From Wenjunlia tyrosinilytica (GTDB taxonomy: Bacteria; Actinomycetota; Actinomycetes; Streptomycetales; Streptomycetaceae): a stretch of 64,000 nucleotides of DNA. Where the stretch lies: the NCBI RefSeq assembly GCF_014646055.1, contig NZ_BMMS01000008.1, forward strand, positions 1 through 64,000. Direction: 5' to 3'. Position numbers and translations under genes: made by a program. Below the pieces are notes generated by a model. That model searched no databases, was not told where the DNA came from, and saw only the letters and a list, made by a program, of their open reading frames with translations. Positions 1-64,000 of this stretch are shown here, one piece after another; the stretch's first letter is position 1, and every line of letters starts with the position of its first letter.

Positions 1-2
1 CG

Positions 3-410
3 GACGCCTCCCTCGTGGCCGTCGGCAACATCCACGGCCAGGGCGAACTCCTACTCGAACACCTCGCCGAACTACCCCCCGACGACTCCGAGGACCCGGA
101 CGACCAGGGCCGCGGCGGCGGTCCCACGCCGCCGCACGCCCACACCGCGGCGCCGCCGCACCAGGCGCACGACAACGGCGGACCGTACCAGCAGCCCGGC
201 CCCCAGCAGCCCGGCCCCCACCAGCCCGTGCACCACCCGCAGGTGCAGCAGCACCCGTTCCCGCATCAGCAGTACCGGGGCGCCGCGGCCCAGCCGGGCA
301 CCCCCGCGCACCGGACTCAGCCGCACCAGACACCTCCCCATATGACGCCGACCGCACCACCCGCCCCATCCGGGGACGGACCGTGGTTCCGCCCTGGAGA
401 CACCCTGTGA
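3..410 (+). CDS. pgsB: Poly-gamma-glutamate synthase PgsB, C-terminal part (5' end outside window)
   Basis: Only the last 135 codons are present; the frame is open from the window edge. The first visible residues (…LVAVGNIHGQGELLLEHL) match the end of the Mur-ligase-like CapB/PgsB amide ligase, which polymerises glutamate using ATP at the membrane. After this conserved end comes an unusual tail of about 100 residues, very rich in Pro, His and Gln, with no similarity I recognise. The gene overlaps the next start by four bases (GTGA), so it is translationally coupled to pgsC. Assignment rests on the short conserved end plus the PgsC neighbour. Confidence 0.72.
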   Translation, partial: DASLVAVGNIHGQGELLLEHLAELPPDDSEDPDDQGRGGGPTPPHAHTAAPPHQAHDNGGPYQQPGPQQPGPHQPVHHPQVQQHPFPHQQYRGAAAQPGTPAHRTQPHQTPPHMTPTAPPAPSGDGPWFRPGDTL

Positions 411-889
411 TTCCCGCAGTCCTCACCCCCGAGATCGCCGCGATCGGTATCGCGCTCGGGCTGATGTTCTCGCTCGTCTGCTACCTGACGACCAACCTCT
501 CGCCCGGCGGCATGATCACCCCCGGGTGGCTGGCGCTGACCCTGGTCGAGGACCTGCAGCGGGCCGCGATGGTCCTCGGTGTGACCGTGCTGACCTACGT
601 CTGCACCGTGCTCGTGAACAAGGTCGTGATCCTCTACGGCAAGCGCCTGTTCGCCGCGGTCGTCCTGACCGGCGTCATCCTCCAGGCCGGTGTCTACCTG
701 ATCCTGCAACGAGAGTTCCCGCTGCTGTACGCGAACCAGACCCTCGGCTTCATCGTCCCGGGCCTGATCGCCTACCAGCTGCAGCGCCAGCCCAAGGGCG
801 CCACGCTGCTGTCCACCACCACGGTCACTCTCGCCAACTACGTCGTCCTGATGGCGGGGCTGCTGCTCGGCGTCATGCCGACCGCCTGA
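407..889 (+). CDS. pgsC: Poly-gamma-glutamate biosynthesis protein PgsC (CapC-like)
   Basis: A 160-residue integral membrane protein with about four hydrophobic helices and the CapC/PgsC hallmarks: …LTPEIAAIGIALGLMFS near the start, a Pro-Gly-Gly segment (LSPGGMITPGWLAL), and FIVPGLIAYQLQRQ in the middle. In the family PgsC partners PgsB to form the membrane-bound poly-gamma-glutamate ligase. The GTG at 407 is chosen because GGAGA lies 7 bases upstream and the codon overlaps the pgsB stop. No PgsA is seen downstream; it may lie left of the window. The product could be a capsule, a released polymer or a storage polymer. Confidence 0.85.
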   Translation: MIPAVLTPEIAAIGIALGLMFSLVCYLTTNLSPGGMITPGWLALTLVEDLQRAAMVLGVTVLTYVCTVLVNKVVILYGKRLFAAVVLTGVILQAGVYLILQREFPLLYANQTLGFIVPGLIAYQLQRQPKGATLLSTTTVTLANYVVLMAGLLLGVMPTA

Positions 890-914
890 CCCCATCGACC
901 CGCGGAGCCGCCCG

Positions 915-2009
915 ATGTCGAACCGCAAGCGCAAGAAGTCCAAGGCCGCCCTTCACGCCCTCGTGATCGCCGCTCTGCTCGGAGCGAGCGGCTTCCTGAC
1001 CGTGGAGATGCAGAAGAAGAAGGAGGAGGGCCGGATACCGGACCTCGACGTCGCGACGGCCCCGCACCCCAACAAGCAGGTGTCCACCAAGAGCTACCGC
1101 TACGAGCGGCTGACCAAGCCCGCTCGCACGGTCGTGCGCGAGGGCGGCGGCTCGGTCGTGGCCACCTTCACCGACGGCGCCCGCACCGCCAACCTGACCG
1201 GTCCCACCCGCACCTTCTCCGAGCCGCGCACCACCAAGGAGAAGGTCGTCACCGACCAGTGGGTGCGGCTGCTGCCCCAGCCGTGGACCAATGGCGCGGA
1301 GGAGACCTCGTGGTTCAAGGACTGGTTCAAGAAGAACCTCGGCAGCAAGTCCGACGACGTCTTCGCGGTGGCCTTCCAGTACGGCGACAAGGCCCCCACG
1401 CACAAGAACGACGCCGGCCAGCGCTCGCGCGGCGACGCGATCTTCGGCCCCATCGACCCCAACGGGGTGGCCGTCGGCGACCAGCGCAAGGAGCAGTCGG
1501 ACTTCTACGACTACCTGGGCGTGGCGTGGCAGTTCAAGGACGGGGTGCTCGAGTACCCGGAGCAGGAGAAGTACGGCGCCCTGGACTGCTCGGGCTTCGT
1601 CCGCATGGTCTACGGCTACCGCATGGCCTACCCGCTCAACGGCAATGACCTGTCCACCGACGACGGCCTGCCCCGTACCGCCAACGGTATGGCGACCAAG
1701 GGCCCGGGCGTGCCCGTGCTGCCGCTGAAGAAGACCGGCAACAAGGACCCGCTGTACTTCTACGCCCGTCCGACCTCGATCGACGTGCTCCAGCCCGGCG
1801 ACCTGATCTTCTTCGAGATCGACCGCCGCACCGGCACCCGGATGGACCACTCCGGCATCTACATGGGCCTGGACACCGCCGGCCACCCGCGGTTCGTCTC
1901 CAGCCGTGAGGAGGCCAACGGTCCGACGATGGGCGACCTGGGCGGCGACTCCCGGCTGGACGGCAACGGCTACTACGCGAAGTACCTGCGCACGGCCAAG
2001 CGCCTCTAG
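915..2009 (+). CDS. Membrane-anchored NlpC/P60 family peptidase
   Basis: A 364-residue protein with a lysine/arginine-rich start and one hydrophobic segment at about residues 12-27, so it is probably anchored with the rest outside. The NlpC/P60 domain is C-terminal: the catalytic Cys is in ALDCSGFVRMVYGY (C225) and the His in MDHSGIYMG (H312), both intact. Family members cut gamma-D-glutamyl bonds in peptidoglycan. Lying 25 bases after pgsC in the same direction, it may instead trim or release poly-gamma-glutamate, which has the same gamma-glutamyl linkage; that role is inferred from position only. Confidence 0.8.
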   Translation: MSNRKRKKSKAALHALVIAALLGASGFLTVEMQKKKEEGRIPDLDVATAPHPNKQVSTKSYRYERLTKPARTVVREGGGSVVATFTDGARTANLTGPTRTFSEPRTTKEKVVTDQWVRLLPQPWTNGAEETSWFKDWFKKNLGSKSDDVFAVAFQYGDKAPTHKNDAGQRSRGDAIFGPIDPNGVAVGDQRKEQSDFYDYLGVAWQFKDGVLEYPEQEKYGALDCSGFVRMVYGYRMAYPLNGNDLSTDDGLPRTANGMATKGPGVPVLPLKKTGNKDPLYFYARPTSIDVLQPGDLIFFEIDRRTGTRMDHSGIYMGLDTAGHPRFVSSREEANGPTMGDLGGDSRLDGNGYYAKYLRTAKRL

Positions 2010-2056
2010 CCGCGGCCTGCCGCGTCGAAGACCGGGGGTGCCCCGGTCCTGGACGC

Positions 2057-2098
2057 GGCCGCCCCGGCGGTCACCTCTGGGTGGCCGCCGGGGCGGCC
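2057..2098. terminator. Inverted repeat between convergent genes
   Basis: An 18-bp stem (one G-T wobble) with a 6-base loop, arms starting GGCCGCCCCGG and ending CCGGGGCGGCC. It sits between the NlpC/P60 gene and the convergent K+ channel gene and overlaps the last codons of the latter. It probably stops transcription from both sides; there is no clear T-tract. Confidence 0.6.
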
Positions 2099-3075
2099 CT
2101 GCGGACGGTGATGACGCGGTCGGTCAGCTCCAGGCGAGCGGCCTCCGGCTCGTCGTAGCTGAGCAGCCGGTTGCCGCGCTTGACCGCGATGACGAGGTCG
2201 GCGCACTCGCGGGGCGAGCGACCGGCCTCGGCCTTCGTCACCGGCCGCTCGATCAGGTCCAGGCCGGTGCCGGAAGTGATCAGGTCCTCCATCACCTCGC
2301 CGACGCTCGGGCTGAGCATGGACAGCCCCAGCAGACGTCCGGCCGCGGTGGCGGTGGTGATCACCGAATCGGCGCCCGACTGGCGCAGCAGCGGGGCGTT
2401 CTCCTGCTCGCGCACGGCGGCCACGATCGTGGCGCCCTTGTTGATCTGCCGGGCGGTGAGGGTGACCAGGACCGCGGTGTCGTCGCGCTGGGCGGCGATG
2501 ACGATCTGCCGGGCGCGCTGGGCCTCGGCACGCAGCAGGACCTCGCTGCGGGTGGCGTCGCCCGCGACTCCGGCGAACCCCTCGGCGTTGGCCGCCTCGA
2601 TCGCCTTGCGGTCGGGGTCGACCACGACGACACGGTCCTTCGGGGTGCCCCGCCGGACCAGGGTCTGGGCGGCGGAGCGGCCCTTGGTGCCGAATCCGAC
2701 GACCACGGTGTGATCTCGCAAGGTGGCCCTCCAGCGGCTCTGCCGCCAGTGCTCGCGGGTGTGTTGGGTCAGCACCTCCAGGGTGGTGCCGACCAGGATG
2801 ATCAGGAAGAGCACCCGCAGCGGTGTGACCACGAGGATATTGATCAGCCGCGCCGAGTCGCTGAACGGGACGATGTCGCCGTAGCCGGTCGTGGAGAGCG
2901 TGACGGTGGCGTAGTAGACCGAGTCGAGGAAGGAGACCTCGTCGTCCGCGTTGTCGTGGTAGCCGCCGTGGTCCGCGTAGACGACGAGCACCGTCAGGAA
3001 CAGCACCCCGAGCGCCATCACCAGGCGGCGCAGCACCTGCCTCAGGGGACTGACGGTCAGATGGGGCAGCGTCAC
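2071..3075 (-). CDS. Potassium channel protein with RCK (TrkA-N/TrkA-C) regulatory domain
   Basis: About 334 residues. The N-terminal part has two membrane helices flanking a pore loop with the selectivity filter TTGYGD (TLSTTGYGDIVPFS). An RCK domain follows (TVVVGFGTKGRSAAQ, a Rossmann glycine motif, then VVVDPDRKAIE), and a TrkA-C-like end. This is the architecture of ligand-gated K+ channels of the MthK/Kch type. The start is uncertain: GTG at 3075 is given, but GTG at 3126, overlapping the moeA stop, would add 17 residues. It lies directly downstream of moeA and may be cotranscribed, without an obvious functional link. Confidence 0.85.
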   Translation of the reverse strand: MTLPHLTVSPLRQVLRRLVMALGVLFLTVLVVYADHGGYHDNADDEVSFLDSVYYATVTLSTTGYGDIVPFSDSARLINILVVTPLRVLFLIILVGTTLEVLTQHTREHWRQSRWRATLRDHTVVVGFGTKGRSAAQTLVRRGTPKDRVVVVDPDRKAIEAANAEGFAGVAGDATRSEVLLRAEAQRARQIVIAAQRDDTAVLVTLTARQINKGATIVAAVREQENAPLLRQSGADSVITTATAAGRLLGLSMLSPSVGEVMEDLITSGTGLDLIERPVTKAEAGRSPRECADLVIAVKRGNRLLSYDEPEAARLELTDRVITVRRAAPAATQR

Positions 3076-3119
3076 CTGATGCAGGAGCGCGAGTTCCTTC
3101 TCGCTGCCTCCGCGTACCG

Positions 3120-4331
3120 CTACCACCGCAGTTCCAGGATCTCCACGTCCGCCCCGGCATCCGCCCCGCCGGGGGCGATCACGGCGAACGCGTCCGCCGC
3201 CGCCAGGCCGCGCAGCATCGCCGGGCCGTGGAAGCGCAGCGCGCTCGCCCCACCGTCGTCGTGGAGCGTGACGGGCACCAGTCGGGTGTCGGCCGGGTGG
3301 CCGGGGACAGCGGTGGTCAGCGCGGCGGCGTAGGCGTCGGCGCGGGGGAGCCCGGCCAGGGTGCTCAGCAGCGGCTCGGCGAGGGTGAGGACGCCGGAGA
3401 CGGCGGCGAGGGGGTTGCCGGGAAGGCCGACGAGGTGGCGGCCGCCGGGGAGCACCGCCAGCAGCATCGGGTGGCCGGGGCGCACGGCGACACCGTCGAC
3501 CAGCAGACGGGCGCCGAGGTCGGAGAGGACGGAGTGGACGAAGTCGACCGGGCCGGAGGCGGTGCCACCGGTCGTGACGACGACGTCCGCCGTGCTCGAG
3601 GAGACGGCCTCGCGCAGCGCCTCGCGGGTGTCCCCCACACGGCGGGTGCCCAGGACATCGGCGCCCAGGCCGCGCAGCCACGGAGGCAGCAGCGGGCCCA
3701 GGGCGTCCCGCACGTGGCCGTCACGGGGCAGTCCGGCGGGCAGGAGCTCGTCCCCGAGGACCAGCACCTCGACGGTGGGGCGGGGGACGACGGTGAGCGC
3801 GTCGTAGCCCGCGGCGGCGGCAAGGCCCAGCACGGCGGGGGTCACGGGGCAGCCCGTCGACAGGAGCTCGTCGCCGGTACGGCACTCCTGGCCGCGCGGG
3901 CGGACGTCCTGGCCGAGCCCGGGCGCCCTGGCGGCCGTCAGGATGCCGCCGAGCACCTCCCCCTCCTCACTGCGCAGGACCGCCGTGGCGCCGCGGGGGA
4001 GCTGCGCGCCCGTGGCGATACGGACGGCCGCGCCGTCCTCCAGGGGGCGGGGCGAGCTGTCCCCGGCGAGGATCGCGCCTCCGAGCCGCCAGGGGCCGGG
4101 GCCCGCGACCGCCCAGCCGTCCATGGCGGAGGTGTCGAACGCGGGGAGGTCGGTGAGCGCCGAGAGCGGCCGGGCGAGGACATGGCCGAGGGCTTCGGCG
4201 AGCAGCCGGGAGTCCCGGGGCAGCGGCCGGGCGGCGGTCCGTGCGGTGCGACGGGCCTCGGGCCAGGGCGCTGCGCCGGGCCGGTGGGTTGGCTGCGGGG
4301 ACACCTTGGGCACCTCGGCCGGAGCGGTCAT
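3120..4331 (-). CDS. moeA: Molybdopterin molybdotransferase MoeA
   Basis: A 403-residue protein that inserts molybdate into adenylylated molybdopterin in the last steps of Mo-cofactor synthesis. Family motifs are visible: FDTSAMDGWAV in the N-terminal part, VVTTGGTASGPVDF in the MoCF-like domain, and LPGNPLAAVSG near the C-terminus. The ATG at 4331 overlaps the stop of the upstream MobA-like gene (ATGA), so the two are coupled. The neighbour is a molybdopterin nucleotidyltransferase, which fits one pathway. The start region carries Pro/Ala-rich residues not typical of the fold. Confidence 0.88.
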   Translation of the reverse strand: MTAPAEVPKVSPQPTHRPGAAPWPEARRTARTAARPLPRDSRLLAEALGHVLARPLSALTDLPAFDTSAMDGWAVAGPGPWRLGGAILAGDSSPRPLEDGAAVRIATGAQLPRGATAVLRSEEGEVLGGILTAARAPGLGQDVRPRGQECRTGDELLSTGCPVTPAVLGLAAAAGYDALTVVPRPTVEVLVLGDELLPAGLPRDGHVRDALGPLLPPWLRGLGADVLGTRRVGDTREALREAVSSSTADVVVTTGGTASGPVDFVHSVLSDLGARLLVDGVAVRPGHPMLLAVLPGGRHLVGLPGNPLAAVSGVLTLAEPLLSTLAGLPRADAYAAALTTAVPGHPADTRLVPVTLHDDGGASALRFHGPAMLRGLAAADAFAVIAPGGADAGADVEILELRW

Positions 4332-5308
4332 GCGTCGTTCTCGTTCTTCTTGCTCTCGTTCTTCTCGGGCTCGTTCTTCTTGGGCTCGCTCGTGCCGTGC
4401 TCGGCCGCCCAGGCCAGGGCGAGGGCCTGCGCCTTGCGGGACGCCTCGGCGACGGCGGCCGGGCCGCCGCCCGCCCGGGCGGCCGCGTAGCCGACCAGGA
4501 AGGTGGTCAGCGGCGCGGCGGGCCGGTCCACTCCGTGCGCGGCGTCCCGCGCGAGGTCGAGCAGGCCCTTGATGTCGACGTCCAGCTCGATTCCCAGCTC
4601 GGCACCAACCGCTTCGATCCATCTCTCCAGCACGCTCACGCCCCCATGCTCCCCGATCCTCGCTCGTGCCGTGGTGACGTCGTCCCAGGTGTCGCAGTCG
4701 AAGGCCGATCCCGCCGTGTCCGCCAGTCGGCTCAGCGACAGCTCCGAGACCAGCAGGCGCAGCGGAAGGCCGTTGATGCCGCCGTGCTCGGTGGCGATCA
4801 GGGCGAGTTCGCGGCGCAGTGACTCGGTGCGGTAGGCGGCTGCCAGCGGCTGGTCGCGTCCCTGCCCGTCGGTGAGGAGGGCTCCGTCGTACCCGTGGCC
4901 CTCGTACACGGCTCCGTTGTTCGCGACTGCGCCGTTCGCGGCTCCGTTGTTCGCGGCTCCGCCGTTCTTGACCGCGTGCTGCGTGACCGCCGCGAGCAGG
5001 GCCCGGACGGTTTCGGTGTCGATGAACGGCAGATCCGCCGCCAGGAGCACCACCAGCGGAGCCTCCACGTGGTGCAGGGCGGCGGCGAGCGCCGGGAGGG
5101 GGCCCCCTCCCGGCGGGTCCTCTCGGGCCCACTGGACCGGCCGCGCCGTCGGGCGGCGGGGGCCCACCACGACCGTGGAGCGGGCGTCGGCGCAGGCGGC
5201 GAGCGCGCGGTCGAGCAGGCTGGTGCCGCCGACGCTCAGGGCGGGCTTGTCCACACCCCCGAGACGGCGGGCGGCCCCTCCGGCGAGCACCACGGCGTCG
5301 AAGTCCAT
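4328..5308 (-). CDS. MobA-like NTP transferase fused to DUF6457
   Basis: 326 residues. The first ~220 form a nucleotidyltransferase of the MobA type: the signature VVLAGGAARRLGGVDKPAL at residues 5-23 and LLAADLPFID as the metal-binding segment. Such enzymes attach GMP or CMP to molybdopterin. Residues ~225-305 match a DUF6457 helical domain (SVLERWIEAVGAELGIELDV…). Two low-complexity stretches stand out: an Asn/Gly/Ala repeat at about 111-135 and a Lys/Glu/Asn-rich end. It is coupled to moeA by a four-base overlap. Specificity (GMP or CMP) cannot be read from sequence. Confidence 0.8.
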   Translation of the reverse strand: MDFDAVVLAGGAARRLGGVDKPALSVGGTSLLDRALAACADARSTVVVGPRRPTARPVQWAREDPPGGGPLPALAAALHHVEAPLVVLLAADLPFIDTETVRALLAAVTQHAVKNGGAANNGAANGAVANNGAVYEGHGYDGALLTDGQGRDQPLAAAYRTESLRRELALIATEHGGINGLPLRLLVSELSLSRLADTAGSAFDCDTWDDVTTARARIGEHGGVSVLERWIEAVGAELGIELDVDIKGLLDLARDAAHGVDRPAAPLTTFLVGYAAARAGGGPAAVAEASRKAQALALAWAAEHGTSEPKKNEPEKNESKKNENDA

Positions 5309-5387
5309 GGCGTCGAGTATCGCCGACGGGACCGGGCCACCGGGAGGCGCGGCCCCCTGTGCACGCCGTACGGCGGATGCGGGGCGG

Positions 5388-6770
5388 CTAGATGTGCCGC
5401 AGAAGCGCCGCGGGCTGCTCGACGCAGTCCGCGACGAAGCGCAGGAAGCCGCCCGCCGTGCCTCCGTCGCACACACGGTGGTCGAAGGTGAACGACAGCT
5501 GGGTGACCTGGCGGACCGCCAACTCCCCTCCCACCACCCATGGCTTGGGTGCGATGCGCCCGACGCCCAGCATCGCGGCCTCGGGGTGGTTGATGATCGG
5601 CGTCGAGCCGTCCACACCGAAGACGCCGTAGTTGTTGAGGGTGAAGGTCCCGCCCGTCAGCTCGGCGGGGGTGAGGGTGCCCTGGCGGGCGGCCTCGGTG
5701 AGGCGGGCGAACTCCGCCGACAGCTCCGCGGTGGTCATCCGGTGCGCGTTCCGGACGACCGGGACGACGAGGCCTCGCTCGGTCTGCGCGGCGAAGCCGA
5801 GATGGACCGCGGGGAGCTGGACGATCTCCTGCCGGTCGAGGTCGACGGTGGAGTTGAGCGCCGGGTGGCGGGCGATCGCCGCCGTGGTGATCCGGGCGAG
5901 TACGGCGAGCAGGCTCACCTTCTCGGCCCCGGCCGCGTTCATCGCGGCACGGGCCGCCAGCAGCTCGGTCGCGTCGGCGTCCACCCAGCAGGTGGCGTCG
6001 GGGATCTCGCGGCGGCTGCGGGAGAGCTTGTCGGCGACAGCGCGGCGCAGGCCCTTGAGGGGGATGCGGACGGCTTCTTCCGCGGCCTGCCCGGCGGTGT
6101 CCGGGGCTGTCGCGCTCGGGGCGGTCGCGCTCGGGGCGGCTTCGACGCTCCCGGCGGCGGGCCCGGCCACCGCTCGTTCGACGTCCGAGCGCAGGATCAG
6201 GCCGTCGGGACCGCTGCCGGTGAGGGTGCGCAGATCCAGGCCGTGCTCCCGGGCGAGTCGGCGCACGAGCGGCGAGATGACGGCGACGGGGCCGATGGCG
6301 GCCGGTACGGGTTCGGGCGGGGGCGCCGGCTCGGGGCGCACCGGGGCGGCCGGGGGCCGCGCCGGGGCCGAGGAGGCCTTGGGGCGCACCCTGCGGCGGC
6401 GGGTCGTGGCGCCGGACGTACCGTAGCCGACGAGGACATTCCCGGAACCGCTGTCGGCATCGTCCGCGCCGACGGCGCGGTCCCCGTCGCCAGTGCTCCG
6501 CCCGCCACCGGCGGACGACTCGGGCTCGCCCACCGCCACGGTCACCAGCGGGCTTCCCACGGGAACCTCGGAGCCCTCCTCACCGAAGCGGGCGGTGACC
6601 ACACCCGCGTACGGGCAGGGCACCTCGACCACGGCCTTGGCGGTCTCCACCTCGACCACGTGCTGGTCGACGGCCACATGGTCGCCGACCTCGACGAGCC
6701 AGCGGACGATCTCCGCCTCGGTCAGTCCCTCCCCGAGGTCCGGGAGGAGGAATTCACGAACGACTGCCAT
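5388..6770 (-). CDS. bkdC: Branched-chain 2-oxoacid dehydrogenase E2 (dihydrolipoamide acyltransferase)
   Basis: A 460-residue E2 core protein. A lipoyl domain covers residues 1-80 with the lipoylated lysine in VETAKAVVEV (K45). A Pro/Arg-rich linker follows, then a peripheral subunit-binding domain (VISPLVRRLAREHG…GPDGLILRSDVE) and the acyltransferase domain, with the active-site FDHRVCDGG near the C-terminus. It transfers the branched acyl group from E1 to CoA. It follows the E1beta gene by two bases and ends the operon. In Streptomyces such complexes degrade Val, Leu and Ile and supply branched starters for fatty acids and polyketides. Confidence 0.9.
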   Translation of the reverse strand: MAVVREFLLPDLGEGLTEAEIVRWLVEVGDHVAVDQHVVEVETAKAVVEVPCPYAGVVTARFGEEGSEVPVGSPLVTVAVGEPESSAGGGRSTGDGDRAVGADDADSGSGNVLVGYGTSGATTRRRRVRPKASSAPARPPAAPVRPEPAPPPEPVPAAIGPVAVISPLVRRLAREHGLDLRTLTGSGPDGLILRSDVERAVAGPAAGSVEAAPSATAPSATAPDTAGQAAEEAVRIPLKGLRRAVADKLSRSRREIPDATCWVDADATELLAARAAMNAAGAEKVSLLAVLARITTAAIARHPALNSTVDLDRQEIVQLPAVHLGFAAQTERGLVVPVVRNAHRMTTAELSAEFARLTEAARQGTLTPAELTGGTFTLNNYGVFGVDGSTPIINHPEAAMLGVGRIAPKPWVVGGELAVRQVTQLSFTFDHRVCDGGTAGGFLRFVADCVEQPAALLRHI

Positions 6771-6772
6771 CG

Positions 6773-7830
<1,058 letters not shown>

Positions 7831-7834
<4 letters not shown>

Positions 7835-9573
7835 CGGCCCGCTCCTTCGTGGTCGTGCCCGTGCCCGTGCCCGGCCTCGGCGTCGAGTTCGGCACGCAGC
7901 ATGGCGGCCTGCTCGCGCAGTTGGGCCGTCTGCTCGGCGTAGACATGGGTGAACAGGTCCATTGGGTCGAGCACCGGGTCCGCGTTCATGCGCTCGCGAA
8001 GGTCGGCCGCCATCGCCTCGGCGGCTTCCTTGGCCTCGCGCACGCCGTCGTCGTCGAGCAGGCCGAGCTCGTAGAGCTGCCGCTCCAGCAGGGCGACGGG
8101 GTCGTGGTGGCGCCAGGCATCCACCTCGTCGGCGCCCCGGTAGCGGGTGGCGTCATCGGCGTTGGTGTGGGCGTCGATGCGGTAGGTGACGGCCTCGACG
8201 AGGGTGGGTCCGCCGCCTTCACGGGCGCGGCGCACGGCGTCGGAGAGCACGGTGTACATCGCGGCGGCGTCATTGCCGTCCACCAGCCGACCCGGCATGC
8301 CGTAGCCGACCGCCTTGTGGGCGAGCGAGGGCGCATGGGTCTGCTTGGCCAGGGGCACGGAGATGGCGAAGCCGTTGTTCTGCACGAGGAAGACCACGGG
8401 GGCCTGCCAGACGGCGGCGAAGTTCAGGGCCTCGTGGAAGTCGCCCTCGCTCGTGCCCCCGTCCCCGACCATGGCGAGCGCCACGGTGTACCCGGAGTCA
8501 CCCCCGTCCCCGCCCTTCTCCCGTTGCCTGTCCCCTGCGGTCGCACTCCGGCTCGACTCCGCTCCGGCCGGATACCCCTCCCTCGTCCCTCGGTCGGGCC
8601 CTCCAACCTGCGCTGCATCTCGCCTACGCCGCTCCAAGCCACCTGCGGTCGCACTCCGGCTCGACTCCGCTCCGGCCGGATACCCCTCCCTCGTCCCTCG
8701 GTCGGGCCCTCCAACCTGCGCTGCATCTCGCCTACGCCGCTCCAAGCCACCTGCGGTCGCACTCCGGCTCGACTCCGCTCCGGCCGGATACCCCTCCCTC
8801 GTCCCTCGGTCGGGCCCTCCAACCTGCGCTGCATCTCGCCTACGCCGCTCCAAGCCACCTGCGGTCGCACTCCGGCTCGACTCCGCTCCGGCCGGATACC
8901 CCTCCCTCGTCCCTCGGTCGGGCCCTCCAACCTGCGCTGCATCTCGCCTACGCCGCTCCAAGCCACCTGCGGTCGCACTCCGGCTCGACTCCGCTCCGGC
9001 CGGATACCCCTCCCTCGTCCCTCGGTCGGGCCCTCCAACCTGCGCTGCGTCTCGCCTACGCCGCTCCATGTCCTGCTTGAGGCGCGCCGCGTGCGCCAAC
9101 CCCACCGCATGGGGCATCTGCGTGGCCAGGGGGGTGCTCAGCGGGGCGACACGGTGCTCGGCCGGGTCGTAGCCGGTGTGCCAGTCGCCACGCAGCAGGG
9201 TCAGCGCCTCCACCGGGTCGACGCCCCGGGCGGTCACGGCCAGGGTGTCGCGGTAGCTGGGGAAGAGCCAGTCCCGCGGGCCCAGGGCCAGGGCGGCGGC
9301 GACCTCGCACGCCTCCTGCCCGGTGCTGGACGGATAGACGGCCAGCCGGCCCTGCTTGGTCAGCGCGGTGGCCTGGGTGTTGTAGCGGCGGCCGGAGACG
9401 AGACGGCGGTACAGGCTCCGCAGCAGATCGGGGTCCATGTCCCTGGCGGCGGCAGTGCCCAGCACGCGCAGCGGCTCGGTGTCCGGAAGCAGCGGCTCGG
9501 GCTCGACTCGCGGCCGCCAGGCGGGCGCGCCGTCGGCACTGGGGCCGGGGCCGGGCTGCTCGAGGACGGTCAT
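7831..9573 (-). CDS. bkdA: Branched-chain 2-oxoacid dehydrogenase E1 alpha subunit with five-fold 36-residue repeat insert
   Basis: 580 residues, about 180-190 longer than I would expect. The E1alpha framework is intact on both sides of the insert: RYNTQATALTKQGRLAVYPS and WLFPSYRDTLAV before it, and the thiamine-diphosphate motif GDGGTSEGDFHEALNFA…VQNN after it. Between HAARLKQDM (ends at residue 169) and YTVALAMVGDGG lie five tandem copies of a 36-residue unit beginning ERRRRDAAQVGG. They fall in a surface loop just before the cofactor strand, so the enzyme may still fold. ATG at 9573 has AGGAGG 8 bases upstream. It heads the bkd operon. Confidence 0.88.
8534..9073. repeat. Five tandem copies of a 108-bp repeat inside bkdA
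   Basis: Units start at about 8534, 8642, 8750, 8858 and 8966, each 108 bp and essentially identical. The only differences I find are one A/G change in the last unit (…CTGCGTCTCGCC instead of …CTGCATCTCGCC) and the outer edges. The period is divisible by three and the unit is free of stops in several frames on both strands. There are no spacers, so it is not a CRISPR array. No other copy was noticed in the window. Confidence 0.97.
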
Positions 9574-9630
9574 GACGAGCACCTCCTGATGAAAGGGGGT
9601 CGAGCGGAGCGCGCAGTGTTGCTGCTACCT

Positions 9631-9644
9631 ACCGATTGTTCGGT
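9631..9644. promoter_or_regulatory. PaaR-type TetR operator (site A), bkd/bkdR intergenic
   Basis: Perfect palindrome ACCGA-TTGT-TCGGT, 58 bp upstream of bkdA and 103 bp upstream of the divergent Lrp gene. The same motif is found at the paaH/paaN and paaA promoters. Its presence here suggests that the nearby TetR regulator also controls the branched-chain dehydrogenase operon. Confidence 0.7.
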
Positions 9645-9746
9645 TGAGTGACTCACTTTGGCCACACCTGGGATCAGGCGGTGGACAAACGGCCCTCTGG
9701 GGCTTCTCCTGGAGTCAGGACGTCCACAAAGGGGAGGCTCGGGGGC

Positions 9747-10244
9747 ATGGCGGCTGAACAGATGGCCGGGGACGACAAGCGCCCGGCCGGCACCCGGGAT
9801 CTCGACGCCATCGACCGGGCGATCCTCAGGCTCCTCCAGGAGGACGGCAGGGCCTCGATACGGTCCGTGGCCGACCGCGTCCATGTGTCCCGGGCCAATG
9901 CCTACGCACGCATCAACCGGCTGATCGACGAGGGTGTGATCCGTGGCTTCACCGCCCGCGTGGACCATGAAAGAGCAGGTCAGGGCGCTTCGGCGTACAT
10001 CACGCTCAAGATCGTCCAGAACTCGTGGCGGACCGTCCGCGAACAGCTGAGGGCCCTGCCGGGCGCGGCCCACATCGCCCTCGTCAGCGGCGACTTCGAT
10101 GTGCTCCTGCTCGTGCACACCCCGGACAACCGGGCGCTGCGCGAGCTCGTCCTCACCCGGATCCAGAACATCCCGGAGGTGCTGAGCACGCGCACCCTGC
10201 TGGTGTTCGAGGAGACCGATCTGTCGGTGACCGACTCCCCCTGA
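9747..10244 (+). CDS. bkdR: Lrp/AsnC family regulator, BkdR-like
   Basis: 165 residues: an AsnC-type helix-turn-helix (DLDAIDRAILRLLQEDGRAS…SRANAYARINRLIDEGVI) followed by an Lrp ligand-binding RAM domain (ALVSGDFDVLLLVHT…). It is divergent from bkdA with a 173-bp shared intergenic region, the usual position of a pathway-specific Lrp regulator of the branched-chain dehydrogenase operon. The ATG at 9747 has GGGGAGG about 10 bases upstream; longer frames upstream lack a good ribosome site. The effector is probably a branched-chain amino or oxo acid; this is inferred. Confidence 0.85.
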   Translation: MAAEQMAGDDKRPAGTRDLDAIDRAILRLLQEDGRASIRSVADRVHVSRANAYARINRLIDEGVIRGFTARVDHERAGQGASAYITLKIVQNSWRTVREQLRALPGAAHIALVSGDFDVLLLVHTPDNRALRELVLTRIQNIPEVLSTRTLLVFEETDLSVTDSP

Positions 10245-10304
10245 GTCCTCCGCAGCCCTGAGTCCAGCGGCGCCGGCGCCCTGAGTCGTCGCCGCCCGGC
10301 CGGG

Positions 10305-10937
10305 TCAGTGATCGGGGCCGGGGGCCAGCAGTCCGTCGAAGGCGAGTCTGGCCACGGCGTCCGCGATCTGGTCGCGGTGCTCGAGGCCGTCGCCCTTGGG
10401 CCGGTACCACTCCACTATCGAGTTGATCATCCCGAAGAGCAGCCGGGTCGCCAGCCTGATGTCCACGTCCGAGCGCAGATCGCCGTCGTCCGCGGCCGCC
10501 CTCAGCAGCTCCGCCACCTCGTGGTCGAACTCCCGGCGACGCTCCAGCGCCCACCGCTCCGTCCTGGTGTTGCCGCGCACCCTCAGCAACAGCGTCACAT
10601 ACGGCAGCTCGGCCAGCAGCACCTCGACCGTGCGGTGGACGACGTACTCCAGCCGCTCCACGGCACTGCCGCGCTTGGCCGCGGGCTCCTCCAGCGTGCC
10701 GAACAGCCCGTCGAGCGCACGTCCGACCGCCCGTTCCAGCAGTTCTTCCTTGCCGCGCACATGGTGGTAGATCGACGACTTGGAGATCCCGGCGGCCTTC
10801 GACAGATGCTCCATGGAGGTACCGTCGTAGCCGCGCTCGTTGAAGACCTCCACCGCGACCGCGAGCAGCGACTCGGTCGTGTACGCCTCTCGCCTGCCCC
10901 CGGGGGCGGCCTCCCGCGCGGGAGCCGGTTGTGCCAT
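10305..10937 (-). CDS. paaR: TetR family regulator, probable PaaR
   Basis: 210 residues. An N-terminal TetR helix-turn-helix (LLAVAVEVFNERGYDGTSME…AAGISKSSIYHHVRGKEEL) is followed by an all-helical ligand domain. It lies beside phenylacetate genes (paaK remnant, paaH, paaN). A palindrome ACCGA-N4-TCGGT, typical of TetR operators, recurs in front of bkdA, paaH/paaN and paaA, and a one-mismatch copy sits 19 bp upstream of this gene, consistent with autoregulation. The likely ligand is phenylacetyl-CoA, by analogy with PaaR. It converges with bkdR. Confidence 0.72.
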   Translation of the reverse strand: MAQPAPAREAAPGGRREAYTTESLLAVAVEVFNERGYDGTSMEHLSKAAGISKSSIYHHVRGKEELLERAVGRALDGLFGTLEEPAAKRGSAVERLEYVVHRTVEVLLAELPYVTLLLRVRGNTRTERWALERRREFDHEVAELLRAAADDGDLRSDVDIRLATRLLFGMINSIVEWYRPKGDGLEHRDQIADAVARLAFDGLLAPGPDH

Positions 10938-10955
10938 GGTCACGATTATCCCCCG

Positions 10956-10969
10956 TCCGGACGTTCGGT
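10956..10969. promoter_or_regulatory. PaaR-type operator (site B) in front of the TetR gene
   Basis: TCCGG-ACGT-TCGGT, one symmetrical position off the consensus ACCGA-N4-TCGGT on the left arm. It is close to the TetR start, where binding would block its own transcription. Confidence 0.5.
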
Positions 10970-11007
10970 CGAGCCCCGTTCCATTCCTCGGACTCCCGCC
11001 ACGGGCC

Positions 11008-11389
11008 CTAGGATCGCTGGTGGCGTCGCTGATCGACAACTCGGCGGGCCTTGCCCACCGACCGCTCCAGCGCATGCGGGGGCGACCGCAGTGGGGTGTC
11101 CGTGGTCCCGGAGGAGGCATGGACCCGGACCACCCGCTCGCGGCACGGCCAACATCCCGAACGGGTAGTTCTCCCGCAGGTCCTGCTTGGTGGTGAACGG
11201 GAAGCGGGCCAGGTCCTCGAGTGCGCGGCAGTCCTCGGGATGGACGCCCGCCGCGTCCAACGGGGCCCGGTAGTGCGGAACATGCTCATGGACATGCGCC
11301 AAGGTCCCGCGCAGCCGGGCCGGCTGAACGGCGCCCAACTCGTCCCGCGAGGCCCTCTCCATCGGGTCGTAGGGCTCGCTCTCACTCAT
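11008..11389 (-). pseudogene. paaK: Remnant of phenylacetate-CoA ligase gene paaK (frameshifted, truncated)
   Basis: The first ~83 codons encode a recognisable PaaK start: YDPMERASRDEL, HVPHYRAPLDAAGVHPEDC, and RFPFTTKQDLRENYPFGM. At about 11139-11143 the reading shifts by one base: the ligase sequence continues in another frame as ERVVRVHASSGTT, the start of the ATP-binding loop, and is then lost. The other ~330 residues of a normal ligase of about 430 are missing. The start overlaps the paaH stop (ATGAGTGA), so it was once part of a paaH-paaK operon. It is very unlikely to be functional. Confidence 0.85.
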
Positions 11390-13034
11390 GGCGCCGACTC
11401 CGCTCCACGGCCGCGCGGCGCCGCAGCCGCACGCAGGGCGCGTACCGGCCGCCCGGATGGAGCGCGCCGAGCGCGTCGAGCAGGTCCACGACTCGGGCGG
11501 CGGTCAGCCGCCGGCCCCACTCCAGCGGCCCCAGGGGGTAGTTGACGCCGAGCCGCATCGCGGTGTCGACGTCCTCCGGTGAGGCGACGCCCCGCGCGAC
11601 GGCGTCGTTGGCGAAGTCGACCAGCATGGCCACGGTCCTGGCGACGATCATTCCGGGGATGTCGTCGATCAAGCTGACCTGCTTGCCGAGCGCCTGGAAG
11701 AGCCCGGCCGCCTCCTCGACGGCGCTCGGTGGCGCGGTGTCGGAAGCGGCCAGCGCGATCCGTCCGGCGGTCCGGTAGTCCAGCGCCAGGTCGAAAAGGA
11801 CGACCGGGGGGCCTTCGGCGGTCGTCGCGGGAAGCCCGGTGGTCAGGCGCAGCACGGCCCCACCGGGGAGCTCCAGCCGGCCGGGGGAGCCGGGGACGCC
11901 CGATCCATGGCCCCCTTGCTCCTGGCCCCCTTGCTCCTGGCCTCCCTCTGGGCCTCCTTGCTCCGGGCCTCCCTGTTCCGGGCCTCCCTGTTCCTGGTCT
12001 GCCTGTTCCGGGCCTCGCGCGCCGTGGTCCTGGCCCCGCACGACCTCGATTCCGGCCTCCTCCAGCATCGGCACCAGCTCCACCGCCGGTCCGAGGTCGC
12101 CGTGGAGGACGACCGACTCGGGGGCCTTGGCGGGCGCGGCCGTGTGCGGTATCGGCCGCTCGGCGCCCTCGCCGTAGGCGTACCAGCCGTGCCCGCTCTT
12201 GCGCCCGATGCGGCCCGACTGGACGAGCTGCCGCTGCGCGAGCGAGGGGGTGAACCTGGGGTCGAAGCCGAACGCCGTCCAGACCGACGTCGTCACCGCC
12301 TCGTTGACGTCCTGCCCGATGAGGTCGGTGAGCTCGAACGGCCCCATGGCGAACCCGCCGCTCTCGCGCAGCACGGCGTCGATCGTCGCCGGGTCGGCCC
12401 CCCGCTCCTCGTACACGCGGAACGCCTCGGCGTAGAACGGGCGGGCGACGCGGTTGACGATGAAGCCGGGGCTGTCGGTGCACCGCACCGGTGTCTTCCC
12501 CCAGGCCCGCGCGGTCGCGTGGGCACGGTCCGCCGCGGCCCGGTCGGTGGCCGCTCCCGAGACCACCTCGACCAGGGGGAGCACGGGGGCCGGGTTGAAG
12601 AAGTGCAGGCCCACGAAGCGGCCCGGCAGGCGCAGCGGGGCCGCGACGGCGGTCACCGGCAGGCTGGAGGTGTTCGTGGCGAGCAGGCAGTCGTCGGCGA
12701 CGACGCCTTCGAGGTCGGCGAAGAGCCGCTGCTTGACGGCCAGGTCCTCGACGATGGCCTCGACCACGAGTCCGGCCGGGGCCAGTTCCGACAGCTGCCC
12801 GGCGGCGACCAGCCGGGCACCGGCCCCGGCCCGTTGCTCCGCGCTCATGCGGCCCTTCTCCACCAGCCGGTCGAGCCGCTCGCCGATGGCCCGCGCGGCC
12901 CGCTCCGCGGTGCCGGGCGCGGCGTCGTAGAGCAGAACGGGGTGTCCCGCGGTCAGCGCGACCTGGGCGATTCCCCGCCCCATGGTGCCGCTGCCGACCA
13001 CGGCCACGGTCCGATCGAGTGAGAGCTCGTCCAT
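11382..13034 (-). CDS. paaH: 3-hydroxyacyl-CoA dehydrogenase PaaH
   Basis: 550 residues. N-terminal NAD-binding domain with VAVVGSGTMGRGIAQVAL and the substrate segment RFVGLHFFNPAPVLPLVEVV; a 3HCDH C-terminal domain (TPVRCTDSPGFIVNRVARPF) follows, and a second related C-terminal domain lies at the end, as in phenylacetate PaaH proteins. It oxidises 3-hydroxyadipyl-CoA in lower phenylacetate breakdown. Between the two halves (about residues 334-385) is a Gln/Gly/Glu/Pro repeat (EQGGP units of 5 residues). It is divergent from paaN and shares its operator. Confidence 0.85.
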   Translation of the reverse strand: MDELSLDRTVAVVGSGTMGRGIAQVALTAGHPVLLYDAAPGTAERAARAIGERLDRLVEKGRMSAEQRAGAGARLVAAGQLSELAPAGLVVEAIVEDLAVKQRLFADLEGVVADDCLLATNTSSLPVTAVAAPLRLPGRFVGLHFFNPAPVLPLVEVVSGAATDRAAADRAHATARAWGKTPVRCTDSPGFIVNRVARPFYAEAFRVYEERGADPATIDAVLRESGGFAMGPFELTDLIGQDVNEAVTTSVWTAFGFDPRFTPSLAQRQLVQSGRIGRKSGHGWYAYGEGAERPIPHTAAPAKAPESVVLHGDLGPAVELVPMLEEAGIEVVRGQDHGARGPEQADQEQGGPEQGGPEQGGPEGGQEQGGQEQGGHGSGVPGSPGRLELPGGAVLRLTTGLPATTAEGPPVVLFDLALDYRTAGRIALAASDTAPPSAVEEAAGLFQALGKQVSLIDDIPGMIVARTVAMLVDFANDAVARGVASPEDVDTAMRLGVNYPLGPLEWGRRLTAARVVDLLDALGALHPGGRYAPCVRLRRRAAVERSRRHE

Positions 13035-13083
13035 GCGCAGACCAGTCCCTTTCCAGGCGGCTCGGGTCGGCCCCCTTGTACCG

Positions 13084-13097
13084 ACCGACCATTCGGT
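13084..13097. promoter_or_regulatory. PaaR-type operator (site C), paaH/paaN intergenic
   Basis: Perfect ACCGA-CCAT-TCGGT in the 122-bp region between divergent paaH and paaN, with an extra half-site ACCG four bases to its left. One bound repressor could silence both transcripts. Confidence 0.75.
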
Positions 13098-13156
13098 TAA
13101 TCTAGCCTCACTGTCCGTTCCAAGCCCAGACCCCGACCGGCGAGGAGTGCAATCGC

Positions 13157-14842
13157 ATGGCAACCGGCAACGTCGCCAGTGAGCTGATCGAACGCCACCG
13201 CGCGACCCTCGACAAGGCCCTGGAAGCGATCCGCACCCGCGAGTACTGGTCGCCGTTCCCCGAGCACCCGAAGGCCTACGGCGAGACCGGGCCGGCGGAC
13301 GGCAAGGCGGCGTTCGAGTCGAACCTCAACCGCGATTTCGAGCTCGCCCAGCCGGGCGAGACCGGGGAGCGGGTCGGCGGCGAGGTCTCCCCGTACGGCA
13401 TCGAGCTGGGCGTGACCTACCCGCGCGTCGACGCCGACGTGCTCATCCCCGCCATGCGTGCGGGCATCCCCGCCTGGCGCGACGCGGGGCCGGGGCTCCG
13501 GGCGGCGGTGAGCCTGGAGATCCTGGCCAGGATCAACGCCCGCTCGCACGAGTTGGGGCACGCGATCATGCACACCACCGGGCAGGCGTTCACCATGGCC
13601 TTCCAGGCCGGTGGCCCGCACGCGCAGGACCGCGGCCTGGAGGCGGTGGCCTACGCCTACGCCGAGCAGACCCGCACCCCCGTCGAGGCGCCGTGGTCGA
13701 AGCCGCAGGGCAAGCGCGAGCCGCTGGAGATGCGCAAGGCGTTCACCGCCGTGCCGCGCGGCCTGTCCCTGCTGGTCGGCTGCAACACCTTCCCGACATG
13801 GAACGGCTACCCCGGCCTGTTCGCCTCCCTCGCCACCGGCAACCCGGTCCTGGTCAAGCCGCACCCGCGCGCCGTGCTGCCGCTCGCGCTCACCGTGCGG
13901 ATCGCCCGAGAGGTGCTCGCCGAGGCGGGCTTCGACCCCAACCTCGTGGCACTGGCCGCCGAGGCTCCCGGCGAGGGCCTCGCCAAGACCCTGGCCACCC
14001 GGCCCGAGGTGAGGATCATCGACTACACGGGCTCGACGGCGTTCGGCGACTGGCTGGAGACCAACGCCCGCCAGGCCCAGGTCTACACGGAGAAGGCCGG
14101 CGTCAACACCGTCGTCTTCGACTCCACGGACGACTACAAGGGCATGCTGGGCAATATGGCGTTCTCGCTGTCCCTGTACAGCGGGCAGATGTGCACCACC
14201 CCGCAGAACCTGCTCATCCCGCGCGACGGCATCGACACCGACGCGGGCCACAAGAGCTACGACGAGGTCGTCGCCGATCTGTCCACAGCTGTGGAAAAGC
14301 TCCTCGGTGACGACGTCAGGGCCAACGCCCTGCTGGGCGCGATCGTCAATCCCGACGTGCTCGCGCGCCTCGACGCGGCCAAGGGCCTGGGCGAGGTCGC
14401 GCTGGCCTCGCGCGAGGTGAAGAACCCGGAGTTCCCGGAGGCCACCGTCCGCACGCCGGTCATGGTCAAGCTGGACGCGTCCGCGCCGGACGACAGAGCG
14501 GCCTACCTGTCGGAGTGCTTCGGGCCGGTCTCGTTCGCCGTCGCCGTCGACTCGACCGCCGCCGCGCTGGAGCTGCTGCGCAGGACGGTCACCGAGAAGG
14601 GCGCCATGACCGTCGGCGCCTACACCACCTCGCCCGAGGTGGAGGCCGGTCTCGAGGAGGTCTGTCTCGACGCGTGCGCGTCGCTTTCGCTCAACCTCAC
14701 CGGCGGGGTCTATGTGAACCAGACGGCCGCCTTCTCCGACTTCCACGGCACCGGCGGCAACCCCGCGGCCAACGCGGCCCTGTGCGACGGGGCCTTCGTC
14801 GCCAACCGCTTCCGGACGGTGGAGGTCCGCCGCCACGTGTAG
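13157..14842 (+). CDS. paaN: Phenylacetic acid degradation protein PaaN (aldehyde dehydrogenase family)
   Basis: 561 residues, full length for the PaaN family. Aldehyde-dehydrogenase features are visible: VLVKPHPRAVLPLALTVRIA, the glycine-rich YTGSTAFGDWLE, and the catalytic Cys in SLYSGQMCTTPQN. PaaN oxidises the aldehyde made when the oxepin ring is opened; some actinobacteria use it without the fused hydratase domain of PaaZ, as here. Start ATG has GAGGAG 9 bases upstream. It is transcribed alone, divergent from paaH. Confidence 0.88.
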   Translation: MATGNVASELIERHRATLDKALEAIRTREYWSPFPEHPKAYGETGPADGKAAFESNLNRDFELAQPGETGERVGGEVSPYGIELGVTYPRVDADVLIPAMRAGIPAWRDAGPGLRAAVSLEILARINARSHELGHAIMHTTGQAFTMAFQAGGPHAQDRGLEAVAYAYAEQTRTPVEAPWSKPQGKREPLEMRKAFTAVPRGLSLLVGCNTFPTWNGYPGLFASLATGNPVLVKPHPRAVLPLALTVRIAREVLAEAGFDPNLVALAAEAPGEGLAKTLATRPEVRIIDYTGSTAFGDWLETNARQAQVYTEKAGVNTVVFDSTDDYKGMLGNMAFSLSLYSGQMCTTPQNLLIPRDGIDTDAGHKSYDEVVADLSTAVEKLLGDDVRANALLGAIVNPDVLARLDAAKGLGEVALASREVKNPEFPEATVRTPVMVKLDASAPDDRAAYLSECFGPVSFAVAVDSTAAALELLRRTVTEKGAMTVGAYTTSPEVEAGLEEVCLDACASLSLNLTGGVYVNQTAAFSDFHGTGGNPAANAALCDGAFVANRFRTVEVRRHV

Positions 14843-14992
14843 GTCGCACACGGAAAGTGCGCCTGTTCGGTGTGTTCGGCGGCCGGGTGGCCGGTGCGGG
14901 CCCGGGGTCCTGACCTCGGGCCCGCTGCCGGTCCCCGGCCGTCGGGCATTTCGGGCATCGGCCGTCGGGCATCGGCCGGGGTGGGCAGGTGC

Positions 14993-15424
14993 CTACTGCC
15001 CGGCCGGAGCCAGGGTGATGCGCTGGTCCTCGACGGAGAGGAACCGCGGCAGGGGGATGCCGAAGTCCAAGGAGAACGTCAGGAGCGTGCCCTGGACCTT
15101 GGCGGAGCCCGGCTTGAAGGCGGCTCGGAAGGGCTGGTCGTGGTTGCTCCACCGGTGCTCGTTCCCGTCGCACTCGGCGACGGTGCCGCCGATGCCCGCC
15201 TCATTGCCGTCCTGCTCGAGATGGGAGCCGACGTAGACGACAGCGGGGGAGGCGTCGTCGGAGCACCGGTAGGTGCCGGACAGGGTGACCGTTCCGTTCG
15301 ACGCGATGTAGCCGGTCGGGTCCACGGTGATCATGTCGCTCGGCTCGGCCAGCGCCCCGGAGGGGACGGCCACGAGGAAGAGTGTCGCGCCCACAGCGGC
15401 GCCGATGGCGTGGAAGATTCGCAT
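14993..15424 (-). CDS. Small secreted DUF6299-like protein
   Basis: 143 residues with a clear signal peptide (positive start, hydrophobic core GAAVGATLFLVAV, cleavage near SGALAEPS). The mature part is beta-rich with two cysteines (YRCSDD and VAECDGN) that could pair. The pattern IASNGTVTLSGTYRCSDD resembles DUF6299 domains of Streptomyces secreted proteins of unknown role. It converges with paaN and has no functional context. Confidence 0.65.
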   Translation of the reverse strand: MRIFHAIGAAVGATLFLVAVPSGALAEPSDMITVDPTGYIASNGTVTLSGTYRCSDDASPAVVYVGSHLEQDGNEAGIGGTVAECDGNEHRWSNHDQPFRAAFKPGSAKVQGTLLTFSLDFGIPLPRFLSVEDQRITLAPAGQ

Positions 15425-15502
15425 GGCCGTACACGTACCTCCGCGCACGGGTTCGCGCGCAAAGGTCACCCGGTCGGTGGCCCTGTCGGCGGGAGGCAGC
15501 CA

Positions 15503-15562
15503 CGCTCCGGTGGGGACTCGCTCCGGTGGGGAGACGCTCCGGTGGGGAGACGCTCCGGTGAG
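15503..15562. repeat. Short 16-bp tandem repeat
   Basis: About 3.75 copies of CGCTCCGGTGGGGAGA, units starting at 15503, 15519, 15535 and 15551. It lies between the secreted protein gene and the SHOCT gene, ending just before the latter's stop codon. Confidence 0.9.
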
Positions 15563-15568
15563 GCCCCG

Positions 15569-15985
15569 TCAGGCGGCCAGGATCTTCGCCTTGGCCTGCT
15601 CGTACTCCCCCTGCGTCAACTCGCCCCGGTTCTTCAGGTCCGAGAGCTTGGCCAGCTCGTCGGCATGGCTGCCCGACGACGCGGAGGCCGACTGCCGCAG
15701 GTAGGCGTCGCGGGCGTCGCGCTGCGCCAGGGCGCTGGACAGTTCGCGTTCGCCCAGGCCCCGCCCTCGGGCGATCAGGTACACCAGGACGCCGAGGTAG
15801 GGCAGGACGATGATGAACAGGATCCAGGCGGCCTTGCCCCAGCCGCCGAGGCTGTCGTCCCGGAAGACGTCACCGACGACCCGGAAGAGCAGGAACAGCC
15901 ACAGGACCAGCAGGAAGAACCACAGCATGGTCCAGAAGGCGTTCAGCAGCGGGAAGTCGTCCGCCAGAAGCTCATAGCCGTCCAT
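15569..15985 (-). CDS. Small membrane protein with PLDc_N and SHOCT domains
   Basis: 138 residues. Two hydrophobic helices near residues 15-35 and 50-70 surround a short loop, as in PLDc_N (cardiolipin synthase N-terminal) modules. A SHOCT motif is at the C-terminus (ELAKLSDLKNRGELTQGEYEQAK). This combination is common in actinobacteria; the role is unknown, possibly oligomerisation at the membrane. Monocistronic by appearance. Confidence 0.75.
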   Translation of the reverse strand: MDGYELLADDFPLLNAFWTMLWFFLLVLWLFLLFRVVGDVFRDDSLGGWGKAAWILFIIVLPYLGVLVYLIARGRGLGERELSSALAQRDARDAYLRQSASASSGSHADELAKLSDLKNRGELTQGEYEQAKAKILAA

Positions 15986-16129
15986 CGTTGTCCTCCTGAC
16001 GCCCCCCAGCCGGATGAACCACTCACATCACCACATTAGGTGCAGATAGACGGTCCCTCAAACGGCGGAAAACATCACCGGTCTGATCAGCTGCCCGATC
16101 GGCGGTCCGCTCGGCGGCCGGTCAGCCGG

Positions 16130-16450
16130 TCAGCCGGTCCGCTTGGTGCGCTCGTAGTGGCGGGAGACCTTGGCGCGGTTGCCGCACACCGCCATGGAGC
16201 ACCAGCGGCGCCTGCCGTTCTGCGAGGTGTCGAAGAAGTGCAGGATGCAGTGCCCGTTCGCGCATTCGCGGATGCGGTGGCGGCCCCGCTCGACGAGCTG
16301 GAGCAGGTCCTCGGCGGCGAGCCAGGCCGCCAGCCGGGAGGGGTCGTCCACCTCGGTCTCGGCGCCGGGGCCCTCGGCGGCCATCACCCGCCGGATCCGG
16401 CCGTGGGAGAGCACCTCGTTCAGCGGACACGTCGGGCTCAATGGGGGCGG
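16130..16450 (-). pseudogene. Truncated CGNR zinc-finger protein gene
   Basis: The sequence encodes an intact CGNR zinc finger at its C-terminus (RECANGHCILHFFDTS…RRRWCSMAVCGNRAKVSRHYER), the DNA-binding end of a regulator family normally ~180-200 residues long. Upstream only about 45 related residues remain (from LNEVLSHGRIRR); the N-terminal ABATE domain is missing and a methyltransferase gene lies where it should be. The first in-frame ATG, at 16384, would give just 84 residues. Either a decayed gene or a short stand-alone finger. Confidence 0.55.
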
Positions 16451-16509
16451 AGGTCGGCTGATCGAGGAGCGTGCGGCTCGGGGTCGATCCCCGGTTCTCG
16501 GACGCCGGT

Positions 16510-17271
16510 TCAGCCGGTGCGGGACATCCAGTGGAACAGGGCCATGCCCACGCTGGTGGCCAGGTTGAAGCTGGAGACCCGGGGGCGCATGGGGACGGCG
16601 ACCAGCTCGGTCGCCCGTTCCCTCAACTCCGGTGAGATGCCGTGCCGTTCCGATCCGAAGGCGAGCAGGGCCTCGTCGGGGAAGACCACCGACCGGATGT
16701 CCTCCCCCTCCGGGTCCAGGGCGTAGATCGGGCCCTGCGGCAGGTCGGGAACGTCGAGCCGCTCGACCGCGGTGGCGAAGTGCAGTCCCGCGCCGCCGCG
16801 CACCGCGTTGGGGTGCCAGGGGTCGATCTCCCCGGTGGTCACCACGCCGGTGACCCCGAACCCGGCCGCCAGCCGGACCACGGCCCCGATATTGCCGAGG
16901 TTGCGGGGCCGGTCGAGGACGACGACGGGGGAGCGCCGGGGCAGCGCGTTCAGTGTGTCGAGGTTGGCGCGGGCACTCGGCCGTGTGGCGAGGGCGGCCA
17001 CGCCCGTCGGGTGGGCCCGGGGTACGAGGGTCCTCAGGATCTGGTCGGGGACCTCCACGACGAGGGCGTCGAGCCGTTCGGCGATGTCGTCCGCCAATTC
17101 GTCGGCGAGCTCGCGCGCGGCGGCCGCGTCGGTGGCGACCGCCATCCGAACGTCGGCCCCGAAGCGCAGCGCGTGCTTGAGCGCGTGGAACCCGTCGAGC
17201 AGGACTCCCTCCGACGCCGCCTCCCGCCACCGCCGGACCACATCCGCGTCCCCACCACTCACGCCGTCCAC
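16510..17271 (-). CDS. TrmH/SpoU family RNA 2'-O-methyltransferase
   Basis: 253 residues with all three SPOUT motifs: VVLDRPRNLGNIGAVVRLA (motif 1, Asn and Arg), LLAFGSERHGISPELRE (motif 2, SAM-binding loop) and VSSFNLATSVGMALFHW (motif 3). The family forms a trefoil-knot dimer and methylates ribose in tRNA or rRNA; the exact target cannot be read from sequence. Start GTG/ATG ambiguity is minor. Downstream is the truncated CGNR gene. Confidence 0.85.
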   Translation of the reverse strand: MDGVSGGDADVVRRWREAASEGVLLDGFHALKHALRFGADVRMAVATDAAAARELADELADDIAERLDALVVEVPDQILRTLVPRAHPTGVAALATRPSARANLDTLNALPRRSPVVVLDRPRNLGNIGAVVRLAAGFGVTGVVTTGEIDPWHPNAVRGGAGLHFATAVERLDVPDLPQGPIYALDPEGEDIRSVVFPDEALLAFGSERHGISPELRERATELVAVPMRPRVSSFNLATSVGMALFHWMSRTG

Positions 17272-17364
17272 AGGCTCAGCGTACGCGCGGCCCGGGGGCC
17301 GGAAGATCCTGGTAGGACCTCCCGGCCCCCGGGTTTTCCACAGGCGCTGGTGCTGTGCTTTGCG

Positions 17365-17976
17365 CTACTGCCTCTTACGGCGCCGTCGCTGTGAGCGCTT
17401 CAGCTCGACGACGTCCTGCTGGACGTCCGCGAGCCGAACGCTCATGGCGCACACCACACGGGTCTGGGCCTCGATCATGGCCCTCATCTCCGCGAGCTGC
17501 GTTCCGATGACGGAGCCGCAGTACCGCTCGGCGGCCCTGGTGGCGACCTCCTCGACATGGGCGTCGATCGACCCCGGCCGCCTCTCCTCGGAATCGAGGA
17601 GATACCTCCGGACCCGCCGCGCCACCTCGCTGTCACGAAGCAGCATGCCCACGTTGAGAACGGCCCTGCGGGGGAAAACCGCAAGTCCGCGGCCCGGAAC
17701 CCTTCTAAGACTCATATTGAGACTTAGAAAATCCTGCAGTTCCGCGCCCTTCAGCAGCGTGTAGCCGGCCTCCTCCAACTCATCGCGGTGCCGAGCCACG
17801 AGGTTCCTGATCGTGAGCTCAGGGACCTCGAAATACTCGGCCACCATCCGGCTGGTGACATGCAGCCCGTCAGGCAGCAGCACCAGCGCCTTGACCTTGT
17901 CCAGCGCTTCTGTTCGCTCGCTCATGCTCGCGCGCAGGGCGCGGGACTCGAGTAGTACGACCTCTGTGGTCGCCAT
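17365..17976 (-). CDS. DNA-binding protein with antirepressor-like (ORF6N/BRO-like) features
   Basis: 203 residues. The middle part (SRMVAEYFEVPELTIRNLVAR, AELQDFLSL, then RRAVLNVGMLLRDSEVARRVRRYLLD) resembles the N-terminal DNA-binding domain of phage antirepressors, in which a residue stretch about lack of change in replicated state is followed by 'LLRDS.VA..VR.YL'. The end is basic (SQRRRRKRQ) after a heptad-like stretch. A similar gene occupies the same neighbourhood in other Streptomyces as far as I recall, so it looks domesticated rather than prophage. Start ATG 17976 has GAGAGG upstream. Confidence 0.55.
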   Translation of the reverse strand: MATTEVVLLESRALRASMSERTEALDKVKALVLLPDGLHVTSRMVAEYFEVPELTIRNLVARHRDELEEAGYTLLKGAELQDFLSLNMSLRRVPGRGLAVFPRRAVLNVGMLLRDSEVARRVRRYLLDSEERRPGSIDAHVEEVATRAAERYCGSVIGTQLAEMRAMIEAQTRVVCAMSVRLADVQQDVVELKRSQRRRRKRQ

Positions 17977-18160
17977 CTCGTTCGCCTCTCGGCTTGAAGG
18001 GACAACGAACCCCTCATCCGGGGAGGAGCAGAGGCATGTCCGACCCACTCACTCGTCTACCGGGGGCTCCTGTTGCTCGCCCGGCCACCACTTCAGTACC
18101 GCCAGTTACGTATCAGCTTCTTTTCGTGCCGCCTCTGCGAACTGGAGAACGAGCGGGAGA

Positions 18161-19444
18161 TCACATGGTGACGCTCTCGGTCTCGTCCGCCGGCTCCTCC
18201 TGGCGGGGCTCGACCGGGCGGCGGACCAGCGCGACCACCTTCGAGCCCACCCAGCGCAGGAAGCCGGTCGGCAGGAAGACCGCGTCGGCGGCGATCATCG
18301 CCAGGGAGAAGAACGGCAGGCCGAGCAGGACGGCGATGCTCGCGTGCTCGCACATCATCACCGCGAGGAGCACATTCTTGACCCGGCGGTTGAACAGCGT
18401 GAACGGGAAGGCGACCTGCACCATCACCGTGCCGTACGTGATCAGTGTGATCATCAGGCCACTGGAGCCGAGGAGGTGGGACAGGCCCGGCCAGGGGTTG
18501 AAGTAGTCGAGGTGGAACGGGTAGTACGTCGCCGTTCCGTCCTGCCAGCGCGAGCCCTGGATCTTGTACCAGCCGGCCGTGGAGTAGATGAAGCACACCT
18601 CGACCACGATGATCAGCATGGCGCCGTTGTGCACGAGGTTGGCCATGACATCGACCACCGAGCGCAGCTCGCTCTCACCCCGGCGCCGCAGCCACCACCA
18701 TCCGGCGTGGATCAGCCACAGCCCCCAGAAGATCAGCCCCCAGCCGACGCCGGGGATCAGCCCGCGGCTGAAGAAGGGCAGGTCGGCGAACCCGCTGACC
18801 TGGGCGGTGAACAGCCCCACACCGACGACCGCCCAGAGAATCACTCCGGTGCGGTCGTACATCCCCGCCCCGACTTTCCCCTCGCCCTGTCTGTCCTCGC
18901 CCTCCTTCTCCTCCCGCCTGCGGCGCTCCTCCTCCCGCCTGCGGCGGGCGTCCAGCGACCACACCTGGCCGCAGCGGGTGAGCACGAGGTAGATGGACAT
19001 CAGATGGATGACGTTGTCCCCGCCGTCGCCCATGAAGACGCTGCGGTTCTGCAGGGAGAGCACTCCGACCATGAAGAGCACCGACGCCAGCCGGGTGCGC
19101 CAGCCCAGCAGGAGCATCACGCTCGCGGCGATCGCACCGTGGTAGACGAGCTCTGCCCACAGCCGGCTGTCGGACCACATCAGGACGGTGAAGGCCTCGT
19201 TCCCGGCGATCAGCCGCTTCGCCAGCGCGAAGCTCCACGGGCTGGTGGTGCCGTAGAGGTCCATCCGGTGCGGCCACTCGCGCAGCAGGAAGAGGGTGAA
19301 GGTGAGCGAGAAGCCGATGCGGACGACGGCCGCCTGGTACGGGGCCAGGGCGCCGGAGGTGAAGCGGTTCATGGCCCTGGTCAGGGCGGCGTCGAACTTG
19401 ACGCTCGCGTCCTGGAAGGGGGAGGGAGGAGTGTCGGTGCTCAC
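18161..19444 (-). CDS. HTTM (vitamin K-dependent gamma-carboxylase-like) membrane protein
   Basis: 427 residues with many hydrophobic helices and the horizontally transferred transmembrane domain pattern: RIGFSLTFTLFLLREWPHR, MGDGGDNVIHLMSIYLVLT and FIYSTAGWYKIQGSRWQDGT, the last being a strongly conserved HTTM segment. A charged Arg/Glu-rich loop of about 30 residues interrupts the middle. Actinobacterial homologues are not proven carboxylases. It overlaps the upstream DUF5819 gene (ATGA), and this gene pair is recurrent, so the products probably work together. Confidence 0.8.
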   Translation of the reverse strand: MSTDTPPSPFQDASVKFDAALTRAMNRFTSGALAPYQAAVVRIGFSLTFTLFLLREWPHRMDLYGTTSPWSFALAKRLIAGNEAFTVLMWSDSRLWAELVYHGAIAASVMLLLGWRTRLASVLFMVGVLSLQNRSVFMGDGGDNVIHLMSIYLVLTRCGQVWSLDARRRREEERRRREEKEGEDRQGEGKVGAGMYDRTGVILWAVVGVGLFTAQVSGFADLPFFSRGLIPGVGWGLIFWGLWLIHAGWWWLRRRGESELRSVVDVMANLVHNGAMLIIVVEVCFIYSTAGWYKIQGSRWQDGTATYYPFHLDYFNPWPGLSHLLGSSGLMITLITYGTVMVQVAFPFTLFNRRVKNVLLAVMMCEHASIAVLLGLPFFSLAMIAADAVFLPTGFLRWVGSKVVALVRRPVEPRQEEPADETESVTM

Positions 19445-20112
19445 CGGAAGTCCCTCTCAGTGAGCGACCACCAGGGCAGGACCCGGGTGGTCGGATGGGT
19501 GTTGATGTTCTCGTTGCTCCATTTGGGCGGGGCCACGGGAGTGGCGACCGACCTCAGCTGGATCTTCTGTACCTTGCCCCCGTTGAGCTCCGGCCCCATC
19601 CGGTGGGCCGCGATGCGCAGCACGTACTCCCGCGAGATGCTCCCCCGGTTGCCGAGCGACTTGTCCTGCTGGTCGTGCGAGTTGGTGTAGAACTCGAACG
19701 CCCGGCGGAGCATGTTCTGGTCGATGTGGCTGGGGGACGGGTTGTGCTTGATGGCCTTCGTGTCCTGCCCGGTGAGGTTGACCCATCCGGTGGTGAGCCG
19801 CTGCCCGCTCGGCAGCCGCACCTGGACCCTGGCGTGAACGGCGATGTTCTGCTGGAGCGGGTTGGGAGCGAACAGCTTCCAGTTCTGCTCGAACTCCGGG
19901 AAGGCGTAGTGGTCGATCAGCGTGCTGTTCTTCTTCGAGATCGTGTTCGACGGCGCCACGTGCAAGAACACCATGGCCAGATGTATGCCGACCCCGACGC
20001 ACACGGCCGCCACAGTGGCGGCGATGGCTATCCGTGCCCCCAGCGACCACTCCCGACCGGTGGGCGGCTCGGACGGCACCTCTTTCTTGGTCTCTTCCGG
20101 ATCCGACTCCAT
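19441..20112 (-). CDS. DUF5819 family membrane-anchored protein
   Basis: 223 residues: an acidic start, one membrane helix at about 25-50 (IAIAATVAAVCVGVGIHLAM), then an extracellular-type domain with the motif HYAFPEFEQNWKLFAPNPLQ that marks DUF5819 and HTTM-associated proteins. The partner HTTM gene begins inside its stop codon. The region upstream is shared with divergent paaA and includes its operator, but there is no sign of a metabolic link. Confidence 0.75.
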   Translation of the reverse strand: MESDPEETKKEVPSEPPTGREWSLGARIAIAATVAAVCVGVGIHLAMVFLHVAPSNTISKKNSTLIDHYAFPEFEQNWKLFAPNPLQQNIAVHARVQVRLPSGQRLTTGWVNLTGQDTKAIKHNPSPSHIDQNMLRRAFEFYTNSHDQQDKSLGNRGSISREYVLRIAAHRMGPELNGGKVQKIQLRSVATPVAPPKWSNENINTHPTTRVLPWWSLTERDFR

Positions 20113-20192
20113 CGTCTCCCCACCCGCGGTGCGTGCCGTTTCGCCGCGAGGATACGGCCTTGACAGTCCGCGCCGCAGAACTCCACCATTGA

Positions 20193-20206
20193 ACCGAACG
20201 GTCGGT
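20193..20206. promoter_or_regulatory. PaaR-type operator (site D), paaA promoter
   Basis: Perfect ACCGA-ACGG-TCGGT, 30 bp before the paaA start and probably overlapping its transcription start. It also lies 81 bp upstream of the divergent DUF5819 gene. Confidence 0.75.
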
Positions 20207-20235
20207 CGGGTGAAAGGTCGGCGGAGAGGCTGGCA

Positions 20236-21201
20236 ATGACGGCTATACAGGACACACCTGGCGCGGCCGGGGCCGTGGGGCTCCAGGCCGCCTTCGACGC
20301 GGCGCTGGCCAATGACGAGCGGATCGAGCCCCGCGACTGGATGCCCGACAAGTACCGCGCCACGCTCATCCGGCAGATCGCACAGCACGCGCACTCCGAG
20401 ATCATCGGAATGCAGCCGGAGGCGAACTGGATCACCCGCGCGCCCTCCCTGCGGCGCAAGGCGATCCTCATGGCCAAGGTCCAGGACGAGGCCGGGCACG
20501 GGCTCTACCTCTACAGCGCCGCCGAGACCCTGGGGGTCAGCCGGGACGAGCTGCTGGACAAGCTGCACACCGGTCGGCAGAAGTACTCCTCGATCTTCAA
20601 CTACCCCACCCTGACCTGGGCCGACGTCGGCGCCATCGGCTGGCTCGTGGACGGCGCCGCGATCACCAACCAGGTGCCGCTGTGCCGCTGCTCGTACGGC
20701 CCCTATGCCCGCGCGATGGTGCGCGTGTGCAAGGAGGAGAGCTTCCACCAGCGCCAGGGGTTCGAGTCGCTGCTGGCGCTCAGCCGGGGCACCGAGGCGC
20801 AGCACGCGATGGCGCAGGACGCCGTCGACCGGTGGTGGTGGCCCTCGCTGATGATGTTCGGCCCGCCCGACGCCGACTCCACCCACTCGGCCCAGTCCAT
20901 GGCCTGGAACATCAAGCGCCACTCCAACGACGAGCTGCGCCGGCGCTTCGTCGACATCTGCGTGCCGCAGGCCGAGGCACTCGGCCTGACCCTGCCCGAC
21001 CCCGATCTGCGGTGGAACGAGGAGCGCGGGCACTACGACTTCGGCGCGATCGACTGGGACGAGTTCAACGAGGTCCTGCGCGGCAACGGGCCGTGCAACG
21101 AGCAGCGCCTCGCCAACCGCCGGCGGGCGCACGACGAGGGCGCGTGGGTCCGCGAAGCCGCGTTCGCCTACGCGAGCAAGCACATGGAGGCCAAGGGATG
21201 A
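20236..21201 (+). CDS. paaA: 1,2-phenylacetyl-CoA epoxidase catalytic subunit PaaA
   Basis: 321 residues, full length. Ferritin-like diiron enzyme: metal ligands appear in the helices [23 protein letters not shown] and [13 protein letters not shown], with a further carboxylate/His later. It epoxidises phenylacetyl-CoA, using O2 and electrons from PaaE, in complex with PaaC. First gene of a tightly coupled paaABCDE operon; GAGAGG upstream of the ATG. Confidence 0.95.
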
Positions 21202-21497
21202 GCGGCCAAGGGATGAGCGGCCAGGATCAGCTGTGGGAGGTCTTCGTGCGCTCTCGCCGCGGGCTCTCGCACACCCACGCCGGGAGCCTGCACGCCCCCG
21301 ACGCCGAGATGGCGCTGCGCAACGCCCGTGACCTCTACACCCGGCGCCAGGAGGGCGTGAGCATCTGGGTCGTGCCCTCCTCGGCCGTCACCGCCTCCTC
21401 CCCGGACGAGAAGGACCCGTTCTTCGAGCCCTCGGCGGACAAGCCCTACCGGCACCCGACCTTCTACGAGGTGCCGGAAGGGGTGAAGAACCTGTGA
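21198..21497 (+). CDS. paaB: Phenylacetyl-CoA epoxidase subunit PaaB
   Basis: 99 residues, the small structural subunit of the epoxidase (motifs [22 protein letters not shown] and [12 protein letters not shown]). Its ATG overlaps the paaA stop (ATGA). A 15-bp direct duplication (CCAAGGGATGAGCGG, 21191-21220) repeats the ribosome site and ATG, so translation could start at 21198 or 21213, both in frame. Confidence 0.93.
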
Positions 21498-22210
21498 CGC
21501 GCGCCTTCAAGAACGCCGCGACGGCCCTGGGCGACGACGCCCTCGTGCTGGCGCAGCGGCTCGGCGAGTGGTCGGGGAACGCGCCCACCCTCGAGGAGGA
21601 CGTGGCGCTGACCAACATCGGTCTCGACCTGCTCGGTCAGGCACGCTTCCTGCTCTCGCTCGCCGGGGACGAGGACGAGCTGGCGTATCTGCGCGAGGAG
21701 CGCGAGTTCCGCAACGTCCAGCTGGTCGAGCAGCCGAACGGCGACTTCGCGCACACCATCGCCCGCCAGCTGTACTTCTCCTGCTACCAGGAGCTGCTCT
21801 ACCGGGAACTGGCCTCGGGCGACTCGCAGACGGCGGGGCTGGCGGCCAAGGCCGTCAAGGAGGTCGCCTACCACCGCGACCACGCCGTCCAGTGGACCCT
21901 GCGGCTCGGCGACGGCACGGCGGACAGCCACGAGCGGATGCGGCGGGCAGTGGACGCCCTCTGGCGCTTCACCGGTGAGCTCTTCGCGCCCGTCGAGGGG
22001 CTGGACGTGGACCTTCCCGCGCTGCGCGGGGAGTGGCTGGCCACCGTCTCCCAGGTCCTGGAACGGGCCACGCTCACCCTCCCCACCGGCCCCGACCGGA
22101 CCGCGTGGGCGGCGGGTGCGGGACGGCAGGGTGTGCACACCGAGTCGTTCGGCCGCATGCTCGCGGAGATGCAGCATCTGCACCGCAGCCACCCGGGGGC
22201 GACGTGGTGA
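21494..22210 (+). CDS. paaC: Phenylacetyl-CoA epoxidase subunit PaaC
   Basis: 238 residues of a ferritin-like fold without a full diiron site, the structural partner of PaaA. Family segments: LGDDALVLAQRLGEWSGNAP, NIGLDLLGQARFLL and AVKEVAYHRDHAVQW. GTG start overlaps the paaB stop (GTGA). Complete, no insertions. Confidence 0.93.
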   Translation: MTRAFKNAATALGDDALVLAQRLGEWSGNAPTLEEDVALTNIGLDLLGQARFLLSLAGDEDELAYLREEREFRNVQLVEQPNGDFAHTIARQLYFSCYQELLYRELASGDSQTAGLAAKAVKEVAYHRDHAVQWTLRLGDGTADSHERMRRAVDALWRFTGELFAPVEGLDVDLPALRGEWLATVSQVLERATLTLPTGPDRTAWAAGAGRQGVHTESFGRMLAEMQHLHRSHPGATW

Positions 22211-22704
22211 CCGGGGCAGCGGTCGAGCTGACGGCCTCGGAACTGCGCGATCTGGCCGGCTCCGTCCCCGACCCCGAGCTGCCGGTGCTGACGCTGGCGG
22301 AGCTGGGTGTGGTGCGCGAGGTGCGGGTGCTCGGGCCCGGCCGCGCCGAGGTGGAGCTCACCCCCACCTACACCGGCTGCCCGGCGCTGGAGACGATGGC
22401 CTCCGACATCCGCCTGGTGCTGGGTGGACGGGGCTGGGACGCGCGGGTCACCACCGTCCTGACGCCCGCCTGGTCGACGGACTGGATCTCGGCCGAAGGG
22501 CGGCGCAAACTCCAGGAGTTCGGCATCGCTCCTCCCGGACCGGTTCGCAGCGGCGGTGCCGTCTTCGTCGAGCTGACCGTGCGCTGCCCGCACTGCGGAT
22601 CCCCCGACACCCGGCTGCTGAGCCGCTTCTCCTCGACCGCGTGCAAGGCGCTGCGCTCGTGCAACGGCTGCGGGGAGCCGTTCGACCACTTCAAGGAGCT
22701 GTAG
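22207..22704 (+). CDS. paaD: PaaD, iron-sulfur assembly factor for the epoxidase
   Basis: 165 residues. An N-terminal DUF59/MIP18 domain (VPDPELPVLTLAELGVVREV, PTYTGCPALETM) carries the conserved Cys; the C-terminal part has a zinc-ribbon-like Cys pattern (VRCPHCGSPDT…STACKALRSCNGCGEPF). PaaD is thought to mature the Fe-S centre of PaaE. GTG start overlaps the paaC stop. Confidence 0.92.
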   Translation: MTGAAVELTASELRDLAGSVPDPELPVLTLAELGVVREVRVLGPGRAEVELTPTYTGCPALETMASDIRLVLGGRGWDARVTTVLTPAWSTDWISAEGRRKLQEFGIAPPGPVRSGGAVFVELTVRCPHCGSPDTRLLSRFSSTACKALRSCNGCGEPFDHFKEL

Positions 22705-23904
22705 ATGGCCGGGGGCTTCCACCCGCTCAGGGTCGCGGACGTGGAGCGGCTGACCGACGACTCGGTCGCCGTCACCTTCGAGGTGCCGGAGGCGCTGCGC
22801 GACGCCTACCGCTACACGGCGGGCCAGCACATCGCCGTACGGATGCCCGGCCGCGCGGACGCGGGGGACGGCAGCGGCGAGGGCGGCAACAGCGAGGGCG
22901 GCAGCGGCGAGGGCGGCAACAGCGCGGAAGGCAGTAGCGGGGGCGGCAGCGGTTCGGCCGGCGGCGGTGACCGGAGCGCGGACGGCGCCGGGGAGATCCG
23001 GCGCACCTACTCCATCTGCTCTCCCGCTCCCGCGCCCGGTGCGCAGGGTCCGGCCATGCTGCGGGTGGGGGTGCGGATGGTCGAGGGCGGTGAGTTCTCG
23101 ACGTTCGCCAACAAGGAGCTCGCCGTGGACCACGTCCTCGACGTGATGACCCCCGCCGGCCGCTTCACCCTCCCCACCAAGCCGGGCCACTACGCCGCCG
23201 TCGTCGGCGGCAGCGGGATCACCCCGGTGCTGTCGCTCGTGGCGACCTTCCTCGAGCAGGAGCCCGACACCCGGTTCTGCCTGGTCCGCTGCGACCGGAC
23301 GGCGGCCTCGGCGATGTTCCTGGACGAGGTGGCCGACCTCAAGGACCGCTTCCCCGAGCGGCTCCAGCTGGTGCATGTGCTCACCCGCGAGGAGCGGCAG
23401 GCGGGACTGCCGTCCGGGCGCCTGGACGCGGACCGGCTGGCGGGGCTGCTGCCCTCGCTCCTGCCGGTGGACGAGGTCGCCGGGTGGTTCCTGTGCGGGC
23501 CGTACCAGCTGATCGAGGAGTCCGCCGACGCTCTGCGGCGCCTCGGTGTGGACCGCGCGCGGGTGCACCAGGAGGTCTTCCACGTGGACGACCGCGCGCC
23601 CGCCGTCCGGGTGGAGGCCCCGACCACGGGCGGTACGGTCACCGCCGTGCTCGACGGGCGCTCGGGGACCTGGCCCAACCAGGGCGGCGAGGCCGTCCTC
23701 GACACCGTGCTGCGCAACCGCTCGGACGCGCCCTACGCCTGCAAGGGCGGGGTCTGCGGGACCTGCAGGGCGTTCCTGGTCTCCGGCTCCGTGCGCATGG
23801 ACCGCAACTTCGCGCTGGAGCCCGACGAGGTCGAGGCGGGCTATGTGCTGGCCTGCCAGTCCCACCCGACGTCGGAGAGCGTCGAGGTCGACTTCGACCG
23901 CTGA
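22705..23904 (+). CDS. paaE: Phenylacetyl-CoA epoxidase reductase PaaE, with Gly/Ser-rich insert
   Basis: 399 residues, about 40 longer than usual. Modules in order: FAD-binding domain with RRTYSICSP, NAD(P)H-binding domain (AAVVGGSGITPVLSLVATFLEQ, WFLCGPYQLIE) and a plant-type [2Fe-2S] domain with CKGGVCGTCRAFL plus a later Cys. It passes electrons from NADPH to PaaA. A Gly/Ser/Glu/Asn low-complexity insert (residues ~54-92, encoded by repeats of GGCAGCGGCGAGGGCGGCAA) breaks the FAD domain just before the flavin motif. It directly abuts paaD (next base after its stop). Confidence 0.92.
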   Translation: MAGGFHPLRVADVERLTDDSVAVTFEVPEALRDAYRYTAGQHIAVRMPGRADAGDGSGEGGNSEGGSGEGGNSAEGSSGGGSGSAGGGDRSADGAGEIRRTYSICSPAPAPGAQGPAMLRVGVRMVEGGEFSTFANKELAVDHVLDVMTPAGRFTLPTKPGHYAAVVGGSGITPVLSLVATFLEQEPDTRFCLVRCDRTAASAMFLDEVADLKDRFPERLQLVHVLTREERQAGLPSGRLDADRLAGLLPSLLPVDEVAGWFLCGPYQLIEESADALRRLGVDRARVHQEVFHVDDRAPAVRVEAPTTGGTVTAVLDGRSGTWPNQGGEAVLDTVLRNRSDAPYACKGGVCGTCRAFLVSGSVRMDRNFALEPDEVEAGYVLACQSHPTSESVEVDFDR

Positions 23905-23950
23905 GGCATTCAGCCACTGGGTCCGCAGCCGCCGCCCTGTTCCCTCTTCA

Positions 23951-23964
23951 TAGAACGTGTTCTA
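23951..23964. promoter_or_regulatory. KstR-like palindrome upstream of acyl-CoA dehydrogenase
   Basis: TAGAACGTGTTCTA is a perfect palindrome and fits the published KstR operator pattern TnnAACnnGTTnnA of sterol-catabolism repressors. It lies 87 bp before the gene at 24051. A 14-base near-repeat (CCCAGTCAGAACTC / CCCAGTCAGGACTC) follows at 23973 and 24003. Confidence 0.6.
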
Positions 23965-24050
23965 ACCTGACGCCCAGTCAGAACTCACCCGGCCAGGAGT
24001 CACCCAGTCAGGACTCTGGACCGGTCGCGGGCTTGTGGGAGGGACCAGCA

Positions 24051-25196
24051 GTGGACTTCACCTTCAGCGAGGAGCAGCAGGCCGCCGCCGAAGCGGCTAG
24101 GACGGTCTTCGCCGGCGTCGACCCCCGCGCCGTGCCCAGCCCCACGCTCTGCCCCGGCCCCGTCGCCGACGACTTCGACCGCGAGCTGTGGCGCAAGCTC
24201 GCCTCGGCCGATCTGCTGGGGCTCGTGGTGGCGCCCGAGCACGGCGGCTCCGGGCTCGACACGGTGGCGCTGTGCCTGGTGCTGCGGGAGGCGGGCCGGG
24301 TACTGGCCAGGGTCCCTGTGCTGGAGAGCTGCGCGGCGGCGCTCGCGGTGCAGCGGTTCGGGAACGGCGCTCAGCGGGCGAGCCTGCTGCCCGAGGTGGT
24401 CGCGGGACGGCTCACGATCACCGTGGCCTCCGCGGGCCGCACCGGCCACGACGGGGCGCCGCTGTCGGTCACCGCCCGCCGGGAACGCCGGGAAGGGGAC
24501 GGAACCTGGGTGCTCGACGGCGTCCAGACCGCCGTTCCCTGGGGGCGGTGCGCCGATCTGGTCCTCGTTCCGGCCGGGGACGGTCTGTTCCTGCTCGCCC
24601 CCGACGGCGAGGGCGTCACCGCGCGGCGCCAGGTCTCCACCAGCGGCGAGGAGTACGCGGAGTTCCACCTCGACGGCGCCCGCGTGCCCGCCGAACGGGC
24701 GCTGACCGCCTCCGGCGCCTGGCAGTGGCTGCACCGGCTGCTGGCCACCGGAACCTGCGCGCTCGCCCTGGGCCTCGGCGAGCGGGTGCTGCGGATGACC
24801 GCCGAATACACCGGCAAGCGCGAGCAGTTCGGGCACCCCCTGGCCACGTTCCAGGCGGTCGCCGTGCAGGCGGCCAACCGGTACATCGACCTGCGGGCCA
24901 TGGAGGCCACGCTCTGGCAGGCCGCCTGGAGGCTCGAGACCGCCACCCCGCAGGAACAGCACGGGGGCGCGCTGCCCGTCGACGCCGATGTGGCCGTGGC
25001 CAAGATCTGGGCGTCGGAAGGAGTGCGGAACGTCGTGCAGACCGCCCAGCACCTGCACGGCGGCTTCGGCGCGGACACCGACTACGCCCTGCACCGCTAC
25101 CACGCCTGGGCCAAGCAGCTCGAGCTCTCCCTGGGCCCGGCCGCCGCCCACGAGGAGGCGCTGGGCGACCTGCTGGCCGCCCACTCCCTCGGCTAG
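24051..25196 (+). CDS. Acyl-CoA dehydrogenase family protein (FadE-like)
   Basis: 381 residues. N-terminal helical domain (DFTFSEEQQAAAEAARTVF), FAD/substrate region, and the C-terminal signature YTGKREQFGHPLATFQAVAVQAAN and AQHLHGGFGADTDYALHRYH. The catalytic Glu of ordinary acyl-CoA dehydrogenases is not obvious, as in subunits of the alpha2beta2 FadE dimers of sterol breakdown, where only one partner is catalytic. GTG 24051 has GGGAGGG upstream. The KstR-like site favours a steroid or terpene side-chain substrate; no second FadE gene is nearby. Confidence 0.82.
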   Translation: MDFTFSEEQQAAAEAARTVFAGVDPRAVPSPTLCPGPVADDFDRELWRKLASADLLGLVVAPEHGGSGLDTVALCLVLREAGRVLARVPVLESCAAALAVQRFGNGAQRASLLPEVVAGRLTITVASAGRTGHDGAPLSVTARRERREGDGTWVLDGVQTAVPWGRCADLVLVPAGDGLFLLAPDGEGVTARRQVSTSGEEYAEFHLDGARVPAERALTASGAWQWLHRLLATGTCALALGLGERVLRMTAEYTGKREQFGHPLATFQAVAVQAANRYIDLRAMEATLWQAAWRLETATPQEQHGGALPVDADVAVAKIWASEGVRNVVQTAQHLHGGFGADTDYALHRYHAWAKQLELSLGPAAAHEEALGDLLAAHSLG

Positions 25197-25257
25197 CCGG
25201 CGCCGGGCGGTCCGCTGGAGCCGGAACCCGGGCGGTCGGCCTTTCCGGCGGACCCGC

Positions 25258-25587
25258 TTACAGCACGCCCGCCGTGCCGCCGTCGTCCGTGACCATGGGC
25301 CGTCCCGACGAGGCCCAGGCCAGCATCCCGCCGTCCACGTTGACCGCGTCCAGACCCTGCGCGATCAAGTACTGGGCCACCTGGGCGGAACGGCCGCCCA
25401 CCCGGCACATCACATGGACCCTGCGGTCCTGCGGCACCTCACCGATGCGGGCCACGACCTCGCCCATGGGGATGTGCACGGCGCCGTCCACATGGCCGGC
25501 CGCCCACTCGTCGGGTTCGCGCACGTCCAGCACATAGGAGTCCGCGGGCACCGCCGCGGCGTCCACGGCGGGCAGGGCGTTGTACAT
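25258..25587 (-). CDS. Single-domain rhodanese-like protein
   Basis: 109 residues covering one rhodanese domain: SYVLDVREPDEWAAGHVDGA and the active-site loop HVMCRVGGRSAQVAQYL with the catalytic Cys. It probably transfers sulfur to thiol acceptors such as cyanide or cysteine persulfide carriers. Convergent with the acyl-CoA dehydrogenase gene. Confidence 0.88.
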   Translation of the reverse strand: MYNALPAVDAAAVPADSYVLDVREPDEWAAGHVDGAVHIPMGEVVARIGEVPQDRRVHVMCRVGGRSAQVAQYLIAQGLDAVNVDGGMLAWASSGRPMVTDDGGTAGVL

Positions 25588-25681
25588 CGAAGGACCTCTC
25601 TCAGTCAGCGGGCTCGACGTCGGCGGGCCCAGGTCGGCGGGCTCATATCAGCGGGCTCGGGGGGCGGGCTCGGGGGCGGGC

Positions 25682-26482
25682 TCAGTCGGCAGGGGGGTGC
25701 AGGAGCTCGCGCAGCCTCGCCTCGCGCTCGGCGACCTGGGCGAGCAGTTGCTCCGCGATCTCGTTCAGCAGGGCGTCCGGATCGTCCGGGGCCATCCGCA
25801 GCATCGCCCCGATCGCGCTCTCCTCCAACTCGGAGCGCAGCGCGGAGAGCGCCTCCTGCCGTGCCGCCAGCCATTCCAGACGGGCGTAGAGCACCTCCAC
25901 GCCGTGCAGGTGCTCCAGCTCGGACGGGCCGCCGGCCGCCCACTCCTCGGCCAGCGCCCGCAGGGCCTGCTCGTCGCCGCGGGCGTAGGCCTCGTTGACC
26001 CGGGCGATGAACGCGCTGCGCCGCCCCTGCTCGGCCGGGTCCTGGGCCAGATCGGGGTGCGCCTGGCGGGCCAGCTCCCGGTACAGGCGCTGCGCCTCCT
26101 TGCCGGGACGCACCCGCGGCGGGGCCTCGGGCTCCGGCTCGGGGTCCTCCACCTGCTCGGCCCCCCGGCCGAACAGCTCGTCCACATCCGGCATCGGCTG
26201 GGCACGCTCGCGCGCCTCCCTCGCCTGCCGGATGTCCTCGGGCGCGCCCGTACGGGCCGCGACCGCTTCCGCGATCAGCGCGTCCAGCTCGTCCAGGCGC
26301 GCGTACATGGGCCCGAGGCGCTGGTGGTGCAGCCGTGCGAAGTTGTCCACCTCGACACGGAAGGTCTCCACGGCGATCTCGAACTCGATCAGCGCCTGCT
26401 CGGCCCCGCAGACGGCGTTCTCCAGCCGCTCCTCGCGCTCCGCGTCGGACAGGTCCTGGGTCGGTCTCTCATGCTGGCCCAC
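25682..26482 (-). CDS. J-domain-containing protein
   Basis: 266 residues, mostly helical. A J-domain-like helix pair lies at about residues 128-165 with the HPD motif in RQAHPDLAQDPAEQ, which stimulates DnaK ATPase. Flanking regions are acidic and coiled-coil-like. A Glu/Pro linker (EDPEPEPEAPP) precedes the J region. This is not a canonical DnaJ (no Gly/Phe or zinc domain). Confidence 0.7.
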   Translation of the reverse strand: MGQHERPTQDLSDAEREERLENAVCGAEQALIEFEIAVETFRVEVDNFARLHHQRLGPMYARLDELDALIAEAVAARTGAPEDIRQAREARERAQPMPDVDELFGRGAEQVEDPEPEPEAPPRVRPGKEAQRLYRELARQAHPDLAQDPAEQGRRSAFIARVNEAYARGDEQALRALAEEWAAGGPSELEHLHGVEVLYARLEWLAARQEALSALRSELEESAIGAMLRMAPDDPDALLNEIAEQLLAQVAEREARLRELLHPPAD

Positions 26483-26567
26483 GCGGACAGCCTAGGCCCT
26501 CTCCCACCGGTCACCGCCGATCACCGGTCGGCGGCCGGGCTCCCGGCGGCAGAGGTGCCCTCAAGGC

Positions 26568-28007
26568 TCAGACTCCCGTCTCGGCCTCGATCCGCCCGTC
26601 GCGCACGGCGGTCACCAGCTCGGCGTGGTCGCGCTCGGTGACATCGGCGTACCGCACGGCGAAGTCGGCCATGGCCTCGTCCAGCTTCTCGTGCTTGCCG
26701 CAGTACCCGGCCAGCAGCTGCGGGTCCACGCTGTGCGAGTGCGCCCTGGCCAGCAGCGCGCCCGTCATCCGCCCGTAGTCGTCGAGCTGCTCGGGAGCGA
26801 GAGCCGCGGGGGCGACGCTGCCCTTGCGGTTGCGGAACTGGCGCACCTGGTAGGGGCGGCCCTCGACCGTCGTCCAGCCCAGCAGGACATCGCTGACGAC
26901 CTGCATCCGCTTCTGGCCCAGCACCACACGCCTGCCCTCGTGGCCGCCCTCCTGCGGCGCGGGGAAGCCCGCCTTCGCCAGATGGGGGATGAGCACCGAC
27001 GCGCGTGCCTCCTTGACCTGGAGCACCAGCGGCTTGCGCCGGTGGTCCAGCAGGAGCACCACATAGGAACGGGTGCCCACGCTGCCCGTGCCGACCACCC
27101 GGAACGCCACGTCGTGGATGGTGTACCGGCCCAGCAGCGGCAGCCGGTCGGGCTGGAGCGTGGCCAGGTACTCCGCCAGCGAGGCCGCGACCGCCCCGGC
27201 CTCCCGGTCCGGCACCCTGCGCAGCACGGGCGGGGCGTCGGTGAACCGGTGGGTGCCGTCGGGCAGTTCCTCGGTGTTCCTCGAGGCGAACTTGGCGCTG
27301 GTGTTCTTGCGCGCCTTGTGCGAGACCTGCTCCAGCGTGCCGGCCAGGTCGTGGGCGTCGGCGTGCGAGACCAGTTCCTCGTCGGCGATGGCGTTCCACG
27401 CGTCGAGGGAGGACATCTTCGCCAGGAGCCGGACGGTGCGGCGGTAGGCGCCGACCGCGTCGAAGGCGGCCTCCCGGCAGGCGTCCTCGCTCGCGCCCGC
27501 CTCCCGCCCCGCCAGCACCAGCGAGGCCGTGAGCCGCTTGACGTCCCACTCCCAGGGGCCGTTGACGGTCTCGTCGAAGTCGTTGATGTCGATGACCAGG
27601 CGGCCGGTGGGGTCGCCGTAGAGGCCGAAGTTGGCGGCGTGCGCGTCACCGCACAGCTGCGCGGTCACCCCGGTGACGGGGGTGCCGACGAGGTCGGCGG
27701 CCATGAGCCCGGCCGAGCCGCGCAGGAAGGCGAAGGGCGAGGCGGACATCCGGCCGACCCTTATCGGGGTGAGTTCGGGCAGTCTGCCCACGTTGGTCCG
27801 ACGCACCGACTCCAGCGCCGAGGGCCGATCCGCGCCCGGTTCGAAGTCGGCGTGCGCCTCGTGCGGAACGCTCTCCCGCAGCTGCTTGCCCGCCTTCTTC
27901 GGCGAGACCCCCGCCCCCGGTCGGGCGAACCCCGCCACGACCGGAATCCTGCGCCCCGCCGCCGGTGCTCCCGTGAGCTCCTCCGACTGTCCCAAAGTGT
28001 CTGCCAC
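26568..28007 (-). CDS. DUF2252 family protein
   Basis: 479 residues of the DUF2252 family: RVGRMSASPFAFLRGSAGLM, TAQLCGDAHAANFGLYGD and FDINDFDETVNGPWEWDVKRL-type segments (here IDINDFDETVNGPWEWDVKR). The fold resembles aminoglycoside-phosphotransferase/kinase-like proteins; the function is unknown. GTG at 28007 is chosen because GGAGGAG is 7-8 bases upstream. Divergent from the signalling protein at 28216. Confidence 0.82.
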   Translation of the reverse strand: MADTLGQSEELTGAPAAGRRIPVVAGFARPGAGVSPKKAGKQLRESVPHEAHADFEPGADRPSALESVRRTNVGRLPELTPIRVGRMSASPFAFLRGSAGLMAADLVGTPVTGVTAQLCGDAHAANFGLYGDPTGRLVIDINDFDETVNGPWEWDVKRLTASLVLAGREAGASEDACREAAFDAVGAYRRTVRLLAKMSSLDAWNAIADEELVSHADAHDLAGTLEQVSHKARKNTSAKFASRNTEELPDGTHRFTDAPPVLRRVPDREAGAVAASLAEYLATLQPDRLPLLGRYTIHDVAFRVVGTGSVGTRSYVVLLLDHRRKPLVLQVKEARASVLIPHLAKAGFPAPQEGGHEGRRVVLGQKRMQVVSDVLLGWTTVEGRPYQVRQFRNRKGSVAPAALAPEQLDDYGRMTGALLARAHSHSVDPQLLAGYCGKHEKLDEAMADFAVRYADVTERDHAELVTAVRDGRIEAETGV

Positions 28008-28215
28008 CGGACTCTCCTCCCCGTGTCGACCGCGCACGCTACCGCCCGGGGTCAACCGCTCGTACCACGGCCCCGCGACACGGACGTCCCCCTCGGGGGC
28101 ATTCTCGCCAATTGTCTGCCTTGGTGGGACGATTCATGCTTCCCTGTGCTTACGCGGCAACGCTCCGGAAGCGATCCGACTCCTCATCCGACTCCTCAGC
28201 GGAGACCACCAGGAG

Positions 28216-30753
28216 ATGACCCACCACCCCGGTCCCCTTCCCACCGCTCTGACGACCTCGGGCGTAGCGGCACTGCTGCGTCTCGCCGTGCTGTCCGTGG
28301 ATCCGGACGGACGGGTCTCGTACTGGAACCGCGGGGCCGAGGAGCTCTTCGGCCACCGCTGGGAGGGCGTCTTCGGCAGGCGTGCCTCGGGGCTCCTGCC
28401 GGCCGTGGCCGTACCCCTTCCCGTACCGCCCCGGCAGCGGCCCGCCAACGAGCCGCGCGACAACGGCCCTTCGGCCCCCGCCGGGTCCGCGCCGCAGGAC
28501 CGCCCCTACCGTGACGCGCTGGACCGGCTCGACGACCTCACCCATCCCGCGTGGGCCGGGGCGATGTCCGCCGTCGACCGCGACGGCCGGGTGCGCGATG
28601 TGCTGTGGTGGTCCTACCGCCTCGTGGAACCCGCCGGACGCAGCCTGCTCGTCCTCGCCGCCAACGCCAAGCCCCTGCGCACAGAGGGGCCGAGGATCGC
28701 CGTCGGCGACCACTTGCGCCCCTACACCAGCACCGACCCTCCGGGACCGGGGGAGCTGAGGGTGGCGGCCGGGCTCGCGGCGGTCTACGACCCCGTGCTC
28801 GCCGACCATTTGAGCGCGCGGCTGGGGACGATACTGCCCAGGGTCAGCCCCAACCGCCTGGAGCGGATCATGCGCCAACTGGTGCCGCTGGGCTACCCGG
28901 TGCTGGAGGTGGACGGCTCCGCCCCGCTGCCCGTCCTGCCGCACGACGGCTCGGGCAATCCGGGGGTGCGCAGACGCCGGCCCGGCCCGCTGACCGTCGG
29001 TCGCTACTCACGGCCGCGCCACCGGGAGCTGCCGCCGGGTGACGCCGATGGCTCGGGCGCCCACGGCGGACCCGGCGACGATTCGGGCGTCGACGAGCAA
29101 CTCGCCCTCCTGCGCGAGGCGGGATCGGGCATCGGCACCACCTTGGACCTCGACACCACGGCCCGCGAGCTGTGCGCGGTGGCCGTGCCGCGCTTCGCCG
29201 ACCTGGCCTGTGTGGAGGTCGTCGACCAGCTCATCAACGACCTCGAGCCACCCCAGGACCAGCGCCCCGAGGACGCCGCCGTGCTGCGCCGGATCGCGGT
29301 GGAGCATCTGGGCATCGCCGAGCCCGTCGCCGAACTCGCCCCGGACGGCGAGCTGCTGACGCCCGTGATCGACAGCCAGTGGGGGCGGCTCGGCGAGCGG
29401 ATGCTCATCTCCGTGGTGGACCCCGTGCAGGCGCAGGAGATCGCGGCCGACCTCGGCGCCCTCGACACCGCCCGGCTGCTGGCCGGGCGGTCGTTGCTGA
29501 TCGTTCCGCTCATCGCCCGCGGCACGGTCGTCGGCCGGGTCCTGCTACTGCGCAACACCTACCGCCGCCCGTTCGACGACAAGGACGCGGCCACGGCGGC
29601 GGAGCTGGCCGCCCGAGGGGCGCTGAGCATCGACAACGCCCGTCTGCACATGGTGGAGTCGCGCGCCGCCACCACGCTCCAGCGCAGCATGCTGCCGTCC
29701 CGGCCACCCGCGCTGCCGGGAGTGTCGATCGCGCACCACTACCGGCCGGGCGACCGGCAGGCCCAGGTCGGCGGCGACTGGTTCGACGCCGTCCAACTGC
29801 CCGGCGGGCGCGTGGCGTTGATCGTCGGCGATGTGATGGGCCACGGGCTGCACTCCGCCGCGGCCATGGGCCAGTTCCGCACCGCCGTGCAGACGATGGC
29901 GGCACTGGATCTGCCGCCCGCGCAGCTCCTGCGCCATCTGGACAACCTCGCGCACCGTCTCGGCCCCGACCACCTCGCCACCTGCGTGTACGCCGTCTAC
30001 GACCCCATCCACCGCACCCTGACGCTCTCCAACGCGGGCCATGTGCCGCCCGTCCTCGCCCGGCCCGAGGGTCCGAGCGAGCTGCTCCAGGTGCCCGAGG
30101 GGGCACCGATCGGTGTCGGCGGGGTGCCGTTCGAGTCCTTCGAGATCTGTGTGCCGGACGGCAGTTGGCTGGTGCTGTGCACGGACGGGCTGGTGGAGGT
30201 CCGGGACGAGGGCGGGATAGGGGCGGGCCTCGCCGCGCTGTGCGAGAACGTCATCGAGCCCAAGCAGTCCCCGGAGGAGGTCTGCGACGCGATCCTGAGC
30301 AGCCTGCACACCGAGGACCGGCGCGACGACGTGGCGCTGCTCGTCGCCAGGTTCGACGGCATCCCGTCGCAGGACGTCGCCGAGTGGTCGCTGCGGCTGG
30401 ACTACGCCCAGGTGCGCCGGGCAAGGGCGCTCACCCGCAAACAGCTCGCGGACTGGGGCCTGGGAGCCCTCAGCGACCTGACCGAGCTCCTGGTGAGCGA
30501 GCTGGTGACCAACGCGGTGCGGGCGGCCACGACGGCGCCCGTCGAGCTGCGGCTGATGCGGGTGGGGAAGCTGATGGTCGAGGTCAGCGACGACGACCAC
30601 AATCTGCCGCTGCTGCGGCGGGCCGAATCCGACGACGAGGACGGCCGGGGGCTCGCGCTGGTGAGCAATCTGTCGCGGCGGTGGGGGACCAGCCGGCAGG
30701 CGGTCGGCAAGGTCGTCTGGTTCGAGCTGGCGCTGCCGCACGAGGCGGACTAG
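28216..30753 (+). CDS. PAS-GAF-PP2C (SpoIIE-type) phosphatase with ATPase domain
   Basis: 845 residues. A PAS sensor is near the start (AVLSVDPDGRVSYWNRGAEELFG). A second PAS-like part and a GAF-like region (about 300-480) follow. The SpoIIE PP2C domain has QVGGDWFDA, IVGDVMGHGLHSAAAMGQF and LCTDGLVEVRDEGG. The end is a HATPase domain of the anti-sigma (SpoIIAB/RsbW) type (LTELLVSELVTNAVRAA, GRGLALVSNLSRRWG). Such proteins combine phosphatase and kinase roles in stress-sigma partner switching, common in Streptomyces. Start ATG 28216 has AGGAG very close. Confidence 0.85.
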   Translation: MTHHPGPLPTALTTSGVAALLRLAVLSVDPDGRVSYWNRGAEELFGHRWEGVFGRRASGLLPAVAVPLPVPPRQRPANEPRDNGPSAPAGSAPQDRPYRDALDRLDDLTHPAWAGAMSAVDRDGRVRDVLWWSYRLVEPAGRSLLVLAANAKPLRTEGPRIAVGDHLRPYTSTDPPGPGELRVAAGLAAVYDPVLADHLSARLGTILPRVSPNRLERIMRQLVPLGYPVLEVDGSAPLPVLPHDGSGNPGVRRRRPGPLTVGRYSRPRHRELPPGDADGSGAHGGPGDDSGVDEQLALLREAGSGIGTTLDLDTTARELCAVAVPRFADLACVEVVDQLINDLEPPQDQRPEDAAVLRRIAVEHLGIAEPVAELAPDGELLTPVIDSQWGRLGERMLISVVDPVQAQEIAADLGALDTARLLAGRSLLIVPLIARGTVVGRVLLLRNTYRRPFDDKDAATAAELAARGALSIDNARLHMVESRAATTLQRSMLPSRPPALPGVSIAHHYRPGDRQAQVGGDWFDAVQLPGGRVALIVGDVMGHGLHSAAAMGQFRTAVQTMAALDLPPAQLLRHLDNLAHRLGPDHLATCVYAVYDPIHRTLTLSNAGHVPPVLARPEGPSELLQVPEGAPIGVGGVPFESFEICVPDGSWLVLCTDGLVEVRDEGGIGAGLAALCENVIEPKQSPEEVCDAILSSLHTEDRRDDVALLVARFDGIPSQDVAEWSLRLDYAQVRRARALTRKQLADWGLGALSDLTELLVSELVTNAVRAATTAPVELRLMRVGKLMVEVSDDDHNLPLLRRAESDDEDGRGLALVSNLSRRWGTSRQAVGKVVWFELALPHEAD

Positions 30754-30855
30754 CGGGGACTGGCGGGGCGGGCTCCGCCGGGACCTCCAGCGGGTGACCG
30801 CCCGCGGGACGGCGACACCGCGCTTCGTGGAGTGTGACGGTGGCCGTGCGGCGGG

Positions 30856-31215
30856 CTACTCGGCCGCCGCTTCCTGGTCCACCTTGAGACATCGCTCGGC
30901 CCAGCGGCCGAGCTCCGCCATGGACGGCTCCAGGGCGGATCCCTCGGCGGTGAGCCGGTAGCGCACACCCAGCGGAGGGCCCTCGACGACCTCGCGGACG
31001 ACCAGACCCGCCTCGCCGAGCTCGGTGAGGCGGTCGGACAGCATCCGCTCGCTGATGCCGGGGATGGACCGGCGCAGCTCGGAGAAGTGGACGGGGCCCT
31101 CCATCAGCGAGAACAGCACCATGCCGGTCCAGCGCTTGCCGAGCAGCGCGAAGACCCGGGTCAGCCGCTCGTGCGCGCCGTGCTTCCCGTCGCAGGGGTT
31201 CACTCGCTCCGCCAT
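30856..31215 (-). CDS. HxlR family transcriptional regulator
   Basis: 119 residues with the winged helix of the HxlR family (FALLGKRWTGMVLFSLMEGPVHFSELRRSIPGISERMLSDRLTEL spans the core). A conserved N-terminal cysteine (NPCDG, C8) is the residue used for redox or quinone sensing in HxlR/QorR-type relatives. It is divergent from an azoreductase gene, a typical target, over a 188-bp region. Confidence 0.88.
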   Translation of the reverse strand: MAERVNPCDGKHGAHERLTRVFALLGKRWTGMVLFSLMEGPVHFSELRRSIPGISERMLSDRLTELGEAGLVVREVVEGPPLGVRYRLTAEGSALEPSMAELGRWAERCLKVDQEAAAE

Positions 31216-31403
31216 GCGGGAATTCTACCCAGGGGTACGTGGCTATAAAAAAGTAAGCCGCTGTGCTATCAATAGTTGCGCACAAAACCTTTGCCAGTCG
31301 GCGGCCCCCGCCGGGAGTCGCATCAGCCGTCACCGCGGCGACCGGACCGGGCGGCACCCGCCGTCAGTAGCCACCAGTCACCAGCCACCACAGTGGAGTA
31401 CCC

Positions 31404-32057
31404 ATGTCGAAGCTCCTGCACATAGACTCCTCGGCCCTTCAGGAGGGCTCCGTCTCCCGCGATGTCGCGGCCACCTTCCGTACCGCGTGGGAGGACAAGC
31501 ACCCGGGCGGCACGGTGGTCTACCGCGATCTCGGCGCCTCCCCGCTGCCCCACCTCGGAGCCGACGGCATCAGCGCCCGCTTCGCCGAGGAGGCCGGCCG
31601 CACCGCCGAGCAGCGGACCGCCGCCGCCCTTCAGGACAAGCTGATCAACGAGCTGCTGGAAGCGGACGCGTACCTGTTCTCGGTGCCGATGTACAACTTC
31701 ACGATCACCTCGACGTTCAAGGCGTGGCTGGACCACGTCCTGATCTTCGGCCGCACCATCGGCCTCGAGAACGGATCCCCGTTCGCCGGGCGCCCCGCGA
31801 CCGTCATCAGCAGCCGCGGCGGTTCCTACGCCGAGGGCACCCCGCGTGAGGGCTGGGACTTCGCCGAGCCCTATCTGCGCAAGGTCTTCACCGAGGCGCT
31901 CGGCATGGAGACGACGATCATCGTTCCCGAGCTGACCCTGGCCCATGTGAACCCGGCCATGGCCGAGCTGCGCGACGCCGCCGACGCCTCCCGCGCCAAG
32001 GCCCACGAGGACGCCACCACCAGGGCGCACGAGGTCGCGGCGAAGCTGGCCGCCTGA
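31404..32057 (+). CDS. azoR: FMN-dependent NADH:azoreductase/quinone reductase
   Basis: 217 residues of the AzoR flavodoxin-like fold: KLLHIDSSALQEGSVSR (FMN phosphate loop), FSVPMYNFTITSTFKAWLDHV (isoalloxazine site) and VISSRGGSYAEGTP. It reduces azo dyes and, more physiologically, quinones by two electrons. The divergent HxlR regulator suggests induction by quinone or electrophile stress. Followed by a strong terminator. Confidence 0.9.
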   Translation: MSKLLHIDSSALQEGSVSRDVAATFRTAWEDKHPGGTVVYRDLGASPLPHLGADGISARFAEEAGRTAEQRTAAALQDKLINELLEADAYLFSVPMYNFTITSTFKAWLDHVLIFGRTIGLENGSPFAGRPATVISSRGGSYAEGTPREGWDFAEPYLRKVFTEALGMETTIIVPELTLAHVNPAMAELRDAADASRAKAHEDATTRAHEVAAKLAA

Positions 32058-32077
32058 CACCCGTACCGCGAGCCAAC

Positions 32078-32117
32078 GGCGCTGGGCCCCTCCCGACTCG
32101 GGGAGGGGCCCAGCGCC
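32078..32117. terminator. Strong bidirectional terminator azoR/copA
   Basis: A perfect 17-bp stem with a 6-base loop (GACTCG); the left arm begins GGCGCTGGGCCCC and the right ends GGGGCCCAGCGCC. It separates convergent azoR and the copper ATPase gene. Confidence 0.85.
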
Positions 32118-32139
32118 ATGTCCACGCGGCTGCCCGGAT

Positions 32140-34380
32140 CTACCGGAAGCCGCGCAGCCGCAGGCTGTTGCCCACCACGAACACCGACGAGAACGCCATC
32201 GCGGCGCCCGCGATCATCGGATTCAGCAGCCCGGCGGCGGCCAGCGGCAGCGCGGCCACGTTGTAGCCGAACGCCCAGAAGAGATTGCCCTTGATCGTGC
32301 CCAGCGTCCTGCGGGAGAGCCGGATCGCGTCCGCGGCCACCCGCAGATCCCCGCGCACCAGCGTCAGGTCGCCCGCCTCGATCGCCGCGTCCGTGCCGGT
32401 GCCCATGGCCAGCCCCAGGTCCGCCTGGGCCAGCGCCGCGGCGTCATTGACCCCGTCGCCGACCATCGCGACCGACTTCCCCTCGCCCTGGAGCCGCTCG
32501 ACGACCGACACCTTCTCCTCGGGCAGCACCTCGGCGATCACCTCGTCGATGCCGACCTCCGCGGCAACCGCCCTGGCCACCGCCTCGTTGTCACCCGTCA
32601 GCAGGACCGGGGCCAGCCCCAGAGCACGCAGCTGCCGGACCGCCTCGGCGCTGGTCGGCTTGACCTCGTCCGCGACCACCAGCACCGCCTTCGCGGCGCC
32701 GTCCCACGCCACCACGACCGCCGTGCGGCCCTTGAGCTCGGCCTCGTCCTTCGCCGCCGTCAGCTCCCCGGGCAGGTCGATCGCCCACCGCCGCAGGAGC
32801 TTCTCGCGCCCGACGAGCACGGCGTGCCCGTCCACGACGCCCTGCACCCCCAGGCCGGGGACGGCCGTGAAGTCCTCCGGGGACGGCAGTTCTCCGGTGC
32901 GTTCAGCCGCGGCGGCGGCGACCGCCTTGGCGATCGGGTGCTCCGAGGCGTGCTCGAGCGCGCCCGCCAGCCGCAGCACGGTCCCCTCGTCGACGCCCCC
33001 GGCCGCATGGAGCTCCACGAGGGCCATCGCGCCCTTCGTCACGGTGCCGGTCTTGTCGAGCACGATCGTGTCCACCGCGCGGGTCGACTCCAGCACCTCG
33101 GGACCCTTGATCAGGATGCCGAGTTGGGCGCCGCGCCCGGTGCCCACCATCAACGCGGTCGGCGTGGCCAGCCCCAGCGCGCACGGGCAGGCGATGATCA
33201 GGACGGCGACGGCGGCGGTGAACGCGGCCGCGGCGCCCTCGCCCGCGCCCAGCCAGTAGCCGAGCGTGGCCACGGACAGGGCGATCACCACAGGCACGAA
33301 CACCGCGGAGATCCGGTCCGCCAGCCGCTGCGCCGCCGCCTTGCCGTTCTGGGCGTCCTCCACCAGCCGGGCCATCCGCGCCAGCTGGGTGTCCGCGCCG
33401 ACGCGGGCGGCCTCGACGACGATCCGCCCGCCCGCGTTGACCGTGGCTCCCGTGACCGGGTCCCCGACCGCCACCTCCACGGGCACCGACTCACCGGTCA
33501 GCATCGACGCATCGACGGCCGAGGTGCCCTTGCGCACCACACCGTCGGTGGCGACCTTCTCCCCCGGCCTGACGACGAACAGCTCGCCCACGGCCAGCTC
33601 GGCGGTCGGAACGCGCACCTCCCGCCCATTCCTCAGCACCGCGACATCCCGCGCCCCGAGCTCCATCAGCGCCCGCAGCGCCGCCCCCGCCCTGCGCTTG
33701 GAGCGGGCCTCGAAGTACCGCCCGGCGAGGATGAACGCGGTCACCCCGGCCGCCGCCTCCAGGTAGATCGTGCCGCTGCCGTCCACGCGCTCGACGGACA
33801 GCTCGAAGGGGTGCTTCATGCCCATCTCGCCGGCCGTGCCGAAGAACAGCGCCCACAGCGACCAGCCGTAGGCGGCGAGCGTGCCCACCGAGATCAGGGT
33901 GTCCATGGTGGCGGCGCCGTGCCGCAGGTTGGTCCAGGCGGCACGGTGGAACGGCCAGGCGGCATGGACCACCACGGGCGAGGCCAGGGTCAGCGAGAGC
34001 CACTGCCAGTTGCGGAACTGCAGCGCGGGCACCATCGCCATCAGCACCACGGGAAGCGCGAGCACGACGGCCGTCACCAGCCGCTGCCGCAGCCCGGCCA
34101 GTTCGTCCGGCTCCGGGCGCTCCCGTTCCTCCTCGGCCGCCGGGGGCGCGGGCAGCGCCGCGGTGTAGCCCGTCCGCTCCACGGTGGCGAGCAGATCCTC
34201 GACCGCGACCCCGTCCACGAAGGTGACCTGGGCCTTCTCCGTGGCGTAGTTGACGCTGGCGGTCACGCCGTCCATGCGGTTGAGCCTCTTCTCGACCCGG
34301 GCCGCGCAGGAGGCACAGGTCATCCCGCCGATCTCCAGCTCGACCCTGGTACCGGCCGCGTCCGCGGGTGCCGTCGTCAT
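32140..34380 (-). CDS. copA: Copper-translocating P1B-type ATPase
   Basis: 746 residues. One heavy-metal-associated domain at the N-terminus with MTCASC (about residue 22), eight predicted helices, the metal-site CPC in ACPCALG (about 397), phosphorylation motif DKTGTVTKG (about 442), the nucleotide-binding HP (EHPIAKAV) and [12 protein letters not shown] (about 640). It exports Cu+ from the cytoplasm. The start at 34380 has CAGGAG upstream. A CsoR-like operator lies 71 bp upstream. No csoR or copZ gene is adjacent, though they often are. Confidence 0.93.
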
Positions 34381-34450
34381 CGCAACTCCTGGATCCCGGA
34401 AACAACACTGCACTGCCAGGTGGTCGTCTGCCACCCTTCATCAGTTCCCA

Positions 34451-34471
34451 TGATACCCCCCAGGGGTATCA
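34451..34471. promoter_or_regulatory. CsoR-type copper operator
   Basis: Palindrome TGATACCCC-CC-AGGGGTATCA-like core, ATACCCCCCAGGGGTAT, matching the classic CsoR/CsoR-like binding pattern of GC-rich actinobacteria. It lies about 70 bp upstream of copA and fits copper-induced relief of repression. The rest of 34381-34707 showed nothing recognisable. Confidence 0.8.
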
Positions 34472-34707
34472 CTGGAGTGGGCCGGCCGCCCCGCCCGGCG
34501 ACCTCGGCTTCGGACGGGTGGCTTCACGGGTGCGACGCGGAGCGGGGAGGGGAGGAGTGAGAAGGAACACGTCCCTCCGCTTCCGGGAACGGCGGCGCGG
34601 CCGGAGCGACGACAACGGCAGTGACAACAGGGGCGCGCGGGAGCGGAGAGAGGGCAAGCCACGGCGCCGGCGGCAGGGCGGCAGGGCGGCAACCGGACAA
34701 CGAGAAA

Positions 34708-34746
34708 CGGACCCCTCCGGGTAACTTTCGTTACCGGAGAGGTCCG
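34708..34746 (-). terminator. Terminator of tRNA-Leu
   Basis: Interrupted stem-loop just beyond the tRNA 3' end on the minus strand: arms CGGACC…CTCCGG-GTAAC and GTTAC-CGGAG…GGTCCG with a short loop. Confidence 0.65.
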
Positions 34747-34753
34747 CCGCTTG

Positions 34754-34837
34754 TGCGCGAGGGGGGAGTTGAACCCCCACGCCCTTTCGGGCACTGGAAC
34801 CTGAATCCAGCGCGTCTGCCTATTCCGCCACCCGCGC
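34754..34837 (-). tRNA. leu tRNA: tRNA-Leu (anticodon CAG)
   Basis: 84 bases on the minus strand. The 7-bp acceptor stem starts GCGCGGG and ends CTCGCGC. The anticodon loop TTCAGGT lies on a CTGGA/TCCAG stem, giving CAG. A variable arm follows (GTGCCCGAAAGGGC region), and the T-arm contains GGTTCAACTC. The long variable arm is typical of a class II tRNA-Leu. CCA is not encoded. The next 580 bases (to 35419) hold no gene; they contain only a short 11-bp tandem repeat and the fhaA promoter region. Confidence 0.95.
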
Positions 34838-35052
34838 ATGGGTGCTGCCGTTCGATTCTCCCACAACCGACCGGGCGTCCGGTCAGGGTCGTGCGAGCGC
34901 CTCCCGACACAGAAGACATTAGCACGGTGACGCAGGCCGAATCACATCCGTTAACGGGTACGGAGGACCGTCCGGACCGGGCCCGCCCGCACCCCGCCGA
35001 CCCCGCCGGAGTCCGCCCGAGCACCGCCGCTGCGCCGCCCCAGGACGGCCCC

Positions 35053-35091
35053 GGGACAGCTGCGGGACGGCTGCGGGACGGCTGCGGGACG
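35053..35091. repeat. Short 11-bp tandem repeat
   Basis: Three and a half copies of GGGACGGCTGC (first with one change) in the 582-bp gene-free region between tRNA-Leu and fhaA. Confidence 0.85.
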
Positions 35092-35419
35092 CCCCCGATA
35101 CACCCGGCGGCCCACCGCGTCCGGCGCCTCCCGCTCCCCGGGCGGAGGGTTTCCCCGGGCTTGCGGGACACTGGAGCGGGCCCCCTCTACCATCCCTACG
35201 GGAAGAAGGGGGTTCGAGCAGCGCACGAAGGGTGTGACGATCGAGCGAGCGGGCAAGGCGTTGTGAGTGGCGACACTCGCGGGATCGGGCTGCTCGGGGA
35301 ACCACTGCATCACCTCAAGCGTGGATACGATCAGTAAGCAGTATCAGGCGGCCGGCCGCGGCGGCCGGGCCAGTCAAGTGGGCCTACAGGCACAGAGCCA
35401 TTGAGGAAGGAGGTGCCAC

Positions 35420-36241
35420 ATGGGAGTTCTGAAGCGGTTCGAGCAGCGGCTCGAGGGTCTCGTCAACGGCACCTTCGCCAAGGTGTTCAAGTCCGAGGTC
35501 CAGCCGGTCGAGATCGCGGGCGCCCTCCAGCGCGAGTGCGACAACAACGCCACCATCTGGAACCGCGACCGCACCGTCGTCCCCAACGACTTCGTCGTCG
35601 AGCTGAGCGCCAGCGACTACGAGCGGCTGAGCCCGTACTCGGTACAGCTCGGCGAAGAGCTCGCCGGCATGGTGAGCGACTACGCACAACAGCAGCGGTA
35701 CACCTTCATGGGATCGGTCAAGGTCCATCTGGACAAGGCCGACGACCTGGACACGGGCCTCTACCGGGTTCGCAGCAGGACCCTGGCCTCCAGCGAGTCC
35801 CAGCCCCATTCCGCGAGCGCGTCGCGCAGCCCCCAGCCTCAGGGTCCCGCCGCGTACCGCGGTGGGGGCCTCGCGCCCCCGCCGATGCCCCCGGGCCCGC
35901 CCGGAGTGCAGGCGCCCCCCGGGGTCACGCGGCTGCCGGGCACCGGAGGCGCCCCCTCCACCGTGCGCCGCTGGGTCGAGATCAACGGCCAGCGGCACCA
36001 GATCTCCCGAGCGACCCTCGTTCTGGGACGCAGCACGGAGGCGGATGTGCGCATCGACGACCCGGGGGTGTCCAGGAAGCACGCGGAAATCCGCGTAGGG
36101 TCGCCTTCGACCATCCAGGATCTGGGATCCACGAACGGCATCGTGGTGGACGGGCAGCACACCCAGCGCGCTACGCTCCGCGACGGCTCTCGTGTCGTCG
36201 TGGGCAGCACCACCATCGTGTACCGGCAAGCCGAAGGGTGA
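35420..36241 (+). CDS. fhaA: FHA domain protein FhaA (DUF3662-FHA)
   Basis: 273 residues. An N-terminal DUF3662 domain (RFEQRLEGLVNGTFAKVFKSEVQPVEIA…) is joined by a Pro/Gly/Ala linker to a C-terminal FHA domain (TLVLGRSTEADVRIDDPGVSRKHAEI…TIQDLGSTNGIVVDG) with the phosphothreonine-binding Arg, Ser, His and Asn in place. In the Mycobacterium/Streptomyces system it reads PknB-type phosphorylation in cell-wall synthesis. First gene of the fhaA-pknB cluster, with a good site GGAGG upstream. Confidence 0.92.
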   Translation: MGVLKRFEQRLEGLVNGTFAKVFKSEVQPVEIAGALQRECDNNATIWNRDRTVVPNDFVVELSASDYERLSPYSVQLGEELAGMVSDYAQQQRYTFMGSVKVHLDKADDLDTGLYRVRSRTLASSESQPHSASASRSPQPQGPAAYRGGGLAPPPMPPGPPGVQAPPGVTRLPGTGGAPSTVRRWVEINGQRHQISRATLVLGRSTEADVRIDDPGVSRKHAEIRVGSPSTIQDLGSTNGIVVDGQHTQRATLRDGSRVVVGSTTIVYRQAEG

Positions 36242-36251
36242 AGCGGGGGCA

Positions 36252-36770
36252 ATGTCAGAGCTGACCCTGACGGTCATGCGGTTGGGTTTCCTCGCCGTTC
36301 TGTGGCTGTTCGTCATCGTCGCCGTACAGGTCATCCGCAGTGACCTGTTCGGCACCCGGGTGACCCAGCGGGCCGCCCGCCGCGGCTCCACTTCCGACCG
36401 GCCGCCGAACCAGCGGCAGCAACAGCAGCCCGCGCGGCAGCAGAACCGCCCGGCCAACAACCGCCAGCGCCGAGGCGCCCCCACCAAGCTGGTGGTCGCC
36501 GAGGGCTCACTGGCGGGCACGACCGTCGCCCTCCAGGGCCAGACGATCACTCTCGGCCGGGCCCACGACTCGACCATCGTGCTCGACGACGACTACGCGT
36601 CCAGCCGGCATGCCAGGATCTACCCGGACCGCGACGGCCAGTGGATCGTCGAGGACCTGGGGTCCACGAACGGCACGTACATGGACCGGTCCCGACTCAC
36701 CACTCCGACACCGATCGCGCCCGGAGTCCCGATCCGCATCGGCAAGACCGTTATCGAGCTGCGGAAGTAG
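36252..36770 (+). CDS. fhaB: FHA domain protein FhaB
   Basis: 172 residues: a membrane-embedded segment near the N-terminus (LAVLWLFVIVAVQVI), a Gln/Arg/Asn-rich linker and a C-terminal FHA domain (TITLGRAHDSTIVLDDDYASSRHARIY, EDLGSTNGTYMDR). It is the second FHA protein of the cluster and is expected to bind phosphorylated partners of the kinase. GTG/ATG starts further upstream would give a longer, non-conserved N-terminus. Confidence 0.9.
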   Translation: MSELTLTVMRLGFLAVLWLFVIVAVQVIRSDLFGTRVTQRAARRGSTSDRPPNQRQQQQPARQQNRPANNRQRRGAPTKLVVAEGSLAGTTVALQGQTITLGRAHDSTIVLDDDYASSRHARIYPDRDGQWIVEDLGSTNGTYMDRSRLTTPTPIAPGVPIRIGKTVIELRK

Positions 36771-36854
36771 TCGCACAATGAGCGAACGAGGCGAGCTCAA
36801 ACTCGGAGGGTGGGCACCGTGCGGATGTACCCGGAGCCAACGGGGGAGGTGCGC

Positions 36855-38507
36855 ATGAGCCTGTCTCTGCGTTTCGCCGCCGGTTCTCACAAAGGCATGA
36901 TCCGGGAGGGCAACGAGGACTCCGGTTACGCCGGTCCCCGCCTGCTCGCCATCGCCGACGGCATGGGCGGCCAGGCCGCGGGCGAGGTGGCCAGCTCCGA
37001 GGTCATCTCCACCCTCGTCCAGCTCGACGACGACATCCCCGGCTCCGACCTGCTCACCGCGCTCGGCAGCGCCGTCCAGCAGGCCAACGACCAACTGCGG
37101 CAGATGGTCGAGGAGGACCCCCAGCTCGAGGGCATGGGCACCACGCTCACCGCCCTGCTGTGGACCGGCCAGCGCCTCGGCATGGTCCACGTCGGCGACT
37201 CCCGCGCCTACCTCCTGCGCGACGGCGTGCTCACGCAGATCACCCAGGACCACACCTGGGTGCAGCGGCTCGTCGACGAGGGCCGGATCACCGAGGAGGA
37301 GAAGGAGACGCATCCGCAGCGCTCGCTGCTGATGCGCGCCCTCGACGGCCGCGGCCAGGTCGAGCCCGACCTGTCGATCCGCGAGGTGCGGGCGGGCGAC
37401 CGCTATCTGATCTGCTCCGACGGCCTTTCCGGACCGGTCAGCCACCAGACCCTGGAAGAGACCCTCGCCGGGTACCACCAGCCGCACGAGACCGTGCAGG
37501 AGCTCATCCAGCTCGCGCTGCGCGGCGGCGGGCCCGACAACATCACGTGCATCGTGGCCGATGTCCTGGACGTCGACGACAACGACACGCTGGCCGGACA
37601 GCTCAACGACACCCCGGTCGTCGTGGGCGCCGTCGCCGACAGCCCGCCGACCGCCACCGACCACCGCTCGCTCAACACCCCGGCAGGCCGCGCCTCCGGG
37701 CTCGGCCGCCCCGCCCAGGGACCCCACCACGCGGCCCCCGAGGGAGCCTTCGGCCCCGCGGATCCGGCGGCCATGGCGGTGCCCGGCGGAAGCTTCGGCG
37801 CGTACGGCGACGACTCGTTCGACAAGCCGAGGCGCCGACGCAACCCCTGGATCAAGCGTTCCATCGTTGTGGGCCTCGCGCTCGCCGTCGTCGGCGGCGG
37901 GCTCTACGGCGGCTACCGCTGGACGCAGACGCAGTACTACATCGGCGCCACCGACGGCCATGTCGCCGTCTACCGGGGCATCGACCAGCAGCTCGCGGGC
38001 CTGAGCCTGTCCGATGTCTACCGCGAGCACCCCGAGATCGAACTCAAGTACCTGCCGGACTACCAGCGCAAGCAGGTCGAGGCGACCATCACGGTCGACA
38101 ACCTCGACCAGGCCGAGAACCGCGTCGGCTCACTGAGCGACCAGGCGAAGGTCTGCCGCATCCTCGACGAGGAGCGCAAGAAGCCTCAGCAGAGCAAGCC
38201 GCCGCAGAAGGGCGATGTCGAGGGACCCGCCAAGGGCGGGGACAAGGGCACGACCGCGGGCACGGGCGCGGGCTCCGACGGCGGCGCCGTCGGCACCGGT
38301 GACGCGCTCGGCGCGGCCGACGCGGGCACCGGCGTCCGCCAGGCGGCGCTCAAGGCCCCCTCGCCGACCCCCTCGGGCTCGCCGGGCAAGGGAGGCCAGG
38401 GCCAGAGCACCAAGCCCACGCCGACTCCGACTCCGACGCCCACGCCGTCGACCTCGTTCTCGCCCGAGGAGCAGAAGCTTGCCCAGAACTGCCCGGGCAA
38501 GCAGTGA
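36855..38507 (+). CDS. pstP: PP2C-type Ser/Thr phosphatase, PstP-like
   Basis: About 550 residues. A PP2C domain over the first ~240 residues has NEDSGYAGPRLLAIADGMGGQ, VGDSRAYLLRDG, and GGGPDNITCIVADV, the metal-binding motifs. A membrane helix (~330-355) and a long extracellular region follow, ending in Pro/Thr/Ser repeats (PTPTPTPT). PstP reverses PknB-type phosphorylation of cell-division proteins. ATG 36855 is preferred for its ribosome site; ATG 36825 would add ten residues. Confidence 0.92.
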   Translation: MSLSLRFAAGSHKGMIREGNEDSGYAGPRLLAIADGMGGQAAGEVASSEVISTLVQLDDDIPGSDLLTALGSAVQQANDQLRQMVEEDPQLEGMGTTLTALLWTGQRLGMVHVGDSRAYLLRDGVLTQITQDHTWVQRLVDEGRITEEEKETHPQRSLLMRALDGRGQVEPDLSIREVRAGDRYLICSDGLSGPVSHQTLEETLAGYHQPHETVQELIQLALRGGGPDNITCIVADVLDVDDNDTLAGQLNDTPVVVGAVADSPPTATDHRSLNTPAGRASGLGRPAQGPHHAAPEGAFGPADPAAMAVPGGSFGAYGDDSFDKPRRRRNPWIKRSIVVGLALAVVGGGLYGGYRWTQTQYYIGATDGHVAVYRGIDQQLAGLSLSDVYREHPEIELKYLPDYQRKQVEATITVDNLDQAENRVGSLSDQAKVCRILDEERKKPQQSKPPQKGDVEGPAKGGDKGTTAGTGAGSDGGAVGTGDALGAADAGTGVRQAALKAPSPTPSGSPGKGGQGQSTKPTPTPTPTPTPSTSFSPEEQKLAQNCPGKQ

Positions 38508-38519
38508 GGGTGGCCAGTC

Positions 38520-39932
38520 TTGAGTAGCAGCAACACCACGACCATCACGCCGCAGGGCGCCCCGAACCGGCGCAACACCGAGCTGTTCCTGCTCGGCTTC
38601 GCGGTGCTCATCCCGATCTTCGCCTACGCGAACGTCGGCCTGGCCCTGAACGGCTCCCTGCCCGCGGGCATGCTGGCGTACGGGTTGGGGCTGGGTGCCA
38701 TGGCGCTCATCGCCCACCTGGCCGTGCGCCGCTTCGCGCCCTACTCGGACCCGCTCCTGCTCCCCGTGGCGTCCCTGCTCAACGGCCTCGGTCTGGTGCT
38801 GATCTGGCGACTCGACCAGTCCCCGCTGCTGAAGAGGCTCGGCCAAGGCACCGGCGCCTCGACGCAGTTGATGTGGTCCACCCTGGGGATCATCCTGTTC
38901 GTCTGCGTGCTGATCTTCATCAAGGACCACCGCGTCCTGCAGCGCTACACCTACATCTCGATGGTGGTGGCGCTGGTCCTGCTCGCCGCCCCGGCGTTCT
39001 TCCCCGCCCGGGCGGAGAGCTTCGGCGCCAAGATCTGGATCTACATCGGCCCGTACTCGATCCAGCCGGGCGAGTTCGTGAAGATCATCATCGCGATCTT
39101 CTTCGCCGGGTACCTGATGGTCAAGCGCGACGCCCTGGCGCTCGCCAGCCGCCGCTTCATGGGCCTGTACCTGCCGCGAGGACGCGACCTCGGCCCCATC
39201 CTGGTCGTCTGGGCGCTGAGCATCCTCATCCTGGTCTTCGAGACCGACCTCGGCACCTCGCTGCTGTTCTTCGGCCTCTTCGTGATCATGCTGTACGTGG
39301 CCACCGAGCGCACCAGCTGGATCGTCTTCGGTCTGCTGATGTCCGCCGGCGGCGCGGCGGTCGTGGCGAGCTTCGAGCCGCACGTCCACCAGCGCGTCGT
39401 GGCCTGGCTCGACCCCATGGCGATCTTCGGCCCCCACCCGCCGCCCGGTCTGATCTCCGACCAGGCCGCCCAGGCACTGTTCGCCTTCGGCTCCGGCGGC
39501 GTCCTCGGCTCCGGACTCGGCCAGGGCCACTCGGACCTGATCAAGTTCGCCGCCAAGAGCGACTTCATCCTCGGCACGGTCGGCGAGGAGCTCGGCCTGT
39601 GCGGAATGATGGCCGTCTTCGTGCTGTACGCCCTGCTCGTCCAGCGCGGCATGCGCACCGCCCTCGCCGCACGCGACCCGTTCGGGAAGCTGCTGGCCGT
39701 GGGCCTGTCCGGCGCCTTCGCCCTCCAGGTCTTCATCGTCGCGGGCGGCGTGATGAACCTCATCCCGCTCACCGGCATGACGATGCCGTTCCTCGCGCAG
39801 GGCGGAAGCTCGGTCATCACCAACTGGGCGCTCGTGGCGATCCTGCTCAAGATCAGCGACACCGCGCGACGCCCGGCACCGGCACCGGCACCGACCACTG
39901 ACGCGGAACCGACACAGGTGGTGCGACTGTGA
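38520..39932 (+). CDS. rodA/ftsW: SEDS peptidoglycan glycosyltransferase RodA/FtsW
   Basis: 470 residues, a polytopic SEDS protein. Signature segments GEFVKIIIAIFFAGYL, ETDLGTSLLFFGLFVIMLYV and the C-terminal-half motif HSDLIKFAAKSDFILGTVGEELG are present. It polymerises lipid II with a partner PBP2 (next gene). Start TTG at 38520, unusual but the only in-frame start near the front; the ribosome site is weak. Downstream gene pbpA is 58 bases away. Confidence 0.9.
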   Translation: MSSSNTTTITPQGAPNRRNTELFLLGFAVLIPIFAYANVGLALNGSLPAGMLAYGLGLGAMALIAHLAVRRFAPYSDPLLLPVASLLNGLGLVLIWRLDQSPLLKRLGQGTGASTQLMWSTLGIILFVCVLIFIKDHRVLQRYTYISMVVALVLLAAPAFFPARAESFGAKIWIYIGPYSIQPGEFVKIIIAIFFAGYLMVKRDALALASRRFMGLYLPRGRDLGPILVVWALSILILVFETDLGTSLLFFGLFVIMLYVATERTSWIVFGLLMSAGGAAVVASFEPHVHQRVVAWLDPMAIFGPHPPPGLISDQAAQALFAFGSGGVLGSGLGQGHSDLIKFAAKSDFILGTVGEELGLCGMMAVFVLYALLVQRGMRTALAARDPFGKLLAVGLSGAFALQVFIVAGGVMNLIPLTGMTMPFLAQGGSSVITNWALVAILLKISDTARRPAPAPAPTTDAEPTQVVRL

Positions 39933-39990
39933 TCGGTGTGAGCACCGTCGACCGAAGCGCCGTACCCATGGCAGAGAAGGGAGCCCGATC

Positions 39991-41451
39991 GTGAACAAGC
40001 CGCTGCGCCGCGTGGCCATCTTCTGCGGGCTGCTGATCTTCGCCCTCCTCGTCAGGGACAACTGGGTCCAGTTCGTCCAGGCCGACGAGCTCAAGACCGA
40101 CGAGCACAACCGCCGGGTGCCCATCGAGCGCTACGCCCAGCCCCGCGGCGACATCGTGGTCGGTGGAAAGTCCATCACCGGGTCCACCAAGACCGACGGC
40201 AGCGACTTCCAGTACAAGCGCACCTACACCAACGGCCCGATGTACGCCCCCGTCACCGGCTACGCCTCGCAGGCCTTCGGCTCGAACCAGATCGAGAACA
40301 TCGAGGACGGCATCCTCACCGGCGACGACGACCGCCTGTTCTTCAACCGCACCATCGACGTGCTGACCGGCAAGCCCAAGAAGGGCGGCAGCGTCGTCAC
40401 CACGATCGACCCCAAGGCGCAGAAGGCCGCCTTCGAGGGCCTCGGGGACAAGAAGGGCGCCGTCGTCGCCCTCGACCCCGAGACGGGCGCCATCCTCGCC
40501 CTGGCGAGCACCCCGTCCTACGACCCCTCGTCGATCGCCGGCAACAGCAAGACCGACGGGAAGAACTGGTCGGCGCTGCAGAAGGAGAACAACCCCGACG
40601 ACCCGATGCTCAACCGGGCGCTGCGCCAGACCTACCCTCCGGGTTCGACCTTCAAGGTCGTCACCGCCGCCGCGGCGCTGGAGAACGGCCTGTACACGGA
40701 CATCGACGAGAAGACGAAGTCCCCTCTGCCGTACCGGCTGCCGCAGTCGACGACGGAGCTGAAGAACGAGGGGAACATCCCCTGCAAGAACGCCTCGATG
40801 AAGGTGGCGCTGCAGTACTCGTGCAACACGGTCTTCGGCAAGATCAGCGAGAACCTGACCAACGAGAAGATGAAGAAGCAGGCCGAGAGGTTCGGCTTCA
40901 ACGACAAGGTCTTCATCCCGGTCCGCGCCGAGGCCAGCGTCTACCCGAAGGACAACCCGCCGCAGAACGCCATGGCGGGCATCGGGCAGGCCTCCAACCG
41001 CGCCACCCCGCTCCAGATGGCCATGGTCGCGGCCGCCGTCGCCAACAACGGCAAGCTCATGAAGCCGTACCTGGTCCAGGAGCTGCGCGCCCCGAACCTC
41101 AACGTCATCGCCCAGACCACCCCCGAGCAGATGTCCAGGCCGGTCTCGCCGGAGAACGCCCAGAAGCTCCAGCAGATGATGGTCAACGTCGTCGAGCGGG
41201 GCACCGGAACCAACGGCCGGATCCCGGGGGTCGAGGTCGGGGGCAAGACCGGCACCGCTCAGCACGGTGTGGCAAACTCGGGCAAGCCGTACGCATGGTT
41301 CATCTCGTATGCGAAGACCGACAAGGGTTCACCCGTCGCCGTCGCCGTTGTCGTGGAGGACTCCTCCGGCACGGTGCGCAACGACGTCGCAGGTGGCCGC
41401 CTGGCCGCCCCGATCGCCCGTGACGTGATGCGGGCCGTGCTGGACAAGTAA
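39991..41451 (+). CDS. pbpA: Class B penicillin-binding protein PbpA
   Basis: 486 residues, a monofunctional class B PBP (transpeptidase). One N-terminal membrane helix, a dimerisation region, then the transpeptidase domain with active Ser in YPPGSTFKV (S219), SxN motif YSCNT (S277) and KTG in GGKTGTAQ (K419). It crosslinks glycans made by the SEDS partner upstream. Short for the family because the N-terminal non-catalytic part is small, as in actinobacterial PbpA. GTG start. Confidence 0.92.
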   Translation: MNKPLRRVAIFCGLLIFALLVRDNWVQFVQADELKTDEHNRRVPIERYAQPRGDIVVGGKSITGSTKTDGSDFQYKRTYTNGPMYAPVTGYASQAFGSNQIENIEDGILTGDDDRLFFNRTIDVLTGKPKKGGSVVTTIDPKAQKAAFEGLGDKKGAVVALDPETGAILALASTPSYDPSSIAGNSKTDGKNWSALQKENNPDDPMLNRALRQTYPPGSTFKVVTAAAALENGLYTDIDEKTKSPLPYRLPQSTTELKNEGNIPCKNASMKVALQYSCNTVFGKISENLTNEKMKKQAERFGFNDKVFIPVRAEASVYPKDNPPQNAMAGIGQASNRATPLQMAMVAAAVANNGKLMKPYLVQELRAPNLNVIAQTTPEQMSRPVSPENAQKLQQMMVNVVERGTGTNGRIPGVEVGGKTGTAQHGVANSGKPYAWFISYAKTDKGSPVAVAVVVEDSSGTVRNDVAGGRLAAPIARDVMRAVLDK

Positions 41452-41632
41452 CCGAGGGAAGCGGTGGGACCCATGAGGCCCATGAGTACGACCGGTGGAG
41501 ACGGGTGGAGACCCGGTACCGGTCGGATATCGGCTGCTGGTCCGACCAGGGATCCCGGAGACAGGACCGGTACCGTATGCGCGAGCGGCACACAGCCGAA
41601 GATCGGTATCGGTTAAGGAGAGGGCTGGAGCT

Positions 41633-43651
41633 ATGGAAGAGCCGCGTCGCCTCGGCGGCCGGTACGAACTGGGCGCGGTCCTCGGCCGCGGCGGAATGGC
41701 CGAGGTCTACCTCGCCCACGACACCCGGCTCGGCCGCACCGTCGCTGTGAAGACGCTCCGGGCGGACCTCGCCCGCGATCCGTCTTTCCAGGCCCGGTTC
41801 CGCCGCGAGGCCCAGTCCGCGGCCTCGCTCAACCATCCGGCCATCGTCGCCGTCTACGACACCGGTGAGGACTACGTCGACGGTGTCTCCATCCCGTACA
41901 TCGTGATGGAGTACGTCGACGGCTCCACCCTGCGAGAGCTTCTTCACTCCGGCCGCAAGCTCCTGCCCGAGCGCGCGCTCGAGATGACCGTGGGCATCCT
42001 CCAGGCGCTGGAGTACTCGCACCGCGCCGGGATCGTCCACCGCGACATCAAGCCCGCGAACGTCATGCTGACCCGCACCGGCCAGGTCAAGGTCATGGAC
42101 TTCGGCATCGCCCGTGCCATGGGCGACTCCGGTATGACCATGACGCAGACCGCGGCCGTGATCGGCACCGCCCAGTACCTCTCGCCCGAGCAGGCCAAGG
42201 GCGAGCAGGTCGACGCGAGATCCGACCTGTACTCCACCGGCTGTCTGCTCTACGAGCTCCTGACCGTGCGGCCGCCGTTCATCGGCGACTCCCCCGTCGC
42301 CGTGGCGTACCAGCATGTGCGCGAGGAGCCGCAGCCCCCGTCGGTCTTCGACCCCGAGGTCACCCCGGCGTACGACTCCATCGTGCTCAAGGCGCTCGCC
42401 AAGAGCCCGGACGACCGCTACCAGTCGGCCGACGAGATGCGCGCCGACATCGAGCGGGCGCTCGACGGCCTTCCCGTCAACGCCCCCGCCGCCATGGGCG
42501 CCGCAGCCTACGGCGACTACGGCCAGGGCGGTTACGGCGACGGAGCCGCCACCACGGCGATGCACGCCCACGACGGCGGCCCTCGCACGTCGATGCTGCC
42601 CCCGATCGACGGCGGTGACGGCGGCGACGACGAGTACGGCGGCCGCGCCAGCCGCCGCCAGCCCCCGAAGAAGAGCCGCAGCTCCGTGATCCTTCTGGTC
42701 CTGGCGGCCATCCTGGTGCTCGCGGGCGCCTTCTTCGTCGGCAAGGCCATCTTCGACGCGCCCCCGAAGAACGGCACCCAGGTACCGGTGCTGACCGGCC
42801 TGACCGCCTCCAAGGCCAAGACCCAGCTGGCCAACGCCGGGCTGGTCTACAAAGAAGGGGCGCCGAAGAACTGCGACCAGCCCAAGAGGACGGTCTGCAG
42901 CACCGACCCCGCGGCCGGCGAGCCGATCAACAAGAACGAGACCGTCACCGTCTTCCTCTCCAAGGGCCCCAAGGCGATCGAGGTCCCGGACGAGACCGGC
43001 AAGACCTTCGCCGAGGCCGCCCAGGACCTGCGGGACAAGGGCTTCAAGGTCGCGCGCGACAACAAGACCTCCGACCAGGCCGAGCCCGGCACCGTCATCG
43101 ACCAGGACCCGACCGCCGGTGAGACCGCCTCTCCCAACGCCACGATCACGCTGACCGTGGCGAGGAAGCCCGAGGTCCAGCTCACCGAGGTCCCGGACGT
43201 GGTCGGCAAGAGCTTCGACGACGCGGTGGCGGCCCTGAAGGAGAGGGGCCTGAACGCCACCAAGGCCGAGGAGGACGCCCCGGACAAGCCCGCGGACACC
43301 GTCTTCAAGCAGAGCCCGTCCGCGGGCAGCAAGGTGAACCCGGGTGAGACCATCACCCTCACCGTCCCCAAGGCCGCCGAACAGAAGGTCCCCGTGCCCA
43401 ACCTGGCGGGCAAGACCGTCCAGCAGGCCAGGCAGGACCTCCAGCGCGTGGGGCTGAACCTCGCGGTGGGCCAGGGCTCGGACGACCCGAACGCGCTGGT
43501 CGTCAGCCAGGACCCGGCCAACGGCACCGAGGTGGACCCGAACAGCACCGTCACCGTCACCACGGTCGGCCCCAGCAACGACGGAGGCAACGGCAACGGC
43601 GGCAATGGCAACGGCGGAGGCTTCATCGGCGGCAATGTGGGCACCGGCTAG
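41633..43651 (+). CDS. pknB: PASTA Ser/Thr kinase, PknB-like
   Basis: 672 residues. Kinase domain 1-275 with GRGGMAEVYLA, catalytic Lys in AVKTL (K40), HRDIKPANV (D138) and DFGIA. A basic juxtamembrane stretch and one helix (about 350-372) lead to four extracellular PASTA repeats (VPVLTGLTASKAKTQLA, VPDETGKTFAEAAQDL, VPDVVGKSFDDAVAALK, VPNLAGKTVQQARQDL) and a Gly/Asn tail. It senses muropeptides or lipid II and phosphorylates division and wall proteins. The preceding 180 bases carry near-palindromic CCGGTACCG-type repeats. It ends the cluster. Confidence 0.94.
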   Translation: MEEPRRLGGRYELGAVLGRGGMAEVYLAHDTRLGRTVAVKTLRADLARDPSFQARFRREAQSAASLNHPAIVAVYDTGEDYVDGVSIPYIVMEYVDGSTLRELLHSGRKLLPERALEMTVGILQALEYSHRAGIVHRDIKPANVMLTRTGQVKVMDFGIARAMGDSGMTMTQTAAVIGTAQYLSPEQAKGEQVDARSDLYSTGCLLYELLTVRPPFIGDSPVAVAYQHVREEPQPPSVFDPEVTPAYDSIVLKALAKSPDDRYQSADEMRADIERALDGLPVNAPAAMGAAAYGDYGQGGYGDGAATTAMHAHDGGPRTSMLPPIDGGDGGDDEYGGRASRRQPPKKSRSSVILLVLAAILVLAGAFFVGKAIFDAPPKNGTQVPVLTGLTASKAKTQLANAGLVYKEGAPKNCDQPKRTVCSTDPAAGEPINKNETVTVFLSKGPKAIEVPDETGKTFAEAAQDLRDKGFKVARDNKTSDQAEPGTVIDQDPTAGETASPNATITLTVARKPEVQLTEVPDVVGKSFDDAVAALKERGLNATKAEEDAPDKPADTVFKQSPSAGSKVNPGETITLTVPKAAEQKVPVPNLAGKTVQQARQDLQRVGLNLAVGQGSDDPNALVVSQDPANGTEVDPNSTVTVTTVGPSNDGGNGNGGNGNGGGFIGGNVGTG

Positions 43652-43692
43652 CCACCTCGCCGACGTCGGCCGAACCGCCTGACGGCAAGCGA

Positions 43693-43732
43693 AGGGGAGG
43701 GGCCGCGAACCCAGGTTCGCGGCCCCTCCCCT
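43693..43732 (+). terminator. Terminator after pknB
   Basis: A perfect stem of up to 19 bp with a two-base turn; arms start AGGGGAGGGGCCGCG and end CGCGGCCCCTCCCCT, followed by CTTCTCTTT. It separates pknB from convergent sortase genes. Confidence 0.88.
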
Positions 43733-43798
43733 CTTCTCTTTCGCCGTCCGCTCCCGCTTCTCCTTTTGCCGTCCGCTCCCGCCGCGCTGATCCCCGGC

Positions 43799-44557
43799 TC
43801 AGCGCAGCTCGGGAGGCAGGGTGCGTTCGGGGTCGACCTTCTCGGTGCGGATCAGTTCGGCCCAGACGATCAGGCGGTAGCGCGAGGTGTAGACCGGGGT
43901 GCAGGTCGTCAGCGTGAGGTAGCGGCCCGCCTTGGTACGGCCGGAGCCCTTCGGGATCGCCTCGATGGCGCCCACGTTGTACTTCGAGGTCTGGGGGAGG
44001 GTGTTGAAGACCTTGTAGACGTACCACTCGTCCTTGGTCTCGACGACCGCCACATCGCCCTTGTCCAGCCGGTTCAGCTTGTGGAACTTCGCGCCGTGCC
44101 CGTCGCGGTGGGCGGCCAGGGTGAAGTTGCCGTGGCCCGCCCACGGCAGTGCCGCCTTGACCGGCTTGGTGTAGTAGCCCGCCACGCCCTTGTTGAGCTC
44201 CTCGGCGTCCGTGCCCTTCACGATGAGCACCTGGAACTTCCTGCCCATCGCCGGGACGTGGAGGAAGCCGATGCCGTCCTTGGCGTCGAAGTCGCGGCCG
44301 GGGGTGTCGTCGTGCGCCCAGTGGTCGCGGACCCGGTCGCCCTTCTTCGCCGCCACCCGGTCGGCCACCACATTGGTCCACCACAGCGAGTAGACGACGA
44401 ACAGGCCCAGCACGACGCCCGCCGTGATCAGCAGCTCACCGATGACACCGGCGGCGAGCGCCACCCCGCTCCTGCGCCGCATGCCTGTGCTGCCGCCGCC
44501 GCGGGGCCGGCGCCGCGGCCCGAGGGGCGTCCGCCTGATCTGCTGTTGCGACGTCAC
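43799..44557 (-). CDS. srtE: Class E sortase (third in tandem)
   Basis: 252 residues: N-terminal membrane helix, then a sortase beta barrel with catalytic His in LAAHRDGHG (about 148), Cys in LTTCTPVYTS (about 217) and Arg in SRYRLIVWAEL. Class E sortases cut LAxTG-type substrates; in Streptomyces they anchor chaplins and other surface proteins. GTG at 44557 is the best upstream start, 30 bases after the previous stop. Confidence 0.88.
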   Translation of the reverse strand: MTSQQQIRRTPLGPRRRPRGGGSTGMRRRSGVALAAGVIGELLITAGVVLGLFVVYSLWWTNVVADRVAAKKGDRVRDHWAHDDTPGRDFDAKDGIGFLHVPAMGRKFQVLIVKGTDAEELNKGVAGYYTKPVKAALPWAGHGNFTLAAHRDGHGAKFHKLNRLDKGDVAVVETKDEWYVYKVFNTLPQTSKYNVGAIEAIPKGSGRTKAGRYLTLTTCTPVYTSRYRLIVWAELIRTEKVDPERTLPPELR

Positions 44558-44586
44558 CGCGTTCCCAACCCCGTTCCCATGCCCGC

Positions 44587-45507
44587 TCAGCCCACCAGCG
44601 CGTCGGGTTTCCCCTTGCCGCGCGGTCGCTCGTCGATCATCTTGCCCCAGACCGCCATCCGGTACGTGGAGGTGAACTCCGGCGTGCACGTGGTGAGGGT
44701 GATGTACCTGCCGGGCTTGGTGAAACCCGACCCGTCCGGCACGGGCTCGATGACGCCGACGTTCGACGGCGGGGTCTGCGGCAGCAGTCCGGTCATCTCG
44801 TAGGTGTAGTACGCCTTCGCGGTCTCCACGATGATCGGATCGCCCGGCTTGAGCTTGTTGATGTACCGGAACGGCTCACCGTGGGTGTTCCGGTGTCCGG
44901 CGAGCGCGAAGTTGCCCGTCTTCGCCCAGGGCATCGCCGTCTCCTGTTCGCCCGAGTAGTGGCCGATCATGCCCTTGTCGAGCACCTTGTGCTTGTCGAT
45001 GCCCTCGGCGATGGGCGCCTTCACGTCCAGCTTGGGGATGTAGATGATCGCGAAGCCCTGGCCGGGCTCGAACGCCCCCGCCGCCCGCTCGCCCTGCCCG
45101 CCGTCCTGCCACTGCTTCTCCAGGCGGTGGGCGGCACCCGCGGCGGCCTTGTGGGCCAGCACATTGGTCCACCACAGCTGGTACGCCACGAAGAGCAGCA
45201 TCACCGCGCCGAGGGTGATGAACAGCTCACCGACCACCCGGCTGGTCAGCACCAGCCTGTGCTCCTTGGCCGCCCTGGCCCGGCGGCGGGCCTCGACACG
45301 GCTGCCCGGTGCCCCCAGAGCGCCACTGGCGGCCCGTGGGGCCGTCTGCGCGCCCCGTCTGCCGTGGTGGCCGCCCTGCCGCTTCCTGCGAAAGCGCCTG
45401 CGCTCCTCCTGCGCCGCCCTGCGGCGTGCCGCCCGCCCCCCGCCCGCGGCGGGCCCGGCGTAGTCGCCGGACCGTGCGACATCGGCGGGCGGGCGGGCCG
45501 TGGTCAC
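44587..45507 (-). CDS. srtE: Class E sortase (second in tandem)
   Basis: 306 residues. A long cytoplasmic N-terminal region rich in Arg/Ala (~100 residues), a membrane helix, and a sortase domain with His in LAGHRNTHG (about 205), Cys in LTTCTPEFTS (about 273) and Arg in TYRMAVWG. Coupled by a GTGA overlap to the upstream glutamine amidotransferase, which is functionally unrelated. The paralogue next to it differs enough to suggest a distinct substrate range. Confidence 0.88.
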   Translation of the reverse strand: MTTARPPADVARSGDYAGPAAGGGRAARRRAAQEERRRFRRKRQGGHHGRRGAQTAPRAASGALGAPGSRVEARRRARAAKEHRLVLTSRVVGELFITLGAVMLLFVAYQLWWTNVLAHKAAAGAAHRLEKQWQDGGQGERAAGAFEPGQGFAIIYIPKLDVKAPIAEGIDKHKVLDKGMIGHYSGEQETAMPWAKTGNFALAGHRNTHGEPFRYINKLKPGDPIIVETAKAYYTYEMTGLLPQTPPSNVGVIEPVPDGSGFTKPGRYITLTTCTPEFTSTYRMAVWGKMIDERPRGKGKPDALVG

Positions 45508-46142
45508 TTCCCGATCACCGGGGCGAGTCCGGCCGAGCGCTCGACCGCCCCGGGGTCGCCGCAGGTGACCAGCCAGTTGGCCAGCATCCGATGCCCCCAC
45601 TCGGTGAGCACCGACTCCGGATGGAACTGCACCCCCTCGACCGGGAGGTCGCGGTGGCGCATCCCCTGGACCACGTAGTTCTCACCGGAGCCCGTCCACG
45701 CGGTCACCTCGAACCGCGGGGGCACCGTCTGCGGGTCGACCGCCAGCGAGTGGTACCGCGTAGCGGTGAACGGCGAGGGCAGCCCGGTGAAGACACCCCG
45801 GCCCTCGTGGGAGACGGGCGAGGTCTTGCCGTGCAGCAGCTCCGGGGCCCGGCCGACGACGCCTCCGTAGGCGACGGCCATGGACTGGAGCCCCAGGCAC
45901 ACACCGAACACCGGGACCCCGGTCTCGGCGCAGTGGCGCACCATGTCGACGCAGACCCCCGCCTCCTCGGGCGTTCCCGGGCCGGGCGAGAGCAGCACGC
46001 CGTCGAAGCCGTCCTCGGCGTGGGAGGTGGTCACCTCGTCGTTGCGGACGACCTCGCACTCGGCGCCGAGCTGGTAGAGGTACTGCACGAGGTTGAAGAC
46101 AAAGCTGTCGTAGTTGTCGACGACGAGGATCCTTGCGGTCAC
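45504..46142 (-). CDS. Glutamine amidotransferase subunit (PabA/TrpG-like)
   Basis: 212 residues of the GATase1 family: ILVVDNYDSFVFNLVQYLYQLGA at the N-terminus, LLSPGPGTPEEAG, active-site Cys in GVCLGLQS, and HPES (VQFHPESVLTEWG). It supplies ammonia to aminodeoxychorismate or anthranilate synthase; the partner (PabB/TrpE) is not in the window. GTG start overlaps the stop of the next upstream small gene. Confidence 0.88.
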   Translation of the reverse strand: MTARILVVDNYDSFVFNLVQYLYQLGAECEVVRNDEVTTSHAEDGFDGVLLSPGPGTPEEAGVCVDMVRHCAETGVPVFGVCLGLQSMAVAYGGVVGRAPELLHGKTSPVSHEGRGVFTGLPSPFTATRYHSLAVDPQTVPPRFEVTAWTGSGENYVVQGMRHRDLPVEGVQFHPESVLTEWGHRMLANWLVTCGDPGAVERSAGLAPVIGK

Positions 46143-46315
46143 CGGGACGCTCCACCGTTGTTGTCGACCGTGACGTCGCCGAACGGCAGCAGCGGCTCCG
46201 CCCACGGGAAGATGTACTGGAAGAGCACGTAGACGACGGCGAGCACCAGCACGAGCGAGATCGCCGCCCGCACCCACGCGTTGCCCGGAAGATGCCGCCA
46301 GATCCAGCCGTACAT
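46139..46315 (-). CDS. Small membrane protein of unknown function
   Basis: 58 residues with one hydrophobic helix (AAISLVLVLAVVYVLFQYIF) and a short polar end. It sits between a sortase and PabA-like gene and overlaps the latter (GTGA). Conserved placement suggests a role in the same operon; function unknown. Confidence 0.65.
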   Translation of the reverse strand: MYGWIWRHLPGNAWVRAAISLVLVLAVVYVLFQYIFPWAEPLLPFGDVTVDNNGGASR

Positions 46316-46368
46316 CCCGCTCCCGCTCCCTTCCGTGAGGACCAACCAAGAGTAAGGGGCACGGGCCC

Positions 46369-47103
46369 TCAGCCGTTCAGCGCTTCGGGCTTTCCTTCCC
46401 CGACCGGGTGACGGGCGTCCAGGTGTGCCCACACGATCAGGCGGTGGCTGTGGCCCCATTCGGGGTCGCAGGTCGTCAGGGTCAGATAGCGTCCCGGCCC
46501 CGTGAACCCGGACCTCGCCGGCACCGGGTCGATGACGCCCACGTCGCTCGGCAGCGTCCGGTACGGCCGGGTGTCGATCCGGTACGTGTACCAGGAGGCT
46601 CCGTCGGTGAGGACGACCGGATCGCCGGGACGCAGCCTGGGGAAGTCCTTGAAGGGGTCCCCGTAGGTCCTGCGGTGGCCGGCGACGGAGAAGTTCCCGG
46701 TGGCGCCGAGGCGGGCGGTGCCGGTGTAGTGGCCGAGGCCGCGCCGCAGCACGCCCGTGGAGGTGCCCTCGAGGACGGGCTTGTGCCAGCCATGGCCCAG
46801 GCGCGGGATGTACATGACGGCGAACGCCTTGCCCTCGCGGTAGGTGCCGGACGCGGGCGGCGCGGGAGCGTCGCGGCCGGGCCGCGGGGAGCCGGCCGTC
46901 GACGACGGCCGCGGGTGGGCCCGCTGCGACTGCGACCACGAGTGCTGGAGCCGGTCCACCTCGCCGTCCATCGCCCGGTCCGCGCGCACCCCGGTCCAGA
47001 ACAGCAGGTGGACGACGAAGAGGATGATCAGCGTACCCGCGGTGACGCACAGTTCGCTCAGCGTGCGCAGGACCAGCCGAAGACTCAACGCCCCTGCCCG
47101 CAC
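46369..47103 (-). CDS. srtE: Class E sortase (first in tandem)
   Basis: 244 residues: membrane helix near the start (VTAGTLIILFVVHLLFW), a Ser/Pro-rich linker, and the sortase domain with His in VAGHRRTYG (about 143), Cys in LTTCDPEWG (about 211) and Arg in HRLIVWAHL. GTG start with GGGGGAGG upstream. The three sortase genes lie within 3.4 kb. Confidence 0.87.
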   Translation of the reverse strand: MRAGALSLRLVLRTLSELCVTAGTLIILFVVHLLFWTGVRADRAMDGEVDRLQHSWSQSQRAHPRPSSTAGSPRPGRDAPAPPASGTYREGKAFAVMYIPRLGHGWHKPVLEGTSTGVLRRGLGHYTGTARLGATGNFSVAGHRRTYGDPFKDFPRLRPGDPVVLTDGASWYTYRIDTRPYRTLPSDVGVIDPVPARSGFTGPGRYLTLTTCDPEWGHSHRLIVWAHLDARHPVGEGKPEALNG

Positions 47104-47151
47104 CTTGGCCTCCCCCTGCCGGCGGCCTCCGGCCCCGGCGCCGGACGGGCC

Positions 47152-47886
47152 CTAGCGCTCGGCGGGTGCCGCGTAGTGGAGATCCACTGTGCCCGAGTAG
47201 CCGGGAAGAGTCACCCGCTTGCGCTCCTGGACTTTCCAGCCGAGCCCGTAGGCCTGCACGTACTGGAGGTAGTTCTCGATGGAGGGGTCCTTGTCGAGGG
47301 ACCGGCGCAGCGCCGCCCGGTCGCCGACCGCGGTAACGGTGTAGGGAGGGGAGTAGACCCGGCCCTGAAGGATGAGGGTGTTGCCGACACAGCGCACCGC
47401 GCTGGTGGAGATCAGCCGCTGGTCCATGACCTTGATCCCCTGGGCGCCTCCGCGCCACAGGGCGTTCACGACGGCCTGGAGGTCCTGCTGGTGGATCACG
47501 AGGTCGTTGGGGGAGGGATCGGGGACGCCGGGTATGCGGGGGCCGGCGTCCGGCGGGGCGTCGGCGAGGGTGACGGAGACGGCGGGGCCGGTCACCTTCT
47601 TCGTTCCTGCCCTCCCGCGCAGCCCGTCGAGCCGCTTGCCCGCGCCGTTGGTCCCGGCGTCGTGCCCGGCGAGCCTGTCCACCTGCTTGTGGACGGCGGA
47701 CAGGTCCTTGTCGAGCTGCTGGTTGCGCCGGCTCTTCTCCTGGATGAGGTCGGACAGGCGCAGCATGGAGTTGTCGGTGCGCAGATTCGTCCCCTGGGCG
47801 GTGTCGAAGCTGATCCAGAAGAGCAGTCCCGCCATCGCGAAGACACCTGCCGTCAGCAGCCTGGGCACAACCCGAGGAAAGCGCAC
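47152..47886 (-). CDS. DUF881 family protein
   Basis: 244 residues. A signal-anchor helix (LLTAGVFAMAGLLFWISF) and a coiled-coil-like stretch (RRNQQLDKDLSAVHKQVDRL) precede the DUF881 domain (DLVIHQQDLQAVVNALWRGGAQGIKVMDQRLI, ILQGRVYSPPYTVTAVGD). DUF881 proteins accompany division genes in actinobacteria, next to crgA as here. Function unknown, perhaps related to septum formation. Confidence 0.82.
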   Translation of the reverse strand: MRFPRVVPRLLTAGVFAMAGLLFWISFDTAQGTNLRTDNSMLRLSDLIQEKSRRNQQLDKDLSAVHKQVDRLAGHDAGTNGAGKRLDGLRGRAGTKKVTGPAVSVTLADAPPDAGPRIPGVPDPSPNDLVIHQQDLQAVVNALWRGGAQGIKVMDQRLISTSAVRCVGNTLILQGRVYSPPYTVTAVGDRAALRRSLDKDPSIENYLQYVQAYGLGWKVQERKRVTLPGYSGTVDLHYAAPAER

Positions 47887-48029
47887 GTACCCTTATCTCC
47901 TTAAGACGCGAGGAAGCACTACGCTAACGGACGCCCGGAGGCCACGCGGCTACCTGTCCGCCGCCTCAGGGCACTCAGAACACTGGACAGCCCGCGCGGT
48001 CACGCAGCGCATCGACAGGAGAACCCCTC

Positions 48030-48284
48030 GTGCCGAAGTCACGGATCCGCAAGAAGGCCGACTTCACCCCGCCGCCGGAGAAGCAGGCGAGGGTGAAGCT
48101 GGGCAGCAGCCGCAACTGGATCGCGCCGCTGATGCTGGCGCTCTTCCTCATCGGTCTCGCCTGGATCGTCGTCTTCTACGTGACCACCGGCGACTTCCCG
48201 ATCAAGGCGTGGGGCAACTGGAACATCGTCGCCGGATTCGGCTTCATCGCCGGCGGCTTCGTCGTCTCCACGCAGTGGAAGTAG
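48030..48284 (+). CDS. crgA: Cell division protein CrgA
   Basis: 84 residues with the CrgA pattern: a short basic N-terminus ([18 protein letters not shown]) and two helices ([33 protein letters not shown]). CrgA in Streptomyces inhibits FtsZ ring formation and coordinates growth with sporulation septation. GTG start with GACAGGAG upstream. Divergent from the DUF881 gene. Confidence 0.95.
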
Positions 48285-48678
48285 ACGCCCACCGTCCTAC
48301 CTAGCAGCACCGCGTAAGGACTTCGGGGAGCGACGCCGCTCACGGCCGGATCGCTCCCGGGCACTACGCGGACCGATGGCCTCCGGCCCCGGCGCATCTC
48401 GGCACCGGGTTGGCTTCCGCATGCCGTCCACCGCGGTGAGTGCACGCGTGAGCCCTGGTCGGAGGGGCGTCCGCTCGTTTGTCCACAGCGTTATCCACAT
48501 GGGGAAAAGGTCGGAAGATCTGTGGATAACCTTCAGCGGGTTGACGCCGGTACGACCGCAGGGCGACGGCTCGCTCCCTCTCGAACCCTTGATCCTGCTG
48601 GGAAAACGCACATCAGAGCGGTTGTACACACCTGAGGGGAACGGGGTGCAGCAGATCCCACACCCTCTGTGGATAACG
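48285..48678. other. Convergent intergenic region with a DnaA-box cluster
   Basis: 394 bp between the 3' ends of crgA and the rhomboid gene. DnaA-box-like sequences: TTGTCCACA at 48479, TTATCCACA at 48491, TGTGGATAA (reverse TTATCCACA) at 48521 and 48668, and a near match TTGTACACA at 48622. Streptomyces DnaA prefers TTGTCCACA; TTATCCACA is the E. coli consensus. Such a density by chance is unlikely in GC-rich DNA. There is no AT-rich unwinding region, so this is not oriC. An inverted repeat at 48326-48358 (GGGAGCGA…TCGCTCCC) may terminate crgA. Confidence 0.8.
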
Positions 48679-49554
48679 TCAGAACGCCGGGAAGTCCGCG
48701 ACGCCGATGCACACCATGGCCACGATCGCCGCGACGGCGAGGGCACAGGTGACGACCTGCGTCTGAGTGCGCCGCTCACGTGGTCCGTGGGTCATCCCGA
48801 AGGCGATGGCGGCGCCGAAGACGAGGCCGCCGATGTGCGCCCGCCAGTCGATGCCCGCCCAGGCGAAGGTGAAGACCAGGTTGAGCACGAGGATGGTGGC
48901 GATCGGCCGCATGTCCCCGCCGACCCGCTTGACCAGGACGCCGATCGCGCCGAGCAGGCCGAAGATCGCGCCGGAGGCGCCCAGTGAGGCATCGCCCGGC
49001 CCCATGAAGACGAACGACAGCGCCGAACCGCCCAGCCCCGCCAGCACATAGAGCGCGAGGAAGCGGATCCTGCCGAGCGCCGCCTCGACCGGGGGGCCGA
49101 TCCACCACAGCGACAGCATGTTCAGCGCCAGGTGCGGCAGCGACTGGTGCGTGAATATGGCCGTGACCAGCCGGTACCACTGGTCCGGCCCCTCCGCGAC
49201 GCCGACCTTGTGGCCCTCGTAGTAGCCGCCGCCGACCAATTGCAGCGGGATCACGAACTTGTCGCTGAGGAAGTGCGCCAGCAGGTAGACGACGAGGTTG
49301 ACCGCGATCAGGGACTTGGTGACCGCCGCGGTGCCGGACACCACGCGGCCGCCGTACCGGGTGCGCGGCTCGCGGCCGCCGGCGCTGCCGGCGCTCACGC
49401 ACTCCGGGCACTGGAAGCCCACGGAGGCGCTGACCATGCACTCGGGGCAGACCGGGCGCTCGCAGCGGGTGCAGCGTACGTTCGCCTCGCGGCCCGGATG
49501 CCGGTAGCAGGTCTGCTGCGTCGCCGGGACGCCGTCCTGGGGTGCGCCGTCCAT
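48679..49554 (-). CDS. Rhomboid family intramembrane serine protease
   Basis: 291 residues. An N-terminal zinc-ribbon-like region (CYRHPGREANVRCTRCERPVCPECM, FQCPEC) is followed by six helices with the rhomboid serine in LGASGAIFGLLGAIG, the active-site His in DWRAHIGGLVFGAA, and the YRLVTAIFTHQSLPHLALNM stretch in the first core helix. It cuts membrane proteins within their helices. ATG 49554 has AGGAGG upstream. Tandem 16-bp repeats lie upstream of it. Confidence 0.92.
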   Translation of the reverse strand: MDGAPQDGVPATQQTCYRHPGREANVRCTRCERPVCPECMVSASVGFQCPECVSAGSAGGREPRTRYGGRVVSGTAAVTKSLIAVNLVVYLLAHFLSDKFVIPLQLVGGGYYEGHKVGVAEGPDQWYRLVTAIFTHQSLPHLALNMLSLWWIGPPVEAALGRIRFLALYVLAGLGGSALSFVFMGPGDASLGASGAIFGLLGAIGVLVKRVGGDMRPIATILVLNLVFTFAWAGIDWRAHIGGLVFGAAIAFGMTHGPRERRTQTQVVTCALAVAAIVAMVCIGVADFPAF

Positions 49555-49632
49555 GACTTGTCGGTTCCTCCTCCGCCGGAGCGGTCCCGCCCGCCCACTC
49601 AGGACCTCGAAGACCTCGAAGGTCTCCGAAGT

Positions 49633-49760
49633 CCCGAAGACTCGATGTCCCGAAGATGCGATATCCCGAAGACCCGATGTCCTCAAGACCTGATGTCCTC
49701 AAGACCCGATGCCTTCAAGACCCGATGCCTTCAAGACCCGATGCCCTCAAGACCCGATGC
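49633..49760. repeat. Eight-copy 16-bp tandem repeat
   Basis: Units of CCTCAAGACCCGATGC type at 49633, 49649, 49665, 49681, 49697, 49713, 49729 and 49745, each 16 bp with a few changes, followed by a partial unit and preceded by a degenerate run from about 49599. It lies between the rhomboid gene and the cyclophilin gene. Confidence 0.93.
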
Positions 49761-49820
49761 CCTCTAGACGTGGACGGACGGGACGGCCGCGATGTTCCCG
49801 TGGGCCGTGCCGGGGCTCGG

Positions 49821-50351
49821 TCAGCCCTCGCGACGCGAGACCGTCACGGTGTCGATGACCACGTCCTTGACGGGGCGGTCCCCGCGCTTGGTGGGGGTGG
49901 TGGCGATCTCGTCCACGACCCGCTGGCTCGCCGGGTCGACGACCTCACCGAAGATGCTGTGCTTGCGGTTCAGCCAGTCCGGGGTGCTGACGGTGATGAA
50001 GAACTGCGAGCCATTGGTGCCCGGGCCGGCGTTGGCCATGGCCAGCAGGTACGGGCGGTTGAACGACAGGTCGGGGTGGAACTCGTCGCCGAACTGGTAG
50101 CCCGGGCCACCGGTGCCGTTGCCCAGCGGGTCGCCGCCCTGGATCATGAAGCCCGAGATGACGCGGTGGAAGACCGTGCCGTCGTAGAGGCGGGCGTTGG
50201 TCGGGCGGCCCGTCGTCGGGTCCGTCCACTGCTTGGTGCCCTCGGCGAGGCCGACGAAGTTCTCCACCGTCTTGGGGGCGTGGTTCGGCAGGAGCCGGAC
50301 CTCGATGTCGCCGTGGTTGGTCTTGATGGTGGCGTACAGCTGCTCGGCCAC
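49821..50351 (-). CDS. ppiA: Cyclophilin-type peptidyl-prolyl isomerase
   Basis: 176 residues covering a complete cyclophilin domain: TNHGDIEVRLLPNHAPKTVENF, FHRVISGFMIQGGDP, and NGSQFFITVSTPDWLNRKHSIFGEV with the active-site residues (Arg, Phe, Gln, His). No signal peptide, so cytoplasmic. GTG start with a modest site upstream. The 300 bp to the next gene contain two promoters' worth of space but no clear motif. Confidence 0.93.
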   Translation of the reverse strand: MAEQLYATIKTNHGDIEVRLLPNHAPKTVENFVGLAEGTKQWTDPTTGRPTNARLYDGTVFHRVISGFMIQGGDPLGNGTGGPGYQFGDEFHPDLSFNRPYLLAMANAGPGTNGSQFFITVSTPDWLNRKHSIFGEVVDPASQRVVDEIATTPTKRGDRPVKDVVIDTVTVSRREG

Positions 50352-50651
50352 GATGTCACTTCCTCGTTCTGCGTGCGTCAGCGGAATCCATGAACAACGA
50401 CAAATCCTCGCACGAGCGCGTCAGCGGTGCGTAGCCGCTCGAACGGGGGGTGGCACCGGCGGAAAAGTGGCATGGTCGAGGGGGGAGGAACCGGGGGAGG
50501 CACGTACCGCATACACGGGCATCCCTTCCCAGAAGGATGTATACCGGACGCATACGGGCCAGTCCGGCGTGCTGCGGCGGCCCCCCGAGAGGCATGATCT
50601 TTTACTGGGTGGAAAGGCGATAAACCGTACGCCACCGAGGAGGAGGTTCTC

Positions 50652-51386
50652 GTGACCCGCTTTGCTGACTACGTGGACAGCGCGGGCGTGCGTGCCGCGG
50701 CCGAGGAGAAGTACCAGCAGCTCGCGCCGCGGGCGAAGAAGAGCGTGCGGCACGCCGCCGAGGTGGTGGCTCCGTACGCGGGCACGGCCAAGGAGACGGC
50801 CGTCCAGTACGCGGGCGAGGCACGGCAGCGGCTGGCACCCAAGGTGTCGTCCGCCGTCGACCAGGCTCGTGACGCCCTGCCGCCACGAGTCGAGCACGCC
50901 GTGGACACAGCCGCCAAGCGCACCCGCTCCACCGTCCGACAAGCCGCCGACTACACGGTTCCCCGCGTGGAGCACGCCGTCGGCACCGCACTCGCAGCCA
51001 CCGAGCCGGTCCGCGAGGAGGCGGTGGCCCGCACGGCGGCCGCCGTCGCCGCGCTGCGCGGTCAGGTGTCCGTCGCCGAGATCGAGAAGGCGGTGCGCAA
51101 GCGCCGCCGCAGGGCCAGGCGCGGGCGCGCCGCCAAGCGCCTCGTCGTGATCGGGCTCGTCGCGGGCGGCGGTATCGCGGCCTGGAAGTGGTGGAACCGG
51201 CAGACCAACCCGGAGTGGCTGGTCGAGGCGCCGGAGGCCACCGAGGTCTCCGACCGATACAGCGGCGGTGCTTCCAGCCGCACCACGTTCGACTCCGTGG
51301 ACGGCACCGGGCCGGTCGTGCCCGACCCGGAAGTGCAGGCCAAGCAGGCCGAGGCCGACGACCGCAAGAAGAAGCCCCCGGCCTGA
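50652..51386 (+). CDS. DUF5324 family protein
   Basis: 244 residues. The N-terminal ~160 are amphipathic helices with 11/22-residue-like repeats (AEEKYQQLAPRAKKSV, ALPPRVEHAVDTAAKRTR, VPRVEHAVGTALAATE), a basic stretch, and one membrane helix (LVVIGLVAGGGIAAWKWW) before an acidic-polar end. It resembles DUF5324 of Streptomyces. GTG start with AGGAGG. Function unknown; possibly membrane or DNA associated. Confidence 0.75.
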   Translation: MTRFADYVDSAGVRAAAEEKYQQLAPRAKKSVRHAAEVVAPYAGTAKETAVQYAGEARQRLAPKVSSAVDQARDALPPRVEHAVDTAAKRTRSTVRQAADYTVPRVEHAVGTALAATEPVREEAVARTAAAVAALRGQVSVAEIEKAVRKRRRRARRGRAAKRLVVIGLVAGGGIAAWKWWNRQTNPEWLVEAPEATEVSDRYSGGASSRTTFDSVDGTGPVVPDPEVQAKQAEADDRKKKPPA

Positions 51387-51550
51387 TGTGAAAACTGTGA
51401 AAACCCCGAGGTGAACGCCCTGGCGGGAGAACCCTGACGGGCAATCGCCAACGGGGGAGCCACATGGCGGCGGGACGGTCCGGAGCGGTGCCTCCGGCCC
51501 GTTCCGCCGCCGTCTTGTCCCGGCTGCGCGGCCCAGCCGCCGTGTCCCGG

Positions 51551-51690
51551 CTGTCGTGTCCCGGCTGTCGTGTCCCGGCTGTCGTGTCCCGGCTGTCGTG
51601 TCCCGGCTGCGGTGCCCCTGCCGTCGTGTCCGAGCCGTCCTGTCCCGGCTGCGGTGCCCCTGCCGTCGTGTCCGAGCCGTCCTGTCCCGG
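51551..51690. repeat. 14-bp and 42-bp tandem repeats
   Basis: Four copies of CTGTCGTGTCCCGG (14 bp, 51551-51606), then two identical 42-bp units (51607-51648 and 51649-51690) beginning CTGCGGTGCCCCTGCC. The 417-bp region (51387-51803) has no confident gene. A 100-codon frame (51464-51766) with a plausible ribosome site reads through it, giving CPGC motifs; I treat it as unproven. Confidence 0.93.
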
Positions 51691-51803
51691 CTGCGGTGCC
51701 CGGCTGTCCTGTCACATCCGCACGGGTTGCGTCGTCCTCCCTGCGACAGCTTGCGACGGCCCATGACGGCCCCTGACGGCCCCCGAAGAAGAAGGCGAGA
51801 CCC

Positions 51804-52565
51804 ATGGCTCCGACGACCCTGGTCACCGGTGGCACCGGCACCCTCGGCCGCCCCCTGGTGCGGGAACTGCTCGACGCCGGAAGCGACGTCCGCGTCCTCA
51901 GCCGAAGGCCGGCCCCGGACGCCACCCCGTTCGACTGGCGCACCGGCGATCTGCGCGACGGCTCCGGTCTCGACGGCGCCCTGCGGGGAGTCGAGGCCGT
52001 TGTGCACTGCGCGAGCGGCACCCGCGGCGATGTGGATGCGGCGGCCAACCTCATCGCGGCCGCCAAGCGCTCAGGCGACGACCCGCACCTGGTGTACATC
52101 TCGATCGTGGGCGTGGACCGCATCCCGTTCGGCTACTACCGCGCCAAGCTGCGCGTCGAGGAACTGATCGGGGCCTGCGGCATGCCCTGGACCGTGCTGC
52201 GCGCCACGCAGTTCCACGACCTGGTGGCGTCGGCGGCCGCCGCGCTGTCCAAGGTCCCCCCGGTGATGCCGGTCGCTGCCGGCTTCCGCTTCCAGCCCAT
52301 CGAGGTCGAGGAGGTCGCGGCCCGCCTGGCGGAGCTGACCCTTTCCGGCGTCCCGCAGGGACGGGTCCCGGACATGGGCGGCCCGCAGATCCTCACCACG
52401 GGAGAGCTGGCCCGTATCTATCTGAGGGCCACCGGCCGCCGCCGCACGATCGTCCCCGTTCCGCTGCCGGGCAGGATCTCCCAGGCGGTGAGAGCGGGAG
52501 CGAACCTCGCCCCGGCCCACTCGGACGGCAAGCGCACGTTCGCGCAGTTCCTGAAGGGCGAGTGA
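51804..52565 (+). CDS. NAD(P)-binding (NmrA/SDR-like) family protein
   Basis: 253 residues with the extended-SDR/NmrA Rossmann start TLVTGGTGTLGRPLVRELLDAG and the interior motifs VVHCASGTRGDVDAAAN and YYRAKLRVEELI, as in NmrA-type and atypical short-chain dehydrogenases. No catalytic Tyr-Lys pair is clearly conserved, so it may be a redox sensor rather than an enzyme. ATG with GAAGGCGAG upstream. Confidence 0.78.
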   Translation: MAPTTLVTGGTGTLGRPLVRELLDAGSDVRVLSRRPAPDATPFDWRTGDLRDGSGLDGALRGVEAVVHCASGTRGDVDAAANLIAAAKRSGDDPHLVYISIVGVDRIPFGYYRAKLRVEELIGACGMPWTVLRATQFHDLVASAAAALSKVPPVMPVAAGFRFQPIEVEEVAARLAELTLSGVPQGRVPDMGGPQILTTGELARIYLRATGRRRTIVPVPLPGRISQAVRAGANLAPAHSDGKRTFAQFLKGE

Positions 52566-52628
52566 GGCGCCGGGGATGTCCCCGGGACGCCGGACGAAAA
52601 GCCGGTGGAAGACCGGTAGAAGAAGGGG

Positions 52629-52701
52629 TGGAGCCTAGGGGAGTCGAACCCCTGACATCTGCCATGCAAAGACAGCGCTCTACCAACTGAGCTAAGGCCC
52701 C
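52629..52701 (-). tRNA. ala tRNA: tRNA-Ala (anticodon TGC)
   Basis: 73 bases. The acceptor stem begins GGGGCCT and ends AGGCTCC with a G3-U70 pair, the alanine identity element. Anticodon loop TTTGCAT gives TGC. No CCA encoded. The usual D-arm (TAGCTCAGTTGGTAGAGC) and T-arm (GGTTCGACTCC) are clear. Confidence 0.96.
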
Positions 52702-52796
52702 TCGGCGACCGCCTCGACGATCGCCGCAGACAAGCGTACCGGGTAGCGGGGCATGCGCCGAACGAGAAACCGGCGTCGGGTGGTGCGGGAGATCCA

Positions 52797-52966
52797 GTGG
52801 TGCGCAAGATCCAGGCCCTTCCGCGGTCGCCGACGGCGGCCGACGAGCTCGTGCGTGCGGCCACACCCTCGCCCCGGCGCACCCGGAGCTGGCAGAGTTC
52901 CTGTCTGTGTACGGCGCTGGGCGCACCGACGACGCGGTGGCGCACGACGAGGCGCACCAGGAATGA
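52797..52966 (+). pseudogene. Small conserved-looking frame, probably frameshifted
   Basis: From GTG 52797/52800 one frame reads RKIQALPRSPTAADELVRAA with strongly GC-biased third positions. At about 52870 the bias switches to another frame, which reads HPELAEFLSVYGAGRTDDAV and ends at 52966. A one- or two-base shift would join them into a protein of about 55 residues. It precedes a kinase gene (start 52994). Function unrecognised. Confidence 0.35.
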
Positions 52967-52993
52967 CAACGATCTTGGGTGGGACGCGGGGCA

Positions 52994-54394
52994 ATGGGTG
53001 AGCTCTTCGCCGGTCGGTACGAGCTGGTCGACCCGATCGGGCGCGGTGGAGTGGGAGAGGTCTGGCGGGCCTGGGACCACCGCCGCCGACGGTACGCGGC
53101 CGCCAAGGTCCTCCTTCAGCGTGACGCGCACGCCCTGCTGCGGTTCGTCCGCGAGCAGGCCCTGCGCATCGACCACCCCCATGTGCTGGCGCCGACGAGC
53201 TGGGCGGCGGACGACGAGAAGGTCCTGTTCACGATGGACCTGGTGCGCGGCGGTTCACTGGCGCACCTGATCGGGGACTACGGGTCGCTGCCGCCGCGGC
53301 TGGTGGGCACGCTTCTCGACCAGCTGCTCGCCGGGCTGACCGCCGTGCACGCCGAGGGGGTGGTGCACCGCGACATCAAGCCCGCCAACCTGCTGTTGGA
53401 GGCCACCGGCCGCGGTCGGCCGCACCTTCGCCTGTCCGACTTCGGGATCTCGGTGCGCAGCGGGGACGCCCGGCTGACCGAGACCAACTACGTGGTGGGG
53501 ACGCCGGGATACTTCGCGCCCGAGCAGCTCAGCGGTGCCGAGCCGGACTTCCCGCAGGACCTGTACGCGGTCGGTGTCGTCGCGATGTACATGCTCACGG
53601 GCGCAAAACCGGACTCGGAGGCGCTGACGGCGTCCTATCTGGCGGGCGGCTTCCCATCGGCCCCCAAGGGCGTCCCGCATCCGCTGTGGCAGGTGGTGGC
53701 CACGCTCCTCAACCCCGACCCCGACGGGCGGTTCCGCACCGCTACGGGCACCCGCAAGGCCCTCGCGGCGGCACTGGAGGTGCTGCCGGACGCTCCTGCC
53801 GCCGTGGACGAGTCGGTCGAGGTGCTCGACCACATCGGGCCGCTGCCGCAGGGGTTCGGGCCGGACGGGCCGGTGCGGACCGAGCCGCCGAGGCGGCCGC
53901 AGGGGGGCAACGGGGGCGGATCCCACGCCGCACGGGCCGACGGTGGCGCCCAGGGGTCGATGTCCACAACGGGCAGCTTCGTCCTCGCGCCGCCGGAGCG
54001 CGGCACCCCGACGCCGACCCCGACGCCGACCCCGACGCCGACGCCGCCCGCGACCCCGACCCCGACCCCGACGTCCGCGGTCCCGCAACAGGTGCACGAC
54101 CGGCAGCCGTCCGTACCGGCCCACCAGGAACCGGCCGGTCGGCCATGGGCCACTCAGGCTCCCGTCCACCAGGCTCCCCACCACCAGGGACCGGCTCCTG
54201 CCCCGGTCCCGGCGCAGGGGCACGTGTCCGCGGCCGTCCCCGGCCCGGAGCCCGTCCCGCCCGTCCCCGGTCAGCGCACCGCTCACACGCCCGCACAGCG
54301 GCGTCCGGGGCCGCCGGTGAAGGTCGTGGTGCCGGTCCTGTTCCTCGCGGCCGTGTGCTTCGCCGTGGGCGTCTGGGCCCTGGTCACCGCCTGA
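52994..54394 (+). CDS. Ser/Thr protein kinase with C-terminal membrane helix
   Basis: 466 residues. Kinase domain with GRGGVGEVWRA, AAKVLL (catalytic Lys), HRDIKPANLLLE and DFGIS. The substrate-binding region differs from PknB. A Pro/Thr/His-rich linker (tandem PTPTPTPT) leads to a C-terminal hydrophobic segment (VKVVVPVLFLAAVCFAVGVW). No PASTA repeats. Targets unknown. Begins 27 bases after the possible small pseudogene. Confidence 0.9.
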   Translation: MGELFAGRYELVDPIGRGGVGEVWRAWDHRRRRYAAAKVLLQRDAHALLRFVREQALRIDHPHVLAPTSWAADDEKVLFTMDLVRGGSLAHLIGDYGSLPPRLVGTLLDQLLAGLTAVHAEGVVHRDIKPANLLLEATGRGRPHLRLSDFGISVRSGDARLTETNYVVGTPGYFAPEQLSGAEPDFPQDLYAVGVVAMYMLTGAKPDSEALTASYLAGGFPSAPKGVPHPLWQVVATLLNPDPDGRFRTATGTRKALAAALEVLPDAPAAVDESVEVLDHIGPLPQGFGPDGPVRTEPPRRPQGGNGGGSHAARADGGAQGSMSTTGSFVLAPPERGTPTPTPTPTPTPTPPATPTPTPTSAVPQQVHDRQPSVPAHQEPAGRPWATQAPVHQAPHHQGPAPAPVPAQGHVSAAVPGPEPVPPVPGQRTAHTPAQRRPGPPVKVVVPVLFLAAVCFAVGVWALVTA

Positions 54395-54433
54395 GCGCCC
54401 GACGTTCGCGGCCCGGTCGGCCTCCGGGCGGCT

Positions 54434-55750
54434 CTACCAGGCCGGAGGCGGGCCGAACTGCTCGCCTGCGCGCGGCGGCGCCGAGTCGGCGGCCACCCGG
54501 CGCCGGGAGACCAGCGCCCAGCCGCCGAGGCAGAGCACCAGCACCGTTCCGGCGCCGATCCCCGCGAAGCCGATCAGCTTCTTGCCCGCGCCGCCGCCGC
54601 TCGTCCCCGTCCCGTCGTCGCCGCTGAGGCCGAATCCGGCCTTCACCGGGTCACCGATGTACGTCGGCCCCTGCTGGCGCTTGCCGCGAACAGTCAGCCG
54701 GAGCGTGACCGGGACCTTGCCCCTGACGAGCCTGGCGACGTCCGGGTGCACGCTCACCGCCAGGTAGTACCGCCCGGCGAAGCGCATCCTCGTGACGTCC
54801 CGCCCATGGTCGGAGAAGCGGTTGGCGTAGGCGGCGGGAGCGGTGCCGAACCGCAGGACCGTCTGCTCGCCGGTGTACGACGTGCTGTCGTCGATGACCT
54901 GCCCGCGAGCGCTGTTGTAGAGCTCGATCCGCGCTCCCGGGGCGGAGAAGCCCGAATGTCCGGTGGCCGGTGCGTTGGCGAACTCGGCGGTGGCGAAAAG
55001 CTGTTGGCCCCAGTCGACCGGAATCGCGAAGAAGTGCGTCTCTCCCGGCGACAGCCGGTCCTTCCACACCCCGGCCGCCAGAACGCTCGCGTCGTTGAAA
55101 CCGGTGCCGCCCTCGCGGACCTTCGCCTCGCCGATCGGCGGGGTCGGCGTCGCGCTGCTCCAACTGGCCTCGCCGGGCTGCCCGGAGGTGCCCGCCTTCA
55201 CCCCGGGCTCCGTCATGAAGCGGATCTCGATCGGCCAGCGGCCCTGGTCGGAGGAGATGGCGCTGGTGCGCTCCACGGCGAGCAGGTACGTCCCCGCCTC
55301 CTGGCAGGACCCGTCCTGCTCGATCTCCCTGGCCGCGTAGTCGGCGATCGGCCGCACGGCCCGGTCCGCCTCGAAGGTGGGGTCGCCACCCTGGCCGCAC
55401 GAGGTGTTGTCGGTGCTCTCCAGCGTGACCTTGACGCCGTCGCCGTAGGCGACCCTGGCCCCGGGCCTCGGCGCGGCCACCGCCGACAGGTAGGCATTGG
55501 ACTTCTCGTCCAAGGCGACGCTGTAGTACAGCTTCTGGCCGCGCCCGATGCTGTCCGTGTAGATCCCCGGCGTCAACGACGGCCCGTCGGCGCTGCTCTC
55601 GGCGCCCTCCACCTTCTTCGCGCCCTCGGCCGTCCGGTAGGCGGGCACGGACGACCCGCTCCCGGCCAGGGCGCTCCCCGGCCAGGCGGCCACCAGCCAC
55701 AGCGCCGCGGCCACCGCCGAACCGGTGCGGACCCACTTCGCGCGCTTCAT
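54434..55750 (-). CDS. Secreted protein with C-terminal membrane anchor
   Basis: 438 residues. Signal peptide (AAALWLVAAWPGSALA), then a long beta-rich extracellular region with a few cysteines (TSCGQGGD, DGSCQEAGTY), a Gly-rich hinge (GGGAGKK), and a C-terminal helix (GIGAGTVLVLCLGGWALV) with a short basic tail (SRRRVAAD). Function not recognised; the layout resembles conserved actinobacterial surface proteins with copper-amine-oxidase- or pro-peptide-like parts. Convergent with the kinase. Confidence 0.65.
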   Translation of the reverse strand: MKRAKWVRTGSAVAAALWLVAAWPGSALAGSGSSVPAYRTAEGAKKVEGAESSADGPSLTPGIYTDSIGRGQKLYYSVALDEKSNAYLSAVAAPRPGARVAYGDGVKVTLESTDNTSCGQGGDPTFEADRAVRPIADYAAREIEQDGSCQEAGTYLLAVERTSAISSDQGRWPIEIRFMTEPGVKAGTSGQPGEASWSSATPTPPIGEAKVREGGTGFNDASVLAAGVWKDRLSPGETHFFAIPVDWGQQLFATAEFANAPATGHSGFSAPGARIELYNSARGQVIDDSTSYTGEQTVLRFGTAPAAYANRFSDHGRDVTRMRFAGRYYLAVSVHPDVARLVRGKVPVTLRLTVRGKRQQGPTYIGDPVKAGFGLSGDDGTGTSGGGAGKKLIGFAGIGAGTVLVLCLGGWALVSRRRVAADSAPPRAGEQFGPPPAW

Positions 55751-55898
55751 CGCACCGATTCCCCGCTCCCCCTCGGCCGTCGCCACCAGCGCGAAGCTAG
55801 CCAATGTGCACAGGCGAACTCAACCGGCACCGCGTCACGGTCCGGAAACAGCGAGACCCCGACCGCCAGAGGCGATCGGGGCCCGGAAAGCCGTCGGA

Positions 55899-56039
55899 TC
55901 AGGAGTGGACGCCGGAACCGGCCGGGACGGAGTCCGTAGCCTCGGTCCACAGGTCCTGCTCGGCACGGTCCGCCTGGATCTGGCGGTACACGAAGAGACC
56001 AGCGACAGCCGCCAGTGCGATCAGGAGAAACTTCTTCAC
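55899..56039 (-). CDS. DLW-39 family peptide
   Basis: 46 residues: a hydrophobic helix (KFLLIALAAVAGLFVYRQIQ) followed by ADRAEQDLWTEATDSVPAG, which carries the D-L-W motif that names the family. The tiny gene is too short for most gene callers but well supported by a GTG start and a nearby AGGAAGAGG. Common in Streptomyces near the gyrase region; function unknown. Confidence 0.85.
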   Translation of the reverse strand: MKKFLLIALAAVAGLFVYRQIQADRAEQDLWTEATDSVPAGSGVHS

Positions 56040-56186
56040 CGCGCGACCTCTTCCTCAAGACATCTGGGAGTTGAGCACCGGTGCATCCGAAGCTGTGCAC
56101 GGATGCTTCCGTGCGCCCGATGATACACACCGGCCGAGATCAATCGGTGACCTGGGGACCCTGTCGCCCGGCCCCGGAAAGCCAAA

Positions 56187-56214
56187 CGCCCCGGACCTCG
56201 ATGAGTCCGGGGCG
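56187..56214 (-). terminator. Terminator of tRNA-Ile
   Basis: A perfect 10-bp stem (CGCCCCGGAC / GTCCGGGGCG) with an 8-base loop, 12 bases past the tRNA 3' end and followed on the minus strand by TTTGGCTTT. Confidence 0.85.
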
Positions 56215-56225
56215 CATGTGCCGTG

Positions 56226-56299
56226 TGGGGCTAACAGGACTTGAACCTGTGGCCTCTTCCTTATCAGGGAAGCGCTCTAACCGTCTGAGCTATAGCCCC
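56226..56299 (-). tRNA. ile tRNA: tRNA-Ile (anticodon GAT)
   Basis: 74 bases. Acceptor stem GGGGCTA/TAGCCCC, D-arm TAGCTCAGACGGTTAGAGC, anticodon loop CTGATAA on a CTTCC/GGAAG stem (GAT), T-arm GGTTCAAGTCC. CCA not encoded. Lies just downstream of the gyrase block. Confidence 0.97.
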
Positions 56300-56379
56300 G
56301 CGCTGCACCGAAAGATTAGCGCACCGCGGGGCCGCCGCCCAAATCGATTGGCCACTGCCCCCGCCCCCCCGGAGGGCGG

Positions 56380-56994
56380 CTACTCGTCCTCGGCCAGTGT
56401 GAGCTCGATACCGCCCACGAAGCCCGCCGAGAGGTTGTAGATGAAAGAGCCCAGCGTCGCCAGGGCTGTGGCGAGGACCACGTCGATCACGGCGATGACC
56501 GTCGTGAACATCATCACGCGCGACAGCGACAGGAACCCCTGGAGGTCGAATCCGCCGTCGGTTCCCGAGCCGGTCGCCTCGCTGATGGTCTTGCCGACCG
56601 TGCCGAACACGCCGATCGCGTCCAGCACCATCCACAGCACCGCCACCGCGACGATCGTGCACACGCCCAGCGCGATCGACAGCAGGAAGCTGACCTTCAT
56701 CACCGACCACGGGTCGGCCTTGGCCACCCTCAGCCGCGCCTTGCGGGTGCGCGGCGCGGGGCGGGCCGCCGGACGCGGGCGACGGGTGGCCTGCGCCGGG
56801 TCGCCCGGCACCGCCGGACCCGCCTGGGGCGGGCCGTAGGCGGCGGGCGGCTGGGCCGGCGGCTGGTAGGCCTGCGGGGGCTGGTGCGGTTGCGGACGGG
56901 GGCTTTCGGCCGGCGTCCCTGCGGAGTCGCCCCCATGAGTCGGCGCGTACGCCGCCCGCCCCGTGCCGCCCGCGGAACCCTGGGTTCCACTCAC
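56380..56994 (-). CDS. DUF3566 membrane protein
   Basis: 204 residues. A long cytoplasmic N-terminal stretch rich in Pro/Gln/Ala (~100 residues), then a conserved domain with two helices (VMKVSFLLSIALGVCTIVAVAVLWM…LSLSRVMMFTTVIAVIDVVLATA) and an end (ALATLGSFIYNLSAGFVGGIELTL) typical of DUF3566. It follows gyrA by two bases in the same direction. Conserved next to gyrA in actinobacteria; function unknown, possibly membrane-associated. Confidence 0.85.
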   Translation of the reverse strand: MSGTQGSAGGTGRAAYAPTHGGDSAGTPAESPRPQPHQPPQAYQPPAQPPAAYGPPQAGPAVPGDPAQATRRPRPAARPAPRTRKARLRVAKADPWSVMKVSFLLSIALGVCTIVAVAVLWMVLDAIGVFGTVGKTISEATGSGTDGGFDLQGFLSLSRVMMFTTVIAVIDVVLATALATLGSFIYNLSAGFVGGIELTLAEDE

Positions 56995-56996
56995 GA

Positions 56997-59603
<2,607 letters not shown>

Positions 59604-59673
59604 CGCTGGTCAAGGTCCTTTCGGAGTGCAGCCCACACGGACTGCGATGTGCGGGCCGGAGGTCTGCGGCGGC

Positions 59674-61896
<2,223 letters not shown>

Positions 61897-62008
61897 CTAC
61901 ACGCGGACCCAGGCGACAAGAGGCTCACATAGGCGCTGAAGGCTTCCGGATGAGCACCCTCCGCGATGCCCGCGCACCCCTCGTTACCGGGCGGTCACCT
62001 GGTACGCC

Positions 62009-62650
62009 CTACCCATAGGTGTCCCCCGGCCCCTTGCTCCCCGGAGCCCTCAGCCGCCCCCTGGGACGCGGAGGCCCCATCGGCCCCAAAACCTTGATCA
62101 ACTTCACGGTGCCATGGCCCAGATCCGCGTTCAGCCGCGCCACCAGCTGCGGAGCCAGCAGCCGCAGCTGCGTCGCCCACGCCGTCGAATCGCACTGAAC
62201 GGTCAGCACCCGCTCGTCCTCGTCGTAGGACTTCGGCTCGCAGTGCTGCGCCACCTCCGGCCCCACCAGCTGGGGCCACCGGCCCATCACCCCGCCGACC
62301 GCCGCCGGTGTCTCCCACCCGCGCTCGGTGATCAGCCGGTGCACCGCGGCGCCCAGCGGCAGCGGATCCCTGCCGTCCGCCCTCGCACCGCTGCGCAGGC
62401 CCCCGCGCCTGGCCTGCTTCTTCTTCCTGACCTCTTCACCGCGGGCCTTGGCCTGCTCACGCGCCGCGCGCAGCGCCACCCGCGCCAGATCCACCCCGGA
62501 CAGGCCAGGGGCCGACGGATCAGGACCGGGCACCTCGGGAGCGGCGCCCTCCTTGCCCGAGTCCGGCTCCTTGCCCGAGTCCGGCCGCCGCTCGGGGCCG
62601 GTCCTGTCGGGGCCCCCTCTGTCCGGGCCGCCTCTGCCGGGGCCGGTCAC
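62009..62650 (-). CDS. DciA-like (DUF721) protein
   Basis: 213 residues. A Pro/Gly/Ser/Lys-rich N-terminus with short repeats ([22 protein letters not shown]) is followed by the DUF721 core ([56 protein letters not shown]), which resembles DciA, the helicase loader for bacteria without DnaC. GTG start overlaps the recF stop (GTGA). Conserved between recF and gyrB in actinobacteria. Confidence 0.85.
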
Positions 62651-63771
62651 GACGCCCTCACCGCGGTCCCGTCCGACACCGAGAAACGCGCCCCCGCCAG
62701 CACCGCGGGAACGTCCTCGTCCACCGCCGCCGTCACCAGCACCTGCTCACCGGGAGCCACCAGCTCCGCCAGGCGCCTGCGCCGCGAGGCGTCCAGCTCG
62801 GCGAACACGTCGTCGAGGACCAGCACCGGCTCGGCGCCGTCGGCGCGCAGCAACTCGAACGAAGCGATCCGCAGCGCCAGGGCGTACGACCACGACTCCC
62901 CATGGCTGGCGTAGCCCTTCGCGGGCAACTCGCCCAGCTTCAGCACCAGATCGTCCCGGTGCGGGCCCACCAGCGTGATCCCCCGCTCCAGTTCCTGCTT
63001 GCGCGCCTCGCCCAGGGCGCCCAGCAGCGCCTGCGCCAACTGCTCGGGACCGGCCGCGGCCATCGGCCCCATCGAAGCGCGGTACTCCAGCGCCGTGGGC
63101 CCGCCGCCCGGCGCCAGCTGCTCGTACGCCTTGTCCACCAACGGGTGCAGCGCCGCCACGAGATCCAGCCGCGCCGCCAGCAACTGCGCGCCGGCGCGCG
63201 CCAGATGCTGGTCCCACACGTCCAGCGTCGACAGGTCCACCCGGCCGCTGCCGCGACGGGCCGTGGCCGCGGACTTCAGCAGGGCGTTGCGCTGCTTGAG
63301 CACCCGATCGTAGTCCTGGCGCACGCCCGCCATCCGCGGGGAACGGGTGGTGACCAGCTCGTCCAGGAACCGGCGGCGCTCCCCCGGATCCCCCTTGACC
63401 AGCGCCAGGTCCTCGGGCGCGAACAGCACCGTCCGCACGATCCCCAGGACATCGCGGGGGCGCACCTGCGACGAGCGGTTGATCCTGGCGCGGTTGGCCC
63501 GGCCGGGGTTGATCTCCAGCTCCACCAGTTGCTGCCGCTCGCCCTGGACCACGGCCGCCCGCACGATCGCGCGCTCGGCGCCCTGCCGCACCAGCGGGGC
63601 GTCACCGGCCACCCGGTGGCTGCCCAGCGTCGCCAGATAGCCGATCGCCTCGACGAGGTTCGTCTTGCCCTGGCCGTTGGGACCGACAAAGGTGGTCACG
63701 CCCGGGTCGAGGGGGACCTCGACCCGGGCGTAGGACCGGAAATCGGCGAGCGACAGATGCGCTACGTGCAT
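62647..63771 (-). CDS. recF: DNA replication/repair protein RecF
   Basis: 374 residues. Walker [16 protein letters not shown] (residues ~30-44), Walker B and signature [15 protein letters not shown] near the C-terminus, with TWNEAR-like arms between. RecF loads RecA at gaps. It starts 54 bases after the 6-phosphogluconate dehydrogenase gene and overlaps the DciA-like gene. Confidence 0.97.
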
Positions 63772-63825
63772 GGGCTTCCGAGCTGCTTTCCAGGGCTGCT
63801 TGAGCCGCTCGCGCGGCTGTTGGGA

Positions 63826-64000
63826 CTACTTCTTGGAAGCCTCGACGGCGTGGCCGCCGAACTGGTTGCGCAGCGCGGCGATCATCTTCATCTGCGGGGA
63901 GTCGTCCTGGCGCGAGGAGAACCGCGCGAACAGCGACGCGGTGATCGCGGGCAGCGGAACGGCGTGGTCGATCGCCGCCTCCACGGTCCAGCGGCCCTCG
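63826..64000 (-). CDS. gnd: 6-phosphogluconate dehydrogenase, C-terminal part (gene continues beyond the window)
   Basis: Only the last ~57 codons are visible, reading …HAVPLPAITASLFARFSSRQDD…MKMIAALRNQFGGHAVEASKK to the stop at 63826. This is the C-terminal helical end of decarboxylating 6-phosphogluconate dehydrogenase of the YqeC/GntZ type. The gene normally lies between dnaN and recF in Streptomyces. Confidence 0.8.
   Translation of the reverse strand, partial: EGRWTVEAAIDHAVPLPAITASLFARFSSRQDDSPQMKMIAALRNQFGGHAVEASKK

Follow-up and report, generated by a model that had tools for sequence, protein, structure and literature searches.

The best-known palindromic repeats that lie in frame within core enzymes are those of Rickettsia, and mycobacterial interspersed repetitive units (MIRU) overlap the stop codons of neighbouring genes. 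The sections of PMC10969869 that deal with the Rickettsia palindromic elements (RPE) give them a length of about 150 bp, ten families and 44 insertions in R. conorii, and describe MITEs, REP, ERIC, BOX and SPRITE-like sequences as short non-autonomous repeats located between or in genes, some of which form in-frame fusions. MIRU are presented, in the corresponding part of PMC2734929, as units of 40-100 bp that are scattered at 41 places in M. tuberculosis and occur in tandem.

The window analysed here, a stretch of 64,000 nucleotides of Wenjunlia tyrosinilytica, carries within an E1 alpha gene a tandem array that is probably the expansion of an interspersed, mobile hairpin repeat of Streptomycetaceae and some other Actinomycetes. 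Like RPE, as they appear in the relevant part of PMC10969869, the element is palindromic and dispersed, lies in frame in unrelated metabolic genes and may contribute an encoded peptide. Unlike RPE, it has a unit of about 97 nt, often lies over stop codons, commonly forms tandem arrays, uses two reading frames and is hosted by Actinomycetes; the likeness is one of kind. With MIRU, as outlined in part of PMC2734929, it shares short actinobacterial units that are both scattered and in tandem. Like MIRU, it also overlaps stop codons (38 of 68 arrays, nine host genes). This likeness goes by description, and the element itself was matched outside the family in at least G522, G560, G635 and G639 (394 genomes, ten candidates scored in each). 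With MITE-type repeats it has in common that it is short and lies both between genes and inside them, sometimes in frame; it differs from them in its tandem arrays and in its junction repeats, which vary in length (9-27 bp) or are absent. As in Rfam RNA families, a conserved structure is accompanied by covariation; an Rfam search of the array at E ≤ 5 gave no match. No description of the hairpin family was found among the papers listed by our literature searches, which covered open-licence papers and included Streptomyces repeats. The element would best be read as one that behaves like RPE within genes and like MIRU at their ends.

Tandem Repeats Finder reported the array as a single one at 8534-9068 on the minus strand, with a period of 108, 5.0 copies, 99% matches and a score of 1063, the runner-up in the window scoring 251. 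Four units are identical, namely the last in the gene (8534-8641, with its hairpin core at 8538-8638) and those at 8642-8749, 8750-8857 and 8858-8965; like the fifth, they were recovered by a genome search with the unit and by a structure model. The fifth unit, nearest to the gene start (8966-9068), is 99% identical across 103 bases, and the match of the hairpin model to it extends to 9070. A GAC/GAT change between the units, read by eye, is synonymous. The five nearly identical 108-bp units claimed in the earlier note were thus borne out by Tandem Repeats Finder and by the unit comparison; of the extent 8534-9073 given there the start stands, and the end lies at about 9068. The array is in frame within the minus-strand ORF 7831-9582 (probable ATG at 9573) and is translated as five units of ERRRRDAAQVGGPDRGTREGYPAGAESSRSATAGGL, the final one being shorter at its end. 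A search for exact inverted repeats on the array found none; the palindrome is interrupted by internal loops, and it was the alignment fold that detected it. A Pfam Cecropin match on the insert (25.7 bits against a cut-off of 25) was rejected as a repetition artefact, as no single stretch passes. Elsewhere in the window, less regular tandem arrays occupy 51485-51720 and 49626-49769 (periods 14/42 and 16/48), and a degenerate 15-bp repeat at 11908-12016 encodes a GPEQGGPEQGG-like linker in an ORF that by eye resembles 3-hydroxyacyl-CoA dehydrogenase.

According to family models, the product of the ORF is E1 alpha of a 2-oxoacid (pyruvate) dehydrogenase. It matches PF00676 (E1_dh) with E = 1.2e-67 and TIGR03181 with E = 3.4e-120 and 401 bits, slightly below the model cut-off of 411. 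The gene is annotated here as a branched-chain-type E1 alpha at 7831-9573 with an inferred start codon; the next gene, an open frame for E1 beta (6773-7834), and an open frame for the E2 acyltransferase (5388-6764, start approximate), both assigned by family models, lie on the same minus strand. The name bkd is taken from the earlier note and is given by gene order. The motif GDGGTSEG (8443-8466, minus strand), which we take to be the thiamine-diphosphate motif, follows the insert in gene direction. The insert had been placed just before this motif; it is indeed upstream of it, not directly adjoining, since about 22 codons lie between the array and the motif and these include some 15 extra lineage-specific residues, DRQREKGGDGGDSGY.

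At E ≤ 1e-60 its genome has no second E1 alpha, and losing the enzyme would therefore probably be of consequence. Matches to E1 alpha occurred in 33 of 37 genomes, own included. The comparison of E1 alpha with relatives, suggested in the earlier note, revealed that the insertion site is empty at all 29 other loci read, where a short turn, ARLxGDDxVALA or similar, takes its place. One in-frame unit at the same turn occurs, outside the 29, in another genus (G101, L074: ARLRGD-IERRRRAEAQGAGSDRGTRAGHAAGAEASRSATD-DTVVA). The E1 alpha units of the window and L074 are 82% identical, less than the identity of the window unit to the LipB copies (87 and 85%) or to the Cmk copy (84%), and the two E1 alpha sites may reflect either one insertion or two. 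The empty sites, together with the dispersed copies described below, exclude the case that the note had set against its own view, namely relatives with the same repeat number and no dispersed copies, and the array is not an old E1 alpha loop. In yet another genus (G036, L130) the element is found at the 3' end of bkdA and not inside it, by eye between bkdA and bkdB.

An AlphaFold2 model of E1 alpha built with 26 sequences had a mean pLDDT of 65.9 and a pTM of 0.64, and 298 of 580 residues reached a pLDDT of at least 70. Residues 192-357, which correspond to the insert, were below 50 (about 30) and were placed between helix 148-179 and strand 365-369; short core stretches also fell below 50, including residues 372-375 in GDGGTSEG. 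The insert is predicted to be disordered, and the enzyme with a disordered repeat of about 180 residues probably still works. The short turn at 29 of 29 other loci and the predicted disorder agree with the length-tolerant loop position that had been proposed for the insert.

When its own genome (G000) was searched with the 108-bp unit, 14 copies were found at four loci, and the structure model found the identical 14. Five lie in E1 alpha, four (period 102) after guaB, four (period 105) inside hrpB, where the array opens with a partial unit, and one between pstA and pstB. The repeat family that had been suspected in this genome is therefore present, and it is widespread in Streptomycetaceae. 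The R1 sequence model detected copies at E ≤ 1e-3 in 12 of 61 genomes, own included, and in 0 of 24 outside the family. At E ≤ 1e-8 it detected them in at least 79 of 394 sampled Streptomycetaceae genomes, own included, a lower bound because ten candidates were scored per genome. Class samples, scored with the same ten candidates per genome, yielded at least G522 and G560 outside the family among 296 genomes, plus G635 and G639 among 394, and G635 holds 19 copies. One exact pattern is carried by Streptomyces humicola, S. exfoliatus NRRL B-2924, Streptomyces sp. ISL-94, ISL-87 and HNM0574, Actinacidiphila oryziradicis and one Streptomycetaceae MAG. The megaplasmid of Streptantibioticus cattleyicolor also carries the element, two records of this species being the only matches among plasmid records; a search of phage records gave no match. 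G209, an assembly of 2 contigs, has an array of seven copies, and G211, of 1 contig, one of four. The 12 copies closest in sequence to the unit of the window share 76-87% identity with it, the closest four lying in LipB (two), Cmk and another E1 alpha.

Several further observations concern individual loci. The related hairpins of other actinomycete families are those at L139 (G522), L140 (G560), L176 (G639) and L207-L218 (G635). The element lies at the 3' end of lipA at L072, L077, L079, L080 and L087 and inside lipB at L064 and L070; that two lipoylation genes and a 2-oxoacid dehydrogenase serve as hosts is probably a coincidence. At L034 a TPP riboswitch (RF00059; 21-134, minus strand) is situated about 1.4 kb from an element copy, and this riboswitch in the flank was the sole Rfam match at gathering scores among 15 further element loci.

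The reading frame is kept at 11 loci in 7 host genes of 9 genomes, a count of the in-frame loci alone. The hosts are E1 alpha (window, L074), HrpB (L010), LipB (L064, L070), CobN (L069, L071, L075), PucD (L135), a membrane-protein-like ORF (L068) and a C-terminal extension of Cmk (L065). Family models back HrpB, LipB (L070), CobN (L069) and Cmk, with PucD just below the cut-off, and the remaining hosts were named by eye. The LipB site is empty at all 22 loci read, including that of the own genome. The likeness to in-frame Rickettsia palindromic elements that had been drawn for the array thus extends to several unrelated enzymes. By eye, seven loci in five genes share one frame of the element and four loci in two genes share another. 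Periods range from 87 to 113, plus one of 60, among the 34 arrays kept (three arrays below 85% self-identity are omitted from the period counts), around a core of about 97 nt. The multi-copy coding arrays have periods of 105, 105, 105 and 108, all four divisible by three, whereas among non-coding arrays only 8 of 30 periods are, in line with selection, acting on the host gene, for an intact frame. The divisibility by three that had been ascribed to the unit itself therefore does not hold as an intrinsic property, and the frame appears to be filtered by the host gene and not designed into the unit.

Arrays at stop codons outnumber the 11 loci inside genes. The start of 38 of the 68 arrays, a total that omits one duplicate locus, lies -5 to +45 nt from a coding-like stop codon of the same strand, compared with 2.1% of 11522 random points and with 1 of 68 arrays on the other strand, this lone case being an in-frame CobN copy. 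The rule used for this count tags the in-frame loci L010, L064, L065, L068, L071 and L075 as 'other' and L069 as 'opp'; L045, which is a partial match of 50 nt, enters the count as 'span'. The stop-codon cases span nine host genes in all, and 24 of the 38 share one thiolase C-terminus (tested at L085: NF005890). The other hosts are guaB, pstA, lipA, catalase, mycothiol-dependent formaldehyde dehydrogenase, bkdA of G036 and two unidentified genes. Family models were applied to one locus each of guaB, lipA, catalase and the formaldehyde dehydrogenase, and pstA, bkdA of G036 and the remaining lipA loci were named by eye. Across genera the thiolase copies are orthologs; the G522 copy, from another family, also lies at this gene end. 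In 30 relatives the thiolase gene ends in ERLS-stop or ERMS-stop without exception (30/30); read by eye, 27 of these gene ends are empty, one has the element, one a degraded element and one a short footprint. Since the thiolases end in this way regardless, host sequence makes up the first 18 nt of the thiolase element. At the 3' end of the G006 thiolase (L242), two gene-end copies lie about 16-20 nt apart with no hairpin, resembling an excision or deletion footprint.

The element is an imperfect palindrome of about 97 nt, and the fold of 12 copies gave a full-length imperfect hairpin. In a MAFFT alignment of 63 copies from different loci, made without structure, 98.0% of 1128 cells were standard pairs against a shuffled mean of 85.3, and 14 of 18 pairs had changed on both sides; covariation was 0.430 compared with 0.186 in shuffled and 0.049-0.095 in slid controls, the hairpin structure being derived from the same alignment that was used for its test. 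As 23 of the 63 copies are orthologous thiolase copies, the analysis was repeated with the other 40, where 97.6% of cells were paired (shuffled mean 84.6%, slid 34-43%) and a double change was seen at 14 of 18 pairs (shuffled mean 5.5, slid 3-7). By eye, the stem variants include GAG/CTC, GCG/CGC, GGA/TCC and AGG/CCT, and the apical GAGGRACGA is near-constant. The unit is thus palindromic, as the comparison with the Rickettsia elements had implied, and by alignment fold and covariation it forms a hairpin. Folded singly, the window unit was unremarkable with DNA parameters (z 0.35) and modest as RNA (z -2.38), so the case for the hairpin rests on covariation. The consensus fold was -31.0 for the sense and -13.0 for the antisense strand. 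Wobble cells comprised 151 G.T and 5 A.C, where independent columns predicted 188 and 55; two pairs with a U.G consensus supply 94 of the 151, and without them 57 G.T stand against 5 A.C. Because the fold itself scores G.U as a pair, the antisense alignment was also folded, and on the pairs chosen in this way wobbles again pointed to the sense strand (34 against 11). The asymmetry of folds and wobbles implies that it is the sense strand that folds, as RNA or as sense single-stranded DNA. On the sense strand, compensatory changes maintain the pairing of the palindrome.

Of 21 junctions picked by hand, 11 (a raw count) show host sequence again on the far side of the element, as an exact repeat of 9-27 bp; the other 10, including the junction in the window, lack a repeat of 9 bp or more. 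In LipB of G070, GTGGAGCAGCG, which an empty relative also has, flanks the element on both sides, so that in LipB, as at thiolase, the element begins with host sequence. Of the 12 G635 loci read, nine begin at stop codons that belong to different genes and have stems resembling the end of their own gene; three loci were dropped from the test (an N run, a degenerate first copy, no clear gene end). At these nine loci the own gene end recurs downstream in direct orientation with 8.56 of 10 matches (other loci 7.22; 8 of 20000 permutations) and within the stem in inverted orientation with 8.44 of 10 (other loci 7.33; 17 of 20000 permutations). That stems match the ends specific to each gene could be due not to insertion but to selection or to template-switch repair.

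We infer the mobility of the element, and with it a moving enzyme and any role as RNA. The element would spread into short sequences similar to its 5' arm (GAGCGGC-like), giving the order target-hairpin-target, and recombination or slippage between the repeats would then expand the units. In E1 alpha the insertion would have entered the turn that connects a helix to the strand before GDGGTSEG, a place where an insert without stops and of a length divisible by three may be tolerated; at gene ends, a hairpin at the 3' end of the transcript could affect termination or mRNA stability. A bolder version of this scheme, which we regard as quite unlikely, makes the element a bacterial counterpart of SINEs, that is, a non-autonomous structured RNA element with an RNA or single-strand intermediate that would prime at sites like its 5' arm and copy the target on both sides and into the stem. 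Such priming sites would often be Glu-Arg codons plus a stop codon, so that the hairpin would be fitted to each host gene and survive inside ORFs.

Other explanations of the data have to be weighed against a mobile repeat. That copy number five is wrong or the array chimeric is very unlikely: the assembly is a draft of 172 contigs, and short reads, if it was made from them, may have led to a miscount of the four identical 108-bp units, yet the ORF is open through all units, the genome has two further arrays and similar ones occur in the genomes of one or two contigs (G209, G211). A gene-specific functional loop of E1 alpha that expanded in this lineage would account for the in-frame, near-identical units and the lineage-specific residues alongside, but it is contradicted by the dispersed copies in unrelated genes, the four nearest copies among them, and by the predicted disorder, and we hold it to be extremely improbable. 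A MIRU-like minisatellite, immobile and copied locally, would explain the likeness between loci by an old shared family with vertical descent and loss. Tandem arrays with locus-specific periods, the position over stop codons and the orthologous thiolase copies, with the same gene end occupied in G522, are in line with it; however, local duplication is unable to carry the core to a new gene, and copies in unrelated hosts are alike (76-87%) while the E1 alpha and LipB sites are empty in relatives, so that this alternative appears unlikely.

The hairpin itself invites two further explanations. It could be a functional RNA, a terminator or mRNA stabiliser selected at 3' ends, with the genic copies as accidents, as suggested by the sense-strand pairing, the near-constant apical GAGGRACGA (by eye) and the location on the same strand as the upstream gene. 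The 27 of 30 thiolase relatives that are empty at the gene end argue that the element is not required there, and no U run was noticed by eye after the hairpin; we consider such a role possible, and it is compatible with mobility. Alternatively, the compensatory changes could stem from template-switch repair of imperfect palindromes, in which one arm is copied onto the other, and not from RNA function. The stem base in G635, which matches the last codons of each gene (the inverted match given above), speaks for such repair, whereas arm copying alone predicts no strand asymmetry of wobbles and folds, and this origin of the changes seems rather doubtful.

With the array read as a mobile hairpin repeat, its length possibly lends itself to strain typing, and long insertions in lipB, cobN and bkdA may be insertions of the element and not annotation errors. 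The target-copying pattern, if confirmed, calls for a mobility mechanism. The role of the in-frame repeats of Rickettsia in protein evolution is called unexplored in the part of PMC10969869 that treats it. E1 alpha and LipB make the same gene available with and without the element, and the stop-codon hairpin is a measurable RNA question. A second such system, in free-living and genetically tractable bacteria, would make the role of these repeats in protein evolution testable.
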